From positions 1-46,197 of the forward strand of contig JAUSFL010000009.1 in assembly GCA_030649735.1 (NCBI GenBank): 46,197 bases of DNA, read 5' to 3'. The notes under the pieces are model-generated. The model was not told where the DNA came from. It saw only the letters and a list, made by a program, of their open reading frames with translations, and ran no database searches. A program made the translations under genes and the position numbers. Below, one piece after another: positions 1-46,197 of the stretch; the first letter of the stretch is position 1; each line of letters opens with the position of its first letter. Origin of the DNA: Candidatus Iainarchaeum sp. (lineage in GTDB: Archaea; Iainarchaeota; Iainarchaeia; Iainarchaeales; UBA10191).

Positions 1-336
1 CAAAAGCTTTATTTCACATTCTCGCAAGAATTCATTGCCGAAAACTGGCTGAATTCGGGGAGTGGCAATCCTGCTTCCTGCCCTTAATTCTTCAGCAGGC
101 TTCCACCCGTCAATTGTAAGCAAAGGATGCTCTGGAGTCAATTTGATTTTTTTTCCGCTTTTCAAAGCAATTTCAAGCATTTTTTCAACAGGCCGCTTAA
201 AAAATTCTGTCTTTTCTGAAGCCTTGATTTTGTAATCGTGCGATAGTGAAAGAATGTTTCTTGAGTCGTGCTCTAGTTCTTTGATTTCAATCAAAGAACC
301 GTCTTCCAAGGTAATTAGTGTTTCTCCGGCAAGGCA
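1..336 (-). other. Intein N-terminal splicing domain inside the P-loop
   Basis: The intein begins at Cys69 (334-336), straight after the Walker A lysine. It shows the N-terminal Cys nucleophile, the block A pattern G-x-T-L-I-T-L-E-D-G, and block B T-x-x-H (residues 135-138). These are followed by a GWKPAEEL-type strand typical of Hint domains. At least 112 intein residues are present. Whether a LAGLIDADG endonuclease follows cannot be seen. P-loop insertion between Lys and Ser/Thr is a favoured site in other inteins such as those of RadA and VMA. Confidence 0.82.
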
Positions 337-540
337 TTTTCCACCGCCTCTTTTTCCGCAAATCAAAACCAAGTGCGGCTTTGCCAGGTCGACAAGGATT
401 TTTCTTCCAAGCACTGGCTTTTCTCCAGCGCTCATTACAACTTTTCCTAAAAAGCCGCAGCCTTTGCTCCCGTACTTTTCGAGGTCTTCGGCTTCCCTGC
501 CGAGGACAGTGTCTTGCTCCAGGAATTCATCAGTTGCCAT
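1..540 (-). CDS. HerA-like P-loop ATPase with intein (5' part, runs off left edge)
   Basis: An open frame of 180 codons reads leftwards from ATG at 538-540 to the window edge with no stop. Residues 1-68 look like the N-terminus of a HerA/DUF87-type ATPase and end in a Walker A motif, GKRGGGK (62-68). The Ser/Thr expected next is replaced by Cys69, which opens a Hint-type intein: block A is CLAGETLITLEDGS and block B is TPEHP (Thr135, His138). The extein function, a hexameric DNA translocase or helicase, is inferred from the P-loop context only. A TATA-like CTTAAAAACC lies about 28 bases upstream, which suggests a leaderless transcript. The intein C-terminus and the rest of the ATPase lie outside the window. 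Confidence 0.8.
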   Translation of the reverse strand, partial: MATDEFLEQDTVLGREAEDLEKYGSKGCGFLGKVVMSAGEKPVLGRKILVDLAKPHLVLICGKRGGGKCLAGETLITLEDGSLIEIKELEHDSRNILSLSHDYKIKASEKTEFFKRPVEKMLEIALKSGKKIKLTPEHPLLTIDGWKPAEELRAGSRIATPRIQPVFGNEFLRECEIKLL

Positions 541-633
541 GCTGCTTAAAGAAAGGGGTTTTTGGTTTTTAAGGCTTGCTTTTTTCCAAAGGACTATTGG
601 TTTTTTTTATGGTTCTTTAGACCATATGTTAGC

Positions 634-915
634 ATGATTATTGAGAAGAAAGTCCAGAGCGAATACTTTAACGCAATTGTTGATGGCAGAAAGCGTTTTG
701 AAGTGCGTTTGGCCGACTTTAAGAGCAAGCCTGGAGATACTTTAGTGCTTAAAGAGCAAAAGCAAGGCAGCAAAGAAATTACTGGAAGAGAAATTTCCTG
801 CGAAATAATCTACAACTTGAACACCAAAGAGCTTGAAAAGTTTTATTCCAAAAAAGAGCTTGAAAAGCACGGTCTTGTGATTTTAGCCATTCGCAAAAAG
901 TTTAATTTTGACTAA
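634..915 (+). CDS. Small ASCH/DUF3850-like protein
   Basis: This is a 93-residue protein. ATG at 634 is chosen because the ASCH-like pattern MIIEKKVQSEYFNAIVDGRK starts there; the upstream in-frame extension is Phe/Trp-rich and looks non-coding. The N-terminal helix with 'G-R-K-R-F-E-V-R' followed by a beta-rich 'K-P-G-D-T-L-V-L' segment resembles DUF3850/ASCH (PUA-like) proteins, which are thought to bind RNA or modified nucleotides. It is divergent from the intein-bearing ATPase gene and is followed 14 bases later by thrH, so it probably heads a two-gene unit. The function is inferred from fold resemblance only. Confidence 0.7.
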   Translation: MIIEKKVQSEYFNAIVDGRKRFEVRLADFKSKPGDTLVLKEQKQGSKEITGREISCEIIYNLNTKELEKFYSKKELEKHGLVILAIRKKFNFD

Positions 916-929
916 CTGGAGGTTTTTTT

Positions 930-1532
930 TTGAAAGTGGTGTGTTTTGATTTGGAAGGGGTTTTAGTCCCTGAATTTTGGGAAGAGTTCTCAAAAGCCAC
1001 TGGAATTCCGGAGCTAATGCTTACCACTCGTGATGAGCCTGATTATGACAAGCTCATGAAAATGCGAATTAGAGTCTTGAAAGAGCACGGCTTCACAATG
1101 AAAGAAATTTCTGAAGTGGTTTCAAAAATGAATGCGCTTCCAGGCGCGAGAGAATTTGTGGACTGGGTGAAAACAGTCGCGCAGCCTTGCATTCTGACTG
1201 GAAGCTATTATGAGTACATCACTCCATTAGTGGCAAAACTAGGGTATCCATTCATGTTCGCAAATTCCCTGGAAATTGACTCTAAAGGAAACATTGTCGG
1301 GTACAAATTGAGGGAAAATGACGGGAAAGTCGAGCAAATAAAAAGATTCAAGGAAGCAGGGTATGAAGTGATTGCTGTTGGCGATTCATTCAATGATGTG
1401 AAAATGCTTAAGGAAGCCGACACTGGAATCTTGTTCAAGGCCTGTGCTGCGCTAAAGCGGCAGGAAAAGCAACTGCGAAAGGCCGAGAATTATTCTGAGT
1501 TGAAAAAAATCCTTGAAGAACTTCTTGATTAG
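930..1532 (+). CDS. thrH: ThrH-type phosphoserine phosphatase / homoserine phosphotransferase (HAD family)
   Basis: This 200-residue HAD hydrolase starts at TTG 930 behind GGAGGT (917-922). The catalytic motif DLEGVLVPE (residues 7-15) has Glu in place of the second Asp, as in Pseudomonas ThrH, and TTRDEPDYDKLMKMR is also characteristic of ThrH. Motif III is GDSFND (151-156). ThrH proteins dephosphorylate phosphoserine and can move the phosphate to homoserine. No serine or threonine pathway genes are adjacent, so which reaction matters here is open. The family assignment is firm; the substrate is inference. Confidence 0.88.
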   Translation: MKVVCFDLEGVLVPEFWEEFSKATGIPELMLTTRDEPDYDKLMKMRIRVLKEHGFTMKEISEVVSKMNALPGAREFVDWVKTVAQPCILTGSYYEYITPLVAKLGYPFMFANSLEIDSKGNIVGYKLRENDGKVEQIKRFKEAGYEVIAVGDSFNDVKMLKEADTGILFKACAALKRQEKQLRKAENYSELKKILEELLD

Positions 1533-1582
1533 GCGCGGTTGTTTAGCAAAGCTTTTTTAATCTTCAAACCCTTTTGTTTTGC

Positions 1583-2047
1583 ATGGTTAAGGACTTTAAG
1601 GAAACAGAGGACAGGCTCAGGTTTTTGATAACAAAAATTGACTCTGAAATTTTAAGGTTTTCCGGGCTCAAGCGCGATCTTGAAGAACGGCAGGACTCTT
1701 TCAACAAGGCATTGAAGTCCGAGGGAATGCAGCCGGTTCCGGTAATTTTCCAGCCAAGCTCTGGAGCCAAGGACTTGCTTGATGAAGTGACAGACCATAT
1801 TTTGGAGTTAAGCAAGCTGAAGAACTTGGTTGCGCAAAAATTAAACTTGGTAATTAGGGAAGAAGAATTGCTTGAAAAATTGCGGAAAAAGCACGGCGAG
1901 TCTGTTTCATTAAAGCATTTGCCTTCAGGCGAGTTTGAAATAATTGTTGATGATGACGGGACAAAGCAGGTTTTTTCCCAACTGCAGGCAAGCAGGAAAA
2001 ACATTGCCTCATTGAGAACTGTTGTTCAAGAAACAGCAGACGACTAG
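1583..2047 (+). CDS. Coiled-coil protein of unknown function
   Basis: A 154-residue acidic/basic helical protein. ATG 1583 is preferred to an in-frame TTG at 1574. Residues 5-40 and 62-95 have heptad-like spacing (DRLRFLITKIDSEIL; ELSKLKNLVAQKLNLV), separated by a Pro-rich linker. A short beta segment, GEFEIIVDDDG, follows near residue 120 before a last helix. There are no catalytic motifs, signal peptide or membrane segment. It is an orphan flanked by thrH and a strong hairpin. I do not recognise the family; the layout recalls small chaperone-like or scaffold proteins, but that is a guess. Confidence 0.65.
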   Translation: MVKDFKETEDRLRFLITKIDSEILRFSGLKRDLEERQDSFNKALKSEGMQPVPVIFQPSSGAKDLLDEVTDHILELSKLKNLVAQKLNLVIREEELLEKLRKKHGESVSLKHLPSGEFEIIVDDDGTKQVFSQLQASRKNIASLRTVVQETADD

Positions 2048-2074
2048 TTTTTTTAATTGGAGAGAAATGGAAGA

Positions 2075-2099
2075 AAAGTGCAGTTTTTTGCTGCACTTT
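2075..2099 (+). terminator. Hairpin after the coiled-coil gene
   Basis: A perfect 9-bp stem, AAAGTGCAG / CTGCACTTT, with a 7-base T-rich loop, followed by CTTTT. It lies 27 bases after the stop of the upstream gene and is probably a transcript 3' end. Confidence 0.6.
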
Positions 2100-2186
2100 C
2101 TTTTGCATGTTTTTTCCGTGAAGAAATCCCTTTAGGCAAAGGGTTTCTTAAAAGCGTGAATTTTTCCTGCAAACTTTGGTGGGGAG

Positions 2187-2218
2187 AAAATACTGCCCAA
2201 TTTAATGGGCAGTATTTT
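2187..2218. terminator. Bidirectional terminator hairpin between convergent genes
   Basis: A perfect 13-bp inverted repeat, AAAATACTGCCCA / TGGGCAGTATTTT, with a 6-base loop ATTTAA. It sits between the convergent genes ending at 2047 (+) and 2260 (-). It carries T-runs on both strands, so it can serve both. Confidence 0.7.
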
Positions 2219-2259
2219 TTGGGAGTATTGGTTGTGTTGAGTTTTGGGATATCTTGTTT

Positions 2260-2742
2260 TCAAGGGGAGAAGTACAATACTTTTTTTCCGCTTTGGATTT
2301 TTTTCAGCAGGCCTTGCTTGAAAAGCCCGTTGAGCCTTTGTGAAGCCGCGTTTAAGCCAGTGTAGCCCATTATTTGCTGTATTTCGAAAGCGCTTGTGGG
2401 TCCTTTTTGCTCTATGGTTTGCATTATTTTTTGGTCTTGCTCTGGCAAAATAGTGAATTTTCTCCCATCACTGCTTGTTTGCATTTCTTCTGCTTGGGAT
2501 GAGTTCCTTGTTTTCAACTCAAGCATTATTGTATCGAATTTTTCATGAATTTTTTGCAATTCCTTGTTTGTTTGCTCTCTTTCTTGGGAAAGCTTGAACA
2601 AAAGCGTTGCAATCAAGACTGGGTCTGGGTTTTTTTGGATTATTTCCAGAATGTCTTGGTTTAATTCAGTGAATTCTTGGCTGATTTTTTCGGCAATTAG
2701 CTTAGCTTCTAAGGCTTTGGCTGCATTGTCTTGATCAACCAT
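2260..2742 (-). CDS. Coiled-coil winged-helix regulator, probably autoregulated
   Basis: A 160-residue protein. Residues 1-85 are largely alpha-helical with coiled-coil character (AKALEAKLIAEKISQEF; KLSQEREQTNKELQKIHEKF). Residues 100-160 form a winged helix: EQDQKIMQTIEQKGPTSAFE, then a recognition-helix region GLNAASQRLNGLFKQGLL and a wing KKVLYFSP. This suggests a DNA-binding transcription factor that dimerises through its N-terminus. ATG at 2740-2742 starts just after a perfect palindrome placed between the TATA box and the start, so autorepression is likely. No ligand domain is visible. The target genes are unknown. Confidence 0.72.
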   Translation of the reverse strand: MVDQDNAAKALEAKLIAEKISQEFTELNQDILEIIQKNPDPVLIATLLFKLSQEREQTNKELQKIHEKFDTIMLELKTRNSSQAEEMQTSSDGRKFTILPEQDQKIMQTIEQKGPTSAFEIQQIMGYTGLNAASQRLNGLFKQGLLKKIQSGKKVLYFSP

Positions 2743-2745
2743 GAC

Positions 2746-2779
2746 TAATCATGATGTCGTCATGATTAATATACTTTTC
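2746..2779 (-). promoter_or_regulatory. TATA box and palindromic operator of the winged-helix gene
   Basis: On the minus strand a TATA-like GTATATTAAT (2766-2775) sits about 25-30 bases upstream of the ATG, typical of an archaeal leaderless promoter. Between TATA and ATG lies the inverted repeat TAATCATGA-N5-TCATGATTA (2746-2768), with perfect 9-base arms that overlap the TATA edge and the start region. Confidence 0.65.
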
Positions 2780-2798
2780 GTCTTTTAAAAAATAGTGT

Positions 2799-2896
2799 AA
2801 AACCAGCCAGAAACTTAAGATTTTGAACCTTTTTTTGAGTATTTTGCAAATTATTGGCTTTTGGCTAGTTTCTTGCAGTATTTTAGGAGTTTCTGG
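2799..2896. other. AT-rich intergenic stretch with a long-range inverted repeat
   Basis: The 256 bases between the regulator and the ferredoxin hold no gene. CCAGAAACT (2807-2815) is complementary to AGTTTCTGG (2888-2896) across a 72-base gap. I see no convincing RNA fold beyond this. Confidence 0.25.
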
Positions 2897-2998
2897 TTTT
2901 TAAGCCTTGTGAGTTTGGTTTTTTGCTGGGTGAAAAAAGTTAGGCACTACGCATTTTAAAAAAACACTATTTTTTGATTCTCTTGCATTGCTGCGCCT

Positions 2999-3178
2999 TT
3001 ACTCTATTGTAATTGCCTTTTTAGGACAGCTCACTTCGCAAGCCCTGCACTCAATGCAGTCTTTTTCCCTTACTGGAACTGCTTTCTTACTTTTCAATTC
3101 ATACACGTTCACTGGGCAGACATTAACGCAAGTCCCGCACCCGTCGCATTTTTTAGCGTCCACTTTGACTTTAACCAT
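2999..3178 (-). CDS. Two-cluster [4Fe-4S] ferredoxin (59 aa)
   Basis: A 59-residue protein read on the minus strand from ATG 3178 to TAA 2999. It carries two C-x2-C-x2-C-x3-C-P motifs: Cys11, 14, 17, 21 and Cys41, 44, 47, 51. This is the bacterial/archaeal 2x[4Fe-4S] ferredoxin pattern, and the protein is a soluble low-potential electron carrier. No redox enzyme partner is adjacent. A T-rich segment with an SD-like AGGTG stretch (3189-3193 on the complement) lies just upstream. The family is certain from the cysteine spacing; its partner is unknown. Confidence 0.92.
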   Translation of the reverse strand: MVKVKVDAKKCDGCGTCVNVCPVNVYELKSKKAVPVREKDCIECRACEVSCPKKAITIE

Positions 3179-3269
3179 TTTCCAAAATCACCTGCTAATT
3201 CTGTTGGGTTTTTTCTACAATCTAATGCTAAACTGTTTAAAAATCATTTTAAAAACAAGAAAAAGGAAG

Positions 3270-3292
3270 AAAAAAAGCAATTTGCTTTTTTT
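3270..3292 (-). terminator. Hairpin overlapping the stop codon of the 3291-4163 gene
   Basis: A palindrome with A-run + GCAA and TTGC + T-run arms (11 bp, 1-base centre). Its last two bases are part of the TAA stop of the minus-strand gene. It looks like an intrinsic terminator placed directly at the stop codon. Confidence 0.5.
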
Positions 3293-4163
3293 ACTTCACG
3301 TAATCTAAAGTTGCTTCCAGAATTGTCGGAGTTGTTCCCGGATCGTAATTGAAGTAAATGCTTTTTCCAACAATTGTGGGAGATTCACTGATTGCAGTGT
3401 ACTGGATTTTTGTCCTTGCATCCTCAATGTATGCAATTTCATTGCCAGTGTTTGTAATGTCAAGCACTGTTTCCCTGATAAGCTTTGACTGCTCTAAAGG
3501 GTATTGCTCAATGCCCCTCATTATCCTGTGCTTCCAGCCGTAAGCTCCTGGAAAAATCCTTCCGTTCAAAGTCACTTTTTTTGTGCAACCTGGCTGGTTT
3601 GTCATGCTTTCAAGCCTGCATTCCACAGGAATTGTGTTTCCAAAAGTTGTTTTCCAGCCCAAGGCGCCAAATTCGTTAGGCTCCCTGATTCCAGAATCCA
3701 GCACAGTAATCAGTTTTCCGCCGGAATTAACGTATTTTTGAACTGCTTCCCCTAAAGCGCGGGAAACTTCCTTGTTTGCCTGCTGTGACTGGTCAAGCAG
3801 TACAATGTCATATTGCGCAAGCTGTTGTTCCGCGTTCCGCGAAATAGCCTCTGCAGACCGGATTGTAATGGGGTAAACCAGTTCCCTATTGCTGCTTAAA
3901 ACTTGCATGGTGTATGTGCTTGGAGTTCCAATAATCAGCATTGTTGCCGGCTTTTCCGCTCCTGGAATTATTGACGCAAGCGGCCCTAAAATTGGCGTTG
4001 TTGAAGTAATGACTCCAAACCTTGCAGCCAAAAAGAATGCAATTATCAAAATCAGCAGTATTGGAATAAGTCCTTCCAAATGATAGCTAATTCTGGACTT
4101 CAAGCTTGGCTCGTAATCTGCGCCGCCAGCCGGTGGCAAATCTCCAGCTCCTTCAGGATACAT
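3291..4163 (-). CDS. Membrane-anchored protein with glutamine-amidotransferase-like (Rossmann) domain
   Basis: A 290-residue protein. ATG 4163 follows GAGGTG. Residues 1-28 are a Pro/Gly-rich cytoplasmic tail and 30-52 one membrane helix (GLIPILLILIIAFFLAARFG). An extracytoplasmic alpha/beta domain with 'Y-D-I-V-L-L-D' and 'Y-V-N-S-G-G-K-L-I-T-V-L-D' follows, as in the DUF4350/ThuA-like class I amidotransferase fold. No nucleophilic Cys elbow is apparent, so it is probably non-catalytic or sugar/ligand binding. The overall plan matches the protein at 13934-14920. It is divergent from the micropeptide gene. The function is unknown. Confidence 0.65.
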   Translation of the reverse strand: MYPEGAGDLPPAGGADYEPSLKSRISYHLEGLIPILLILIIAFFLAARFGVITSTTPILGPLASIIPGAEKPATMLIIGTPSTYTMQVLSSNRELVYPITIRSAEAISRNAEQQLAQYDIVLLDQSQQANKEVSRALGEAVQKYVNSGGKLITVLDSGIREPNEFGALGWKTTFGNTIPVECRLESMTNQPGCTKKVTLNGRIFPGAYGWKHRIMRGIEQYPLEQSKLIRETVLDITNTGNEIAYIEDARTKIQYTAISESPTIVGKSIYFNYDPGTTPTILEATLDYVK

Positions 4164-4331
4164 TAAAGCACCTCACTTTATTCAATGAATTTGTTAATTC
4201 CTGATGTTCTTGTACATTAAACTTGTTTTAAAGCATTCTGCCTTCTTTTTAAAGCAAAACGCATTGAAAACTAAAGGATTTGTAGTTTAAAAAACTTTCT
4301 GTATTTCATTTTGAATCAGGGGTGTGTTTTA

Positions 4332-4406
4332 ATGGCTGATTGCTGCTGCTGCGGGCCTAAAAAGGCAACAAAAAAAACTGCAAAAACAAAATCAAAAAAG
4401 AAATAA
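4332..4406 (+). CDS. 24-residue Cys/Lys micropeptide
   Basis: A short frame, MADCCCCGPKKATKKTAKTK followed by SKKK and TAA. It has an AGGGGTG site (4318-4324) 7 bases before its ATG and a hairpin with a T-run right after its stop, so it looks like a complete transcription and translation unit despite its size. Four consecutive cysteines suggest metal binding. The Lys/Thr/Ala tail resembles histone-like or nucleic-acid-binding tails. It stands alone between a divergent membrane-protein gene and dph6. Coding status is inferred from the signals and composition; no family is recognised. Confidence 0.6.
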   Translation: MADCCCCGPKKATKKTAKTKSKKK

Positions 4407-4424
4407 GGCCAGTTCTCTGGTTTT
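4405..4424 (+). terminator. Hairpin with T-run after the micropeptide gene
   Basis: AAGGCCAG pairs with CTGGTTTT (two G-U pairs) around a TTCT tetraloop. The 3' arm merges into a T-run. It starts within the stop codon of the micropeptide. Confidence 0.5.
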
Positions 4425-4450
4425 TATTCCTTTTTCCTTAATTTTTTATT

Positions 4451-5131
4451 ATGAAAACCGCGGTCTTGTTCTCTGGGGGAAAAGACTCAACGCTCGCGCT
4501 GGACTATGCCTTGCGCTATTCCAAAGTAAAATGCCTAATCGGCATTGCCTCTGAAAACCCTGAAAGCTTCATGTTCCACACTCCAAGCATTGAATTTGTG
4601 GAAAAGCAGGCAGAATGCGCTGGCCTGCCTTTAATCCTGCAAAAAACAAAAGGCGTTAAAGAAAAAGAGCTTAAAGATTTGAAGGCCGCAATTTTGAAGG
4701 CAAAGAAAAAGTTCAAAATTGAAGGCATAGTCACTGGAGCATTGGCTTCAACTTACCAATCGTCCCGCATTCAAGCAATCTGCAATTCCGCTAATTTGGA
4801 GTGCTTTAATCCCTTATGGCAGAAAGGCCAGTTTGAGCTTTTGGAAGAATTGCAGAATCGAAAAATCATTGCAATTATTGGCGGGGTTTTCGCGCAAGGC
4901 CTTGAGAATTTTGTTGGAAAGAGAATTGACCAAAAATTCATTGCTGAAATAAAACCCCTTGTTGAAAAATATTCAATCAATCCCGCGGGGGAAGGCGGAG
5001 AGTTCGAAAGCTTTGTGCTTGATGCGCCATTCTTCAAAAAAAAGCTTGTGATTGAAGACTGCCGCATTGTTGAAGCCGGCCATGGTTCGCGAATCTTAAA
5101 GATTGAAAAGCTCAAGGTTGTGAAAAAATGA
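4451..5131 (+). CDS. dph6: Diphthine-ammonia ligase (Dph6)
   Basis: A 226-residue PP-loop (adenine nucleotide alpha hydrolase) protein. The ATP-binding signature is SGGKDS (residues 8-13). Further family marks are ENPESFMFHTPS, the GIVTGALASTYQSSRI segment, and the C-terminal NPAGEGGEFESFVLDAPFF. These match archaeal Dph6 (TIGR00289 group), which amidates diphthine on elongation factor 2 in the cytoplasm using ATP and ammonia. The length fits the single-domain archaeal form. Its last four bases (ATGA) overlap the start of a class I glutaminase gene, suggesting translational coupling and possibly a local ammonia supply. Confidence 0.9.
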   Translation: MKTAVLFSGGKDSTLALDYALRYSKVKCLIGIASENPESFMFHTPSIEFVEKQAECAGLPLILQKTKGVKEKELKDLKAAILKAKKKFKIEGIVTGALASTYQSSRIQAICNSANLECFNPLWQKGQFELLEELQNRKIIAIIGGVFAQGLENFVGKRIDQKFIAEIKPLVEKYSINPAGEGGEFESFVLDAPFFKKKLVIEDCRIVEAGHGSRILKIEKLKVVKK

Positions 5132-5685
5132 TTTTGGTAATTAATACTTGCAGCGAAGAACTGCATTATTTTGAGTTTGTAAAGCCAGTTGAGGAAGTCT
5201 TGCGGAGCATTAAAGTCGAATGCAAAGTTAGGCACTACAATGAATTGCAAAAAAAAGATTTGATTGCTGCAGAAAAAATAATAATTTGCGGAACCTCGCT
5301 CAAAGACTTCCAATACTTGAAAGACTTGAAAAAGTTCTCTTTCTTGAAAAGCCCTGATTTTGAAAAGCCAGTTCTGGGAATTTGCGCAGGAATGCAACTG
5401 CTATGCCTGGCTTTTGGCAGCGCGCTTGAAAAAAGCAGGGAGATTGGACTGACTGACGCTTTCTTTGGCGAGCCATTTTTCAGCATCGAAAGAAAAGCTC
5501 AAGTGTATTCATTGCATAATTCAGCAGTCAAGCAAAGCAAGGCTTTGGAAAAGAATTTCAAGGTTTTCGCCCGCTCTGAGCATTGCGTTCAGGCAGTAAA
5601 GCACTTGCAAAAGCCATTTTACGGCGTGCTTTTCCATCCTGAAGTGCGCAACAGGCAATTGATTGAAGAGTTTGCGAAAGATTAA
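5128..5685 (+). CDS. Class I glutamine amidotransferase (GuaA-subunit-like) coupled to dph6
   Basis: A 185-residue stand-alone GATase-1 domain. The nucleophile elbow is GICAGMQ and the His-Glu pair lies in LFHPEV, so the Cys-His-Glu triad appears intact. Length and layout resemble the archaeal GMP synthase glutaminase subunit (GuaAa), but the family GGPS segment is replaced by CGTS. The overlap with dph6 (ATGA) suggests that the two proteins are made together. It could deliver ammonia to Dph6, or be a displaced GuaAa. No guaB or guaA synthetase subunit is seen nearby. The fold is firm; the partner is inferred. Confidence 0.8.
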   Translation: MILVINTCSEELHYFEFVKPVEEVLRSIKVECKVRHYNELQKKDLIAAEKIIICGTSLKDFQYLKDLKKFSFLKSPDFEKPVLGICAGMQLLCLAFGSALEKSREIGLTDAFFGEPFFSIERKAQVYSLHNSAVKQSKALEKNFKVFARSEHCVQAVKHLQKPFYGVLFHPEVRNRQLIEEFAKD

Positions 5686-5794
5686 ATTGCAAAGCAATGC
5701 TATAATTCTTTAAGGTTGAAATCATTAAAGCAATAAGCATTGTTTTTGCAATTTGAGCAAAAACTATTAAAAAAATGAAAAACGGCATGATAAT

Positions 5795-6505
5795 ATGGAA
5801 ACCACAATTATCAAATGTCCTGAATGTGAATTCAAGCAAGAGCTTGAAATTCCAGAAAGCTCTTGCCTGCAGTTCTTCAAGTGCAAAAAATGCAAGCGAT
5901 TAATCAGCGCTCCTGCCGGGGAATGCTGTGTGATTTGCGCTTTCTCAAGCAAGAAATGCCCCCGGCCTTTAAGGCAGTGGAAAATGCCAAGGATTAAATT
6001 ATTGGCCGCAATTCTTTCAAAGCCAAAATACTTGCTTATTTTAATAGCCGCTGGCTTGCTTGTTTTTTTTCTCTTTGGAAATCTTGCGGGCTTGCTGCAG
6101 AATCCATTCTTTGTTTCAAAACGCGCGATTCCTGCAAACCAAGGCGATTATTTCTTTCTCATATTGGATTCAGCGCTTTCAGGACTGCTTTTTGCCGCAA
6201 TAATTTATAAGATTGAAGAGTTAAAGCAAGGCTTGGGAAAAGAAAGCATTGGCGCCGGAGGAAGCATTATAGGCTATCTGGCAATTGCCTGCCCAAGCTG
6301 TAACCTGCTGTTTTTTTCCCTGCTTGGGCTTCAGGCAAACTTGATTGCATTATACCCTTTCCAGCTGGAAATTAGGGCTTTAAGCATCATTGTCTTACTG
6401 ATTGCATTATTTTTCGCGCTGGGGGAAAACAAGTGCCCCGCCAATATTGCAAAATCGGCTAAAGTCAAGGATTCAAGCAGAAAACCGCGCATAAAACCCA
6501 AATAG
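5795..6505 (+). CDS. GDCCVxC-type metal-binding domain fused to a membrane domain
   Basis: A 236-residue protein. Residues 1-62 match the small GDCCVxC protein family: CPEC near 8-11, a single Cys at 24, CKKC at 30-33, then GECCVICAFSSKKCP. Free-standing GDCCVxC proteins are usually encoded near mercury or metal resistance genes. Residues 68-225 add about four membrane helices with a conserved-looking CPSCN motif inside one helix, which could be an intramembrane metal site. It heads the metal island that continues to copA. A metal transport or handling role is inferred; I do not know this fusion from elsewhere. Confidence 0.68.
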   Translation: METTIIKCPECEFKQELEIPESSCLQFFKCKKCKRLISAPAGECCVICAFSSKKCPRPLRQWKMPRIKLLAAILSKPKYLLILIAAGLLVFFLFGNLAGLLQNPFFVSKRAIPANQGDYFFLILDSALSGLLFAAIIYKIEELKQGLGKESIGAGGSIIGYLAIACPSCNLLFFSLLGLQANLIALYPFQLEIRALSIIVLLIALFFALGENKCPANIAKSAKVKDSSRKPRIKPK

Positions 6506-6574
6506 TGCCGTGATTTCCCATCATTGCCCAAGGCTCAAAAAGCTTTAAAAAAACAAGCGTTGGTAATTCAATTA

Positions 6575-7096
6575 ATGAAGAATCGAATTGTCGGCTTTTT
6601 AGTTATTGGAATTGCATTGTTGATTGGAATCATAATCTGGATTTTCAACAGTGCATTGACAACAATTGTTGAAACTTCCTGCTCTGAAGGATCCACTTGT
6701 CCAATGTGGAGGACTATTGAAACACAAAATTACATCAGCATTGTTTTGATGGCTTTTATTCTTGCGATTGGGCTATACTTGGTTTTTTTTGGGAAGGAAG
6801 AAGTTATTATCACAAAATTCAAGACAATCAAGGCGCCAGCACAGCAAGTCCAGCAGAAAAAAATCACTGCAGAAAACTTCCGCGAAGTCTTGGGAACGCT
6901 TGACAGTGAAGAAAAGGACGTTTTTGAAAAAATCATTGCGTCTGAAGGCACAATCTTCCAGTCAGACTTGGTTGAAAAAACAGGCCTGAATAAAGTCAAG
7001 GTCACAAGGCTTCTTGACAAGCTTGAAGGAAAAGCATTGATTGAGCGCAGAAGGCGCGGAATGACAAATGTAATAATCCTAAAACACCAGCCCTAA
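6575..7096 (+). CDS. Membrane-anchored winged-helix (MarR-like) regulator
   Basis: A 173-residue protein from ATG 6575. A TATA-like GCTTTAAAAAAAC about 30 bases upstream supports this leaderless start over an earlier in-frame TTG. Two membrane helices (about residues 6-27 and 53-72) flank an external loop with two cysteines (TSCSEGSTCP). A cytoplasmic winged helix occupies residues 95-170 (LDSEEKDVFEKIIASEGTIF; NKVKVTRLLDKLEGKALIER). Membrane-bound wHTH proteins of this kind are common in archaea. The Cys loop could sense redox or metal. Its position next to the metal island suggests a regulatory link. Confidence 0.75.
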   Translation: MKNRIVGFLVIGIALLIGIIIWIFNSALTTIVETSCSEGSTCPMWRTIETQNYISIVLMAFILAIGLYLVFFGKEEVIITKFKTIKAPAQQVQQKKITAENFREVLGTLDSEEKDVFEKIIASEGTIFQSDLVEKTGLNKVKVTRLLDKLEGKALIERRRRGMTNVIILKHQP

Positions 7097-7120
7097 TTTC
7101 GCCAAAAGTGGCATTTCTCA

Positions 7121-7136
7121 TTGAAACTAGTTTCAA
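7121..7136. promoter_or_regulatory. Perfect 16-bp palindrome, candidate ArsR operator
   Basis: TTGAAACTAGTTTCAA is fully self-complementary and lies 8 bases ahead of the TATA box (7145-7151) of the DUF2318 transcript. It shares the TTGA-N8-TCAA frame with the site in front of the arsR gene (9885-9900). Confidence 0.6.
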
Positions 7137-7144
7137 ACAATGGG

Positions 7145-7290
7145 TTATAAGCGGTTTCAGCCGCAAACAATGCAGTTGTTAGTCCCTCACTAACCCAAAG
7201 AAACTCCAAAGGGGCAGCCGGCCTTGATGGCCTGGCTGTTTTCCTTTCTAGCTAGCTGGGTTTGGGGGGGAATGATTGGAGGAATGTTTT
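7145..7290 (+). ncRNA. Promoter and structured 5' leader of the DUF2318 gene
   Basis: A TATA box, TTATAAG (7145-7151), predicts transcription from about 7172. That leaves a leader of roughly 119 bases, long for this mostly leaderless genome. The leader can form GTTAGT/ACTAAC (7178-7183, 7189-7194). It can also form a strong hairpin, CAGCCGGCC / GGCCTGGCTG (7215-7238), with loop TTGAT and a T-rich tail that looks terminator-like. A G-rich stretch precedes the GGAGG site. Attenuation, a riboswitch or a short separate RNA are all possible; I match it to no known class. Confidence 0.5.
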
Positions 7291-7791
7291 TTGAAAAAAG
7301 GAATAGCGATTGGTTTGGGAGTTTTTGGAGTTTTAATAATTGCATTTGCCGCCTTTGCATTGACGAATAATGCGGGCAATGCGGGCAACAGCCAGCCAAC
7401 AGGGCTTGCTGTCTTGAAAGAAAGCGGTCAGGTAATTGAGGGCGATTTTGTGAAAATACCTGTTTCAGAAATTTCGTCAAATGCAAAATGGTTTAGTTAT
7501 GATTCTCAAGGAGTGAAAATAAAGTATTTGGCAGTGAAAGGCTCTGATGGAAGCATCAGGACTGCTTTTGACGCGTGCGATGTCTGCTTTGGCGCCAAAA
7601 AAGGCTACAGGCAGGAAGGAAGCTTTCTAGTATGCAACAATTGCGGCAAAAAATTTGCGATTGATTCAATCGGGGTTGAAAACAAGACTCCCGGGGGCTG
7701 CTGGCCCGGATACTTGCCAAGCACGGTTTCTGGAAGCTATCTATTGATAAAAAAGACAGACATGGAGTCTGGAAAATACAGGTTTGCATAA
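7291..7791 (+). CDS. DUF2318 / FtrD-like extracytoplasmic metal-binding protein
   Basis: A 166-residue protein. TTG 7291 is chosen because GGAGG (7278-7282) sits 8 bases before it; the earlier in-frame TTG would contain that site. An N-terminal membrane anchor (about residues 4-24) precedes the DUF2318 (FtrD-like) signature: DACDVC with GAKKGYRQ, then CNNCG and GGCWPGY. In bacteria this family works with FtrABC-type iron/copper uptake at the outer face of the membrane. Here it is first in the ArsR-linked metal cluster and is followed 17 bases later by an HMA chaperone. A role in binding copper or iron outside the membrane is inferred. Confidence 0.85.
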   Translation: MKKGIAIGLGVFGVLIIAFAAFALTNNAGNAGNSQPTGLAVLKESGQVIEGDFVKIPVSEISSNAKWFSYDSQGVKIKYLAVKGSDGSIRTAFDACDVCFGAKKGYRQEGSFLVCNNCGKKFAIDSIGVENKTPGGCWPGYLPSTVSGSYLLIKKTDMESGKYRFA

Positions 7792-7808
7792 AAATGGAGT
7801 GATGTTTT

Positions 7809-8036
7809 GTGGAAAAAAACAAGGCAGTTGCCTTTTCAATTTCAGGAATGCATTGCAACAGCTGCTTAATGCTGATTAAAATGGGCTTGCAGGAGCTTGA
7901 AGGAGTAAAGGAAGTTTCAGGAAACTGGGAAAAAGGAAAAGTCCAGGTTGCCTTTGACGAAAGCAAGGCAAGCATCAAGGACATAATGAAAAAGATCGAG
8001 CAGGAAGGATACAAGGTTGTTGAATATGGAAAATGA
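7809..8036 (+). CDS. HMA-domain metallochaperone (CopZ-like)
   Basis: A 75-residue single heavy-metal-associated domain starting at GTG 7809. The metal loop is GMHCNSC, followed by the usual beta-alpha-beta pattern (VKEVSGNWEKGKVQVAFDES; GYKVVEYGK). Such proteins carry Cu(I) to P-type ATPases such as CopA, which is encoded 3 kb downstream. Its end overlaps the start of the next gene by 11 bases, so the two are translationally linked. The fold and metal motif are clear; copper rather than another soft metal is inferred from the context. Confidence 0.9.
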   Translation: MEKNKAVAFSISGMHCNSCLMLIKMGLQELEGVKEVSGNWEKGKVQVAFDESKASIKDIMKKIEQEGYKVVEYGK

Positions 8037-9864
8037 GATTAATGAAAATGAGGGTTTGGAAAATGAGAGAAATCAGTCAATGGAGGAAATAATAGATGTT
8101 CAAGGAATTGACTGCAAGGTCTGCGTTCAAATCATTGAAGAGAAAATCAGCTCCTTGAAAGGCGTTGAAAAGGCAAGTGCCAGCATGGTTGAAGGCAAGG
8201 TTTTTGTTGCCTTTGACCCGAAGCAAGTGAGCCTTGAAAAAATAAAGGCAGAAATCCGTAAGGCTGGATACAAGGCAGACTCAATGCCTGATTCTGAAGA
8301 AACTCTTGAAAGCACTGGCCAGGATTCTGAAGCCGCTGATTCAAAGACTGAAAGCATTTATGATTCCCGCTTTGAAAAAACAACGCTTGCCGTAAGCAAC
8401 ATGGTTTGCGAAAGCTGCGAGAAAATAATTGAAAAATCGCTGCACAAGCTTGACGGAATAAAAAAGGCGGAAGCGTCCTATTCGAAAGGCAATGTGAAAA
8501 TCGCTTACAATCCGGAAAAAATCTCGCTGGATGAAATAATCAGGAAAATAGGCGAGGCCGGCTATTCTGCATCAACTGGCGGAAAAGGCCAGGGAATCCA
8601 GAAAAAATACATTTTGATAAGTGTTGCGGCATTGATAATTCTCATTGGCGGCTACTTGGCTGCTTCAAGCACTTTAGGCAGCCTGAACATTTCAATCCCC
8701 ACACTAGACACCAACACAAGCATAATCCTCATTTTTGTTGTCGGATTATTGACTGGCTTTCACTGCATTGGAATGTGCGGAAGCTTTGTGTTAAGCTATA
8801 CTGCAAAAGCAAGGCGTGAAAACCCAAAATCATTGAATATTGCATTGCACGGCCAGTATGCTTTGGGAAAAATGCTTTCTTACACTGTGATTGGGGGAAT
8901 TTTTGGATTGATTGGCAGCATTTTTGTTTTCACTCCAGAATTAAGGGCAGTTATTGCGTTGCTTGCGGGAATTTTCCTCATAATTTTCGGGTTGAAACTG
9001 CTGAACATATTCCCAATATTGAGGAAATTCAGCCTGCCTCAAGGAATGTTTGACAAGTTGAAAGTCGGGCCTTTAAAGTCAAAAAACAACAGCCCTTTGG
9101 TTGTTGGCTTGCTTAATGGCTTGTTCATTGCTTGCGGCCCGTTGCAGGCAATGTATGTCTTGGCCGCATCAACAGGGAATTTAGTTAATGGCGCAATGTT
9201 GCTTTTTGCTTTTGGAATAGGCACTTTGATTCCAATGATGGGCTTCGGGGTTTTTGCGTCTTTCATAAGCCACGGGCTGCAAAATAAGATTGTCAGGATT
9301 TCGGCGGTAATAGTTATTGTAATGGGCCTATTGATGATAAACAACGGCCTGGCATTGACTGGAAATGCAGTCAATGCATCAACGATTGGCGGGATTTTTT
9401 CAAGCCAGCAGCCGCAAATAACTGACGGCAATGGCCCGGGCGGTCCAGTTAATTCGCCTTATCAAATAATCAACATGGATGTGACTGGCGCTGGCTGGGT
9501 TCCAAACAGCTTTGTATTGAAGAGGGGCGTTCCAGTAAAGTGGATAATCAATGGAAAGGAATTGAATGGCTGCAATAGTGGAATTAGAGTTCCGGCATAT
9601 AATTTGAGTTTCAGCATAAAGCAGGGCCTTCAGACAATAGAATTTACTCCAGACAAGACTGGCGTGATTCAATGGAGCTGCTGGATGGGGATGATTCAAG
9701 GGACTTTTGTGGTTCGAGACGATGTTGGCGTTGACTCGGCTGGAAAAATAACCCTTGACTCTAAAGTCCAGCTGGCTGCCGCGGCCCAGGTTGCGGCAAC
9801 CCCAAAGCCCGCGGGCGGATGCGGCTGCGGCGGCGGAGGAAGCGCGGGAAGTTGCGGCGGATAA
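8026..9864 (+). CDS. HMA-HMA-SafE/DsbD-like membrane-cupredoxin fusion protein
   Basis: A 612-residue protein from ATG 8026. Domains in order: an acidic N-terminus; a first HMA with a shortened motif IDCKVC (Cys30, 33); a second HMA with MVCESC (Cys128, 131); about six membrane helices of the SafE/DsbD_2 type with GFHCIGMCG near residue 243; an extracytoplasmic cupredoxin-like domain (about 478-566) with WSCWMGM; and a Gly/Cys tail (GGCGCGGGGSAGSCGG). HMA plus SafE-like proteins are known in copper resistance loci. The layout suggests moving copper or electrons across the membrane to an outer copper site. ArsR follows 41 bases later. Confidence 0.85.
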   Translation: MENEINENEGLENERNQSMEEIIDVQGIDCKVCVQIIEEKISSLKGVEKASASMVEGKVFVAFDPKQVSLEKIKAEIRKAGYKADSMPDSEETLESTGQDSEAADSKTESIYDSRFEKTTLAVSNMVCESCEKIIEKSLHKLDGIKKAEASYSKGNVKIAYNPEKISLDEIIRKIGEAGYSASTGGKGQGIQKKYILISVAALIILIGGYLAASSTLGSLNISIPTLDTNTSIILIFVVGLLTGFHCIGMCGSFVLSYTAKARRENPKSLNIALHGQYALGKMLSYTVIGGIFGLIGSIFVFTPELRAVIALLAGIFLIIFGLKLLNIFPILRKFSLPQGMFDKLKVGPLKSKNNSPLVVGLLNGLFIACGPLQAMYVLAASTGNLVNGAMLLFAFGIGTLIPMMGFGVFASFISHGLQNKIVRISAVIVIVMGLLMINNGLALTGNAVNASTIGGIFSSQQPQITDGNGPGGPVNSPYQIINMDVTGAGWVPNSFVLKRGVPVKWIINGKELNGCNSGIRVPAYNLSFSIKQGLQTIEFTPDKTGVIQWSCWMGMIQGTFVVRDDVGVDSAGKITLDSKVQLAAAAQVAATPKPAGGCGCGGGGSAGSCGG

Positions 9865-9869
9865 AAACG

Positions 9870-9901
9870 CATATATTTAAAAGGTTGAGCAAGTATTCAA
9901 C
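9870..9901 (+). promoter_or_regulatory. TATA box and candidate ArsR operator of the arsR gene
   Basis: The TATA box CATATATTTAA (9870-9880) is followed by TTGAGCAAGTATTCAA (9885-9900), an imperfect palindrome with TTGA and TCAA ends, extended to GTTGA-N8-TCAAC at 9884-9901. It covers the expected transcription start of the leaderless arsR gene, an ideal place for repression. Confidence 0.6.
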
Positions 9902-9905
9902 TATT

Positions 9906-10247
9906 ATGAAAAGGCAGAATCCTGAAATTGACGGGAAAGTCCTGAGATTTTTCTCGGCAATTGCTGACAAGACAAGGCTCAAGATTCTTTTGGCATTAAT
10001 GGACGGCCCAAAAACAGTGAATGAAGTTTACGAGAGCGTTGGAAGGGAAAAAATGACTCTTTCAGCAGTTTCGCACCAACTAAAATACCTTGAGCAGACA
10101 GGCGTTGTTGTTTTTGAAAAAAGCGGCAGGGAAAAGACTTTCAGGCCTTCAAGCGATTTTTGCTGGTGCATCCTGCAGGACGCCTACGGTCATTTCGGCA
10201 AGAAAAAATGCGCATGCACTGCCTGCAAGAAAATAAAGCACGCGTAA
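9906..10247 (+). CDS. ArsR-family metal-responsive repressor
   Basis: A 113-residue protein from ATG 9906, chosen because the promoter and operator lie just ahead and the in-frame extension overlaps the previous gene. The ArsR winged helix is visible: FFSAIADKTRLKILLALMDG, then MTLSAVSHQLKYLEQTGVV and the wing FEKSGREKTF. Five cysteines cluster in the C-terminal helix (Cys86, 88, 102, 104, 107), a thiol-rich site suited to soft metals. It probably represses its own gene and the metal genes on both sides, releasing DNA on metal binding. The sensed metal (copper, silver or other) is inferred from the neighbours. Confidence 0.88.
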   Translation: MKRQNPEIDGKVLRFFSAIADKTRLKILLALMDGPKTVNEVYESVGREKMTLSAVSHQLKYLEQTGVVVFEKSGREKTFRPSSDFCWCILQDAYGHFGKKKCACTACKKIKHA

Positions 10248-10271
10248 AAAAAGGTGGTTTGAATAAAAGAA

Positions 10272-11069
10272 TTGATTTTTAAAGAAAAATTCCCATTGGC
10301 TGTAACTCTGGCTTTTTTGATTATCGCCAGCATTGCATATTTTGGGGTTGAAGGCATTGGAAACTCAATTAGTGGAATGGCCAGTGCAAAAAACGCCCCG
10401 AATTCAATCTATCAGGACATTCAAATCAAGCTTGCATTCAATGAAAAAGGCGAGGCAAAAGCCTTTGCGCTCGCAAAAAACAACGCGCTGGCAAATTATG
10501 CTGTTTTGGAAGGAAACCCGATTCCTGAGAAAAACTCAATGGTTTTGGGCGAAACAGAGGCCGAAATAATGAAGGCCGAAAAGCTGTTCTCAAAGCAAGG
10601 CGACAAAATTAACGGGTTTTTTGGAATAAGCACTTCAATTGAAGGAGTGTTAATGAAAACAAATTCGCCGATTGACTTTTTCCATTTTTTAAGCCAGGCG
10701 CAATTTGAAGGAATTGAAGGCGAAAGCGGAAGATTATTCCTGGCTGGCGAAAGCCCAAAGAATATCTATTACAAAAACTACATTTTTGAAGACTTGCCCG
10801 GCAACCTAAAGCTTGCCGAAGGAAAACTGAATGACTATGGAGAGCACCAAATTGTCGGAAAAACATATTATCCCGTAATTCTTGGCGCTGACGAAGCGAA
10901 AGCAATGCTTGCCGAAAAAAAATTCGCAAGCCTCGGGGACACTTTTGATGAATCAGGAAAGCGCTTCATTATAATTGGAATTCTTAAAAGAGACAATTCA
11001 ATATTTGACATTGCCAGAATTGTCCCATTAAGCAAGGCCCAGCTGGCAAAAATCGGAAAAATGGGGTGA
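10272..11069 (+). CDS. Secreted or membrane-anchored unknown protein in the copper cluster
   Basis: A 265-residue protein. The start is uncertain: TTG 10272 lies 14 bases after GGTGG, and the in-frame ATA 10263 is better spaced but unconventional. Residues 9-27 are a membrane anchor or signal. The rest is an outer domain whose C-terminal part (PVILGADEAKAM; GDTFDESGKRF; IIIGILKRDNS) resembles the end of MacB-type permease extracytoplasmic domains. Short segments also resemble the protein at 14928-15662. No metal-binding cysteines are present. It lies 5 bases before copA and is surely co-transcribed with it. The function is unknown. Confidence 0.65.
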   Translation: MIFKEKFPLAVTLAFLIIASIAYFGVEGIGNSISGMASAKNAPNSIYQDIQIKLAFNEKGEAKAFALAKNNALANYAVLEGNPIPEKNSMVLGETEAEIMKAEKLFSKQGDKINGFFGISTSIEGVLMKTNSPIDFFHFLSQAQFEGIEGESGRLFLAGESPKNIYYKNYIFEDLPGNLKLAEGKLNDYGEHQIVGKTYYPVILGADEAKAMLAEKKFASLGDTFDESGKRFIIIGILKRDNSIFDIARIVPLSKAQLAKIGKMG

Positions 11070-11074
11070 ATTAA

Positions 11075-13267
11075 GTGAAAAAAGTGACATTGCAAATTTC
11101 AGGAATGCATTGCGCAAGCTGCGCTCTAATAATCAACAAGTCTCTCGCCAAAGTCCAAGGAGTCAAGGACGCGAACGTGAATTTTTCCACTTCAAAAGCA
11201 ACTATAGAGTTTGATGAATCAAGCGTGAAAGAAGACGACCTTGTTTCCGCAATAAAAAAGGCAGGCTATGGGGCTTCGCTGACTACTGGAATGGATGCTG
11301 AAAAGCAAGCGGCTCTTCAAAAGCAGGAAATCGACAAAATCAAGAACACTTTTTTCTTAAGCCTGACTTTTGCGCTTCCTGCATTCATTATTGGAATGGT
11401 TCTGATGCCTTTAGGCATTGAAATACCTTATTTTGGGTTTGTTTTGTTCTTGCTTGCAACTCCAGTGCAATTCATTGTAGGAAAGCAATTCTATCAAGGC
11501 GCCTATGCTGCCTTAAGGAACAAGTCAGCAAGCATGGACACATTGATTGCGATTGGAACAACAGCCGCTTATGCACTCAGCGTTTATAACATTCTTTTCA
11601 ATCCTGAAGCCGGCCAGTATTTTGAAGTTTCAGCAATACTTATCACTTTAGTGATTCTGGGAAAATGGCTTGAGGCAATAGCCAAGGGAAAAACAAGCGA
11701 GGCAATAAAAAAATTAATGAATCTCGCTCCAAAAACCGCGACAGTAATCAGGAACAAGAAAGAGCTTGTCGTGCCTGTAGACAGCATTGTCTTGGGGGAC
11801 TTGATTATTGTAAAGCCGGGCGAGAGAATTCCAGTAGACGGCAAAGTCGTTGAAGGAAACTCTTCAATTGATGAAAGCATGATTACTGGAGAAAGCATTC
11901 CTGTTGAGAAAAAGTCCGGCGACACAGTCACTGGCGGAACAATAAACAAGAACGGAACATTGACTTTCAAAGCCACAAAAATCGGCGAAAACACAACCCT
12001 TGCGCACATAATCAAATTGATTGATGAAGCCCAAGGCCGTAAGGCCCCGATTCAAAGGTATGCCGACAAAATTTCAGCATACTTTGTGCCTGCAGTGATT
12101 CTAATTGCAATTGCCACTTTTTTGGCCTGGTATTTTATTTTCAGCATGGGCTTGGCTTTTTCGCTGCTTTTGAGCGTTGCAGTACTGGTCATTGCATGCC
12201 CTTGCGCCCTAGGACTTGCCACGCCAACTTCAATAATGGTTGGGACTGGAGTTGGCGCAAAATACGGGATTTTAATCAAGGGCGGCGATGCCTTGGAAAC
12301 CGCGCACAAATTAAAGTACGTGATTTTTGACAAGACAGGCACAATAACAAAGGGAGTCCCAGAAGTGACTGACATAATTCCAGCAGACAGCAAAACAAGC
12401 GAGCGAAAGCTTTTGGAAATTGCGGCAAGCATTGAAAAGGCCTCAGAGCATCCATTGGCTGACGCTATTGTCGCAAAAGCGAATGATTTGAAAATCAAGC
12501 TTGTGGCCACGAAAAAATTCACTGCAATTCCAGGCCACGGAATTCAAGCAGAGCTTTCTGGAAAAAAATACTTCTTTGGAAACAGCAAACTAATGGCAAA
12601 AAACAAGATTGGCATTGAACGATTCAAAGATTCAATTGCACGGCTTGAAAGTCAAGGAAAGACAGTAATGCTTTTGGCAGACTTAAAAAAACTCATTGGG
12701 TTGGTTGCCGCTGCTGACGCAATAAAAGACACTTCCAAAGAAGCTGTTTTTGCGCTGCAAAAACTCGGCATTGAAGTCTTCATGATTACTGGAGACAATG
12801 AAAGGACTGCAAAGGCAATTGCATCGCAGGCCGGCATTACTAATGTTTTTGCAGAAGTCTTGCCTGAAGACAAGGCAAATTACGTGAAGCAATTGCAGGC
12901 CAAGGGAAAAGTCGCAATGGTTGGCGATGGAATCAATGACGCTCCAGCCCTTGCGCTTGCTGACATTGGAATTGCAATGGGCTCTGGAACTGACGTTGCC
13001 ATGGAAACAGGAAATATTGTGCTAATGCAAAACCACTTGACTGACGTGCCTAAAGCAATCAAATTAAGCAGGAAAACCATTGCTAAAATAAAGCAAAACA
13101 TGTTTTGGGCATTGATTTACAACGTGATTGGCATTCCAATAGCTGCCGGGCTGCTTTATTCCACTTATGGAATCACTTTGTCCCCAATAATTGCGGGCGG
13201 CGCAATGGCATTAAGCAGTGTTTCAGTAGTGGGCAATTCCTTGCTTTTGAAAAGAGTCAAGCTGTAA
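11075..13267 (+). CDS. copA: Copper-translocating P1B-type ATPase
   Basis: A 730-residue protein starting at GTG 11075 behind GGGTGA. One N-terminal HMA domain (GMHCASC, residues 10-16) is followed by the P1B membrane core with the intramembrane copper motif CPC ([12 protein letters not shown], about residue 376). Phosphorylation motif DKTGT is near 418; SEHPLA (the HP of P1B ATPases) and GDGINDAPA near 616 follow. The C-terminal membrane pair has YN and MALSS-V-S-V motifs typical of Cu(I) exporters. It pumps Cu(I) out of the cytoplasm. It is the last gene of the cluster headed by arsR. Confidence 0.95.
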
Positions 13268-13285
13268 GCAAATCAGCAGCTTGCG

Positions 13286-13777
13286 TTAAACTCTTACTGG
13301 AATTGGCTGCTTGTGCTTTATTTTTTTGATGATAGTGCTTGTTGAAATCCCGTCTTGCGCGCGGGGATTGAACACTATTTCCATTATTGGCATTGCTTTT
13401 TGCAATTCCTTGATTTCCTTATCGCTTGTTGACTCACGGGAAAGCATTATCACGTCAGGCCTTAAGGCCTTGACAAGCTTTAAATCGCGGTGCTTGCTGT
13501 CATTGGAAAAAACCAAGTCTACTGCCCTGAAGTTTTTCACGATTTCAATCCTGTGCATTGTTGGAGTGACTGGAGTTTTTTGGTGCTTGAAAATTTTGGC
13601 AGACCTGTTGCTTCCAACATGCACTACAAGCAAGTCTCCTTGCTTTTTGCAAAAATTCAAGTATTTTACATGCCCTGCGTGAAAAAGGTCGAAGATTCCT
13701 CCGGCTAGGACAATCCTGGCCAAAGGATGGTTTTGCCTGAATTTTTTTAATTCCTTCAGAGTGAACACTGCGTTCAT
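13286..13777 (-). CDS. Cytidylyltransferase-like nucleotidyltransferase (RibL/TagD type)
   Basis: A 163-residue protein with the nucleotidyltransferase signature GGIFDLFHAGHVKYL (HxGH is HAGH, about residues 33-36) and a C-terminal ISTSTII motif. This pattern is shared by archaeal FAD synthase RibL, glycerol-3-phosphate cytidylyltransferase and the C-terminal half of HldE. It transfers a nucleotide onto a small phosphorylated substrate in the cytoplasm. The size fits RibL. It converges with copA, ending 18 bases from its stop. The substrate cannot be decided from the sequence. Confidence 0.82.
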   Translation of the reverse strand: MNAVFTLKELKKFRQNHPLARIVLAGGIFDLFHAGHVKYLNFCKKQGDLLVVHVGSNRSAKIFKHQKTPVTPTMHRIEIVKNFRAVDLVFSNDSKHRDLKLVKALRPDVIMLSRESTSDKEIKELQKAMPIMEIVFNPRAQDGISTSTIIKKIKHKQPIPVRV

Positions 13778-13856
13778 AAAGATTCCTAAGGTTGGGGGGT
13801 TATTAATTGTTTCTTGCTATTGGAAATTCTTTTAGGTTGTTGGTTTCTTGGTAAAA

Positions 13857-13871
13857 CTATACTAAGTATAG
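13857..13871. promoter_or_regulatory. Short perfect palindrome in the intergenic region
   Basis: CTATACT-A-AGTATAG lies in the 156-base gap between two minus-strand genes. It is upstream of the cytidylyltransferase gene and could be an operator or a small hairpin. A second palindrome, AAACTTAAGTTT (13923-13934), touches the stop of the next gene. Confidence 0.35.
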
Positions 13872-13933
13872 CGAGCTTTGATTTAAAAATAAATAGCTTT
13901 TTTCAAGCAATTGCCTTAGGGCAAACTTAAGTT

Positions 13934-14920
13934 TTACTTCCTGAAAAACTTGTACAAGTTTGCAATAAGCACGTTTGTAGGGCCAAGCGTTGTCTTGCTT
14001 GTTTCATAATCAAAGCTTGTTCCCAAAAACATTTCCGGCGGCTGAGCGTAATAAGCGACTTTCTCGCCAACTCCAGAAGTGACTATTACCGGAAAATACC
14101 TTCCAAAATCAGCGCCTTCCTTGCTTTTCAAGACAGTCCCATAATCCAAAGTCAAGACTCTCTTCGAGCCAATGCTTTCAGGCTCTTTAACCAATGCAAA
14201 ATCCAAAGGCAATAGATTGCTCGCGCCAACATACAATAATTGGTTTGCCGCAAGCCCGTAAATCAACTGGTGGTTTCCAGTGCTTTCAGCAAGCAAGTTT
14301 CCCACTGGAACAGAATTGGTTCCGCAAGAACTGGTTTCGCAAAAATTTCCCAAATAAGCGACTGAAATTATGGTGTCAAACCTTACAGTGCTTTTCCCAA
14401 GCCTTCTCGCCCAAGGGCTTAATGAAGTGTGCTTTGCATTAACGTCCAAGTCATCCTCAAACAATTGCTCGTCTCCAGCCGCCATTTTAGTTCCCGCGTC
14501 TCCAGTCCAAACAAGCTTTCCGCCAGCGTCAACAAAGTCAATGAAGTACTGCAGTTGCTGAGTGCTCATTGTTCTGGCTTTTTCAACAATAACCAGGTCG
14601 TAATTCTGCAAGTTTCCGGCGCCAATTCTGGAAATGTGCGTTGTGTCTGCAATGACTCCGACAATTTTCGGGTCCCTCAATCGCTTTTGCAATTCTAGGG
14701 GGTTTCCAATTCCGTCATCGCCGTAAACAATCAATACTTCGCGCTTTCCAGTCAATGACAAATACAATGGATCGTAAACTTGGCACCAGCCGGGAATTTG
14801 ATTGCATCTCACAAAGCCCATCCAAGTAACTATTCCAAGAAGCATTACGACGAGGCCTACAAACATTATGATGTGCCATGCATCGCCCATGACCATTTTT
14901 GTTTTCTCATAGTCTGGCAT
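13934..14920 (-). CDS. Membrane-anchored amidotransferase-fold protein (paralogue of 3291-4163)
   Basis: A 328-residue protein. One membrane helix (about residues 15-36) follows a short cytoplasmic tail. The outer alpha/beta domain begins REVLIVYGDDG and includes LQNYDLVIVEKARTMS and FVDAGGKLVWTGDAG. It matches the plan of the 3291-4163 protein (Y-D-x-V-x-x-x-x, then GGKL-x-x-x-x-D). No catalytic Cys triad is evident. A C-terminal region of about 150 residues contains CETSSCG and beta strands. It lies 7 bases after a co-oriented membrane-protein gene, so the two form an operon. It may be an envelope ligand-binding or scaffold protein; the function is unknown. Confidence 0.65.
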   Translation of the reverse strand: MPDYEKTKMVMGDAWHIIMFVGLVVMLLGIVTWMGFVRCNQIPGWCQVYDPLYLSLTGKREVLIVYGDDGIGNPLELQKRLRDPKIVGVIADTTHISRIGAGNLQNYDLVIVEKARTMSTQQLQYFIDFVDAGGKLVWTGDAGTKMAAGDEQLFEDDLDVNAKHTSLSPWARRLGKSTVRFDTIISVAYLGNFCETSSCGTNSVPVGNLLAESTGNHQLIYGLAANQLLYVGASNLLPLDFALVKEPESIGSKRVLTLDYGTVLKSKEGADFGRYFPVIVTSGVGEKVAYYAQPPEMFLGTSFDYETSKTTLGPTNVLIANLYKFFRK

Positions 14921-14927
14921 TAGAATT

Positions 14928-15662
14928 TCACTTTTCCCCTATTATGAGCATTTCTTCAGCGCTTCCTTCAAGCACTGTCTTGCCTTTTTGGAATTGAATG
15001 CTTCCCTTAAAGTTCTTCAAGACTGCCTTTGAGTCTTTTGCAAGAGTGATTGTCGTTTTTCCATTAGGCGTGCTTATTTCAATGCTGCCTTGCAATACTG
15101 CCTGGATTGTTTCACTGCTGGCGTCATTGATTGCCAAAGATTCTGCACTGATTGTCGCAGGCTGGCTTTTTTCAAAACTGCTTGAATTGCAGGAATTCTC
15201 GATTCCTGAAACATTCCCAACCGCAATTATTCCTTCAAGGCTTGAATTAATGCTTCCAGTAAATCCCAAAATTTTTGAACTCCCGCTCAATTTGACTGTT
15301 TGGCCAGGAATTTCAATGCTTGCAGTCCCTTCAGAAACTATTTCAGAATTCCTGTCAGAAACAAAATTCAGGTCTTTTGCGCTGAATTCTGCCTTTAATT
15401 GAATATTCTTGAATTGCGAAACATTAGAGTTTTCATCCTGCGCGCTTGCCGCAAAGTCTTCAGTGCCTGGCTCGCTTCCTGCCAAAAGCCCGAAAAACCC
15501 GGTTGCAGAACTTGTTTTTGAAGGCAATTTTGAGAACGCGTTCTGGCTAGTGCCCATGATGAATGCCGCAGTCGCTATTGACGCAATGACAAGCAAGGCA
15601 ATGATTATTCCCTTCTTGCTTCCGCCTTTGCCTTTGCTGCCAACTTCATCGTAATCTGCCAT
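14928..15662 (-). CDS. Membrane-anchored beta-rich unknown protein
   Basis: A 244-residue protein. The first 17 residues are Gly/Lys-rich and cytoplasmic, and residues 18-37 form a membrane anchor (GIIIALLVIASIATAAFIMG). The outer part is Ser/Asn-rich and beta-stranded, with repeating short strands (ASIEIPGQTVKLSGSS; SIEISTPNGKTTITLAKDS; GSIQFQKGKTVLEGSAE) like a small beta-roll. No enzyme motif is visible. It is the first gene of a pair with the amidotransferase-fold gene downstream, and is divergent from the Sec61-beta gene. Possibly a component of the cell envelope. Confidence 0.62.
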   Translation of the reverse strand: MADYDEVGSKGKGGSKKGIIIALLVIASIATAAFIMGTSQNAFSKLPSKTSSATGFFGLLAGSEPGTEDFAASAQDENSNVSQFKNIQLKAEFSAKDLNFVSDRNSEIVSEGTASIEIPGQTVKLSGSSKILGFTGSINSSLEGIIAVGNVSGIENSCNSSSFEKSQPATISAESLAINDASSETIQAVLQGSIEISTPNGKTTITLAKDSKAVLKNFKGSIQFQKGKTVLEGSAEEMLIIGEK

Positions 15663-15743
15663 ATGGTTTAAAACCTTTTTTTGCGCTATATTTTAAAGGA
15701 TTAACAAATATAAATGATTTTGCAATAAAAAGGAGTTGTTTTT

Positions 15744-15905
15744 TTGAAGGTTGAGAAAAGTACGTCAAGTTACGGCGGTCCGACAAGTTCGCTAGGGATC
15801 ATGCGCTTTTTTGAGTCTGGCGGAGGGCCTAAAATAACGCCGGAAATAGCCTTTGCATTGTGCGCTGTATTTGGATTGGCAATACTAATTTTGCAAAAGC
15901 TTTGA
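15744..15905 (+). CDS. Preprotein translocase subunit Sec61-beta (SecG analogue)
   Basis: A 53-residue protein starting at TTG 15744, 8 bases after AGGAG. The layout is that of archaeal Sec61-beta: a flexible Ser/Gly N-terminus, the conserved segment SLGIMRFFE, then K-I-T-P-E and a single C-terminal membrane helix (AFALCAVFGLAILIL). It associates with SecY and SecE in the membrane. A TATA-like AAATATAAATG lies about 30 bases upstream. The gene stands alone between divergent and convergent minus-strand genes. Confidence 0.82.
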   Translation: MKVEKSTSSYGGPTSSLGIMRFFESGGGPKITPEIAFALCAVFGLAILILQKL

Positions 15906-15929
15906 AAAAGAAAAAGCAGTTTTTTTCAT

Positions 15930-16157
15930 TCAGAGGTAAAAAAGCAATGCCAGAGCCGCATGCGCTGCAGCCAAAATCAAGGTCAATGCCGCAAGCCACG
16001 GATGCCATTTGAATGGAACGGCGCGGTTTCCTTTAGAATTCAAGAATCCAATCACTGCTGTGGCAAAAAGGCCGGTTATTACTGAAATGCCAATCCAAAA
16101 GACCAATGGCTTGCCAAAAACTATTGAATAACCTATTGCGGACAAAACCATCTGCAA
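15930..16157 (-). CDS. Mini membrane protein with H-x13-H motif (possible heme protein)
   Basis: A 75-residue protein with about three membrane segments. The last helix carries His52 and His66 in the spacing H-x13-H (WHPWLAALTL...AAAH), the spacing with which one helix holds ligands for two hemes in NOX/ferric reductase-type cytochromes b. It is far shorter than those enzymes (no flavin domain, only one such helix), so a dimer would be needed to complete two bis-His sites. It is 16 bases downstream of a blue-copper lipoprotein gene. A membrane electron-transfer role is a hypothesis. Confidence 0.55.
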   Translation of the reverse strand: MQMVLSAIGYSIVFGKPLVFWIGISVITGLFATAVIGFLNSKGNRAVPFKWHPWLAALTLILAAAHAALALLFYL

Positions 16158-16173
16158 AACGCCTAATTCTTAT

Positions 16174-16563
16174 TTATTGCACTTTAATAATTGCTTTCAT
16201 GTAAGGGTGCGGTGTGCAGTGATAATTGAAGGTTCCGGCCGTATTGAAAGTTTGCGTGAAAGACTGCCCTGTGGAAAGCAGGCCAGAATCAAACTCGCCA
16301 TTGTCTCCAGTTGCAGTATGGCCTACTGAATCCTTGTTTGTCCAAGTCACGCTGTCGCCGACTTTAATTGTCAATTCTGCGGGAGCGAAAGCAAAATTGC
16401 TGATTTCCACAGCAATTGTTTTTGCGCCAGTGCTTGCCGGAGGCAAATTGTTGTTTCCTGCTGGCGGATTGTTTGCCGGAGGGTTTTGCGTTTGCTGGGC
16501 ACAGCCTGCAAGAGCCAAAGCCATTGCAAGCAATATTCCAAAAACCAAAATTTTAGAATTCAT
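16174..16563 (-). CDS. Plastocyanin/amicyanin-like blue-copper lipoprotein
   Basis: A 129-residue protein. A lipoprotein signal peptide ends at lipobox LAGC (Cys21), followed by a Pro/Asn-rich linker (25-45) and a cupredoxin domain. The type 1 copper ligands are all in place: His82 (VGHTATG) and the C-terminal cluster Cys116, His119, Met122 (HCTPHPYM). It is an electron carrier tethered to the outer membrane face. ATG 16563 lies within a 12-bp palindrome and about 26 bases from a TATA-like AATTTAAAAAC, so it is leaderless. It is co-oriented with the mini membrane protein that follows. Copper loading may depend on the island at 7-13 kb. Confidence 0.88.
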   Translation of the reverse strand: MNSKILVFGILLAMALALAGCAQQTQNPPANNPPAGNNNLPPASTGAKTIAVEISNFAFAPAELTIKVGDSVTWTNKDSVGHTATGDNGEFDSGLLSTGQSFTQTFNTAGTFNYHCTPHPYMKAIIKVQ

Positions 16564-16595
16564 GAATTAAATAAGGTTTTTTAGTTTTTAAATTT
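16557..16595 (-). promoter_or_regulatory. Promoter and start-site palindrome of the cupredoxin gene
   Basis: On the minus strand a TATA-like AATTTAAAAAC (about 16585-16595) precedes the ATG. The perfect palindrome AATTCATGAATT (16557-16568) contains the start codon and could be an operator. Short AT-rich palindromes can also arise by chance. Confidence 0.4.
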
Positions 16596-16619
16596 AGTAG
16601 TACAAAACCAGATTTTTCA

Positions 16620-17111
16620 TCATTCTTTCAATTTTCCCACTTTCTTGAAAAACTCCCTAATTTCAGGGCTTTGGGTTTTTCCTTTGATTTCTTGGCAGAC
16701 TTTAGAGCTTTCCGCAATGTTCTTTGGAAATCCCGAAAGAATTGAAATCACTGTTTTTTCACCCGGCTTTACGAGCATTACCGCAAATTCTGAACTCTTT
16801 CCTAAAAGCCCTTTAGCATTAGTAATTATTCCAGAATACATTTCTTTTCTTTCAAGAAAAGCCCAAAACTCTTGGATTTGTCCAGTTAATAGTTTATTGC
16901 ATTTTGCCGCAAAAGCCTGTGATGATGGCTTTGTTAAAACAATCTCTTGCTTTTGCCAATCATAGCTTTCAATGTCATTCTCAGTGATTACTGATTCCTT
17001 ATTTGTAGGCCTGCAAGCGTCTCCTCCATCCTCGGTCATGAACGGTCCGCCGGGAATTGTCATTATTATTTCAAACTTTGGCTCTTTCTTTTCTAAAATT
17101 TTCAATCCCAT
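16620..17111 (-). CDS. Unknown soluble protein downstream of ileS
   Basis: A 163-residue protein without signal peptide or membrane helix. It has three cysteines (Cys33, one in AAKCNKLL and one in KVCQEI) and a mix of strands and helices; the N-terminal LKILEKKEPKFEIIMTIPGG looks like paired beta strands. No recognised motif is visible. It lies 36 bases after the ileS stop on the same strand, so it may be co-transcribed with the aminoacyl-tRNA synthetase block. Coding is supported by length, composition and a clean ATG start. Confidence 0.6.
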   Translation of the reverse strand: MGLKILEKKEPKFEIIMTIPGGPFMTEDGGDACRPTNKESVITENDIESYDWQKQEIVLTKPSSQAFAAKCNKLLTGQIQEFWAFLERKEMYSGIITNAKGLLGKSSEFAVMLVKPGEKTVISILSGFPKNIAESSKVCQEIKGKTQSPEIREFFKKVGKLKE

Positions 17112-17147
17112 AAAAAATCTTTAGAATTAGGCTTTTCTGGTTTAAAA

Positions 17148-20048
17148 TTATTTGCCTGCCTTCAATTCTATTGCAAACTCTCTCTCAACCAGCTTTTCCT
17201 TTTGGGCTTTTGGAGTTCCCGGAACTATTTTAGTGCTTGTCTCTTTTTCGATTTTTTCCTTGAATTTTTGCAGGAATTTTGCGTCGCTGCATTCAATCAG
17301 CAATTCTGCCTTTTGCCCGGGCAAGAGCTTTGCCTGCTTTCTTGCTTCCTGGATTCTGCGCAAAAGCTCGGCAATTTCCCACTCTTCCTTCAATTCAGAA
17401 TCTGCCCGCGTGTTAAGAAAGACTGTTGTTGTTGGCAGTTCTTTCCTTGCCCAGAAATCTTCTGTCGGAACAATTTTTTGCTCAGTGACTCTCTTCACTT
17501 TCGCCATTCTTGCAAGTAATTCCTTGGTTTTCCCAAAATCCTTGCCGGACTTTGTCTGCAAAATTGCCTCTTTCAAAACCCACCTTAATTTCAGCTTGTT
17601 TTCTTCCCTTAACGCAAGCAAGACTTCAACAGCTTCCTTTGCCTTTTTCATTTCATTCTCCAATTCAGCATCAATCAATTGCTCATTTGCCGGAGTTATT
17701 GAATGCAGGTGAATGCTTTCAACATTGCTTTTTCCCCTGATTTTGTGGTAGTGGAATTCTGCCAAGTGCGGAGTTATTGGAGCCATTAGCTTAAGCACTT
17801 CAAAAATGCAGTAATTTAAAGTTTTTTCCAATTCATCATGGGTTTCGCTTCCAACCCTGTCCCTGACAAGCTTAATGTAAGTCTTTGACAATTCTTCAGT
17901 AATGAAGTAATCCAATGCCTGGGTTGCTTTCCCAAAATTGAAACTCTCAAACTGCAGCAAGACTTCCTTCTTCAAAGAATTAGTTTTGGAAACAATCCAC
18001 TTGTCTTCTGCAGGAAGTTTTTTTGCGTCTTTCTCTTCAATTTCAGCAATGCCTGGCTTCAAGTACATTCCGGCATAATTGATTGCGTTCTGCAAAGTGC
18101 TGAAAGTCTTCGCGATTTCCTTGAAAACACCCCAGTCAAAAGCGAAGTCTTCCCCATTCATCAACTGCATGAAATAATACCTCATCATGTCGCGGTTTTG
18201 CTTTTCAATTATTTCCGCCGGAGTCACTACATTGCCCCGGCTTTTGCTCATTTTTTTCTTTTCCAAATCCATTACAAAACCGTGCATTCCAATTGCCTTG
18301 AATGGCTTCTTGTCAAAGGCCATCATGCCGCACATTAATTCAGAATTCCACCAGCCCCTGATTTGGTCGCGGCCTTCAATGTTCAAGTCGCTTGGCCAGT
18401 ACTTTTCAAACAAGCCTTTTGTTTGCGGATATTTCAAGGCAGCCCAGCTTGAAACCCCGGAGTCAAACCACCCGTCCAAAATTTCAGGCACGCGCTTCAT
18501 TTCCTTGCCGCATTTTTCGCACTTTAATTTTACAGAATCAATCCACGGCTTGTGAAAGTCCAAAGCCTTGAAATCGTGCTTTCCTAACGCGTGCTTTTTC
18601 AATTCTTCAGAGCTTCCAATCACTTTCACGCTTTTGCATGCAGCGCATTCCCAGATTGGCGCCGGAGTTCCCCAATACCTGTCGCGGGTCACTGGCCAGT
18701 CCGCAATTCCTTCCTCAATCCAGTTCTTGAATCTTTCTTTCACCCATTTTGGAACCCAGTTTACTTCCTCATTCAATTGCATTGCGCGCTCGCGCAATTG
18801 CCCAGTCTTCAAAAACCATTGCGGTATTGAAATCATCAATAATGGAGTGTCGCAGCGCCAGCAAATCGGGTACTCGTGAGAGTAAGAGTGCTGGAAAACC
18901 AGCGCATTATCGCTCTTTAAGTCTTCAATGATTTCAGCATCCACTACTTTCGCTTTTTTTCCAGAATACTTGCCTGCCTCTTCAGTCAAAAGCCCGTTGA
19001 TTTTCACAGGGCTTATTGCAGGCAGGCCTGCCTTTTTTCCAGCGTCAAAGTCTTCCTTTCCATGGCCTGGCGCGCAATGAACCAGTCCTGTTCCATCTTC
19101 CAAATTCACATACCTTGCTGAAAGAATCACTTTATGCCTGTTGCTTGCGTTTTCAACTTTGCTCCAGTCAATCTTCAAGTTTTTTTCCAAAGGATTCTTG
19201 TACTTCAATCCTTCAAGCTCTTTTCCCTTGAAAGTCTTCAGCACAGTGTAGCCTGTTTCAATGGCGTCAAAGATTTTTTGGCACAATTCTTTTGCCAAAA
19301 TCCATTTTTCCCCATTGCTCAATTGCGCTTCAACATACTCAAAGTCTGGATGCATCATTACTCCAGTGTTTCCGGGCAAAGTCCAAGGCGTTGTAGTCCA
19401 AATTATCAAAAAAGTGTCTTTTGCGTCAGCTAGCTGGAATTTCACGAAAACGCCAGTGTCTGTCAATTTTTCATGCTCGACTTCATTGAAGGACAATGGG
19501 GTTTCGCAATGCGGGCAGACTTGAACTGGATAAATTCCCTTGTACAAAAGCCCCTTGTCTGCGGCTTTCTTGAAGCTCCACCAAACGCTTTCCATGTACT
19601 CGTTGTCCAATGTCTTGTAAGCGTTCTCAAAATCCATCCAAACCCCCAAGTTTTCAAACTCTTGGGCCATTTCCTTGATGTGCTTTGTGCTGAATTCTTC
19701 ACAGGCCTTTACAAACTTTTCCGCGGTGATTTTGCCCCCAATGTCTGCCTTTCCGGAAAGCCCCAGTTCTTTCTCAACCTTTAATTCTATTGGAAGCCCG
19801 TGGCAGTCCCAGCCAGCAATGTCAAAAACTTCAAAGCCCTGCATTCTTTTAACGCGCATTGCAGTGTCTTTCAGGCTTTTGTTAAGCCCGGTCCCCAAGT
19901 GAATGCGGCCTGAAGGAAAAGGCGGCCCATCCATTAAATAGAAAGTCTTTCCATTCTTTGCCTTCTTTTTTGCCTTTTCGAAAATCTTTTCTTTCTTCCA
20001 GAATTCCTGAATTTGCTTTTCAGTTTCCCTGCCGTATTCTTTCCACAT
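17148..20048 (-). CDS. ileS: Isoleucyl-tRNA synthetase
   Basis: A 966-residue class I synthetase. The HIGH-type motif is HLGT in the archaeal form GRIHLGTGLNKSLKD (about residue 49). The editing domain shows TTTPWTLPGN, the GWDCHGLPIE segment is intact, a WFDSG motif precedes the catalytic C-terminal part, and KMSKS is present (about residue 600). It charges tRNA-Ile with isoleucine in the cytoplasm and clears misactivated valine. It lies 6 bases after an orphan gene and in the same block as tRNA-Ile(UAU) and valS. Charging a UAU-anticodon tRNA is a point of interest. Confidence 0.96.
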   Translation of the reverse strand: MWKEYGRETEKQIQEFWKKEKIFEKAKKKAKNGKTFYLMDGPPFPSGRIHLGTGLNKSLKDTAMRVKRMQGFEVFDIAGWDCHGLPIELKVEKELGLSGKADIGGKITAEKFVKACEEFSTKHIKEMAQEFENLGVWMDFENAYKTLDNEYMESVWWSFKKAADKGLLYKGIYPVQVCPHCETPLSFNEVEHEKLTDTGVFVKFQLADAKDTFLIIWTTTPWTLPGNTGVMMHPDFEYVEAQLSNGEKWILAKELCQKIFDAIETGYTVLKTFKGKELEGLKYKNPLEKNLKIDWSKVENASNRHKVILSARYVNLEDGTGLVHCAPGHGKEDFDAGKKAGLPAISPVKINGLLTEEAGKYSGKKAKVVDAEIIEDLKSDNALVFQHSYSHEYPICWRCDTPLLMISIPQWFLKTGQLRERAMQLNEEVNWVPKWVKERFKNWIEEGIADWPVTRDRYWGTPAPIWECAACKSVKVIGSSEELKKHALGKHDFKALDFHKPWIDSVKLKCEKCGKEMKRVPEILDGWFDSGVSSWAALKYPQTKGLFEKYWPSDLNIEGRDQIRGWWNSELMCGMMAFDKKPFKAIGMHGFVMDLEKKKMSKSRGNVVTPAEIIEKQNRDMMRYYFMQLMNGEDFAFDWGVFKEIAKTFSTLQNAINYAGMYLKPGIAEIEEKDAKKLPAEDKWIVSKTNSLKKEVLLQFESFNFGKATQALDYFITEELSKTYIKLVRDRVGSETHDELEKTLNYCIFEVLKLMAPITPHLAEFHYHKIRGKSNVESIHLHSITPANEQLIDAELENEMKKAKEAVEVLLALREENKLKLRWVLKEAILQTKSGKDFGKTKELLARMAKVKRVTEQKIVPTEDFWARKELPTTTVFLNTRADSELKEEWEIAELLRRIQEARKQAKLLPGQKAELLIECSDAKFLQKFKEKIEKETSTKIVPGTPKAQKEKLVEREFAIELKAGK

Positions 20049-20054
20049 TAAAAA

Positions 20055-20474
20055 TCACTTTTGCTTTCTCTTCCAATTCCTTTCCATAAAAAACTGCTGC
20101 AATGCCTTTTCAAGGCCTTTCTTTCTTAAAATCTCATCGTAGCCTAAGAGTTCAAGATATCCGGTTAATATCCTGGAGTTCATTCTTGCTTGCATTTCGC
20201 TTCTTTCAAGCTTTTCCCCGCGCCTTGTCTTTTCCTCTATTTTCCTGATTTTTTCGGCAAAGCTTTTTGCTGTCTCTTGCTCGCCAGTAATCTGGCCAGT
20301 GAAAACCTGCTCTATTCCCCTAAAAGCATTAAGCCGGTAATTTACCGCCTGCTCTTTAGCCTGGCTTTTCTTCCTCAGCTCATTCAATTTTTCATTGTAT
20401 CCTTTTCTTTTCAAAACCATTCCCAAGCCTTGGACTTTAAGCATTCTTGTCTTGGTTTTTTTCAAGGCGGGCAT
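20055..20474 (-). CDS. Basic helical orphan between tRNA-Ile and ileS
   Basis: A 139-residue, strongly basic, helix-rich protein (about 30 Lys/Arg). Examples are KKTKTRMLKVQ at the start and RNWKRKQK at the end. No domain is recognised. It sits only 36 bases downstream of the 3' end of tRNA-Ile and 6 bases before ileS on the same strand, so it is likely co-transcribed with both. Charge and context would suit RNA binding or help with tRNA charging, but this is inference. Confidence 0.6.
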   Translation of the reverse strand: MPALKKTKTRMLKVQGLGMVLKRKGYNEKLNELRKKSQAKEQAVNYRLNAFRGIEQVFTGQITGEQETAKSFAEKIRKIEEKTRRGEKLERSEMQARMNSRILTGYLELLGYDEILRKKGLEKALQQFFMERNWKRKQK

Positions 20475-20509
20475 TCAATCAACTCTTTTGCATTTACTCA
20501 ACGTGCTAG

Positions 20510-20584
20510 TGGGAACGGAGGGATTTGAACCCTCGACCACCAGCTTATAAGACTGATGCTCTAACCAGGCTGAGCTACGCTCCC
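20510..20584 (-). tRNA. tRNA-Ile with UAU anticodon
   Basis: A 75-base cloverleaf on the minus strand, 20584 to 20510. The acceptor stem is GGGAGCG/CGUUCCC with discriminator A and no encoded CCA. The D arm is GCUC-AGCCUGGUUA-GAGC, and the anticodon stem UCAGU/GCUGG closes loop CUUAUAA, so positions 34-36 read UAU, matching codon AUA. The T arm is GAGGG-UUCAAAU-CCCUC. No intron is present. Most archaea read AUA with a CAU tRNA carrying agmatidine, so UAU is unusual. A TATA-like CTTTTTAAC lies upstream near 20613-20622. Confidence 0.93.
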
Positions 20585-20728
20585 ATTTCATGATAGAATT
20601 TTGGAATGTTTTGTTAAAAAGGCAATTAGTCTGAAGGCTGCAAAATTCAAAATCAGAATAGACTGAGTATGGGTAAATCCCTTCTGGACTGCATAATTAA
20701 TATTTGCAAGGTCGGTTTTTTAAAGCTT

Positions 20729-21235
20729 TCAAACAGCGCTTTTGAGCTTTTTTAAAACTTGAGTATAACGCTTCATGAAAAGCCCGAATTTGGCATTGCC
20801 TAATTCTTTGCGGATTTCTTCAAGGATTCTTTTCTGCTGGTTTTGAGAGCTTATCATGTCTTGTTTTCCCGCAATTCTTGACTCTTGCACAAAAGCAATT
20901 CTTTGAATTGCGTTTTGGATTTTTCTTCTGGCCAGCCCTTCTTTTCCATTGCTTGAAAGCCCAATTGAATCAAGCGCAAATTTTGCGGCAGTCTTTGAAA
21001 GAATCTCGCGCCTTTTCAAATTTGCTTCTTCAGCGTTCATTGATGCTGTCCGGTAAGCCCCGAACCTGCTTTCTTGAATTGTTGGGTCTAAAACCCGGAT
21101 TTTCTCATTTTCTTTCCTGTTGAATTTTGCCACAATGCTTTCTGCAGACTGCCTCAAGGCCTTGGCTTTTTGCTTTGACGGCTGGGTCCATCCGCTAACA
21201 ACGCGCTTGACTTTTTGGGGAATTTCCGGCTTCAA
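20729..21235 (-). CDS. Basic helical orphan coupled to valS
   Basis: A 168-residue protein. The start is placed at TTG 21235 because GGAG precedes it and TTG overlaps the valS stop as TTGA, a classic coupling arrangement. An ATG at 21319 is in frame but lies inside valS without an SD site. The protein is Lys/Arg/Gln-rich and helical (GLARRKIQNAIQRIAFVQES; QKRILEEIRKELGNAKFGLF), with no known domain. It is followed by tRNA-Ile. It may bind RNA; the function is unknown. Confidence 0.6.
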   Translation of the reverse strand: MKPEIPQKVKRVVSGWTQPSKQKAKALRQSAESIVAKFNRKENEKIRVLDPTIQESRFGAYRTASMNAEEANLKRREILSKTAAKFALDSIGLSSNGKEGLARRKIQNAIQRIAFVQESRIAGKQDMISSQNQQKRILEEIRKELGNAKFGLFMKRYTQVLKKLKSAV

Positions 21236-23628
21236 AAACCCAGCTCCAGTTCTTTCCCAAACTTGACTTGCCCAAAATTGTGCGCTGTCTGCAAGTCTTG
21301 CGAAATTATTTTTGCCCATTCTGGAAGAACCGCGCTTTTCACTTCAGCATTCAATGCAAGCCCGTGCTCTTTCTTTAACTTCCAGATTGCAGAATTCAAC
21401 TCCATCAGTTGGCTTGTTTCAATTCTTGTTTCAACTTCTGCGGCTTTTGGAAATTCCTCAAAGTGAATGTCTTTTCCGCGCAATGTCTTGAAAATCTTGA
21501 AAGTTATTATTGGATTCACTGGCGCCCAAAGCTTCAGCATTAAATCAAGGCAGTAATTCAAAGTGAATACTGCCTGTTCTTGCTGTCTTTTCAGGAATTT
21601 TCCGTCACTATTGTAAGCGCGGGCTTTCGCAAGCTCCAAGTAATGGCTTGAGAAAGTTTCCCACAGGAAATTGCGCAGCATTACTGTCGGGTTGTGGAAG
21701 TCATAATTGCTGTAATGCTCGTCAGCAATGCGGGCGAGCTCGTTGATTTCTGAAATAATCCACTTGTCAAGCTCGTTCTCCAGTTCCGGAATCTTGAATG
21801 CTTTAGGCTTTCCAAAAGAGCTGATAAAGCGCGATGCGTTCCAAAGCTTGTTCAATGTTTTTCCAATCCCTTGGATTCTTTCATTGCTGCACTTAAAGTC
21901 TGTCTGCTCCAAGTTTCCTTCGCTGGCAGCCCACAATCTGAATGCTTCGGCTCCAAACTGCTGCAATAATTTTTGAGGGTCTATTACATTGCCGACACTT
22001 TTGCTCATTTTGTTTCCTTTCTCGTCAACAATGTGGTAGTGAATCCAAGCGTCCTTGAAAATCAATTCGTCAGTCAGCAAAAAGCACTTCAGCACAGTGT
22101 AGTAAAGCCAAGTTCTTACAATTTCTTTTCCCTGCGGCCTTAAACTGCAGGGCTTTGCGCGTTTGAAGAATTCTTCATCGCGTGAGTACTTCAGGATGTA
22201 AAGCGGGGAAATGCTGCTGTCAAACCAAGTGTCAAAAACCCGTTCTTCCCCTCGCCAGTCATTTGCCCCGCATTTTGGGCACTTGTCAACTGGGGGCTTT
22301 TCTTTCCAAGGCTGGTAGTATTTTCCTTTAGGCGGCAAGAATGCAAAGCCGCATTTTTTGCAGTACCATAAAGGCACTTCAGTCGCGTAATACCTTCGCC
22401 TGCTTAAAGGCCAGTCTATTGAAACGCTGTCAATCCAGTCAAGCATTATCTGCCTTGATTCTGGGGCGAAAAAATTCAATTTTTGCGCGAGCTCTTTCAT
22501 TTTTTCCTTCACGTGCAATTGCTTGAGGTAGAATTCTTTCATTGCGACAAACTCTATCTCATGCTTTGAGCGCTCGCAAATTGGGGTGTTATGGATTATT
22601 TTTTTCTGCCCTGCCAAAAGCTTTTTTTCGCGCAATGCCTCGATCATTTTTTCGCGCGCGTCTTTTGGCTTCAGGCCTTTCAAGAATCCGGCGTGCTCGT
22701 TCATCAAGCCGTCAGGGCTTATTGCGATCACCGGCTTCAGGTTTTGTTCCCTGAAAAACCTTATGTCGCTCAAGTCTCCAAAACTGCACATCATTGCAAT
22801 GCCTGTTCCCTTGTCAATTTGCGCCATTGGATGCGCCTTGATTGGAACTTCTTTTCCAAAAACTGGAGTGATTGCTGTCTTTCCTTCCAAATGCTTGTAC
22901 CTGTCGTCTTCTGGATTGAAAATTACCATTCCGCAAGTGCAAACAAGCTCTGGGCGAGTTGTTCCAATGATTAATTCTTCCCCGCTTTCCTTGCATTTGA
23001 AGATAATGTCATTGAATGCTGACTCTTTGTCAATGTATTCTATTTCAGCGTCAGCGACTGTAGTCTTGCAGCCAGGGCAGTAATTGTTCACGCGGTCGTC
23101 TTCAAAAACAAGCCCTTTCTTGTACAGGTCAATGAATGTTTCCTGCGTCAAAGAACGATAGTCTGCAGAGTCTGTCTCGTAAATTTCCCCAATTCCAGTG
23201 CCTTTCTTCCAAGAATTGAATCCAATCCCGCTTTTGTAAAAAGAATCCATGCTTTCAAGCCCTGCTGACTCAAGCATTTCGCGGCATTTCTTGATGAATT
23301 CTTCGCGCGGCGTCTTTCCAACTTTGATGTTGAATTTTTTTTCAGCGCTCATTTCAATAGGAAGGCCGTTATTGTCCAATCCCAAAGGGAACAAGACTTC
23401 AAAGCCCTTCATGCGCTTGTAGCGCGCTATCATGTCCATTATCGCGTAAGTTGAGGCATGCCCGATGTGCACTGGAGTGTTCACGTAAGGCGGCGGAGTG
23501 TCAATTGAAAAAACGGCTTTTTTGCTTGCCGGATTGAACTTGTAGAGCTCTTTGTCCTTCCAGCCTTTAATAATTGGCTCTTCGAATTCCTTGCTCCATT
23601 GCTTTTCAACAATTTTTGGCTCGGGCAT
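21232..23628 (-). CDS. valS: Valyl-tRNA synthetase
   Basis: A 798-residue class I synthetase. ATG 23628 is chosen; a GTG 12 bases upstream is in frame but less likely. Signatures: PPPYVNTPVHIGHA (HIGH), the LDNNGLPIE segment, editing-domain TTRPEL, the zinc-ribbon-like pairs YCPGC and CKKC/CPKC, WFDSS, and NKMSKS. It charges tRNA-Val. The short editing region and two Cys-pair modules fit archaeal ValRS. Its stop TGA overlaps the TTG start of the next gene. With ileS it frames the tRNA-Ile gene. Confidence 0.95.
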   Translation of the reverse strand: MPEPKIVEKQWSKEFEEPIIKGWKDKELYKFNPASKKAVFSIDTPPPYVNTPVHIGHASTYAIMDMIARYKRMKGFEVLFPLGLDNNGLPIEMSAEKKFNIKVGKTPREEFIKKCREMLESAGLESMDSFYKSGIGFNSWKKGTGIGEIYETDSADYRSLTQETFIDLYKKGLVFEDDRVNNYCPGCKTTVADAEIEYIDKESAFNDIIFKCKESGEELIIGTTRPELVCTCGMVIFNPEDDRYKHLEGKTAITPVFGKEVPIKAHPMAQIDKGTGIAMMCSFGDLSDIRFFREQNLKPVIAISPDGLMNEHAGFLKGLKPKDAREKMIEALREKKLLAGQKKIIHNTPICERSKHEIEFVAMKEFYLKQLHVKEKMKELAQKLNFFAPESRQIMLDWIDSVSIDWPLSRRRYYATEVPLWYCKKCGFAFLPPKGKYYQPWKEKPPVDKCPKCGANDWRGEERVFDTWFDSSISPLYILKYSRDEEFFKRAKPCSLRPQGKEIVRTWLYYTVLKCFLLTDELIFKDAWIHYHIVDEKGNKMSKSVGNVIDPQKLLQQFGAEAFRLWAASEGNLEQTDFKCSNERIQGIGKTLNKLWNASRFISSFGKPKAFKIPELENELDKWIISEINELARIADEHYSNYDFHNPTVMLRNFLWETFSSHYLELAKARAYNSDGKFLKRQQEQAVFTLNYCLDLMLKLWAPVNPIITFKIFKTLRGKDIHFEEFPKAAEVETRIETSQLMELNSAIWKLKKEHGLALNAEVKSAVLPEWAKIISQDLQTAHNFGQVKFGKELELGF

Positions 23629-23753
23629 TTTAAGGAGCACTCTCCGTGCTTTTGTAAAAGATTAGTTCTTGGAATTCCTGCCGTAAACTATATTTGACAT
23701 CTTTAACGCAAAATAATGGCTTGAAAGAGATTAAAAATGGTTTCTTTGATTTT

Positions 23754-24209
23754 TTAAGGCAGCCAGCAGCTTTTTTCTTTCACTGTTTTAAGGACAAGGT
23801 GCGTTGTTGTCTTGCTGATTTCATCCATTCCCAAAACAGTCCTTATGAATTCATTAAGTTCTTCATTGCTCTTGAATTTTGCAATAATCAAGGAATCAAC
23901 CTGGCCAGTAACATCATAAACTGCGCTCACGTTCTTGTGCTTGCTTAATTTTTCCTCAAGCGACATTGTCTCCCCGCGCGTTCCTTCAATCTCAATGATT
24001 GCGCTAAGGCCATAGCCGAGCTTTTCATAATCAATTTCAATGCTGTAGCGCTTGATTATTCCTTTTTCCTTTAAGACTTCAACCCTGTTGATTACAGTGG
24101 TTATTGCAACCCCGAGCTTTTTTGCCAAAGTCCTGAAAGACTGCCTGCTGTTTTCCGCAAGCTGGTCCAAAATCAGCTTGTCCAATGCGTCAATTTCTTC
24201 AGTACTCAT
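23754..24209 (-). CDS. Lrp/AsnC-family transcription regulator
   Basis: A 151-residue protein with the full family layout. An N-terminal HTH opens IDALDKLILDQLAENSRQSF and includes KLGVAITTVINRVEVL. A RAM ligand-binding domain follows (YGLSAIIEIEGTRG; VSAVYDVTGQVDSLIIAKF; HLVLKTVKEKS). Such dimers or octamers sense amino acids and control amino acid metabolism or global expression. It lies between hisG and valS. An inverted repeat, CGTT-AAA-AACG (about 24224-24234), and a palindrome, GCTTAATTTAAGC (24257-24269), upstream could be its own operators. Confidence 0.92.
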   Translation of the reverse strand: MSTEEIDALDKLILDQLAENSRQSFRTLAKKLGVAITTVINRVEVLKEKGIIKRYSIEIDYEKLGYGLSAIIEIEGTRGETMSLEEKLSKHKNVSAVYDVTGQVDSLIIAKFKSNEELNEFIRTVLGMDEISKTTTHLVLKTVKEKSCWLP

Positions 24210-24223
24210 AACAACACCGTTTA

Positions 24224-24269
24224 TAAAAAGCGTTAAAAACGTTTGTATTGTATTTGCTTAATTTAAGCT
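24224..24269 (-). promoter_or_regulatory. Inverted repeats upstream of the Lrp-type gene
   Basis: CGTT-AAA-AACG and the 13-base GCTTAATTTAAGC palindrome lie 15-60 bases upstream of the ATG at 24209. Both are AT-rich dyads of the sort bound by Lrp-like dimers, and a TTTATAAA-like element is adjacent. Confidence 0.4.
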
Positions 24270-24331
24270 ACATTTGTCAACAATCCAGTAAATAATAGTT
24301 AAATATAACATTTGCAGTTATTTATAAAGTT

Positions 24332-24400
24332 AGTAGAAAAGTGGTCGATGTTGGGAAATTGGGATAGGCTCACCTGCTAAGGCATTAGCCCTTTTCTACT
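24332..24400. ncRNA. 69-base stem-closed element, candidate structured RNA
   Basis: AGTAGAAAAG (24332-24341) and CTTTTCTACT (24391-24400) form a perfect 10-bp closing stem. Directly stacked on its 3' arm is an inner hairpin, GGCT/AGCC (24367-24370, 24387-24390), with CCT/AGG further in. A 25-base purine-rich single strand (GGTCGATGTTGGGAAATTGG) lies opposite. TATA-like TTAAATATAAC (24297-24307) is at the right distance for plus-strand transcription from about 24331. It is not a tRNA (no T arm) and I match it to no known riboswitch. The strand is not certain. It sits between hisG and the Lrp gene. Confidence 0.5.
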
Positions 24401-24467
24401 CTAATTCTTAAAAAATTTTTCTTTGGAAAATTCGTTGATTGAAACATTAAGTCTCAATTGATTCTGC

Positions 24468-25337
24468 TCAATCAATTACTTTGTTCAATGGGTATTCAAC
24501 AATCGCGCAAGCGCCCGCTTTCTTCAATTTTGGAATCAAAGTCCTCACTGCCTTTTCCTCTGCAATGGTGTTGATGTCATACCACCCGTTTTCTGAAAGC
24601 TTTGAAATAGTCGGGCTTTTCATTGAAGGCAATACTGCAAGAACTCCCTTGAGGTTTTTCTCGTCAACATTCATCATCAATCCAACCCTGCTTTCGGCGG
24701 CAAGCGCGCTTTGCAAAAGCAGCATTATGTTTTCCATTTTTTCCTGCTTCCAAGGATTCTCAAAGGCTTCCTTGTTTGTAATAATGCGGGTTGTTGACTC
24801 GAACAATGTTTCAACAATGCGGAGGTTGTTTGCCTTTAATGAGCTTCCAGTCTCCGTAACTTCAACAATCGCGTCGCAAAGCTCCGGCGGCTTTACTTCA
24901 GTCGCGCCCCAGGAAAATTCGACATTTGCCTCGACCTTGTTTTTTTTCAAGTATTCCTTGGTAACTTCAACAAGCTCTGTGGCTATTGTCTTTCCTTCAA
25001 GGTCATTGACGTTTTGTATTGGCGAATTATTGGGGACTGCAAGAACCCATTTGACTTTGCTGAACCCGCTTCTTGCATAAATCAATTCCCCAAGTTCGAC
25101 AACGTTTGCCTTTGTCTCTAAAATCCAGTCTTTTCCAGTAAGCCCGAAATCAATAACTTTTTCCTCAATGTATCTTGGGATTTCTTGGGCCCTGATAAGT
25201 ACCATTTCAATTTCCGGATCGTCAACTGTTGGAAAATAACTGCTTCCATTAATGTTAATGTTGTATCCTGCGCGCTTGAACAATTTCACGCTCATTTCCT
25301 GCAGGCTTCCCTTGGGCAATGCGACTTTCAGTTTCAT
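24468..25337 (-). CDS. hisG: ATP phosphoribosyltransferase, long form
   Basis: A 289-residue enzyme of the long HisG form. The N-terminal catalytic lobes show ALPKGSLQ, the DFGLTGKDW segment and the PRPP loop region EVTETGSSLKANNLRI. A C-terminal regulatory domain of about 75 residues (LMMNVDEKNLKGVLAVLPSM) is typical of the histidine-inhibited form. It catalyses the first step of histidine synthesis, ATP plus PRPP to phosphoribosyl-ATP. Its ATG overlaps the hisI stop by 4 bases (ATGA). No other his genes are seen here. Confidence 0.95.
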   Translation of the reverse strand: MKLKVALPKGSLQEMSVKLFKRAGYNININGSSYFPTVDDPEIEMVLIRAQEIPRYIEEKVIDFGLTGKDWILETKANVVELGELIYARSGFSKVKWVLAVPNNSPIQNVNDLEGKTIATELVEVTKEYLKKNKVEANVEFSWGATEVKPPELCDAIVEVTETGSSLKANNLRIVETLFESTTRIITNKEAFENPWKQEKMENIMLLLQSALAAESRVGLMMNVDEKNLKGVLAVLPSMKSPTISKLSENGWYDINTIAEEKAVRTLIPKLKKAGACAIVEYPLNKVID

Positions 25338-25735
25338 TTTTTCAGCTCTTTTTTCTTGTAAGTTTTTTCTGGATTGAAAACCGGCTTTTCTATTTCCTTG
25401 ATGCCTGAATCATTGTTCAATTGCCTGAAAAAGCAGGAGTAATGCCCTGTGTGGCATGCCGGCTTTGAGTCAACCAAAAGCAAGATTGAATCCAAGTCGC
25501 AGTCCACGAGGACTTTTTTGACGTTCTGGAAATTTCCCGACTCTTCGCCTTTAAGCCAGATTTTGTTTCTCGAACGGCTGTAAAAATGGGCTTTTTTTGT
25601 CTGGATTGTTTTATTCAATGCTTCTTCATTCATGAACGCAAGCATCAAGACTTTTTTTGTTTCCGCATCCTGCACTATTGTGGGAATTAGCCCGCCGCTT
25701 TTTGCGAAGTCCAGCTTAGAACTGCAGTTATCCAT
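25334..25735 (-). CDS. hisI: Phosphoribosyl-AMP cyclohydrolase
   Basis: A 133-residue protein with the HisI signatures: MLAFMNEEAL, FYSRSRNKIWLKGEESGN, VDCDLDSILLLV and HTGHYSCFFR. The conserved Asp and Cys residues of the Mg/Zn sites are present. It opens the purine ring of phosphoribosyl-AMP, the third step of histidine synthesis. The protein is monofunctional with no HisE part; a His pathway needs hisE from elsewhere. It is the first gene of a two-gene hisI-hisG operon. Confidence 0.95.
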   Translation of the reverse strand: MDNCSSKLDFAKSGGLIPTIVQDAETKKVLMLAFMNEEALNKTIQTKKAHFYSRSRNKIWLKGEESGNFQNVKKVLVDCDLDSILLLVDSKPACHTGHYSCFFRQLNNDSGIKEIEKPVFNPEKTYKKKELKK

Positions 25736-25887
25736 TAAAAATCAATTCTTTTCAGTGATTGGTCAAAAAAATTTCTAAAGAAACAAGTTTTCCGTGCTTT
25801 CTTATCAAAAATCCTTAGGGTAAAGCTTTTAAAATAAAGCGGGTTTAATTGGGTTTTTGGCTGAATTAAAATAATTTAAAGAGCGGG

Positions 25888-25910
25888 AAAAAGCCAAATT
25901 ATGGCTTTTT
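25888..25910 (-). terminator. Terminator hairpin after the ssDNA-binding protein gene
   Basis: The 9-bp stem AAAAAGCCA/TGGCTTTTT with loop AATTA lies 24 bases downstream of the stop at 25935. The minus-strand reading ends in a T-run. Confidence 0.7.
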
Positions 25911-25934
25911 TTGAACGCCGCTCCTTGAAAAAAT

Positions 25935-26483
25935 TCAGTATCCTTCCCCGCTGTCAGAGCCAGAATCAAAGTCTTGGCCTTGGTTTTCGTTGCGTCTCTT
26001 GTTGAAGCCGCCTCCGCTCCTGTTGCCGTAACCGCCGCCTCCGCTTCTTCCGCCGCCTCCGCCACCAAAGCGTCCGCCGCCTCCGCCTCTATTGAAGCCG
26101 CCTCCGCCTCTATTGCCCCCGCCTTCAAATCGCGGCCTGCGCTCGAACTCTTTTTCGGACATGTCGTTGGTTTCGTCAACTGTTATTTCTTCAGTTGAGT
26201 CTTCAAGCGTTCCATACCTTCCAATGTTCAGTCTCAATTTGTTCTGGAACAGTGAAGTGTAGCCGTTGGAAATCTTGTAAGTCTTTCCTTCCTCAACCTT
26301 GTCAATCATGTCGTCCCATAATGTAAGCAGGATTGTTCCACTCGCATCGCCGACTTTTGCTTCAGTCACTTTGTGCGTTGAATTGTCAAGCTTGCTTGAA
26401 ACTTCCCTCACTTCATTCTTTCCGACAGCTTTTACTACTACGTCAACCTTTTTTGCGAAAGGCCTTAACTCGTTAATTTGCAT
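25935..26483 (-). CDS. OB-fold ssDNA-binding protein with glycine-rich tail
   Basis: A 182-residue protein. ATG 26483 has GGAGG 8 bases ahead; the longer frame upstream does not. Residues 1-105 form an RPA/SOSS-B-like OB fold (INELRPFAKKVDVVVKAVGK; VGDASGTILLTLWDD; YKISNGYTSLFQNKLRLNIG). The C-terminal 70 residues are Gly/Arg/Phe/Asn-rich repeats (RGGGG, GGGGRFGG), ending in an acidic tip (DFDSGSDSGEGY). The acidic end recalls SSB tails that recruit partners, and the Gly/Arg part can bind nucleic acid or phase-separate. It protects single-stranded DNA in replication and repair. Confidence 0.87.
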   Translation of the reverse strand: MQINELRPFAKKVDVVVKAVGKNEVREVSSKLDNSTHKVTEAKVGDASGTILLTLWDDMIDKVEEGKTYKISNGYTSLFQNKLRLNIGRYGTLEDSTEEITVDETNDMSEKEFERRPRFEGGGNRGGGGFNRGGGGGRFGGGGGGRSGGGGYGNRSGGGFNKRRNENQGQDFDSGSDSGEGY

Positions 26484-26685
26484 TTTGAATTCCTCCGGTA
26501 AATCTTGTGAATGCAGCAATTTGCCAACTTTCCTTTGACCGAAAATCAGGCTTTGTCTCCAATTCTCAAGCGCAAGGCATTTTCCTGCCTTTGCCGTCAA
26601 ATTTGGCTCGGAAACAATATTTAAACCTAACCTTGAATGCGGGCGCCAAGCCTAGTGCATTTTTGAAAATAAAAGAAAAAGAAGA

Positions 26686-26711
26686 AAATTGGGAAAAAAA
26701 TTCCCCAATTT
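26686..26711 (-). terminator. Hairpin overlapping the stop codon of the channel-like gene
   Basis: AAATTGGG (26686-26693) pairs with CCCAATTT (26704-26711). The right arm contains the first two bases of the TAA stop at 26710-26712. The minus-strand transcript would end near it. Confidence 0.5.
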
Positions 26712-27375
26712 ATCTTTTAAACGATCTGGCAAAGTCTTGGATTTCCTTCTTGTAGCTCATTGCAAAGTTTATTCCAAAAACAATTGCTGCGACAATCACA
26801 AACGCGGTGAATGCTATCCTGAATGCATCCATCATTATTGCGACTTCAAAGCCGATTGTTTGAAGGCCTATTACTACGGCAATGTATGCTACAATGATCT
26901 CCACTATGAGTTGGATTGATTTCTTGAATTGGTAGTCTGTCGCCAAGACTTTATTGCCCAAGTATCTTGCGAACAACAATCCCAAGACAATGAACAGTAT
27001 TGCACCAGCCACTTTTGGAATGTACATTACAAGCAAGCCTGCAAAGTCTGCCAAGACAGTCAATTGTATTAACTGCAATGCCTGTGCCAGGAATAATGCG
27101 ATGATGAACCATTTCACCAGTGCTCCGGCCAGTTTTGACATCTTGACTTTTCCAATGGCTGACTCTAGCTTTCTTTCTTCAATCCATTTGTCAACCATTG
27201 CCTTTTCCAAAAGCGTTGATATAATCTTTTTGACGACTTCTCCAATGATATAACCCACCAAAAACACTATCACTGCGGCAATGAGCCCTGGAATAACGTT
27301 CACGAAAGAATTCCAAAGGCTTAATGCAGCATCTGACAATGCTGTTGCAGTAGATCCAATCAAATCTGAAGCCAT
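26710..27375 (-). CDS. Mechanosensitive-channel-like membrane protein (conserved TM helix type)
   Basis: A 221-residue protein with five to six membrane helices. It has the 'conserved TM helix' repeats found in small MscS-related proteins (WNSFVNVIPGLIAAVIVFLV; VGYIIGEVVKKIISTLLE; VPKVAGAILFIVLGLLFARY-like segments). It has two related halves and lacks the cytoplasmic beta domain of MscS. The last helix ends in a basic tail (YKKEIQDFARSFKR). It probably gates small solutes during osmotic stress or is an accessory membrane protein. It is an isolated single gene with its own terminator. Confidence 0.78.
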   Translation of the reverse strand: MASDLIGSTATALSDAALSLWNSFVNVIPGLIAAVIVFLVGYIIGEVVKKIISTLLEKAMVDKWIEERKLESAIGKVKMSKLAGALVKWFIIALFLAQALQLIQLTVLADFAGLLVMYIPKVAGAILFIVLGLLFARYLGNKVLATDYQFKKSIQLIVEIIVAYIAVVIGLQTIGFEVAIMMDAFRIAFTAFVIVAAIVFGINFAMSYKKEIQDFARSFKR

Positions 27376-27518
27376 TAATGTATCACCTTTTCAAGAAAAG
27401 ACCGCTTAAGTATTTAAGCATTACCAAAAGCCCTTCGTTTTCTAAATCAAAACGCAATTAATGGTTTGATTTCTAAAAAATCTTTTTTTATTACTCTTGT
27501 TCCATTGATAATCATTAA

Positions 27519-28166
27519 GTGATTTTTTTGCTTGAATTGATTTTGGCAAGGCATGGGCAAACGCAATGGAACAAGGAAGCGCGCTTTCAAGGCTGGAGTG
27601 ACTCTCCACTCACAAAGCTTGGAGTTTCTCAAGCGAAAAAAATTGCAAAATTCCTTGACGGAAAAAAAATTGACGCCATTTTCTGCTCTGATCTTGGCCG
27701 CGCCAAAGAAACAGCCGCGTTCATCATACAGCATCATCCAGAATCAAACGTGGAGTTTGTTGAAGAGCTTCGCGAGCTTTCATTCGGCCTTCTTGAGGGA
27801 AAGACTTGGAATGACGCCGCAGACGATGTTCCAAACTTGTTCGAGCTTGAAACAAAAGACCGGCTTTTCATTCCGCACCCTCGCGGCGAAAGCTTTGAAG
27901 ACTTGCGCAAGCGCGTTGGAAAATTCCTGAAAAAAATCCTCAAGCTGCATGATAAGAGAATTCTGCTGGTAAGCCATGACGGCGTCGGAAGAAGCATTCT
28001 TCAAAACCTTTTCGACCTTGATTTTGAACAGCGTGGAAATGTATGCCACCCTCACGAAATAATCTATGTAATCAAAATTTCAGAATCCGGGGAAAAAGCC
28101 TGCGAATGGTTCAATGTGGTCACTGGCGAAGCTGGCGGGGGATTTTATATTCAAGAACAATGCTGA
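27519..28166 (+). CDS. Histidine phosphatase (phosphoglycerate-mutase-like)
   Basis: A protein of about 215 residues. The catalytic motif is LARHGQTQWN near residue 10, the second signature CSDLGRAKETA lies near 60, and VSHDGVGRS holds the second catalytic His. It is a broad phosphatase or cofactor-dependent phosphoglycerate mutase in the cytoplasm. GTG 27519 is the start used here, but nearby TTG codons at 27528 and 27537 are also possible. A GGGGGA-type region and an unrelated orphan gene follow. The substrate is undetermined. Confidence 0.85.
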   Translation: MIFLLELILARHGQTQWNKEARFQGWSDSPLTKLGVSQAKKIAKFLDGKKIDAIFCSDLGRAKETAAFIIQHHPESNVEFVEELRELSFGLLEGKTWNDAADDVPNLFELETKDRLFIPHPRGESFEDLRKRVGKFLKKILKLHDKRILLVSHDGVGRSILQNLFDLDFEQRGNVCHPHEIIYVIKISESGEKACEWFNVVTGEAGGGFYIQEQC

Positions 28167-28204
28167 CCAAAAGAATAATTAACAACCTTAAACAAAAGAA
28201 TATT

Positions 28205-28774
28205 ATGCCAAAGCCAATTCCTAGAAAAATTCAGCCATACAGGCCTAAAACTTCTTTTGGAAAGCGAGTTGTAAGGACAGCGGCTGTCGCCGGGCTTGCT
28301 GCCGCCACAGTATTTGGCGGAATCAGATTTAATGCCGCAAGAAAGGCAGAATTGAATGCGAGGGCTGATTTTTTCTCAAAGCACGGCGCAAAAAACGTGA
28401 AAGAATGGGTTGCATTGCCAGTCAATGCGAAAGAGCGCTTTCAGCTTCGCGTTTTGAACGCAAGGACTTTCAATGCTGTTGAAAGGCAGGCTTCAAGAAT
28501 GAAGCTTGGAAAAGGCGGAATCAAAACAATCCTTGATACATTATGGTCGCATTCTGATATTTTGAAAGGAGACAGGGAAGATACAAGAGCCATTGACATT
28601 GCAATTCAAACCCGCATTGATTCGCTCAGAACAAGCAAGTACAATTCCCCAAGGGAGAAAGCCGCCCAACTGGAAAGAATTGGACGAGTTGTTGAAATCC
28701 GAGAGTGGGCTGGAAGCTTGCCTGTGGAAACCCAAGAAGAGCTTTTGGATTTGGTCCGCGCTGCAAGGGAATAA
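28205..28774 (+). CDS. Membrane-anchored basic protein of unknown function
   Basis: A 189-residue protein from ATG 28205; the in-frame upstream extension overlaps the phosphatase in another frame and is discarded. The N-terminus is basic (MPKPIPRKIQPYRPKTSFG), followed by a weak membrane segment (VRTAAVAGLAAATVFGG, about residues 19-35) and then a basic helical domain with no recognised motif (NARADFFSKHGAKNVKEW; RRIDSLRTSKYN-like). It is convergent with the methyltransferase gene, 2 bases away. The function is unknown. Confidence 0.6.
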   Translation: MPKPIPRKIQPYRPKTSFGKRVVRTAAVAGLAAATVFGGIRFNAARKAELNARADFFSKHGAKNVKEWVALPVNAKERFQLRVLNARTFNAVERQASRMKLGKGGIKTILDTLWSHSDILKGDREDTRAIDIAIQTRIDSLRTSKYNSPREKAAQLERIGRVVEIREWAGSLPVETQEELLDLVRAARE

Positions 28775-28776
28775 AC

Positions 28777-29508
28777 TTATTTTTTTCTTATGGCGAGTAT
28801 GTCATTGCCTGAAAAACCGCGAATTTTTATAATTCTAAATCCAGCGGCCTCAAGCTCTGATTCGGTAAACCAGCTCACAAATCTGGCTTGCTCAATCAAT
28901 ACAATTCTTCCGCCTTTTGCAGTATTCTCAATCAAGGAATGCAAAAAAACAGGCAAATTCATTTCAGGATGTCCGCGAGTGTAAGTGTTTAACACGCGAT
29001 TGGCAATAGTCAAATCTGCCCCAACACCATCAAGTTCTTCAATTTTTTTTGGCAGAAATGAGACGTTCCTTATTGTCGCTGTTCTTTTAGGAATTCTTTT
29101 CAACTCTGAATCAGCCCAGAATTGGTTAGGGACTTTCTGTCTTAACTTTCTGTGATATTCTTCCTTTGTTCTTGAAGAGTTCAAAAGCGCGAGCTTTTTC
29201 ATTCCAACCTGAATTGCTCCTTCCTGCGCATCGCAAGCAATCACTTGCGTGCCTTTTCCAAATGCGTGCGCTAATGCAATGCTCAGGCTTGCTGTCCCAG
29301 AACCCACTTCAAGAATTCTTTTTACGCCTTTCTTTCTGATAAAGAATGGAAAAAGCACTTTTTTGATTGTTTTCAATGCCGCGGAAGTGTCTACAGAATA
29401 CCCATAAATAAATTGCTCCACTGGTTGTTGTGGCTTTTTCCTCAATCTTCTTGAAAGCGCTTTAGCCACTGGCTTTTCATGAAGTGTGGGAATTCTTCTT
29501 TGAATCAT
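28777..29508 (-). CDS. Class I SAM-dependent methyltransferase
   Basis: A 243-residue protein with motif I ILEVGSGTASLSIALAHAFG, then an acidic strand end (VIACDAQEGAIQVG) for SAM binding. Later strands include DLTIANRVLNTYTRG and GGRIVLIEQARF. The N-terminus is basic and helical, which could bind RNA or DNA. The family is secure; the substrate is unknown. It converges with the orphan gene at its 3' end and is followed on the other side by the thermosome terminator. Confidence 0.82.
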   Translation of the reverse strand: MIQRRIPTLHEKPVAKALSRRLRKKPQQPVEQFIYGYSVDTSAALKTIKKVLFPFFIRKKGVKRILEVGSGTASLSIALAHAFGKGTQVIACDAQEGAIQVGMKKLALLNSSRTKEEYHRKLRQKVPNQFWADSELKRIPKRTATIRNVSFLPKKIEELDGVGADLTIANRVLNTYTRGHPEMNLPVFLHSLIENTAKGGRIVLIEQARFVSWFTESELEAAGFRIIKIRGFSGNDILAIRKK

Positions 29509-29578
29509 TTTGCAAAATAAGGATTCTCTAATTAAAAAAATAAGCGCTTTAACTGGTTAAAAAAAAGAAAAAAAGAGC

Positions 29579-29600
29579 GGATGAGATTTACATCTCATCC
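29579..29600 (-). terminator. Hairpin spanning the thermosome stop codon
   Basis: The perfect 9-bp stem GGATGAGAT / ATCTCATCC with loop TTAC includes the final codons and the TAA stop (29588-29590) of the thermosome gene. On the minus strand it is followed by CTCTTTTTTTCTTTTTTTT, a clear T-tract. Confidence 0.7.
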
Positions 29601-31231
29601 ATTCCGCCCATTCCCGGAGGCATTCCTCCAGGCGGCATTCCGCCACGCCCTTTGGAATTGGCGGCAATGATGTCGTCAATCCTCAAAAGCATTTCTGCAA
29701 CTTCAGAAGCTGAAGTGATTGCCTGTGTTTTCACAGCCAATGGCTCAATGACTTTCATTTCTTTCATGTTTGCAAAGCCCGCGCTGTAAACATCGACTCC
29801 AATGTACTTGCCGTCTTTGCCCGCATGCTTTGAGCGCAATGCGACAATGGTGTCAATCGGGTCCATTCCTGCAGTTTCTGCAAGCGTGCGTGGAATTATT
29901 TCCAAAGTTTCTGCAAAAGCCTCGACTGCAAGCTGTTCCCTGCCCCCGACTGTTTTTGCAAATTCTCTCAAGCGCATTGCGACTTCAATGTCAGCGCTTC
30001 CGCCGCCAGTAACCACTTTTCCAGACTTGATTGCTGAAGTTGTTGATCCAACAGCGTCCTTGATTGCTCTTTCGGCTTCGTCAACAACGTGCTCTGAGCC
30101 TCCGCGCAATAAAATGCTCACTGCTTTCGGGTTTTTGCATCCTTCGACAAAAACCATCAAATCTCCGGAAACTTTTCTTTCTTGCACTAAGTCTGCGTTT
30201 CCCAAGTCTTCCTTGCTCAAGTCGTCAAGCCTTGAAACAACTTTTCCGCCAGTCGCCCTTGCCAATGCATCCATGTCTGATTTTTTGACCCTGCGGATTG
30301 CAGAAATTTTTTCTTTCGCCAAAAAATGCTGTGCCAAGTCGTCAATTCCCTTCTGGCAGACCAAAACAGTCGCTCCGGACTCTTTTACTTTCGCAACCAT
30401 TTTCTTCAATGATCCTTCCTCATGGTCCAGCATTGCCTGCAATTGTTCTGGAGAGTTTATTTCAATTTTTGCGTCAGTCTCCAATTCCTTGATTTCCAAT
30501 GCGGCGTCAATCAATGCTATTTTTGCATTCTTGATTGTCTTTGGCATTCCAGCATGCACGATTTCCTTGTCCAGGACAATTCCGATAATTAATTTTGAAT
30601 CGCCCAGTGATTCTCCGACTTTTTTTTCAACCTTGATGTTTTCAGTGTCAATGACCACTTTTCCGTCCTCTTCTTCAGTCACCATTGCGACTGCCTTCAT
30701 TACAATGTCTGCAAGCTCTTCTGCTGCTTCAGCGCTTTTTCCAGTCATTGAAGTGTAAGCAATATCTTTCAAGGTCTTGGTGTCTTTCACAGTCAAATTG
30801 TCTGCTGTCGCCTCATAAAATTCCTTGGCTTTTTTTGCGGCCATTCTATAGCCTTTGATTATAATGCTTGGGTGGATTTCATCATCCAAAAGATTTTCTG
30901 CCTTTCCCAAAAGCCCGCCTGCAATAATTACTGCAGAAGTTGTCCCGTCGCCCACAGAATCATCCTGTGTTTTCGCGACTTCAACCATCATTTTTCCTGC
31001 CGGATGCTCAATGCTCATTTCGCTCAAAATTGTGGCGCCGTCATTTGAGATTGTAACGTCCCCCAAATCGCTCACGAGCATTTTGTCCATTCCTTTAGGC
31101 CCTAAAGTGCTCTTTATTGCATTGGCGACTGCCTTTGCAATCAAAATGTTAATTCTTTGCGCGTCCCTGCCGCGCGTTCTTTTTGTTCCTTCACCCATGA
31201 AGTAAACCGGTTGCTGCTGGTCATTTGCCAT
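29588..31231 (-). CDS. Thermosome (group II chaperonin) subunit
   Basis: A 547-residue protein. Signatures include [26 protein letters not shown] near the N-terminus, GDGTTSAVI (ATPase), and [19 protein letters not shown]. It ends in the flexible tail [18 protein letters not shown], typical of thermosomes. It forms two stacked rings of eight or nine subunits and folds proteins in the cytoplasm with ATP. The ATG is preceded by GGAGGA. Only one subunit gene is seen here. It shares a divergent promoter region with the TPR gene. Confidence 0.97.
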
Positions 31232-31298
31232 AGTATCAATCCTCCGAAAATTGGTAAAAACTTCTAAAATAGTAGTGAAATAATTGATGGATATGAAT

Positions 31299-31335
31299 GT
31301 TTAAAAACAGTGCGTTTTGTCCAGTATTTTTAAAC
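31299..31335. promoter_or_regulatory. Divergent TATA boxes between the thermosome and TPR genes
   Basis: GTTTAAAAA (31299-31307) and TTTTTAAAC (31327-31335) are inverted 9-base copies facing opposite ways. They fit TATA elements for the thermosome (-) and the 31382 gene (+), which also has AAATTAAATAATAC about 30 bases ahead of its ATG. Confidence 0.5.
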
Positions 31336-31381
31336 AAGCGCTAGGCAACAAATTAAATAATACTGGCTTTTAATTATTGTC

Positions 31382-32401
31382 ATGCTGCGGGAAAAAAAAC
31401 CTGATTTGGGAGACTTTGAAGAAATTCCATTGGGATTTGTTGAAAGGCCATTCTGGCCTGAATATTACTATGGGCATGAAGGCACATTTTACCTTCATTT
31501 TGAATGCCTTGAACAGTATTTTACAGCATTTGCGGAAAACATTCGGCAAAAGACAAATTTTGGATTGGATTTTGGGTCAATACGCTTCCTGGTTTCTTGT
31601 GACAATTCAGAGCAAAGCCGGCACGAAGGAATTAAGTCTTACTCTTGGGCGTACTACCACTCGGAAGAGTGCTGCTGTTGCGGAAGAAAAATTACGCTTG
31701 GGGATGACGGCTTTACTGAATTCAAAAATATTGCTTGCTTGAGCTTTATGACAACCTGGCCGCGAAGGGTTTACCCAAGAAATTTGGATGCTTATAAAAA
31801 AGAGATGCGTCCATATTGGGAAAAACACAATGAATACGAGCTAAAATCCCGGGTCGAGTGGATGAATGAAAATAATTCCCCAATAAAGATGACTGACCAG
31901 GACAAAGAGGATTTCATTCGCGATGGCGAACAGTCAATAAAGAATCGTTTTGCAAGAACAAGGGCCAATGCCAAACTCATTCCGTCAGAGCTCGTGGATT
32001 TTTGGAAAAAAATTGGGCTTGTGGACAGCAGCTTCAAAAGCTTGGGAAAAAAAGACGACTTTTCCGAGGCAGTGAAGCATGGCTTGCTGTTTTCCTATGC
32101 AACTGACCTTGCAAAAAAAGGAAATTCGGGCGAAGCTTTCAAAATTTTTGACAAGATTTTTTCAGAAAGCAAAATTGATTCCCTAAAACTTCAGGTCCTT
32201 TACCGCAAGGCCTGCTTTTTGTACTCTGCGGGAAAATTGGATGAAGCAAAAGCCTGCTTGGATGTGGTTTTGAAAATTGAGCCTGCGTTTTTTGGGGCCT
32301 TGAAACTTAATGGAGTCATTTGCGCCAGCCTCGGCAAGGAAATTGAGTCTCTAGAGTATTTTTTAGAATTGGAGAAATATGCCAAAAGAAAGCAATCTTA
32401 A
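31382..32401 (+). CDS. TPR protein with N-terminal Cys-rich region
   Basis: A 339-residue protein. Residues 1-150 are aromatic-rich with a four-cysteine run followed by Gly (EECCCCGRK, about residues 95-103). A basic linker comes next, then several tetratricopeptide-like repeats at about 225-335 (LAKKGNSGEAFKIFDKIF; YSAGKLDEAKACLDVVLKIEP; ASLGKEIESLEYFLELEKYA). TPRs mediate protein-protein contacts. Nothing shows the N-terminal function; the cysteines could bind a metal. The divergent position with the thermosome hints at a stress or proteostasis link, but that is inference. Confidence 0.7.
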   Translation: MLREKKPDLGDFEEIPLGFVERPFWPEYYYGHEGTFYLHFECLEQYFTAFAENIRQKTNFGLDFGSIRFLVSCDNSEQSRHEGIKSYSWAYYHSEECCCCGRKITLGDDGFTEFKNIACLSFMTTWPRRVYPRNLDAYKKEMRPYWEKHNEYELKSRVEWMNENNSPIKMTDQDKEDFIRDGEQSIKNRFARTRANAKLIPSELVDFWKKIGLVDSSFKSLGKKDDFSEAVKHGLLFSYATDLAKKGNSGEAFKIFDKIFSESKIDSLKLQVLYRKACFLYSAGKLDEAKACLDVVLKIEPAFFGALKLNGVICASLGKEIESLEYFLELEKYAKRKQS

Positions 32402-32499
32402 GAAATTAATGAAAAATAGCCCAAAAAGATATTGATTCTAGGGCGACAAGCTAACTTGAAATGAAAAGATTAAAATATGCCTTCGGCATTTATTTTTGC

Positions 32500-32718
32500 A
32501 TGGGACTTTTAGAATCTTTTGAAAAAGTAGCAAGCACTGCAAGCAGGACCACTAGCGCTGCAGAAAACACAATTAGCACTGCAGAACGCGCTAAAAGAGC
32601 CACTGACAAGGTTGGCGGGGCCTTGGCGCAAAAATGCAAGTTTTGCCAAAAGGTACTGGCCACTGACATGGAAAAAAAGAAAGGCATGTGCTCTGCCTGC
32701 GCCCTTGCAAGAATGTAA
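32500..32718 (+). CDS. Small zinc-ribbon protein with Ala/Ser/Thr helix
   Basis: A 72-residue protein. ATG 32500 is chosen because TATA-like TTAAAATATG lies about 25 bases ahead. Residues 5-45 are an Ala/Ser/Thr-rich helix (VASTASRTTSAAENTISTAE), and residues 48-68 hold two Cys pairs, CKFC and CSAC, likely one zinc site. No family is recognised. It is followed by the kinase-like gene on the same strand. The size and layout suggest a small nucleic-acid or protein-binding adaptor. Confidence 0.68.
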   Translation: MGLLESFEKVASTASRTTSAAENTISTAERAKRATDKVGGALAQKCKFCQKVLATDMEKKKGMCSACALARM

Positions 32719-32761
32719 AACTGTTTAAATTGTTTTTTGCACAAAGCATTCTTGAAAAGCC

Positions 32762-33337
32762 ATGGGACTCAATGATTTTTTAAAGCAAAACTCTTTCGAA
32801 CTGGTGCGCAAAATCGCGCACGGGTATTCGAGCGAGGTTTTTCTGGCAAAGCACTTGCCTTCAGGCAATCTTTTCGCCTTGAAAGTCGAGAAGGAAAAAT
32901 CACGCCGCGTGAAAATGCTTGAAAAAGAAGCCGGAAATTTGCTTTTGGCAAACTCTGAAGGAATTGGCCCCAAGCTTTTCGCGTTCGATCCAGTGGAGCG
33001 CATTGTCGTCATGGAATTCATTGATGGAATTCCATTCAACAAATGGCTGGAGAAAGGGCCTTCAAAAAAACAGCTCGCGCTTTTTGTGAAAAAACTTCAG
33101 GCGCAGGCAAAAAAACTCGACTCGCTGAGCCTTGACCACGGCCAGCTTGCTGGAAAGGGAAAAAACATTCTTGCAAGAAAAGCCGGAAAAAACTTTGAGC
33201 CAGTGATTGTCGATTTTGAGAAAGGCTCGCAGTGCAGGAAATGCCATAATTTTTCGCGGCTTGACGGTTTTTTGTTCAAGAATCCAAAAAGTTTTGTCAG
33301 CAGGAAAGTAAAGCAAATTCTGGAAATTCAGGAATAG
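32762..33337 (+). CDS. Small Ser/Thr protein kinase-like protein (COG2112-like)
   Basis: A 191-residue protein kinase fold. The N-lobe shows the glycine loop region RKIAHGYSSEVFLA and the lysine in FALKVEKEK. The hinge is VVMEFIDGIPFNKWL, the catalytic loop HGQLAGKGKNIL takes the place of HRD/HGD, and VIVDFEKGS stands for DFG. This minimal pattern matches archaeal COG2112 kinases. It may autophosphorylate or act on unknown partners in the cytoplasm. It is 43 bases from the zinc-ribbon gene and 43 before a pilin-like gene. Confidence 0.78.
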   Translation: MGLNDFLKQNSFELVRKIAHGYSSEVFLAKHLPSGNLFALKVEKEKSRRVKMLEKEAGNLLLANSEGIGPKLFAFDPVERIVVMEFIDGIPFNKWLEKGPSKKQLALFVKKLQAQAKKLDSLSLDHGQLAGKGKNILARKAGKNFEPVIVDFEKGSQCRKCHNFSRLDGFLFKNPKSFVSRKVKQILEIQE

Positions 33338-33380
33338 CTTTTTATAGTTGGCTGGCGTTTTTTTCTTTTGTGGAGTTTTA

Positions 33381-34385
33381 ATGAATTCTAAAGGCCAGCT
33401 TAGCTTTGACTTGATTTTTGCGGTATTGCTTTTCCTAACCGCAACTCAAATAATACTTTCAATGACGCAGGGGTTTGAGGAATCGCAAAAGCAAATTGCA
33501 GCCCAAAACCAGCTTCGCGGAATCTCCGAAAGCTTTGCCTCAAAAATTTCGCAAACATCCCTGCTTCCAAATTCTGAAGTCAATTTCCAGACCCCTTACA
33601 TAATGCTTGCCGGCTCCGGGCTTAACGACTGCAATATTCAAATGAGCAAGAAAGAAGAGCCGCTTCATTCTGTTGAAGTTTCTGTTGAAGTGCTTTACAG
33701 CGTTTATACGGGAAGCGTAAGCAAGGAAGAATTAGTGTCTTATTGCGTGCAAAATGGCTGGCTTCCTAAAATAAAAGTGACCGCGGGAAAAGGCGCTTCG
33801 CAAGTTTTTGATTCAAAAACTTTTGATTTGGACTTTGTTGACGGAGTGCAGAAAAAAATAGCAATGCTTAATCTTTCTCAAGCAACTTGGATTGAGCTGG
33901 AGTTTTTGGGCGATTGCGCCGGAGGGCCTCCAAACCTTGGAGGAAACGCAAGCACTGACTTAAGCCTGAAAAAAATGATTGTTACTGGAGTGATTTATGA
34001 CTTGGGCAATTATTACATGCCTTGTTCTGGCGCCGGACATGCAGGCTGCCCTGGCCTACTGCAAGTTTCATTAAGCAGCCAGCCTAATTGCAATTCAAGC
34101 AATGGTTTGTATTCTTGCAGAGCTAACCAAACCTGCCCTGGCGATTGGATTGCGTCAAATTCAGACAGGTGCTGCAATACAACATGCTCTGATTCCGGTG
34201 AAGTGCAGGCTGACTACATTTCCGCCGGAACTGTTTCCAAAAGAGCGAGCGTTTCAGTCCCTTTGAAAGTGAGCGATGAATTGGTTGACGGGATTGGCAA
34301 TCCTGTAAGCGGTTTTTCTTTCTCTTGCGGCAGCAAAGTTACTTGCGTGCAGGGAGCTTCAGGAATTTCCTGCATTAAAGGGTGA
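33381..34385 (+). CDS. Class III signal (pilin-like) secreted Cys-rich protein
   Basis: A 334-residue protein from ATG 33381 (GTGGAG ahead). The N-terminus NSKGQLSFDLIFAVLLFLTA carries a class III signal with cleavage expected after Gly, an acidic residue at +5 of the mature form, and a hydrophobic helix. The large outer domain is beta-rich with many cysteines (CSGAGHAGCPG; CRANQTCPGD; RCCNTTCSDSG), so disulfide-bonded. Its stop is 7 bases from the KaiC-like gene. It resembles the start of the pilin operon at 40-45 kb and is probably a minor pilin or surface protein. Confidence 0.75.
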   Translation: MNSKGQLSFDLIFAVLLFLTATQIILSMTQGFEESQKQIAAQNQLRGISESFASKISQTSLLPNSEVNFQTPYIMLAGSGLNDCNIQMSKKEEPLHSVEVSVEVLYSVYTGSVSKEELVSYCVQNGWLPKIKVTAGKGASQVFDSKTFDLDFVDGVQKKIAMLNLSQATWIELEFLGDCAGGPPNLGGNASTDLSLKKMIVTGVIYDLGNYYMPCSGAGHAGCPGLLQVSLSSQPNCNSSNGLYSCRANQTCPGDWIASNSDRCCNTTCSDSGEVQADYISAGTVSKRASVSVPLKVSDELVDGIGNPVSGFSFSCGSKVTCVQGASGISCIKG

Positions 34386-34392
34386 TTTGAAA

Positions 34393-35172
34393 ATGCCGAA
34401 CAAGTCCTTGATTGAACTGGAAAGCCTCTTGAAAATTTCCGGAAAAAAAGACATTCCAAAAGACCTCGCCACTTACAGGACTCCTTCAGGAATTCACGGC
34501 TTTGACGAAATGGTTGAAGGCGGTTTTGAAAAAGGCTCGGTGAGCTTAATTGTCGGAGTCCCCGGCTCTGGAAAAACAACCTTTGCCTTGCAATTCCTGT
34601 ATTACGGCGCTTCAGTATTGAAAGAGCCTGGATTGTTCATTACTTTTGCGGAAAGCAAGGAAAGCATTTACAGGCATGCGTTGAATTATGGGTGGGATTT
34701 TTCAAAGCTTGAAGAAGAAGGATTATTCCAGATTCTGCAGTTCAAGCCGCATCAAGTCACTGGATTGATTGAGGAAGGCGGCGGCTCAATAAAGGACGAG
34801 ATTGAAAGCCTGGGCGTGAAAAGAGTCGCAATAGACAGCATTACCGCATACACCTTGCTTTTCAAGGACGAGTACCAAAAGCGCGAAAGCATTGTCTCTT
34901 TCATTGACAGGCTGCACGAGTGGAACTGCACTTCAATGATCATTTCAGAAATGCCGCCAATGATTTCTGAAACAAAGGAAGGCAGCATTGGATTCCTTTC
35001 AGACTCAATCATTGCATTGCATTATTCAAAGCCAAAAAACTCCGCGGACAGGGTGCACAGCATTGAAATATTGAAAATGCGCGGAACAAGGCATTCCACC
35101 AGAGTGTGCAAAATGGAGTTTGAAAAAAACGGGATTTCAATCTATCCGGAAATTGAGCCAGAGCATTATTGA
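34393..35172 (+). CDS. KaiC/RadA-superfamily ATPase
   Basis: A 259-residue single-domain RecA-fold protein. Walker A is GVPGSGKTTFA (about residue 56) and Walker B is RVAIDSITAY. C-terminal motifs ILKMRGTRHSTRV and a PEIEPEHY end are like archaeal KaiC-family ATPases. ATG 34393 is preferred over TTG 34387 because AGGGTG is 8 bases away. Its relatives include ArlH of the archaellum and gas-vesicle GvpD. The pilin-like gene upstream suggests a role in regulating or driving surface-filament assembly, but it lacks the secretion-ATPase domain of ArlI/PilT. Confidence 0.85.
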   Translation: MPNKSLIELESLLKISGKKDIPKDLATYRTPSGIHGFDEMVEGGFEKGSVSLIVGVPGSGKTTFALQFLYYGASVLKEPGLFITFAESKESIYRHALNYGWDFSKLEEEGLFQILQFKPHQVTGLIEEGGGSIKDEIESLGVKRVAIDSITAYTLLFKDEYQKRESIVSFIDRLHEWNCTSMIISEMPPMISETKEGSIGFLSDSIIALHYSKPKNSADRVHSIEILKMRGTRHSTRVCKMEFEKNGISIYPEIEPEHY

Positions 35173-35263
35173 ATCAAGTTTTCTTCCAAGCAATTGTTTA
35201 ATTTCCTTGAAAAATTGAGAAATGAGGGAAAGTTATTAATTCTAGAAATTTTTTATTTTTAAT

Positions 35264-38200
35264 ATGAATTTTTTTGTAAAAGGCTTGGTTTTGGCTGGGT
35301 TTTTGTTTTTTGTACTTCCTGTGCTGGCAAATGCTTCTTGCGGAAGCCTTGCCAGTGGCCAATATTACTTGCTTAAAGTACTTCCAGGAGACCCTAGCCT
35401 TTGGGTGAATAATCAAACTCCATTTATAAATCCCTCATTCGCGTATGTTGATGAATTGTTCACTTATTCAATTCAAGGGATTGCAAACAGGCAGGGGCCT
35501 TGCCTGTATGTTGAAAGAAACAACGCCTGGCCTGAAGGCGGGGATTATACTTTTAATTGGGAAAAGGTTTTGGCAGACGATCCAGACATTGGGGTTGTTT
35601 CAGGAACAAATTTCCAGCCAGTAATTGTCCAGCCGGAAAACATTTTTGCAAAAGCAAAAGATTTGGGAGTTATAAAGTACTTTTTTTGGAATGTCGAAAC
35701 TGGAGTTTCAACAAACAATTGGGACTGGATAGATGTTAGAAGCAGCCCTGCAAGAATGGCTGCTTTCTCTTATGCTGGGGCCAAAAGCGCGATTGCAATC
35801 CCTTATGTTAAACGAGGAGGCCTGAACAATCTTGCAGTCAACATCAAAAACCCAAGCACAATGATAAATTTCCAAACAATTGAAGAATTAAAAGCATACC
35901 TTGATGCATTGGGATTTTCCCAAGCACAAACTGACTGGAGTGCTTTTGAAAATGAAGTAATTGCCTATTCAACAGGCCATAATGAATTTGAAGTCAAAAC
36001 GCACGCTTACAACTGGCTTGTTCAAAACTGGCTGAATAATTCTTCTTTTGGCTTGAGCAAGAATTATTTCTGCTCTTTAGGAATCGGTGCTGATGACCAA
36101 TGCGTTGAAAACAAGGCTTTTGCCTTTTTCCTTAACTATTGGCCAAATCAACCTTGCACTTTAGCAAGCAATCAGTGCAGGATAGCATATTCTCTTTCAA
36201 ACTCAACAAGCTTTACTGATAAGGCAAAAGACCATGAAATGGCAGAGTTCATTCTCTTGCAATCCTCAAGCAATGCGACTGTTTTTGGCTGGAGCAATTC
36301 AGAACCGTGGTTTGCTTTCACTAACGCAAAATTCGGGCATGTTACCTCGCAAACAGGCGGGTTTAATTTCAGTTTTATTTCAAAAATTCCAGTAATAAGC
36401 CCGCAATATTTAATAGCACCTCAGCCAAGCACTGCCTACCAGTATGATGAAGGCAAATACTATTCTGGAATAATGGTTGGCGACTCATCATACGCTAACG
36501 GCGCAGGAACAATGTTTTACGACTCTTTTAGCATAAATGGCTCTGGAGTCGGAAGCTTTACAACTACAACAAAACTCAATTGGGGAATAGACTCCGCATT
36601 TTATGACCGCGCGCCAATCCTGCTTGCATATTATTTCAAAAAGGCAAGACCTGGTCTAGACTTGATTCAAGCAGGAATTAGCGGAGACTACTTTTTCGCA
36701 TTGGCGGTTGCAAAATTCAAGGGAATGCAGTCCCTTGATGCAATACTGCAAAAAAACAAGACCAGAATTCAAAATTCAGGAATGAGTTTTTTCGCAAACC
36801 CTTGGGATGGCTTTGATGAAGGTACAGTCGATCGTGAGCCTCCTGCTAATCCAAACGATTATGGATTGTCGCAAAGCTACTATCAAACAAACTGTTCATT
36901 CAGCCAGCAAGTATACACGCAATATTACCTTACTCTTGGAGTGAAAAACGCGTTTCAGGGGGCAGATGCTGGATTTAATTGCATTAGCCCTGAAAGCCCA
37001 GTATACACTATAGGCACTGGACCTTCAAAAACCACTGTAATTTCCAGGACTGCGCGCGCTGACTTTTTTGGCTTCAGTCCGAACACAACAGCAGAATTTG
37101 ACTCAAAATTCACTACTTTCAAAAACAACTACAATATCAAGACTCCACTGATGTGGTTTACTGGCTTAATTCCTGAAACTTCAACAAATCCTGGAATGAC
37201 AAGTACAAAATTAAGTCAAATTGAACAAAACCATCCAGAATTGAAGTTTGTTTTGCTTGACGAGCTTTATTACATGGCAAACATGCTTTACAACAACGAA
37301 ATCCAAAACCCGACTTTTGCAGATTCTGCAACGCCAGTCTGGAATTTTTCATCAGCAGACGCGTCAATCGCGGCTTCAGACTTTGCAGACAGCAGCGGAA
37401 AGTCATTAAAGCTGAATAATTATTCTTTCGCTTTCCAAAAGCCACAGGCATTAACGAGCGCCAGCGGGAAAAAATTCAAGCTGACTTACTGGGCAAAAAA
37501 AACAAACTCCAACTGCACTCCGTTTGTTACAATCCAAGAGCTTCCAAGTTGGAGTGGAAAAGCAACCCAATACATTGACTCAACAAGCTGGAAGCAATAC
37601 TCTTTGATTTTCACATTGCAAAGCAACAACGAGCACATAGTGACTCTTGCAACAGCAAACCAGGATGCAGGCAAAGGAACTTGCGCCTTGCTTGATGACG
37701 TGCGCTTGGCTGAAACCAACGAGCAATCAGAAATCTGCAGTAACGGAATCAACGATGATGGCGACGGCTTGATAGACTGCGCAGACTTCACAGACTGCCC
37801 AACAGGAACTGTCTGCGGAACAAACAAAACATGCAATGCAAGCAGGCAATGCGTTGACGTTGTAAGAACGCTAGCAGATCCAGACTTGAGGCTTTACATG
37901 CCTTTTGAAACAGACGTTAAAGATTACTCAGGAAACAACCATGATGGAGTTTTGGTTCTTGGAAGAACAATCAACGATGTCGTATTGTCTGACGCGCAAA
38001 GGGGCAAAGTGCTTTCAGTCAACAGTTCATTGCTCAATTATGTCAAGGTCTCAAACAGTTCTTCACCTGGCAATTCTGACTTTGCATTCGGGCAAAGGCA
38101 AAATTTTACGATAATGTTCTGGGGAAAAGGCGCCGCGGGCGCGCAGTTCGTTTTGGCAAACGCTTACCATGACACCGGGCCTGGATTTGGCGCTTACAGG

Positions 38201-40066
38201 GACGGATCATACATTACTGAAGGCTCAACTGATCACGTTGCGCCTTGGGACAGCCCGCCCCCAAAACTGGCCGGAAGCCCATGGCTTGGAAACGTCGGGC
38301 CTGGAGGAACTCCTTGGACTTGGATGGACAGCGCTTGGCACCATGTTGTTTACACTGTAGAAAGAGACCAGGCAAGCCCGCAAGCCTGGGTAAAACTTTC
38401 AACAATTATTGACGGGGGATTAGCATCAACTGGTTCAAGAAATTATTCAGTGTCATACCCTAATGGCTGGACTCCGGACTTGGACCAGGAGACAATTAAT
38501 GCAACTCCAATCCGCGACTTGATAATCGGCGCGGGATATAGCACTGGACAGGTAGCTGGACAAAACAGCATCAGCTTTCCTTATTTTGGAAGCCTTGACA
38601 ATGTAAGAGTTTACAATAGGCTGTTGACGCTTGCTGAGATCCAAAAAATTTACAATGAAGAATTAAACCTCATTGGCCCAGTGCGCTCTGATGGAACTCC
38701 AACAGGCACATTGCCTTCTGCAGCCCAGGCAACAATAAGCCTTTTGACAAATGTTCCGGCGACTTGCAAATATTCAACAACTGCTGGAAGTTGGGATCCA
38801 ACAAAAGAAAGCCTTGACAACATTTCGCCAACCTATCATTCAAAACTTGTGAATGTTACTGCTGGAGTGAATACTTTTCATATTATGTGCCAGGACACTT
38901 CAAGCCCTGCAAAAGTCAACACCACTGATTTTACAATTTCCTTTACAGTGACTGCGCCTCCGGCTCCGGTTTGCGGGAATGGAGCAATTGATGCTGGAGA
39001 GCAGTGCGACGGCGGCATTGGCTCGCAAACTTGCCCCGGATTTAATTCAAACTTTGTTGGCGGAAGCTTAAGTTGTAATGCCGCAGGAAGCCCTAATGAA
39101 TGCACTTTCAACACTTCAAGCTGTGTTTGCAGCAGTTGCGCACCCGCGGTCTGCAGCCATTCGCCATTGCAGAATGGAAACTGCTGCTGGAACACTAATG
39201 AAATAATAAAAGATGACTTGGATTCTGCACTTGCAATAGTCAATGACGGGTGGTTTAGGTTCTTGTGCCATGACGGCCAAGTTTTCGTCCATGACGGAGT
39301 CAATGAAGGCACAATAAGGGTTTCAGAATGCACTGTCAAAGGGCCTTTTTTTGCGTTTCCAAATTATCCCGATGCTGAATGGGAAGGTGGCTGGAGATCT
39401 GGAAATGGAGAAGGCATTGTTTGCGATACTGGAAAAACCTGCCAGTCTGGAGCTTGCGCTGCAACGCCGGGCTGTACTTTAAATTCTGAGTGCACTACTC
39501 AAAATCCGGCATTGCCAAAATGCAAGACAAGCCCATTGCCAGGGGAATGCGTGCAATGCCTGGCAACTCCTGACTGTGGTTCAGGATATATTTGCGTTAG
39601 CAATTCTTGCGTTCTAAACCGGGTTGGAATTGTGCAGCAGCCAAAAATTTTAGAGATTGTTTTAGACCCGCAGGCCCCAAACACTGAAGAGAAACTGAAT
39701 GTTTTTGTGAAAGTAAAAAACTTTTCTGCAAGCGATGCTGACTTGAAAATAAATGCATACATTACTGGGTTTGTCAGCAGGTATGATCCAGAACATGATT
39801 CAAAAACAGTTCCTGCAGGAGAATCAGCAGACTTCCGCATTTTTGGATTCATTTACTTAAACATGTGGGCAATTTTCAATGAAGGAAAAGTCTACTCCAT
39901 TGTCGTAAAATTGGAAAAGCCTGACGGCACTGTTTTGGACACTGCTGAAAAACAGTTTGGGCTGAAAATGCAGCAAAAAAGCGTTCCTGAAGCAAGCCCG
40001 ATTCTTGCTGTTGTTGTCTTGGTTTTTGTTTTAGGGCTTGTTTACTGGAAAAAAAGCGAAAATTAA
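35264..40066 (+). CDS. Giant secreted multidomain surface protein (GxGYxYP-like, LamG, Cys-rich repeats)
   Basis: A 1600-residue protein. Signal peptide MNFFVKGLVLAGFLFFVLPV precedes ANASCGS. The N-terminal part (about 25-680) resembles GxGYxYP glycoside-hydrolase-like proteins (TYSIQGIANRQGPCLYV; DEGTVDREPP). A jelly-roll CBM-like segment (about 685-820) is followed by SNGINDDGDGLIDC, a LamG domain (about 870-1130), a DUF4215-type Cys repeat (CGNGAIDAGEQC), further Cys-rich segments and an Ig-like domain. The C-terminus is VPEASP, one membrane helix and KKSEN, resembling an archaeal sorting signal. It probably binds or degrades surface polysaccharide. The enzyme activity is inferred. Confidence 0.75.
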   Translation: MNFFVKGLVLAGFLFFVLPVLANASCGSLASGQYYLLKVLPGDPSLWVNNQTPFINPSFAYVDELFTYSIQGIANRQGPCLYVERNNAWPEGGDYTFNWEKVLADDPDIGVVSGTNFQPVIVQPENIFAKAKDLGVIKYFFWNVETGVSTNNWDWIDVRSSPARMAAFSYAGAKSAIAIPYVKRGGLNNLAVNIKNPSTMINFQTIEELKAYLDALGFSQAQTDWSAFENEVIAYSTGHNEFEVKTHAYNWLVQNWLNNSSFGLSKNYFCSLGIGADDQCVENKAFAFFLNYWPNQPCTLASNQCRIAYSLSNSTSFTDKAKDHEMAEFILLQSSSNATVFGWSNSEPWFAFTNAKFGHVTSQTGGFNFSFISKIPVISPQYLIAPQPSTAYQYDEGKYYSGIMVGDSSYANGAGTMFYDSFSINGSGVGSFTTTTKLNWGIDSAFYDRAPILLAYYFKKARPGLDLIQAGISGDYFFALAVAKFKGMQSLDAILQKNKTRIQNSGMSFFANPWDGFDEGTVDREPPANPNDYGLSQSYYQTNCSFSQQVYTQYYLTLGVKNAFQGADAGFNCISPESPVYTIGTGPSKTTVISRTARADFFGFSPNTTAEFDSKFTTFKNNYNIKTPLMWFTGLIPETSTNPGMTSTKLSQIEQNHPELKFVLLDELYYMANMLYNNEIQNPTFADSATPVWNFSSADASIAASDFADSSGKSLKLNNYSFAFQKPQALTSASGKKFKLTYWAKKTNSNCTPFVTIQELPSWSGKATQYIDSTSWKQYSLIFTLQSNNEHIVTLATANQDAGKGTCALLDDVRLAETNEQSEICSNGINDDGDGLIDCADFTDCPTGTVCGTNKTCNASRQCVDVVRTLADPDLRLYMPFETDVKDYSGNNHDGVLVLGRTINDVVLSDAQRGKVLSVNSSLLNYVKVSNSSSPGNSDFAFGQRQNFTIMFWGKGAAGAQFVLANAYHDTGPGFGAYRDGSYITEGSTDHVAPWDSPPPKLAGSPWLGNVGPGGTPWTWMDSAWHHVVYTVERDQASPQAWVKLSTIIDGGLASTGSRNYSVSYPNGWTPDLDQETINATPIRDLIIGAGYSTGQVAGQNSISFPYFGSLDNVRVYNRLLTLAEIQKIYNEELNLIGPVRSDGTPTGTLPSAAQATISLLTNVPATCKYSTTAGSWDPTKESLDNISPTYHSKLVNVTAGVNTFHIMCQDTSSPAKVNTTDFTISFTVTAPPAPVCGNGAIDAGEQCDGGIGSQTCPGFNSNFVGGSLSCNAAGSPNECTFNTSSCVCSSCAPAVCSHSPLQNGNCCWNTNEIIKDDLDSALAIVNDGWFRFLCHDGQVFVHDGVNEGTIRVSECTVKGPFFAFPNYPDAEWEGGWRSGNGEGIVCDTGKTCQSGACAATPGCTLNSECTTQNPALPKCKTSPLPGECVQCLATPDCGSGYICVSNSCVLNRVGIVQQPKILEIVLDPQAPNTEEKLNVFVKVKNFSASDADLKINAYITGFVSRYDPEHDSKTVPAGESADFRIFGFIYLNMWAIFNEGKVYSIVVKLEKPDGTVLDTAEKQFGLKMQQKSVPEASPILAVVVLVFVLGLVYWKKSEN

Positions 40067-40121
40067 ATCCGGCAAAGGCTTTTTAAGTAAAGTTTTAATA
40101 TTGCCAGTCCTTATTTTTAAC

Positions 40122-42029
40122 ATGCGTTCCTTAAAAGGCCAGGCTTCGGTCGAGTTCTTGGTCATAGTCATTGCAGGCTTGATTTTGATTGGAGTAGTGG
40201 CTTTCTTTCTTTTCTCGCAAAAAGGCGGTGTTGGCTCGCGGTCTGAAATAGACTCTGCACAGCTCATAGTGAATGATGTTTCAAAAGCAGCGGATGATGT
40301 TTTCATTCAAGGCCCGGGAAGCTCGAAAAAAATTCAAATAACAGTTTCTGAAAGCACTGACTTGAACAATTCAGGAATTCTTGAAAAAACAGTTTTTTTA
40401 AGCCTGCAGGGAACAAGGGTCTTTTCAAACTCCAAGGTAAAAATGACCGGAAGCTTTCCAAAGCAAAAGGGATTCCAGGACGTTTTCCTGAACGCAAGGG
40501 CAGATTATGTTTTTGTGGGAGAGTCAAGGATTTTTTTAAGCCAGTATTTCATATTTGCAGAATTGGTTCAAGGCGACAATGCTTCAGAATCAATTGTTTT
40601 AAGGAATGAGGGAAATTCTCCCTTGACGGTTCAGGTAAGCAAGGAATTTGACTCTTCAATCGTTTTCTTGGAAGTTAATTCTTCAAATTTTTCATTGGCT
40701 TCAAAAGAGTCAAAAACCATTGTGCTGGATTTTACCGCAAGGCCTTTGGGATTGGGCCAGGCTTCAGGAAAACTGAACATTCAAGTTTCAGGGAACGATT
40801 ATTCTGAAAAAGCAGTGATTCCAATCACTGTTTCAGTAAAGGCCTCAAAGGCAACTGCTTCAGGCTCTTTAAGGATTATTCCAAACTCTTGGACTGCCTC
40901 GCTAAAGTCGGGGGAAAGCGTTTCAAAAACATTCAAGGTCTGCAACCAGGCAAATTCAACTTCGGGCGCCGTAAATTTCGCAAAGCTTGAAATCTTTTCA
41001 AAAGAGCTCCCGAGGACTGAGGGCGGAATAGTGTGGAGCGTTTTTGAAGACAATGACTTCGTGTATGCCGGAATGCAGGACGGCGGAATTAATGTCTGGA
41101 TGAAAGACCTTACTTTTTTCAAGAAAGTTTCTGAAACAGCAAGCGCGATAAGGGCGGTTGCAAGCAATTCTGACTTTGTTTTTGCGGGCAGTTCTGACGG
41201 GAACGTTTACGTGCTTGACAAGGAAGACTTTTCACTGAAATCAGTTTTGGTTGGAAACTCAGGCCCGATAACAAGCCTTGCCATTGACGGCCAAAGAATT
41301 TACGCGGGAACCTCGTCCGGAAAAATAATCATTTGGGACAATTCAGCATTCAATCAATTGGCGAATTTTTCAAATTCGGCAGAATCAGTGAATTCTTTAA
41401 GCCTTGGCAGCGACAGCATTTTTGCGGGCAGTTCTGACGGGAACGTTTACGTTTGGAAAAAATCAGACCTTTCTTTTGAAAGAATCCTGGCCCAGCCATC
41501 ATCGCCGGTGAATTCGGTTTTTGCAGACTCTGACTTTTTGTTTGCCGGAACCCAGGACGGAAAAGTGTTTGTTTATTCGCTCAGCGACTTTTCATTGGTA
41601 AACGTCATTTCAAAGTCATTGAACAGCATAAAGCAATTGTACTCGAGCCCTGCGGGGAATTTTTTGGCAGTGGCAGCGGCCGATTCGGGAGTTTATTTTT
41701 TCAGCAGGCCTGAATTCATTGAAACATTCAATGCTTCCGCAGGCAAAATGATGCAGGGAGTCTACGGGAATGAGGGCACAGTGCTTTTGGGAACCGGCGA
41801 TTCTGAAGTTTTTGCAATAAACTACAGCGAGTTCGTCAGCAAAATCGCGTCCTATTGGATTAATGACCTGCAATCGCTTGATTCAATTCCTGCGCAATCA
41901 TGCAGTGACAAGAATTTCACAATAACCATTCCGCCATCAATGACTTCAAACAGTTTTTTCGGCGACTTGAACATAAACAGTGCGGACGAGGGATTTGATG
42001 TCCTGCAAATTCAGGTTAATGTTGAATGA
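40122..42029 (+). CDS. Pilin-like protein with Ig-like domains and inserted beta-propeller
   Basis: A 635-residue protein. ATG 40122 follows TATA-like GTTTTAATATTG by about 25 bases. Class III signal MRSLKGQASVEFLVIVIAG has Gly-Gln cleavage and Glu at +5, followed by the pilin helix. Two Ig-like domains of the CARDB/NEW3 type follow. Residues about 300-576 are seven repeats of about 40 residues with the pattern 'FAGSSDGNVYVW', i.e. a WD40-like seven-bladed propeller. The Ig-like strands resume after it and end in FDVLQIQVNVE, matching the next protein's end. So the propeller sits inside a loop. It may be a binding tip on a filament. Confidence 0.82.
   Translation: MRSLKGQASVEFLVIVIAGLILIGVVAFFLFSQKGGVGSRSEIDSAQLIVNDVSKAADDVFIQGPGSSKKIQITVSESTDLNNSGILEKTVFLSLQGTRVFSNSKVKMTGSFPKQKGFQDVFLNARADYVFVGESRIFLSQYFIFAELVQGDNASESIVLRNEGNSPLTVQVSKEFDSSIVFLEVNSSNFSLASKESKTIVLDFTARPLGLGQASGKLNIQVSGNDYSEKAVIPITVSVKASKATASGSLRIIPNSWTASLKSGESVSKTFKVCNQANSTSGAVNFAKLEIFSKELPRTEGGIVWSVFEDNDFVYAGMQDGGINVWMKDLTFFKKVSETASAIRAVASNSDFVFAGSSDGNVYVLDKEDFSLKSVLVGNSGPITSLAIDGQRIYAGTSSGKIIIWDNSAFNQLANFSNSAESVNSLSLGSDSIFAGSSDGNVYVWKKSDLSFERILAQPSSPVNSVFADSDFLFAGTQDGKVFVYSLSDFSLVNVISKSLNSIKQLYSSPAGNFLAVAAADSGVYFFSRPEFIETFNASAGKMMQGVYGNEGTVLLGTGDSEVFAINYSEFVSKIASYWINDLQSLDSIPAQSCSDKNFTITIPPSMTSNSFFGDLNINSADEGFDVLQIQVNVE
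41179..41212 (+). repeat. 34-bp exact direct repeat, copy 1 (propeller blade)
   Basis: This copy is identical over 34 bases to 41419-41452. It encodes FAGSSDGNVYV, the loop and strand of one blade. The 240-base spacing equals two blades, which suggests recent duplication or gene conversion inside the propeller. Confidence 0.9.
41419..41452 (+). repeat. 34-bp exact direct repeat, copy 2 (propeller blade)
   Basis: Second copy of the 34-base stretch at 41179-41212, in the same reading frame two blades further on. Confidence 0.9.
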
Positions 42030-42065
42030 TTCTTTCCACAAAGCGTTCAAAAAAAGGTTTTTGTC

Positions 42066-43109
42066 TTGAGGTTGAGAAGAGGCCAGTCCAGCATTGAGTT
42101 TCTCATAATTCTTTCATTTTCCCTGATTGCTTTTGCAGGAATTGTCTTTTTCACTAACGCGCGGATTGGCTCATTGAACAAGTCAGTCAACGAGCAGGTT
42201 GCAGAGCAGGCAGTCAGCCTTGTTTCAGCATCCGCAAAGGATGTTTTTCTCCAAGGCGAAGGCTCTGAAATGCTGGTTTCCTTCAAAGTCCCGGGCGGCA
42301 TTGACGCTTCAGGCTCTGGAGTGAAGGACAATTCAATAATTTACAAAGTCAACAACACCGCGTTTTTCAAAAGCCTTGACTTTAACCTGGAGGGAAGCCT
42401 TCCATTAAAGCAGGGGTTTTCAAGCGTTCGCGTTTTCTCAAAAGGCGGAATTGTTTTTGTAAGCCCTGCCTGCGTTTTTGCGGACAAGACAATGCTTTCT
42501 GAAAAAATCCACCAGGCCAGCGGCTTTCAGGATTCCATAGTCTTGAAAAACAATTCATCAAGCGATGTTTTTGTGAGAGTTTCAAAAACCCTTCCTTTTG
42601 AAGACATTTCCCTTGTTTTCTCAAACAGCGAGTTTGACTTGAATTCAGGAATTTCGCAAAACATTGACTTGCTTTTTTCCGCAAAGCCGACTGCTTCAGG
42701 AAATTATTCCGGAAAAATTTCAGTCGCGACAATCAATGAAGACTGCGCTGGCTCTTTTGAAATCCCGTTCATTGTGAATGTTTCAGGGACCGGGGTTTTA
42801 AGCGTGTTCCCGTCAAAAATTTCCGGCGATTACTCCAAGGGAAGCTTTCACTCAATGCAATTAAGCATTTGCAACAATTCGCAGGAGACTTTGGCAAATG
42901 TTTTTTCAGAAAGTTCAACAGGCTCTCCTGGAGAATGGTTTTCTGAAACAGCGCCAATAGAGCAATTGCCTCCAGGCTGTGCCGAACGGACTGTTGAATT
43001 CTCAATACCAAGCAATGCTTCAGGGGCATATTCTGGCTTCTTAAGCTTCACTGACAATTCAAACCTTGCAAGCATTGACTTGAACATTAATGTGCTGGAG
43101 GAAGGCTGA
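42066..43109 (+). CDS. Pilin-like protein, second in the operon (no propeller)
   Basis: A 347-residue protein starting at TTG 42066 with AAGG about 8 bases ahead. Class III signal RLRRGQSSIEFLIILSFSLI: cleavage after Gly, Glu at +5, then a membrane helix. The outer part has two Ig-like domains (FQDSIVLKNNSSSDVFVRVS; YSKGSFHSMQLSICNNSQET) ending in NLASIDLNINVLEEG. It is collinear with the 40122 protein minus the propeller, so the two are clear paralogues. Its stop and the next ATG share one base (TGATG). Confidence 0.82.
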   Translation: MRLRRGQSSIEFLIILSFSLIAFAGIVFFTNARIGSLNKSVNEQVAEQAVSLVSASAKDVFLQGEGSEMLVSFKVPGGIDASGSGVKDNSIIYKVNNTAFFKSLDFNLEGSLPLKQGFSSVRVFSKGGIVFVSPACVFADKTMLSEKIHQASGFQDSIVLKNNSSSDVFVRVSKTLPFEDISLVFSNSEFDLNSGISQNIDLLFSAKPTASGNYSGKISVATINEDCAGSFEIPFIVNVSGTGVLSVFPSKISGDYSKGSFHSMQLSICNNSQETLANVFSESSTGSPGEWFSETAPIEQLPPGCAERTVEFSIPSNASGAYSGFLSFTDNSNLASIDLNINVLEEG

Positions 43110-43501
43110 TGAATTCCAGGGCGCAAGTGACTGCCGAATTCCTTGTAGTGATCATTGCATTGCTTTTCGTGCTGAATTTCGCGTTTGGCATTTACTCAAG
43201 CAATTTGCGGCTTTTCTCGGACTTCGCGCAAACTTCTGAAATGAAAATTTCTGCGGCAAACATCGGCAATGCACTTGACTCAGTGCTTTTTGCAGGCAAT
43301 GGCGCAAGCGCGGAGTTTCTTTTTGAAAGAAAGCTTGACTATAACGCGGGAGTTTCAGGAAGCATGCTTTCATTAAGGTCAAAGAACGCGCTGGTTGACT
43401 TTCCGCTTTCAACAAGCGACATTGACTTTTCAAGTTTTGAATTCAACAAAAAACTGAAAATTTCGAACAATCTTGGAAGAGTGGTGGTTGAGAATGCCTG
43501 A
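43109..43501 (+). CDS. Small pilin-like protein, third in the operon
   Basis: A 130-residue protein with N-terminus MNSRAQVTAEFLVVIIALLF: a class III-like signal (Arg-Ala-Gln, Glu at +5, then a hydrophobic helix). A short beta-rich outer domain follows (SAEFLFERKLDYNAGVSG; DFSSFEFNKKLKISNNLG). It may be a major or minor pilin. It overlaps the gene before by 1 base and the one after by 8, so translation is coupled. Ala instead of Gly at the cleavage position is unusual. Confidence 0.75.
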   Translation: MNSRAQVTAEFLVVIIALLFVLNFAFGIYSSNLRLFSDFAQTSEMKISAANIGNALDSVLFAGNGASAEFLFERKLDYNAGVSGSMLSLRSKNALVDFPLSTSDIDFSSFEFNKKLKISNNLGRVVVENA

Positions 43502-43997
43502 GTTCGGCAAAAAAGGCCAGATTTTTTCCGCTGACGCCTTGCTTGGAATGATTGTCTTCCTTTTCGCATTAAGCATTGTCTTCTATTATTTCGGGCAAAT
43601 TTCTGAAAGGGACAGGGCCTTCACTGAATCTTTCGAAATGAAAACAATCGCTTTCAATTCATTGAGCTCGCTTGTTGAAACAAAAGGCGCGCCTGAAAAC
43701 TGGGAGTTTGCAGAAATCCAGGACGCAAAATCTTTCGGTGTTTCTTCAGAACGCAATGTTCTCTCGCCTGAAAAGCTTGAAAAATTCGGCGAATTCACAT
43801 TGCAGGACGCGAATTCAGTCAGGAAAACCCTTGGCTTGGGAAAGTATGATTTTTCTTTCAAAATTTCAGACTTTAATGGAATCGAGGTTTTTTTGGCAAG
43901 CTCAAGCAATTCAAGCAAGTCTGTCTCTTTCAAGACCTCGAGGATTTCACTGTACAATGGAAGCCCGGCAATTGTTTCGCTCGAGGTGTTCAAATGA
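43494..43997 (+). CDS. Pilin-like protein, fourth in the operon
   Basis: A 167-residue protein from ATG 43494, within the 3' end of the previous gene. Signal EFGKKGQIFSADALLGMIVF (Gly-Gln, Asp in place of Glu near +5) is followed by a membrane helix, then an outer domain with NWEFAEIQDAKSFGVSS and KTSRISLYNGSPAIVSLEVF. Its stop overlaps the next start (ATGA). The family is inferred from signal and context. Confidence 0.75.
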   Translation: MPEFGKKGQIFSADALLGMIVFLFALSIVFYYFGQISERDRAFTESFEMKTIAFNSLSSLVETKGAPENWEFAEIQDAKSFGVSSERNVLSPEKLEKFGEFTLQDANSVRKTLGLGKYDFSFKISDFNGIEVFLASSSNSSKSVSFKTSRISLYNGSPAIVSLEVFK

Positions 43998-44422
43998 ACT
44001 CTCGCGGTTTTGTGATTTCTTTTGACGCAATCCTTGCGTTATTCGTCATTTTTGCGTTCTTGATTGCCTCATTCTCATTGATTGCAGGAATTGACGAAAC
44101 ATCATACAACCGGCTTTTCTTGAAGAATTTTTCGCTTGATGTCTTGACAGTGCTTGAAAAGTCTGGAAAATTGGCTTCTGCGGCTTCATCAGAAGACACT
44201 GAACCATTGGATTCTTTCCTGAACCGCCTGCCTTTCTCGTACTGCGCGAGAATTGACATTTTAGAGCAGGGCTCGTCGCAAATTTTCCTGACTGCCTCCA
44301 GGGCTTCCTGCACGAACCCGCCGCAAAACTCTTTCCTTGCAAGAAGGTTTTTTTCCGCAAAAACAGGCAATGCCACAATATACTACAATGCTGAATTGCG
44401 GGCCTGGATTTCTGGTGATTGA
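43994..44422 (+). CDS. Pilin-like protein, fifth in the operon
   Basis: A 142-residue protein. N-terminus MNSRGFVISFDAILALFVIF: an Arg-Gly cleavage-like site, Asp near +5, a hydrophobic helix. The outer part contains two cysteines (PFSYCARIDI; RASCTNPPQN) and ends YYNAELRAWISGD. It overlaps the upstream gene by 4 bases and is followed 1 base later by the next start. Probably a minor pilin. Confidence 0.75.
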   Translation: MNSRGFVISFDAILALFVIFAFLIASFSLIAGIDETSYNRLFLKNFSLDVLTVLEKSGKLASAASSEDTEPLDSFLNRLPFSYCARIDILEQGSSQIFLTASRASCTNPPQNSFLARRFFSAKTGNATIYYNAELRAWISGD

Positions 44423-44423
44423 A

Positions 44424-45302
44424 ATGTTTGGAAACAATGAAGGACTGCGGGGAATTGGAAAAAAAGGCTTTTTTCTTTCTGTCTCGATTTTCATGATTGT
44501 AATGTTTGCATTGCTTTTCTCGCAGCAATTCCTGCACAAGTCCCAAGGCTTTGAGAATTCTTTCTCGGAAAGGTTTGCGCTGCAAAAGGCCGCGTTTGTT
44601 TCCGACAATGTCTCAAGCCAGGCAGCGGCCTTGCTTGGCGCAAAAGTCGGTTTTGAAGATTCGCCAGCCTCTTCAATCGTAAGGGTTTCTTCAGGCATTC
44701 CTTGCGGGGCGAGTGCTTCAGGGCTTTCAGGCTTCAAGAGCTTTGTTGAAAATGAAGTTTCCCAACTTAACAATTCCCAATTGTCGATTGACTTTTCAAG
44801 GCTTTCCGGAGGAAAGCAGGAATTGCTTTTCTCAAACGGCCTGCAAATGGACTGCAATAATTCTTCAGGCAATTCCCTGGAGTTTTATTCAACCAATGAT
44901 TCTTCAATGCCGTTGGTTTTTGACCTGAACATTGAAGGCACTGGATCCTTGAATGATGTTGCTGCATGGCAGTGGCAGCCTTCAGGGGATTTGGAAGTGA
45001 GAATTCACTACAAGGATTCAACAATCACTTACATTGGCTCTGGAAAAATAGACGCAAGCATTGAGAATTCCTTTCGCTTCAATTATTCCGGCGGCTCATT
45101 GAAAATCACTGCAGGCTCGTTCAACGGGCATTCCAAGGCATTAAAGATTGAAATTGACAATGACGCGAACGTTAGCGCGGCAATTGTTTCAAGGATTTCT
45201 CTCCCCCAGCAGGAAAAGCCAGTCGCGTCTTATGACGCAAGCACATCGTTCAAGCAGGCCGGCGTTGAAAAAACCTCAAGCATTGAGCCATTGCAGGACT
45301 AG
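44424..45302 (+). CDS. Pilin-like protein, sixth and last in the operon
   Basis: A 292-residue protein; ATG 44424 lies one base after the previous stop. Signal GIGKKGFFLSVSIFMIVMFA: Lys-Lys-Gly, then a hydrophobic helix. The Glu at +5 is missing. A beta-rich outer domain follows (GFEDSPASSIVRVSSG; FRFNYSGGSLKITAGSFNGH; IEIDNDANVSAAIVSRIS). The lack of Glu5 is typical of tip or initiating minor pilins. It ends the operon; an AT-rich 84-base gap follows. Confidence 0.72.
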   Translation: MFGNNEGLRGIGKKGFFLSVSIFMIVMFALLFSQQFLHKSQGFENSFSERFALQKAAFVSDNVSSQAAALLGAKVGFEDSPASSIVRVSSGIPCGASASGLSGFKSFVENEVSQLNNSQLSIDFSRLSGGKQELLFSNGLQMDCNNSSGNSLEFYSTNDSSMPLVFDLNIEGTGSLNDVAAWQWQPSGDLEVRIHYKDSTITYIGSGKIDASIENSFRFNYSGGSLKITAGSFNGHSKALKIEIDNDANVSAAIVSRISLPQQEKPVASYDASTSFKQAGVEKTSSIEPLQD

Positions 45303-45386
45303 ATTGCCCTTGCTTTTTTTTGTTAACTTTCACCCCCTGTCGTAAATTGGATTCTTTTTAAATTGCTTTTTGTTTTTGCGGTTCTA

Positions 45387-45806
45387 ATGCAAAAAAGGTT
45401 TTACTTGGACACTGCAATTTGGCGCGATTATTTCGAGGACAGAAAAGACTGCATCAGGCCTTTGGGCGAGTTTGCTTTCCAGTTCTTGAGAAATTGTGAA
45501 AAGCAAGGCTGCATGGCTTTATATTCAAGCCTGGTTGTGCAAGAGTTGAAAACAGATTATTCCCAAGAAAGAATTAGTGAAGTTTTCACTGCATTCAATC
45601 GGATTCTTGTTGAGGTCCAAATTTCTGGCGCGCAGGTTTCTGAAGCGAGAAAGATTTCAACAAATGTGAAAGAAACTCACTTGAAAGACGCCCTGCATGC
45701 AATCTTGGCCAGAGACAACAAAGCCGTAATGATTACCAGAGACCGGCATTTTGAAGTATTGTCCAATATTGTGGAAGTTGCAAAGCCAGAAGACATTTAC
45801 TTTTGA
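45387..45806 (+). CDS. PIN-domain ribonuclease, VapC-like toxin
   Basis: A 139-residue PIN domain starting at ATG 45387 with TATA-like TTCTTTTTAAATTG about 28 bases ahead. Acidic active-site residues are visible: Asp8 in FYLDTAIWRDYFEDR, the middle Glu in SSLVVQELKTDY, and the C-terminal ETHLKDALHAILARDNKA plus TRDRHF. It probably cleaves RNA when free. Its 3' end overlaps by 10 bases the 3' end of an opposite-strand RHH antitoxin-like gene, an unusual arrangement for a toxin-antitoxin pair. Confidence 0.8.
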   Translation: MQKRFYLDTAIWRDYFEDRKDCIRPLGEFAFQFLRNCEKQGCMALYSSLVVQELKTDYSQERISEVFTAFNRILVEVQISGAQVSEARKISTNVKETHLKDALHAILARDNKAVMITRDRHFEVLSNIVEVAKPEDIYF

Positions 45807-46090
45807 GCGAATTTCTTCTCAAGCATTTCAATGTATTCTTGCCCGGCTTTTTCAGTTAGTTTCCTGAATTCTTCATCAGTCTTTGCCTTGCCTTTTCCCT
45901 TGAATATTCCCCTTGCCGCGTAAAGCGCCTGCCAGCCTTTCTTTCTTTCTCTTTCTTCAGCAAGCTGCTTTAGCTTGTCCCTGATGGACTCCCTGATGAA
46001 TTCTGTTTTTGTTGAATACTTGAATTCCTGCATGTCTTTCTCAATCTGCCTTGCAAGCGCGGAATCCAGCCTTACGCAAATGTTTTCCAT
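45797..46090 (-). CDS. Ribbon-helix-helix (VapB/CopG-like) antitoxin
   Basis: A 97-residue protein from ATG 46090, preferred over an ATG 9 bases upstream because it fits the RHH start. The ribbon is ENICVRLDSALARQIEKDM, then helices YSTKTEFIRESIRDKLKQLA. The Lys/Glu-rich tail (GIFKGKGKAKTDEEFRKLTE) would mask a toxin. It binds DNA as a dimer and probably represses its own gene at the dyad just upstream. Confidence 0.82.
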   Translation of the reverse strand: MENICVRLDSALARQIEKDMQEFKYSTKTEFIRESIRDKLKQLAEERERKKGWQALYAARGIFKGKGKAKTDEEFRKLTEKAGQEYIEMLEKKFAQK

Positions 46091-46094
46091 ACAA

Positions 46095-46124
46095 TACAAT
46101 GTAATGCATTGTAATATTTAAAAA
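46095..46124 (-). promoter_or_regulatory. Promoter and operator of the RHH gene
   Basis: The inverted repeat TACAATG-N5-CATTGTA (46095-46113) lies just upstream of the ATG. A TATA-like CTTTTTAAATATTAC on the minus strand (46110-46124) adjoins it, a typical autoregulation layout for an RHH antitoxin. Confidence 0.65.
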
Positions 46125-46197
46125 GCTTTGGGAATGTTTTTGGAATTTCACCCCGCCGCCAGAGTGGGGCGCAACTTGCCTGCGGGCTTTCTTTTTA
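46125..46197 (+). other. GC-rich stretch at the right edge, unresolved
   Basis: The last 73 bases include CACCCC/GTGGGG and GCC/GGC pairings and end in a T-run. They could be a terminator or part of an RNA gene continuing outside. I see no reading frame. Confidence 0.2.

Follow-up and report, generated by a model that had tools for sequence, protein, structure and literature searches.

What is the first member of an archaeal pilin operon doing with a seven-bladed propeller in one of its loops? The question is posed by a run of six ORFs (P1–P6, positions 40122–45302) in a Diapherotrites metagenome-assembled genome of 1.28 Mb in 51 contigs. The window, i.e., the whole stretch of DNA that was analyzed, corresponds to contig C16 and comprises 46,197 bases. 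An initial annotation had described these ORFs as six consecutive class III signal proteins that either overlap by 1–8 bases or abut, with a propeller in the first. All six ORFs are present and each carries the signal. The tight spacing holds from P2 to P6 (−1, −8, −4 and +1 bp for the successive pairs), while P1 and P2 are separated by 36 bp.

A class III pilin operon and its neighbors

When the likely genes of the window were subjected to a simple test for a class III motif combined with a hydrophobic stretch, 8 of 45 passed, and these were P1–P6, a gene upstream termed P0 and one further gene at 7276. P1–P6 and P0 each start with a short basic leader whose last residue is G or A; Q or F and a hydrophobic helix come next. 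Matches of the Pfam family Class_IIIsignal in the pilins of relatives fall below the curated cut-off, and Pfam Pilin_N has no match anywhere in this genome. The pilins found here thus belong to another group, the KGQ type. Two prepilin-peptidase genes are encoded in the genome, and we infer that P1 would be cleaved by such an enzyme. The genes of the locus are the following, with ^ marking the cut:

33381..34385, + strand: P0, the seventh pilin with a class III signal, MNSKG^QLSFDL; G001, a genome of the same genus, has it as well
34387..35172, + strand: KaiC-like ATPase, accompanies the operon throughout the order
35264..40066, + strand: surface protein of 1600 aa between KaiC and P1, with a C-terminal transmembrane segment
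40122..42029, + strand: P1, 635-aa pilin, MRSLKG^QASVEF; helix, beta domain, Ig-like domain 1, and Ig-like domain 2 split by a WD40 propeller
42066..43109, + strand: P2, 347-aa pilin, RRG^QSSIEF, TTG start; N-terminal part as in P1
43109..43501, + strand: P3, 130-aa pilin, SRA^QVTAEF, Glu5
43494..43997, + strand: P4, 167-aa pilin, KKG^QIFSADAL, acid at position 6
43994..44422, + strand: P5, 142-aa pilin, SRG^FVISFDAI, acid at position 6
44424..45302, + strand: P6, 292-aa pilin, GKKG^FFLSVSI, no acid at position 5 or 6; candidate tip subunit

The cut in P6 (KG^FF) was set by hand to match the orthologues; the script had placed it four residues earlier.

The propeller and its place in P1

Structure prediction resolved P1 into a pilin helix, Ig-like domains and a propeller wheel, arranged along the gene as follows:

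40137..40310, + strand: N-terminal pilin helix, residues 6–63 (AlphaFold2, 10-sequence alignment)
40323..40541, + strand: small beta domain, residues 68–140 (AlphaFold2 model)
40551..40841, + strand: Ig-like domain 1, residues 144–240, ASH/Cep192-like (AlphaFold2 model)
40857..41000, + strand: first half of Ig-like domain 2, with Cys274 (alignment and model)
41022..41873, + strand: seven-bladed WD40 propeller inserted in Ig-like domain 2, residues ~301–584
41874..42026, + strand: second half of Ig-like domain 2, with Cys594 (alignment and model)

Several lines of evidence support the assignment of the propeller. The region scores 66 bits against Pfam WD40 (cut-off 27), sequence searches match it to designed as well as natural WD40 propellers in the PDB, and the blades resemble one another with a mean score of 24.7 compared to −17.1 ± 2.1 in shuffled sequences. 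Folded alone by AlphaFold2 without an alignment, it yields a seven-bladed wheel (pLDDT 77, pTM 0.78) with 27 strands, in which the strand that closes the last blade could not be placed with confidence. The nearest natural folds to this model are seven-bladed WD40 proteins such as WDR61 (TM 0.83/0.85) and G-beta (TM ~0.83). In the full-length model, blades 1 and 7 are poorly defined, probably due to a misaligned tryptophan and the lack of propeller homologues in the alignment; both blades are resolved when the propeller is folded alone. The PilY1-type propeller family does not appear among the best 25 of 48 Pfam matches. The region is a WD40-repeat propeller, with four-stranded repeats predicted to close into a wheel, just as the initial annotation had proposed.

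The same holds for its position within an Ig-like domain. Ig-like domain 2 is split by the propeller both in the alignment and in the full-length model, where its halves (residues 250–293 and 593–634) flank the wheel. The insertion is missing from P2 and from eight relatives aligned with P1; in agreement with what had been noted for the neighboring gene at 42066, P2 has the same domains as P1, with both Ig-like domains uninterrupted and without a propeller. P1 contains just two cysteines, Cys274 and Cys594, one on either side of the insertion. As they align with the conserved cysteine pair of Ig-like domain 2 in relatives, a disulfide probably closes the interrupted domain. Consisting of a pilin part and a domain that is not specific to pili, P1 has the architecture of a modular pilin, and that this pilin displays a propeller is well supported.

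An insertion with both ends tied could also suit a rigid packing element. The propeller might then be purely structural, packing between filament subunits or docking the pilus to the surface layer without binding any external target, and DPANN surface-layer proteins with beta-propeller and PKD domains have indeed been reported (PMC5498576). We nevertheless regard this explanation as quite unlikely because the corresponding pilin of relatives carries unrelated modules, in several cases of the lectin or adhesion type (see below), and such a variety fits changing targets better than a fixed contact.

A conserved pilus locus with an exchanged module

The search for the operon in relatives revealed conservation across the order, with a strong P1 match (E<1e-40) in 24 of its 75 genomes. 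As far as the contigs reach, the relatives' loci comprise the genes for the KaiC ATPase, P1, P3, P4, P5, P6, PilB and two TadC proteins, with PilB carrying an N-terminal extension. According to phmmer, the locus genes are orthologous between genomes. A scan of genome contigs with the single P1 sequence had found no relative. The alignment of complete P1 proteins contains no stretch of sufficient conservation for a scan, and a narrower alignment found eight named loci.

In the genome studied here, the genes for PilB and both TadC proteins reside on contig C26 and are orthologues of those located downstream of the operon in relatives (E=8e-230 for PilB, phmmer). C26 opens with a copy (388 bp, 94% identical) of the PIN/RHH sequence found at the end of the window. 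An assembly break at a toxin-antitoxin cassette present in duplicate, with C26 continuing from C16, would explain this, and a physical join of the two contigs is likely, as judged from the shared sequence. The idea of a pilus without an ATPase of its own was rejected, PilB being present on C26. With a PilB-type ATPase and TadC-type membrane proteins in addition to the pilins, the genome has the gene content of an archaeal type IV pilus system.

Glu5 of the mature protein is present in P1, P2 and P3. Throughout the order the small pilins follow one pattern, i.e., Glu5 in P3, an aspartate at position 6 in P4 and in P5 and no acid in P6, and P1 also has Glu5. The pattern recurs on contig C49 of the same genome, which harbors a second pilus locus with a P5-like pilin of 812 aa that carries a VWA domain. 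Conservation of the pattern across the order looks like a specialization of the pilins. GspK, like P6, lacks Glu5. It has been proposed as a tip subunit (PMC8179133), and the type IV filaments of bacteria feature a pairing of Glu5 with the N-terminus of the adjacent subunit (PMC10191384). By analogy, P6 may be the tip subunit and P3–P6 may form a tip complex; the four probably constitute a conserved minor-pilin set with P6 at the tip.

P1 differs between relatives. In P1 homologues the first ~350 residues align and the remainder differs, with lengths of 507–1631 aa in most relatives. Pfam recognizes laminin-G/ConA-type lectin domains in two of them (four stretches in G066 and one in G009), MG2 (macroglobulin) domains in G040 and a PKD domain in G044; in P1 of others it finds no recognizable added module. 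The propeller is restricted to two of the 75 genomes of the order, this one and G001, which belong to the same genus. A propeller search of 389 genomes returned matches to many WD40 and PQQ proteins, and among the ORFs readable at the loci of these matches a clear pilin signal was seen only in G076.

Absence of the propeller from relatives with the same pilins, together with a lack of expression, had been named at the outset as an outcome that would refute the proposal. With respect to the relatives the result is mixed: most of them do lack the propeller, but several carry other modules on the same pilin, and G001 keeps the propeller under purifying selection. This matters for the possibility that P1 is nothing more than a regular major or body pilin, to which a propeller of little use has been added as neutral decoration; both the limitation to a single genus and the immediate vicinity of P2, the same pilin without propeller, could be taken to point in this direction. 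P1 and P2 occur in both species and form two well-supported pairs in a tree. Between the two species the dN for the propeller (0.36–0.50) is well below dS (~2 or saturated) and as low as in the pilin part. The propeller is thus under purifying selection within the genus. Furthermore, the reading frame of P1 is intact in both species, apart from a sequencing gap of two Ns in the G001 assembly where about one blade is missing. A neutral decoration is therefore highly improbable.

Another explanation places P1 outside of the filament. Substrate-binding proteins of the bindosome carry pilin-type signals, and P1 could be a comparable class III-signal surface protein, akin to the bindosome of Sulfolobus, with a propeller that binds sugars or peptides or acts as an enzyme. 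The adjoining 1600-aa surface protein, for which weak hints at a GxGYxYP glycoside hydrolase and at laminin-G were obtained, would be in line with such a role. However, this gene has no counterpart among the relatives' loci examined, and nothing is found at this place in G001. P1, on the other hand, is maintained throughout the order in a fixed gene order with four small pilins, PilB and two TadC proteins, and its helix with Glu5 is that of a typical filament subunit. We thus consider a surface protein outside the filament unlikely.

Proposed function and comparison with known systems

The reading that we prefer, at a probability of roughly 0.6, is that P1 belongs to the modular pilins and provides an archaeal type IV pilus with a displayed binding module that can be exchanged. 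In the mechanism that we infer, P1 would be processed by prepilin peptidase and built into the pilus by PilB and the two TadC proteins encoded on C26. Its N-terminal helix would anchor it in the filament or at the tip, the beta domain and the two Ig-like domains would form a stalk, and the propeller in the loop of the outer Ig-like domain, probably stapled by the Cys274–Cys594 disulfide, would constitute the exposed binding module. KaiC probably regulates the filament. The module would most likely bind something outside the cell, and its exchange between lineages suggests that the target differs from lineage to lineage.

The initial annotation regarded the propeller as a strong candidate for adhesion or host recognition. 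Propellers serve many purposes, and the fold alone does not imply adhesion. What makes adhesion the best-supported guess is that modules predicted to be lectin-like or otherwise of a binding type occur on this pilin in relatives. A glycan, a particle or the surface layer of the cell itself would be just as plausible a target as a host. In a broader and still tentative view, Diapherotrites would possess one conserved pilus whose first pilin carries a module chosen in each lineage to match its partner or substrate. The genus studied here would have settled on a WD40 propeller and would provide the first archaeal propeller-bearing pilus, an independent counterpart to PilX2 of the equally small Saccharibacteria.

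DPANN archaea presumably rely to a large extent on other cells, although little is known about how they recognize them. A pilus locus that is found throughout the order and features one pilin with a lineage-specific exposed module narrows the search to a few candidate binding proteins that can be tested.

Archaeal type IV pilus loci and the pilin islands of DPANN archaea have been described before (Makarova et al. 2016, PMC4858521; PMC6393860). The locus studied here resembles them in combining PilB and TadC with several class III pilins, a large proposed adhesin and KaiC ATPases nearby. In the 2016 census, however, the candidate tip adhesins are large DUF2341 proteins, and neither a propeller nor Diapherotrites are named. 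For DPANN archaea, secreted surface proteins with propeller and PKD domains have been reported, as have laminin-G proteins in the vicinity of pilus loci (PMC5498576).

A filament displaying a propeller had initially been thought to be undescribed. For bacteria this is incorrect, as shown by PilC/PilY1 (PMC8179133) and PilX2 (PMC12206443). The PilC/PilY1 proteins, which are thought to sit at the tip, likewise present a beta-propeller on a type IV pilus. Unlike P1 with its class III signal and pilin helix, PilY1 is not itself a pilin, and its propeller belongs to another family (IPR008707). Another parallel is PilX2, a minor pilin of Saccharibacteria with a hepta-bladed propeller, whose deletion approximately halves host binding (PMC12206443). 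P1 parallels this protein in bearing a seven-bladed propeller on a pilin of an ultrasmall lineage; host dependence and a requirement for normal host binding are features of the PilX2 side. PilX2 is bacterial, has C-terminal repeats of the RCC1 type and lacks a predicted PilD signal, whereas P1 holds a WD40-type propeller inside an Ig-like domain and has a clear class III signal.

Modular pilins as such are exemplified by Streptococcus sanguinis PilB, with a vWA module that mediates adhesion, and PilC, with a ConA-like lectin module; more than 1,200 modular pilins emerged from a survey of proteins that contain the bacterial pilin motif IPR012902 (PMC8179133). P1 shares with the S. sanguinis proteins the bulky non-pilus domain on a pilin, and pilins with vWA and lectin modules are likewise found in this genome and its order. 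In the bacterial proteins the module is located behind the pilin part, while P1 is an archaeal class III pilin with an Ig stalk and a propeller inside an Ig loop. Among the open-licence papers searched, none was found to describe an archaeal propeller-bearing pilin with WD40-type repeats placed in an Ig loop. Thus, modular pilins and propellers on bacterial pili are already known, while what appears to be new is the occurrence in an archaeon, the WD40 type of the propeller and its insertion in a loop, and the modular-pilin principle, so far surveyed in bacteria by means of a bacterial signal motif, would be extended to archaea.

Related loci in other genomes

In a genome of the same class (G076), one protein combines WD40-like repeats with a pilin-like N-terminal helix, albeit a helix of another type:

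L050 6172-7341, minus strand: 390-aa protein

This is possibly an independent propeller pilin. No gene for the pilus ATPase PilB or the membrane protein TadC was recognised near it within the neighbouring DNA covered. Two public records titled Thaumarchaeota (JAFCCH010000001, L071) and Candidatus Falkowbacteria (JAFCBY010000079, L073) contain this Diapherotrites locus, are placed within this order and look wrongly labelled.

Second pilus locus and contig end

The genome of the window carries a further pilus locus on contig C49, and the window contig ends in a toxin-antitoxin cassette:

L143 4858-6503 and L067 72-3463: second pilus locus
Window 45390-46133: PIN/RHH cassette

The acid pattern at residues 5/6 of mature P3 to P6 (E5, D6, D6, none) recurs in the second locus, whose third pilin comprises 812 aa and contains a VWA domain. 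At the start of contig C26 (L066 5186-5573), the RHH gene occurs again together with the terminal part of the PIN gene (94% DNA identity); this is probably a duplicated cassette at which the assembly broke.

Genes upstream of P1

These genes lie around the KaiC-like ATPase gene:

Window 32762-33337: small protein-kinase-like gene, before P0
Window 33381-34385: P0, seventh class III pilin of 334 aa, upstream of KaiC
Window 35264-40066: surface protein, 1600 aa, C-terminal TM, between KaiC and P1

The kinase-like gene precedes P0 both here and in the same-genus genome G001, where the P0 counterpart occupies the same place and is shorter. The surface protein gives weak matches to GxGYxYP glycoside hydrolases and lectin-like domains. 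As KaiC and P1 adjoin in G001 without this gene between them, it was either inserted here or lost in G001. At window 40076-40122, an AT-rich stretch, CTTTTTAAG, some 40 bp ahead of where P1 starts, looks like an archaeal TATA box, and P1 to P6 may thus have a promoter of their own.
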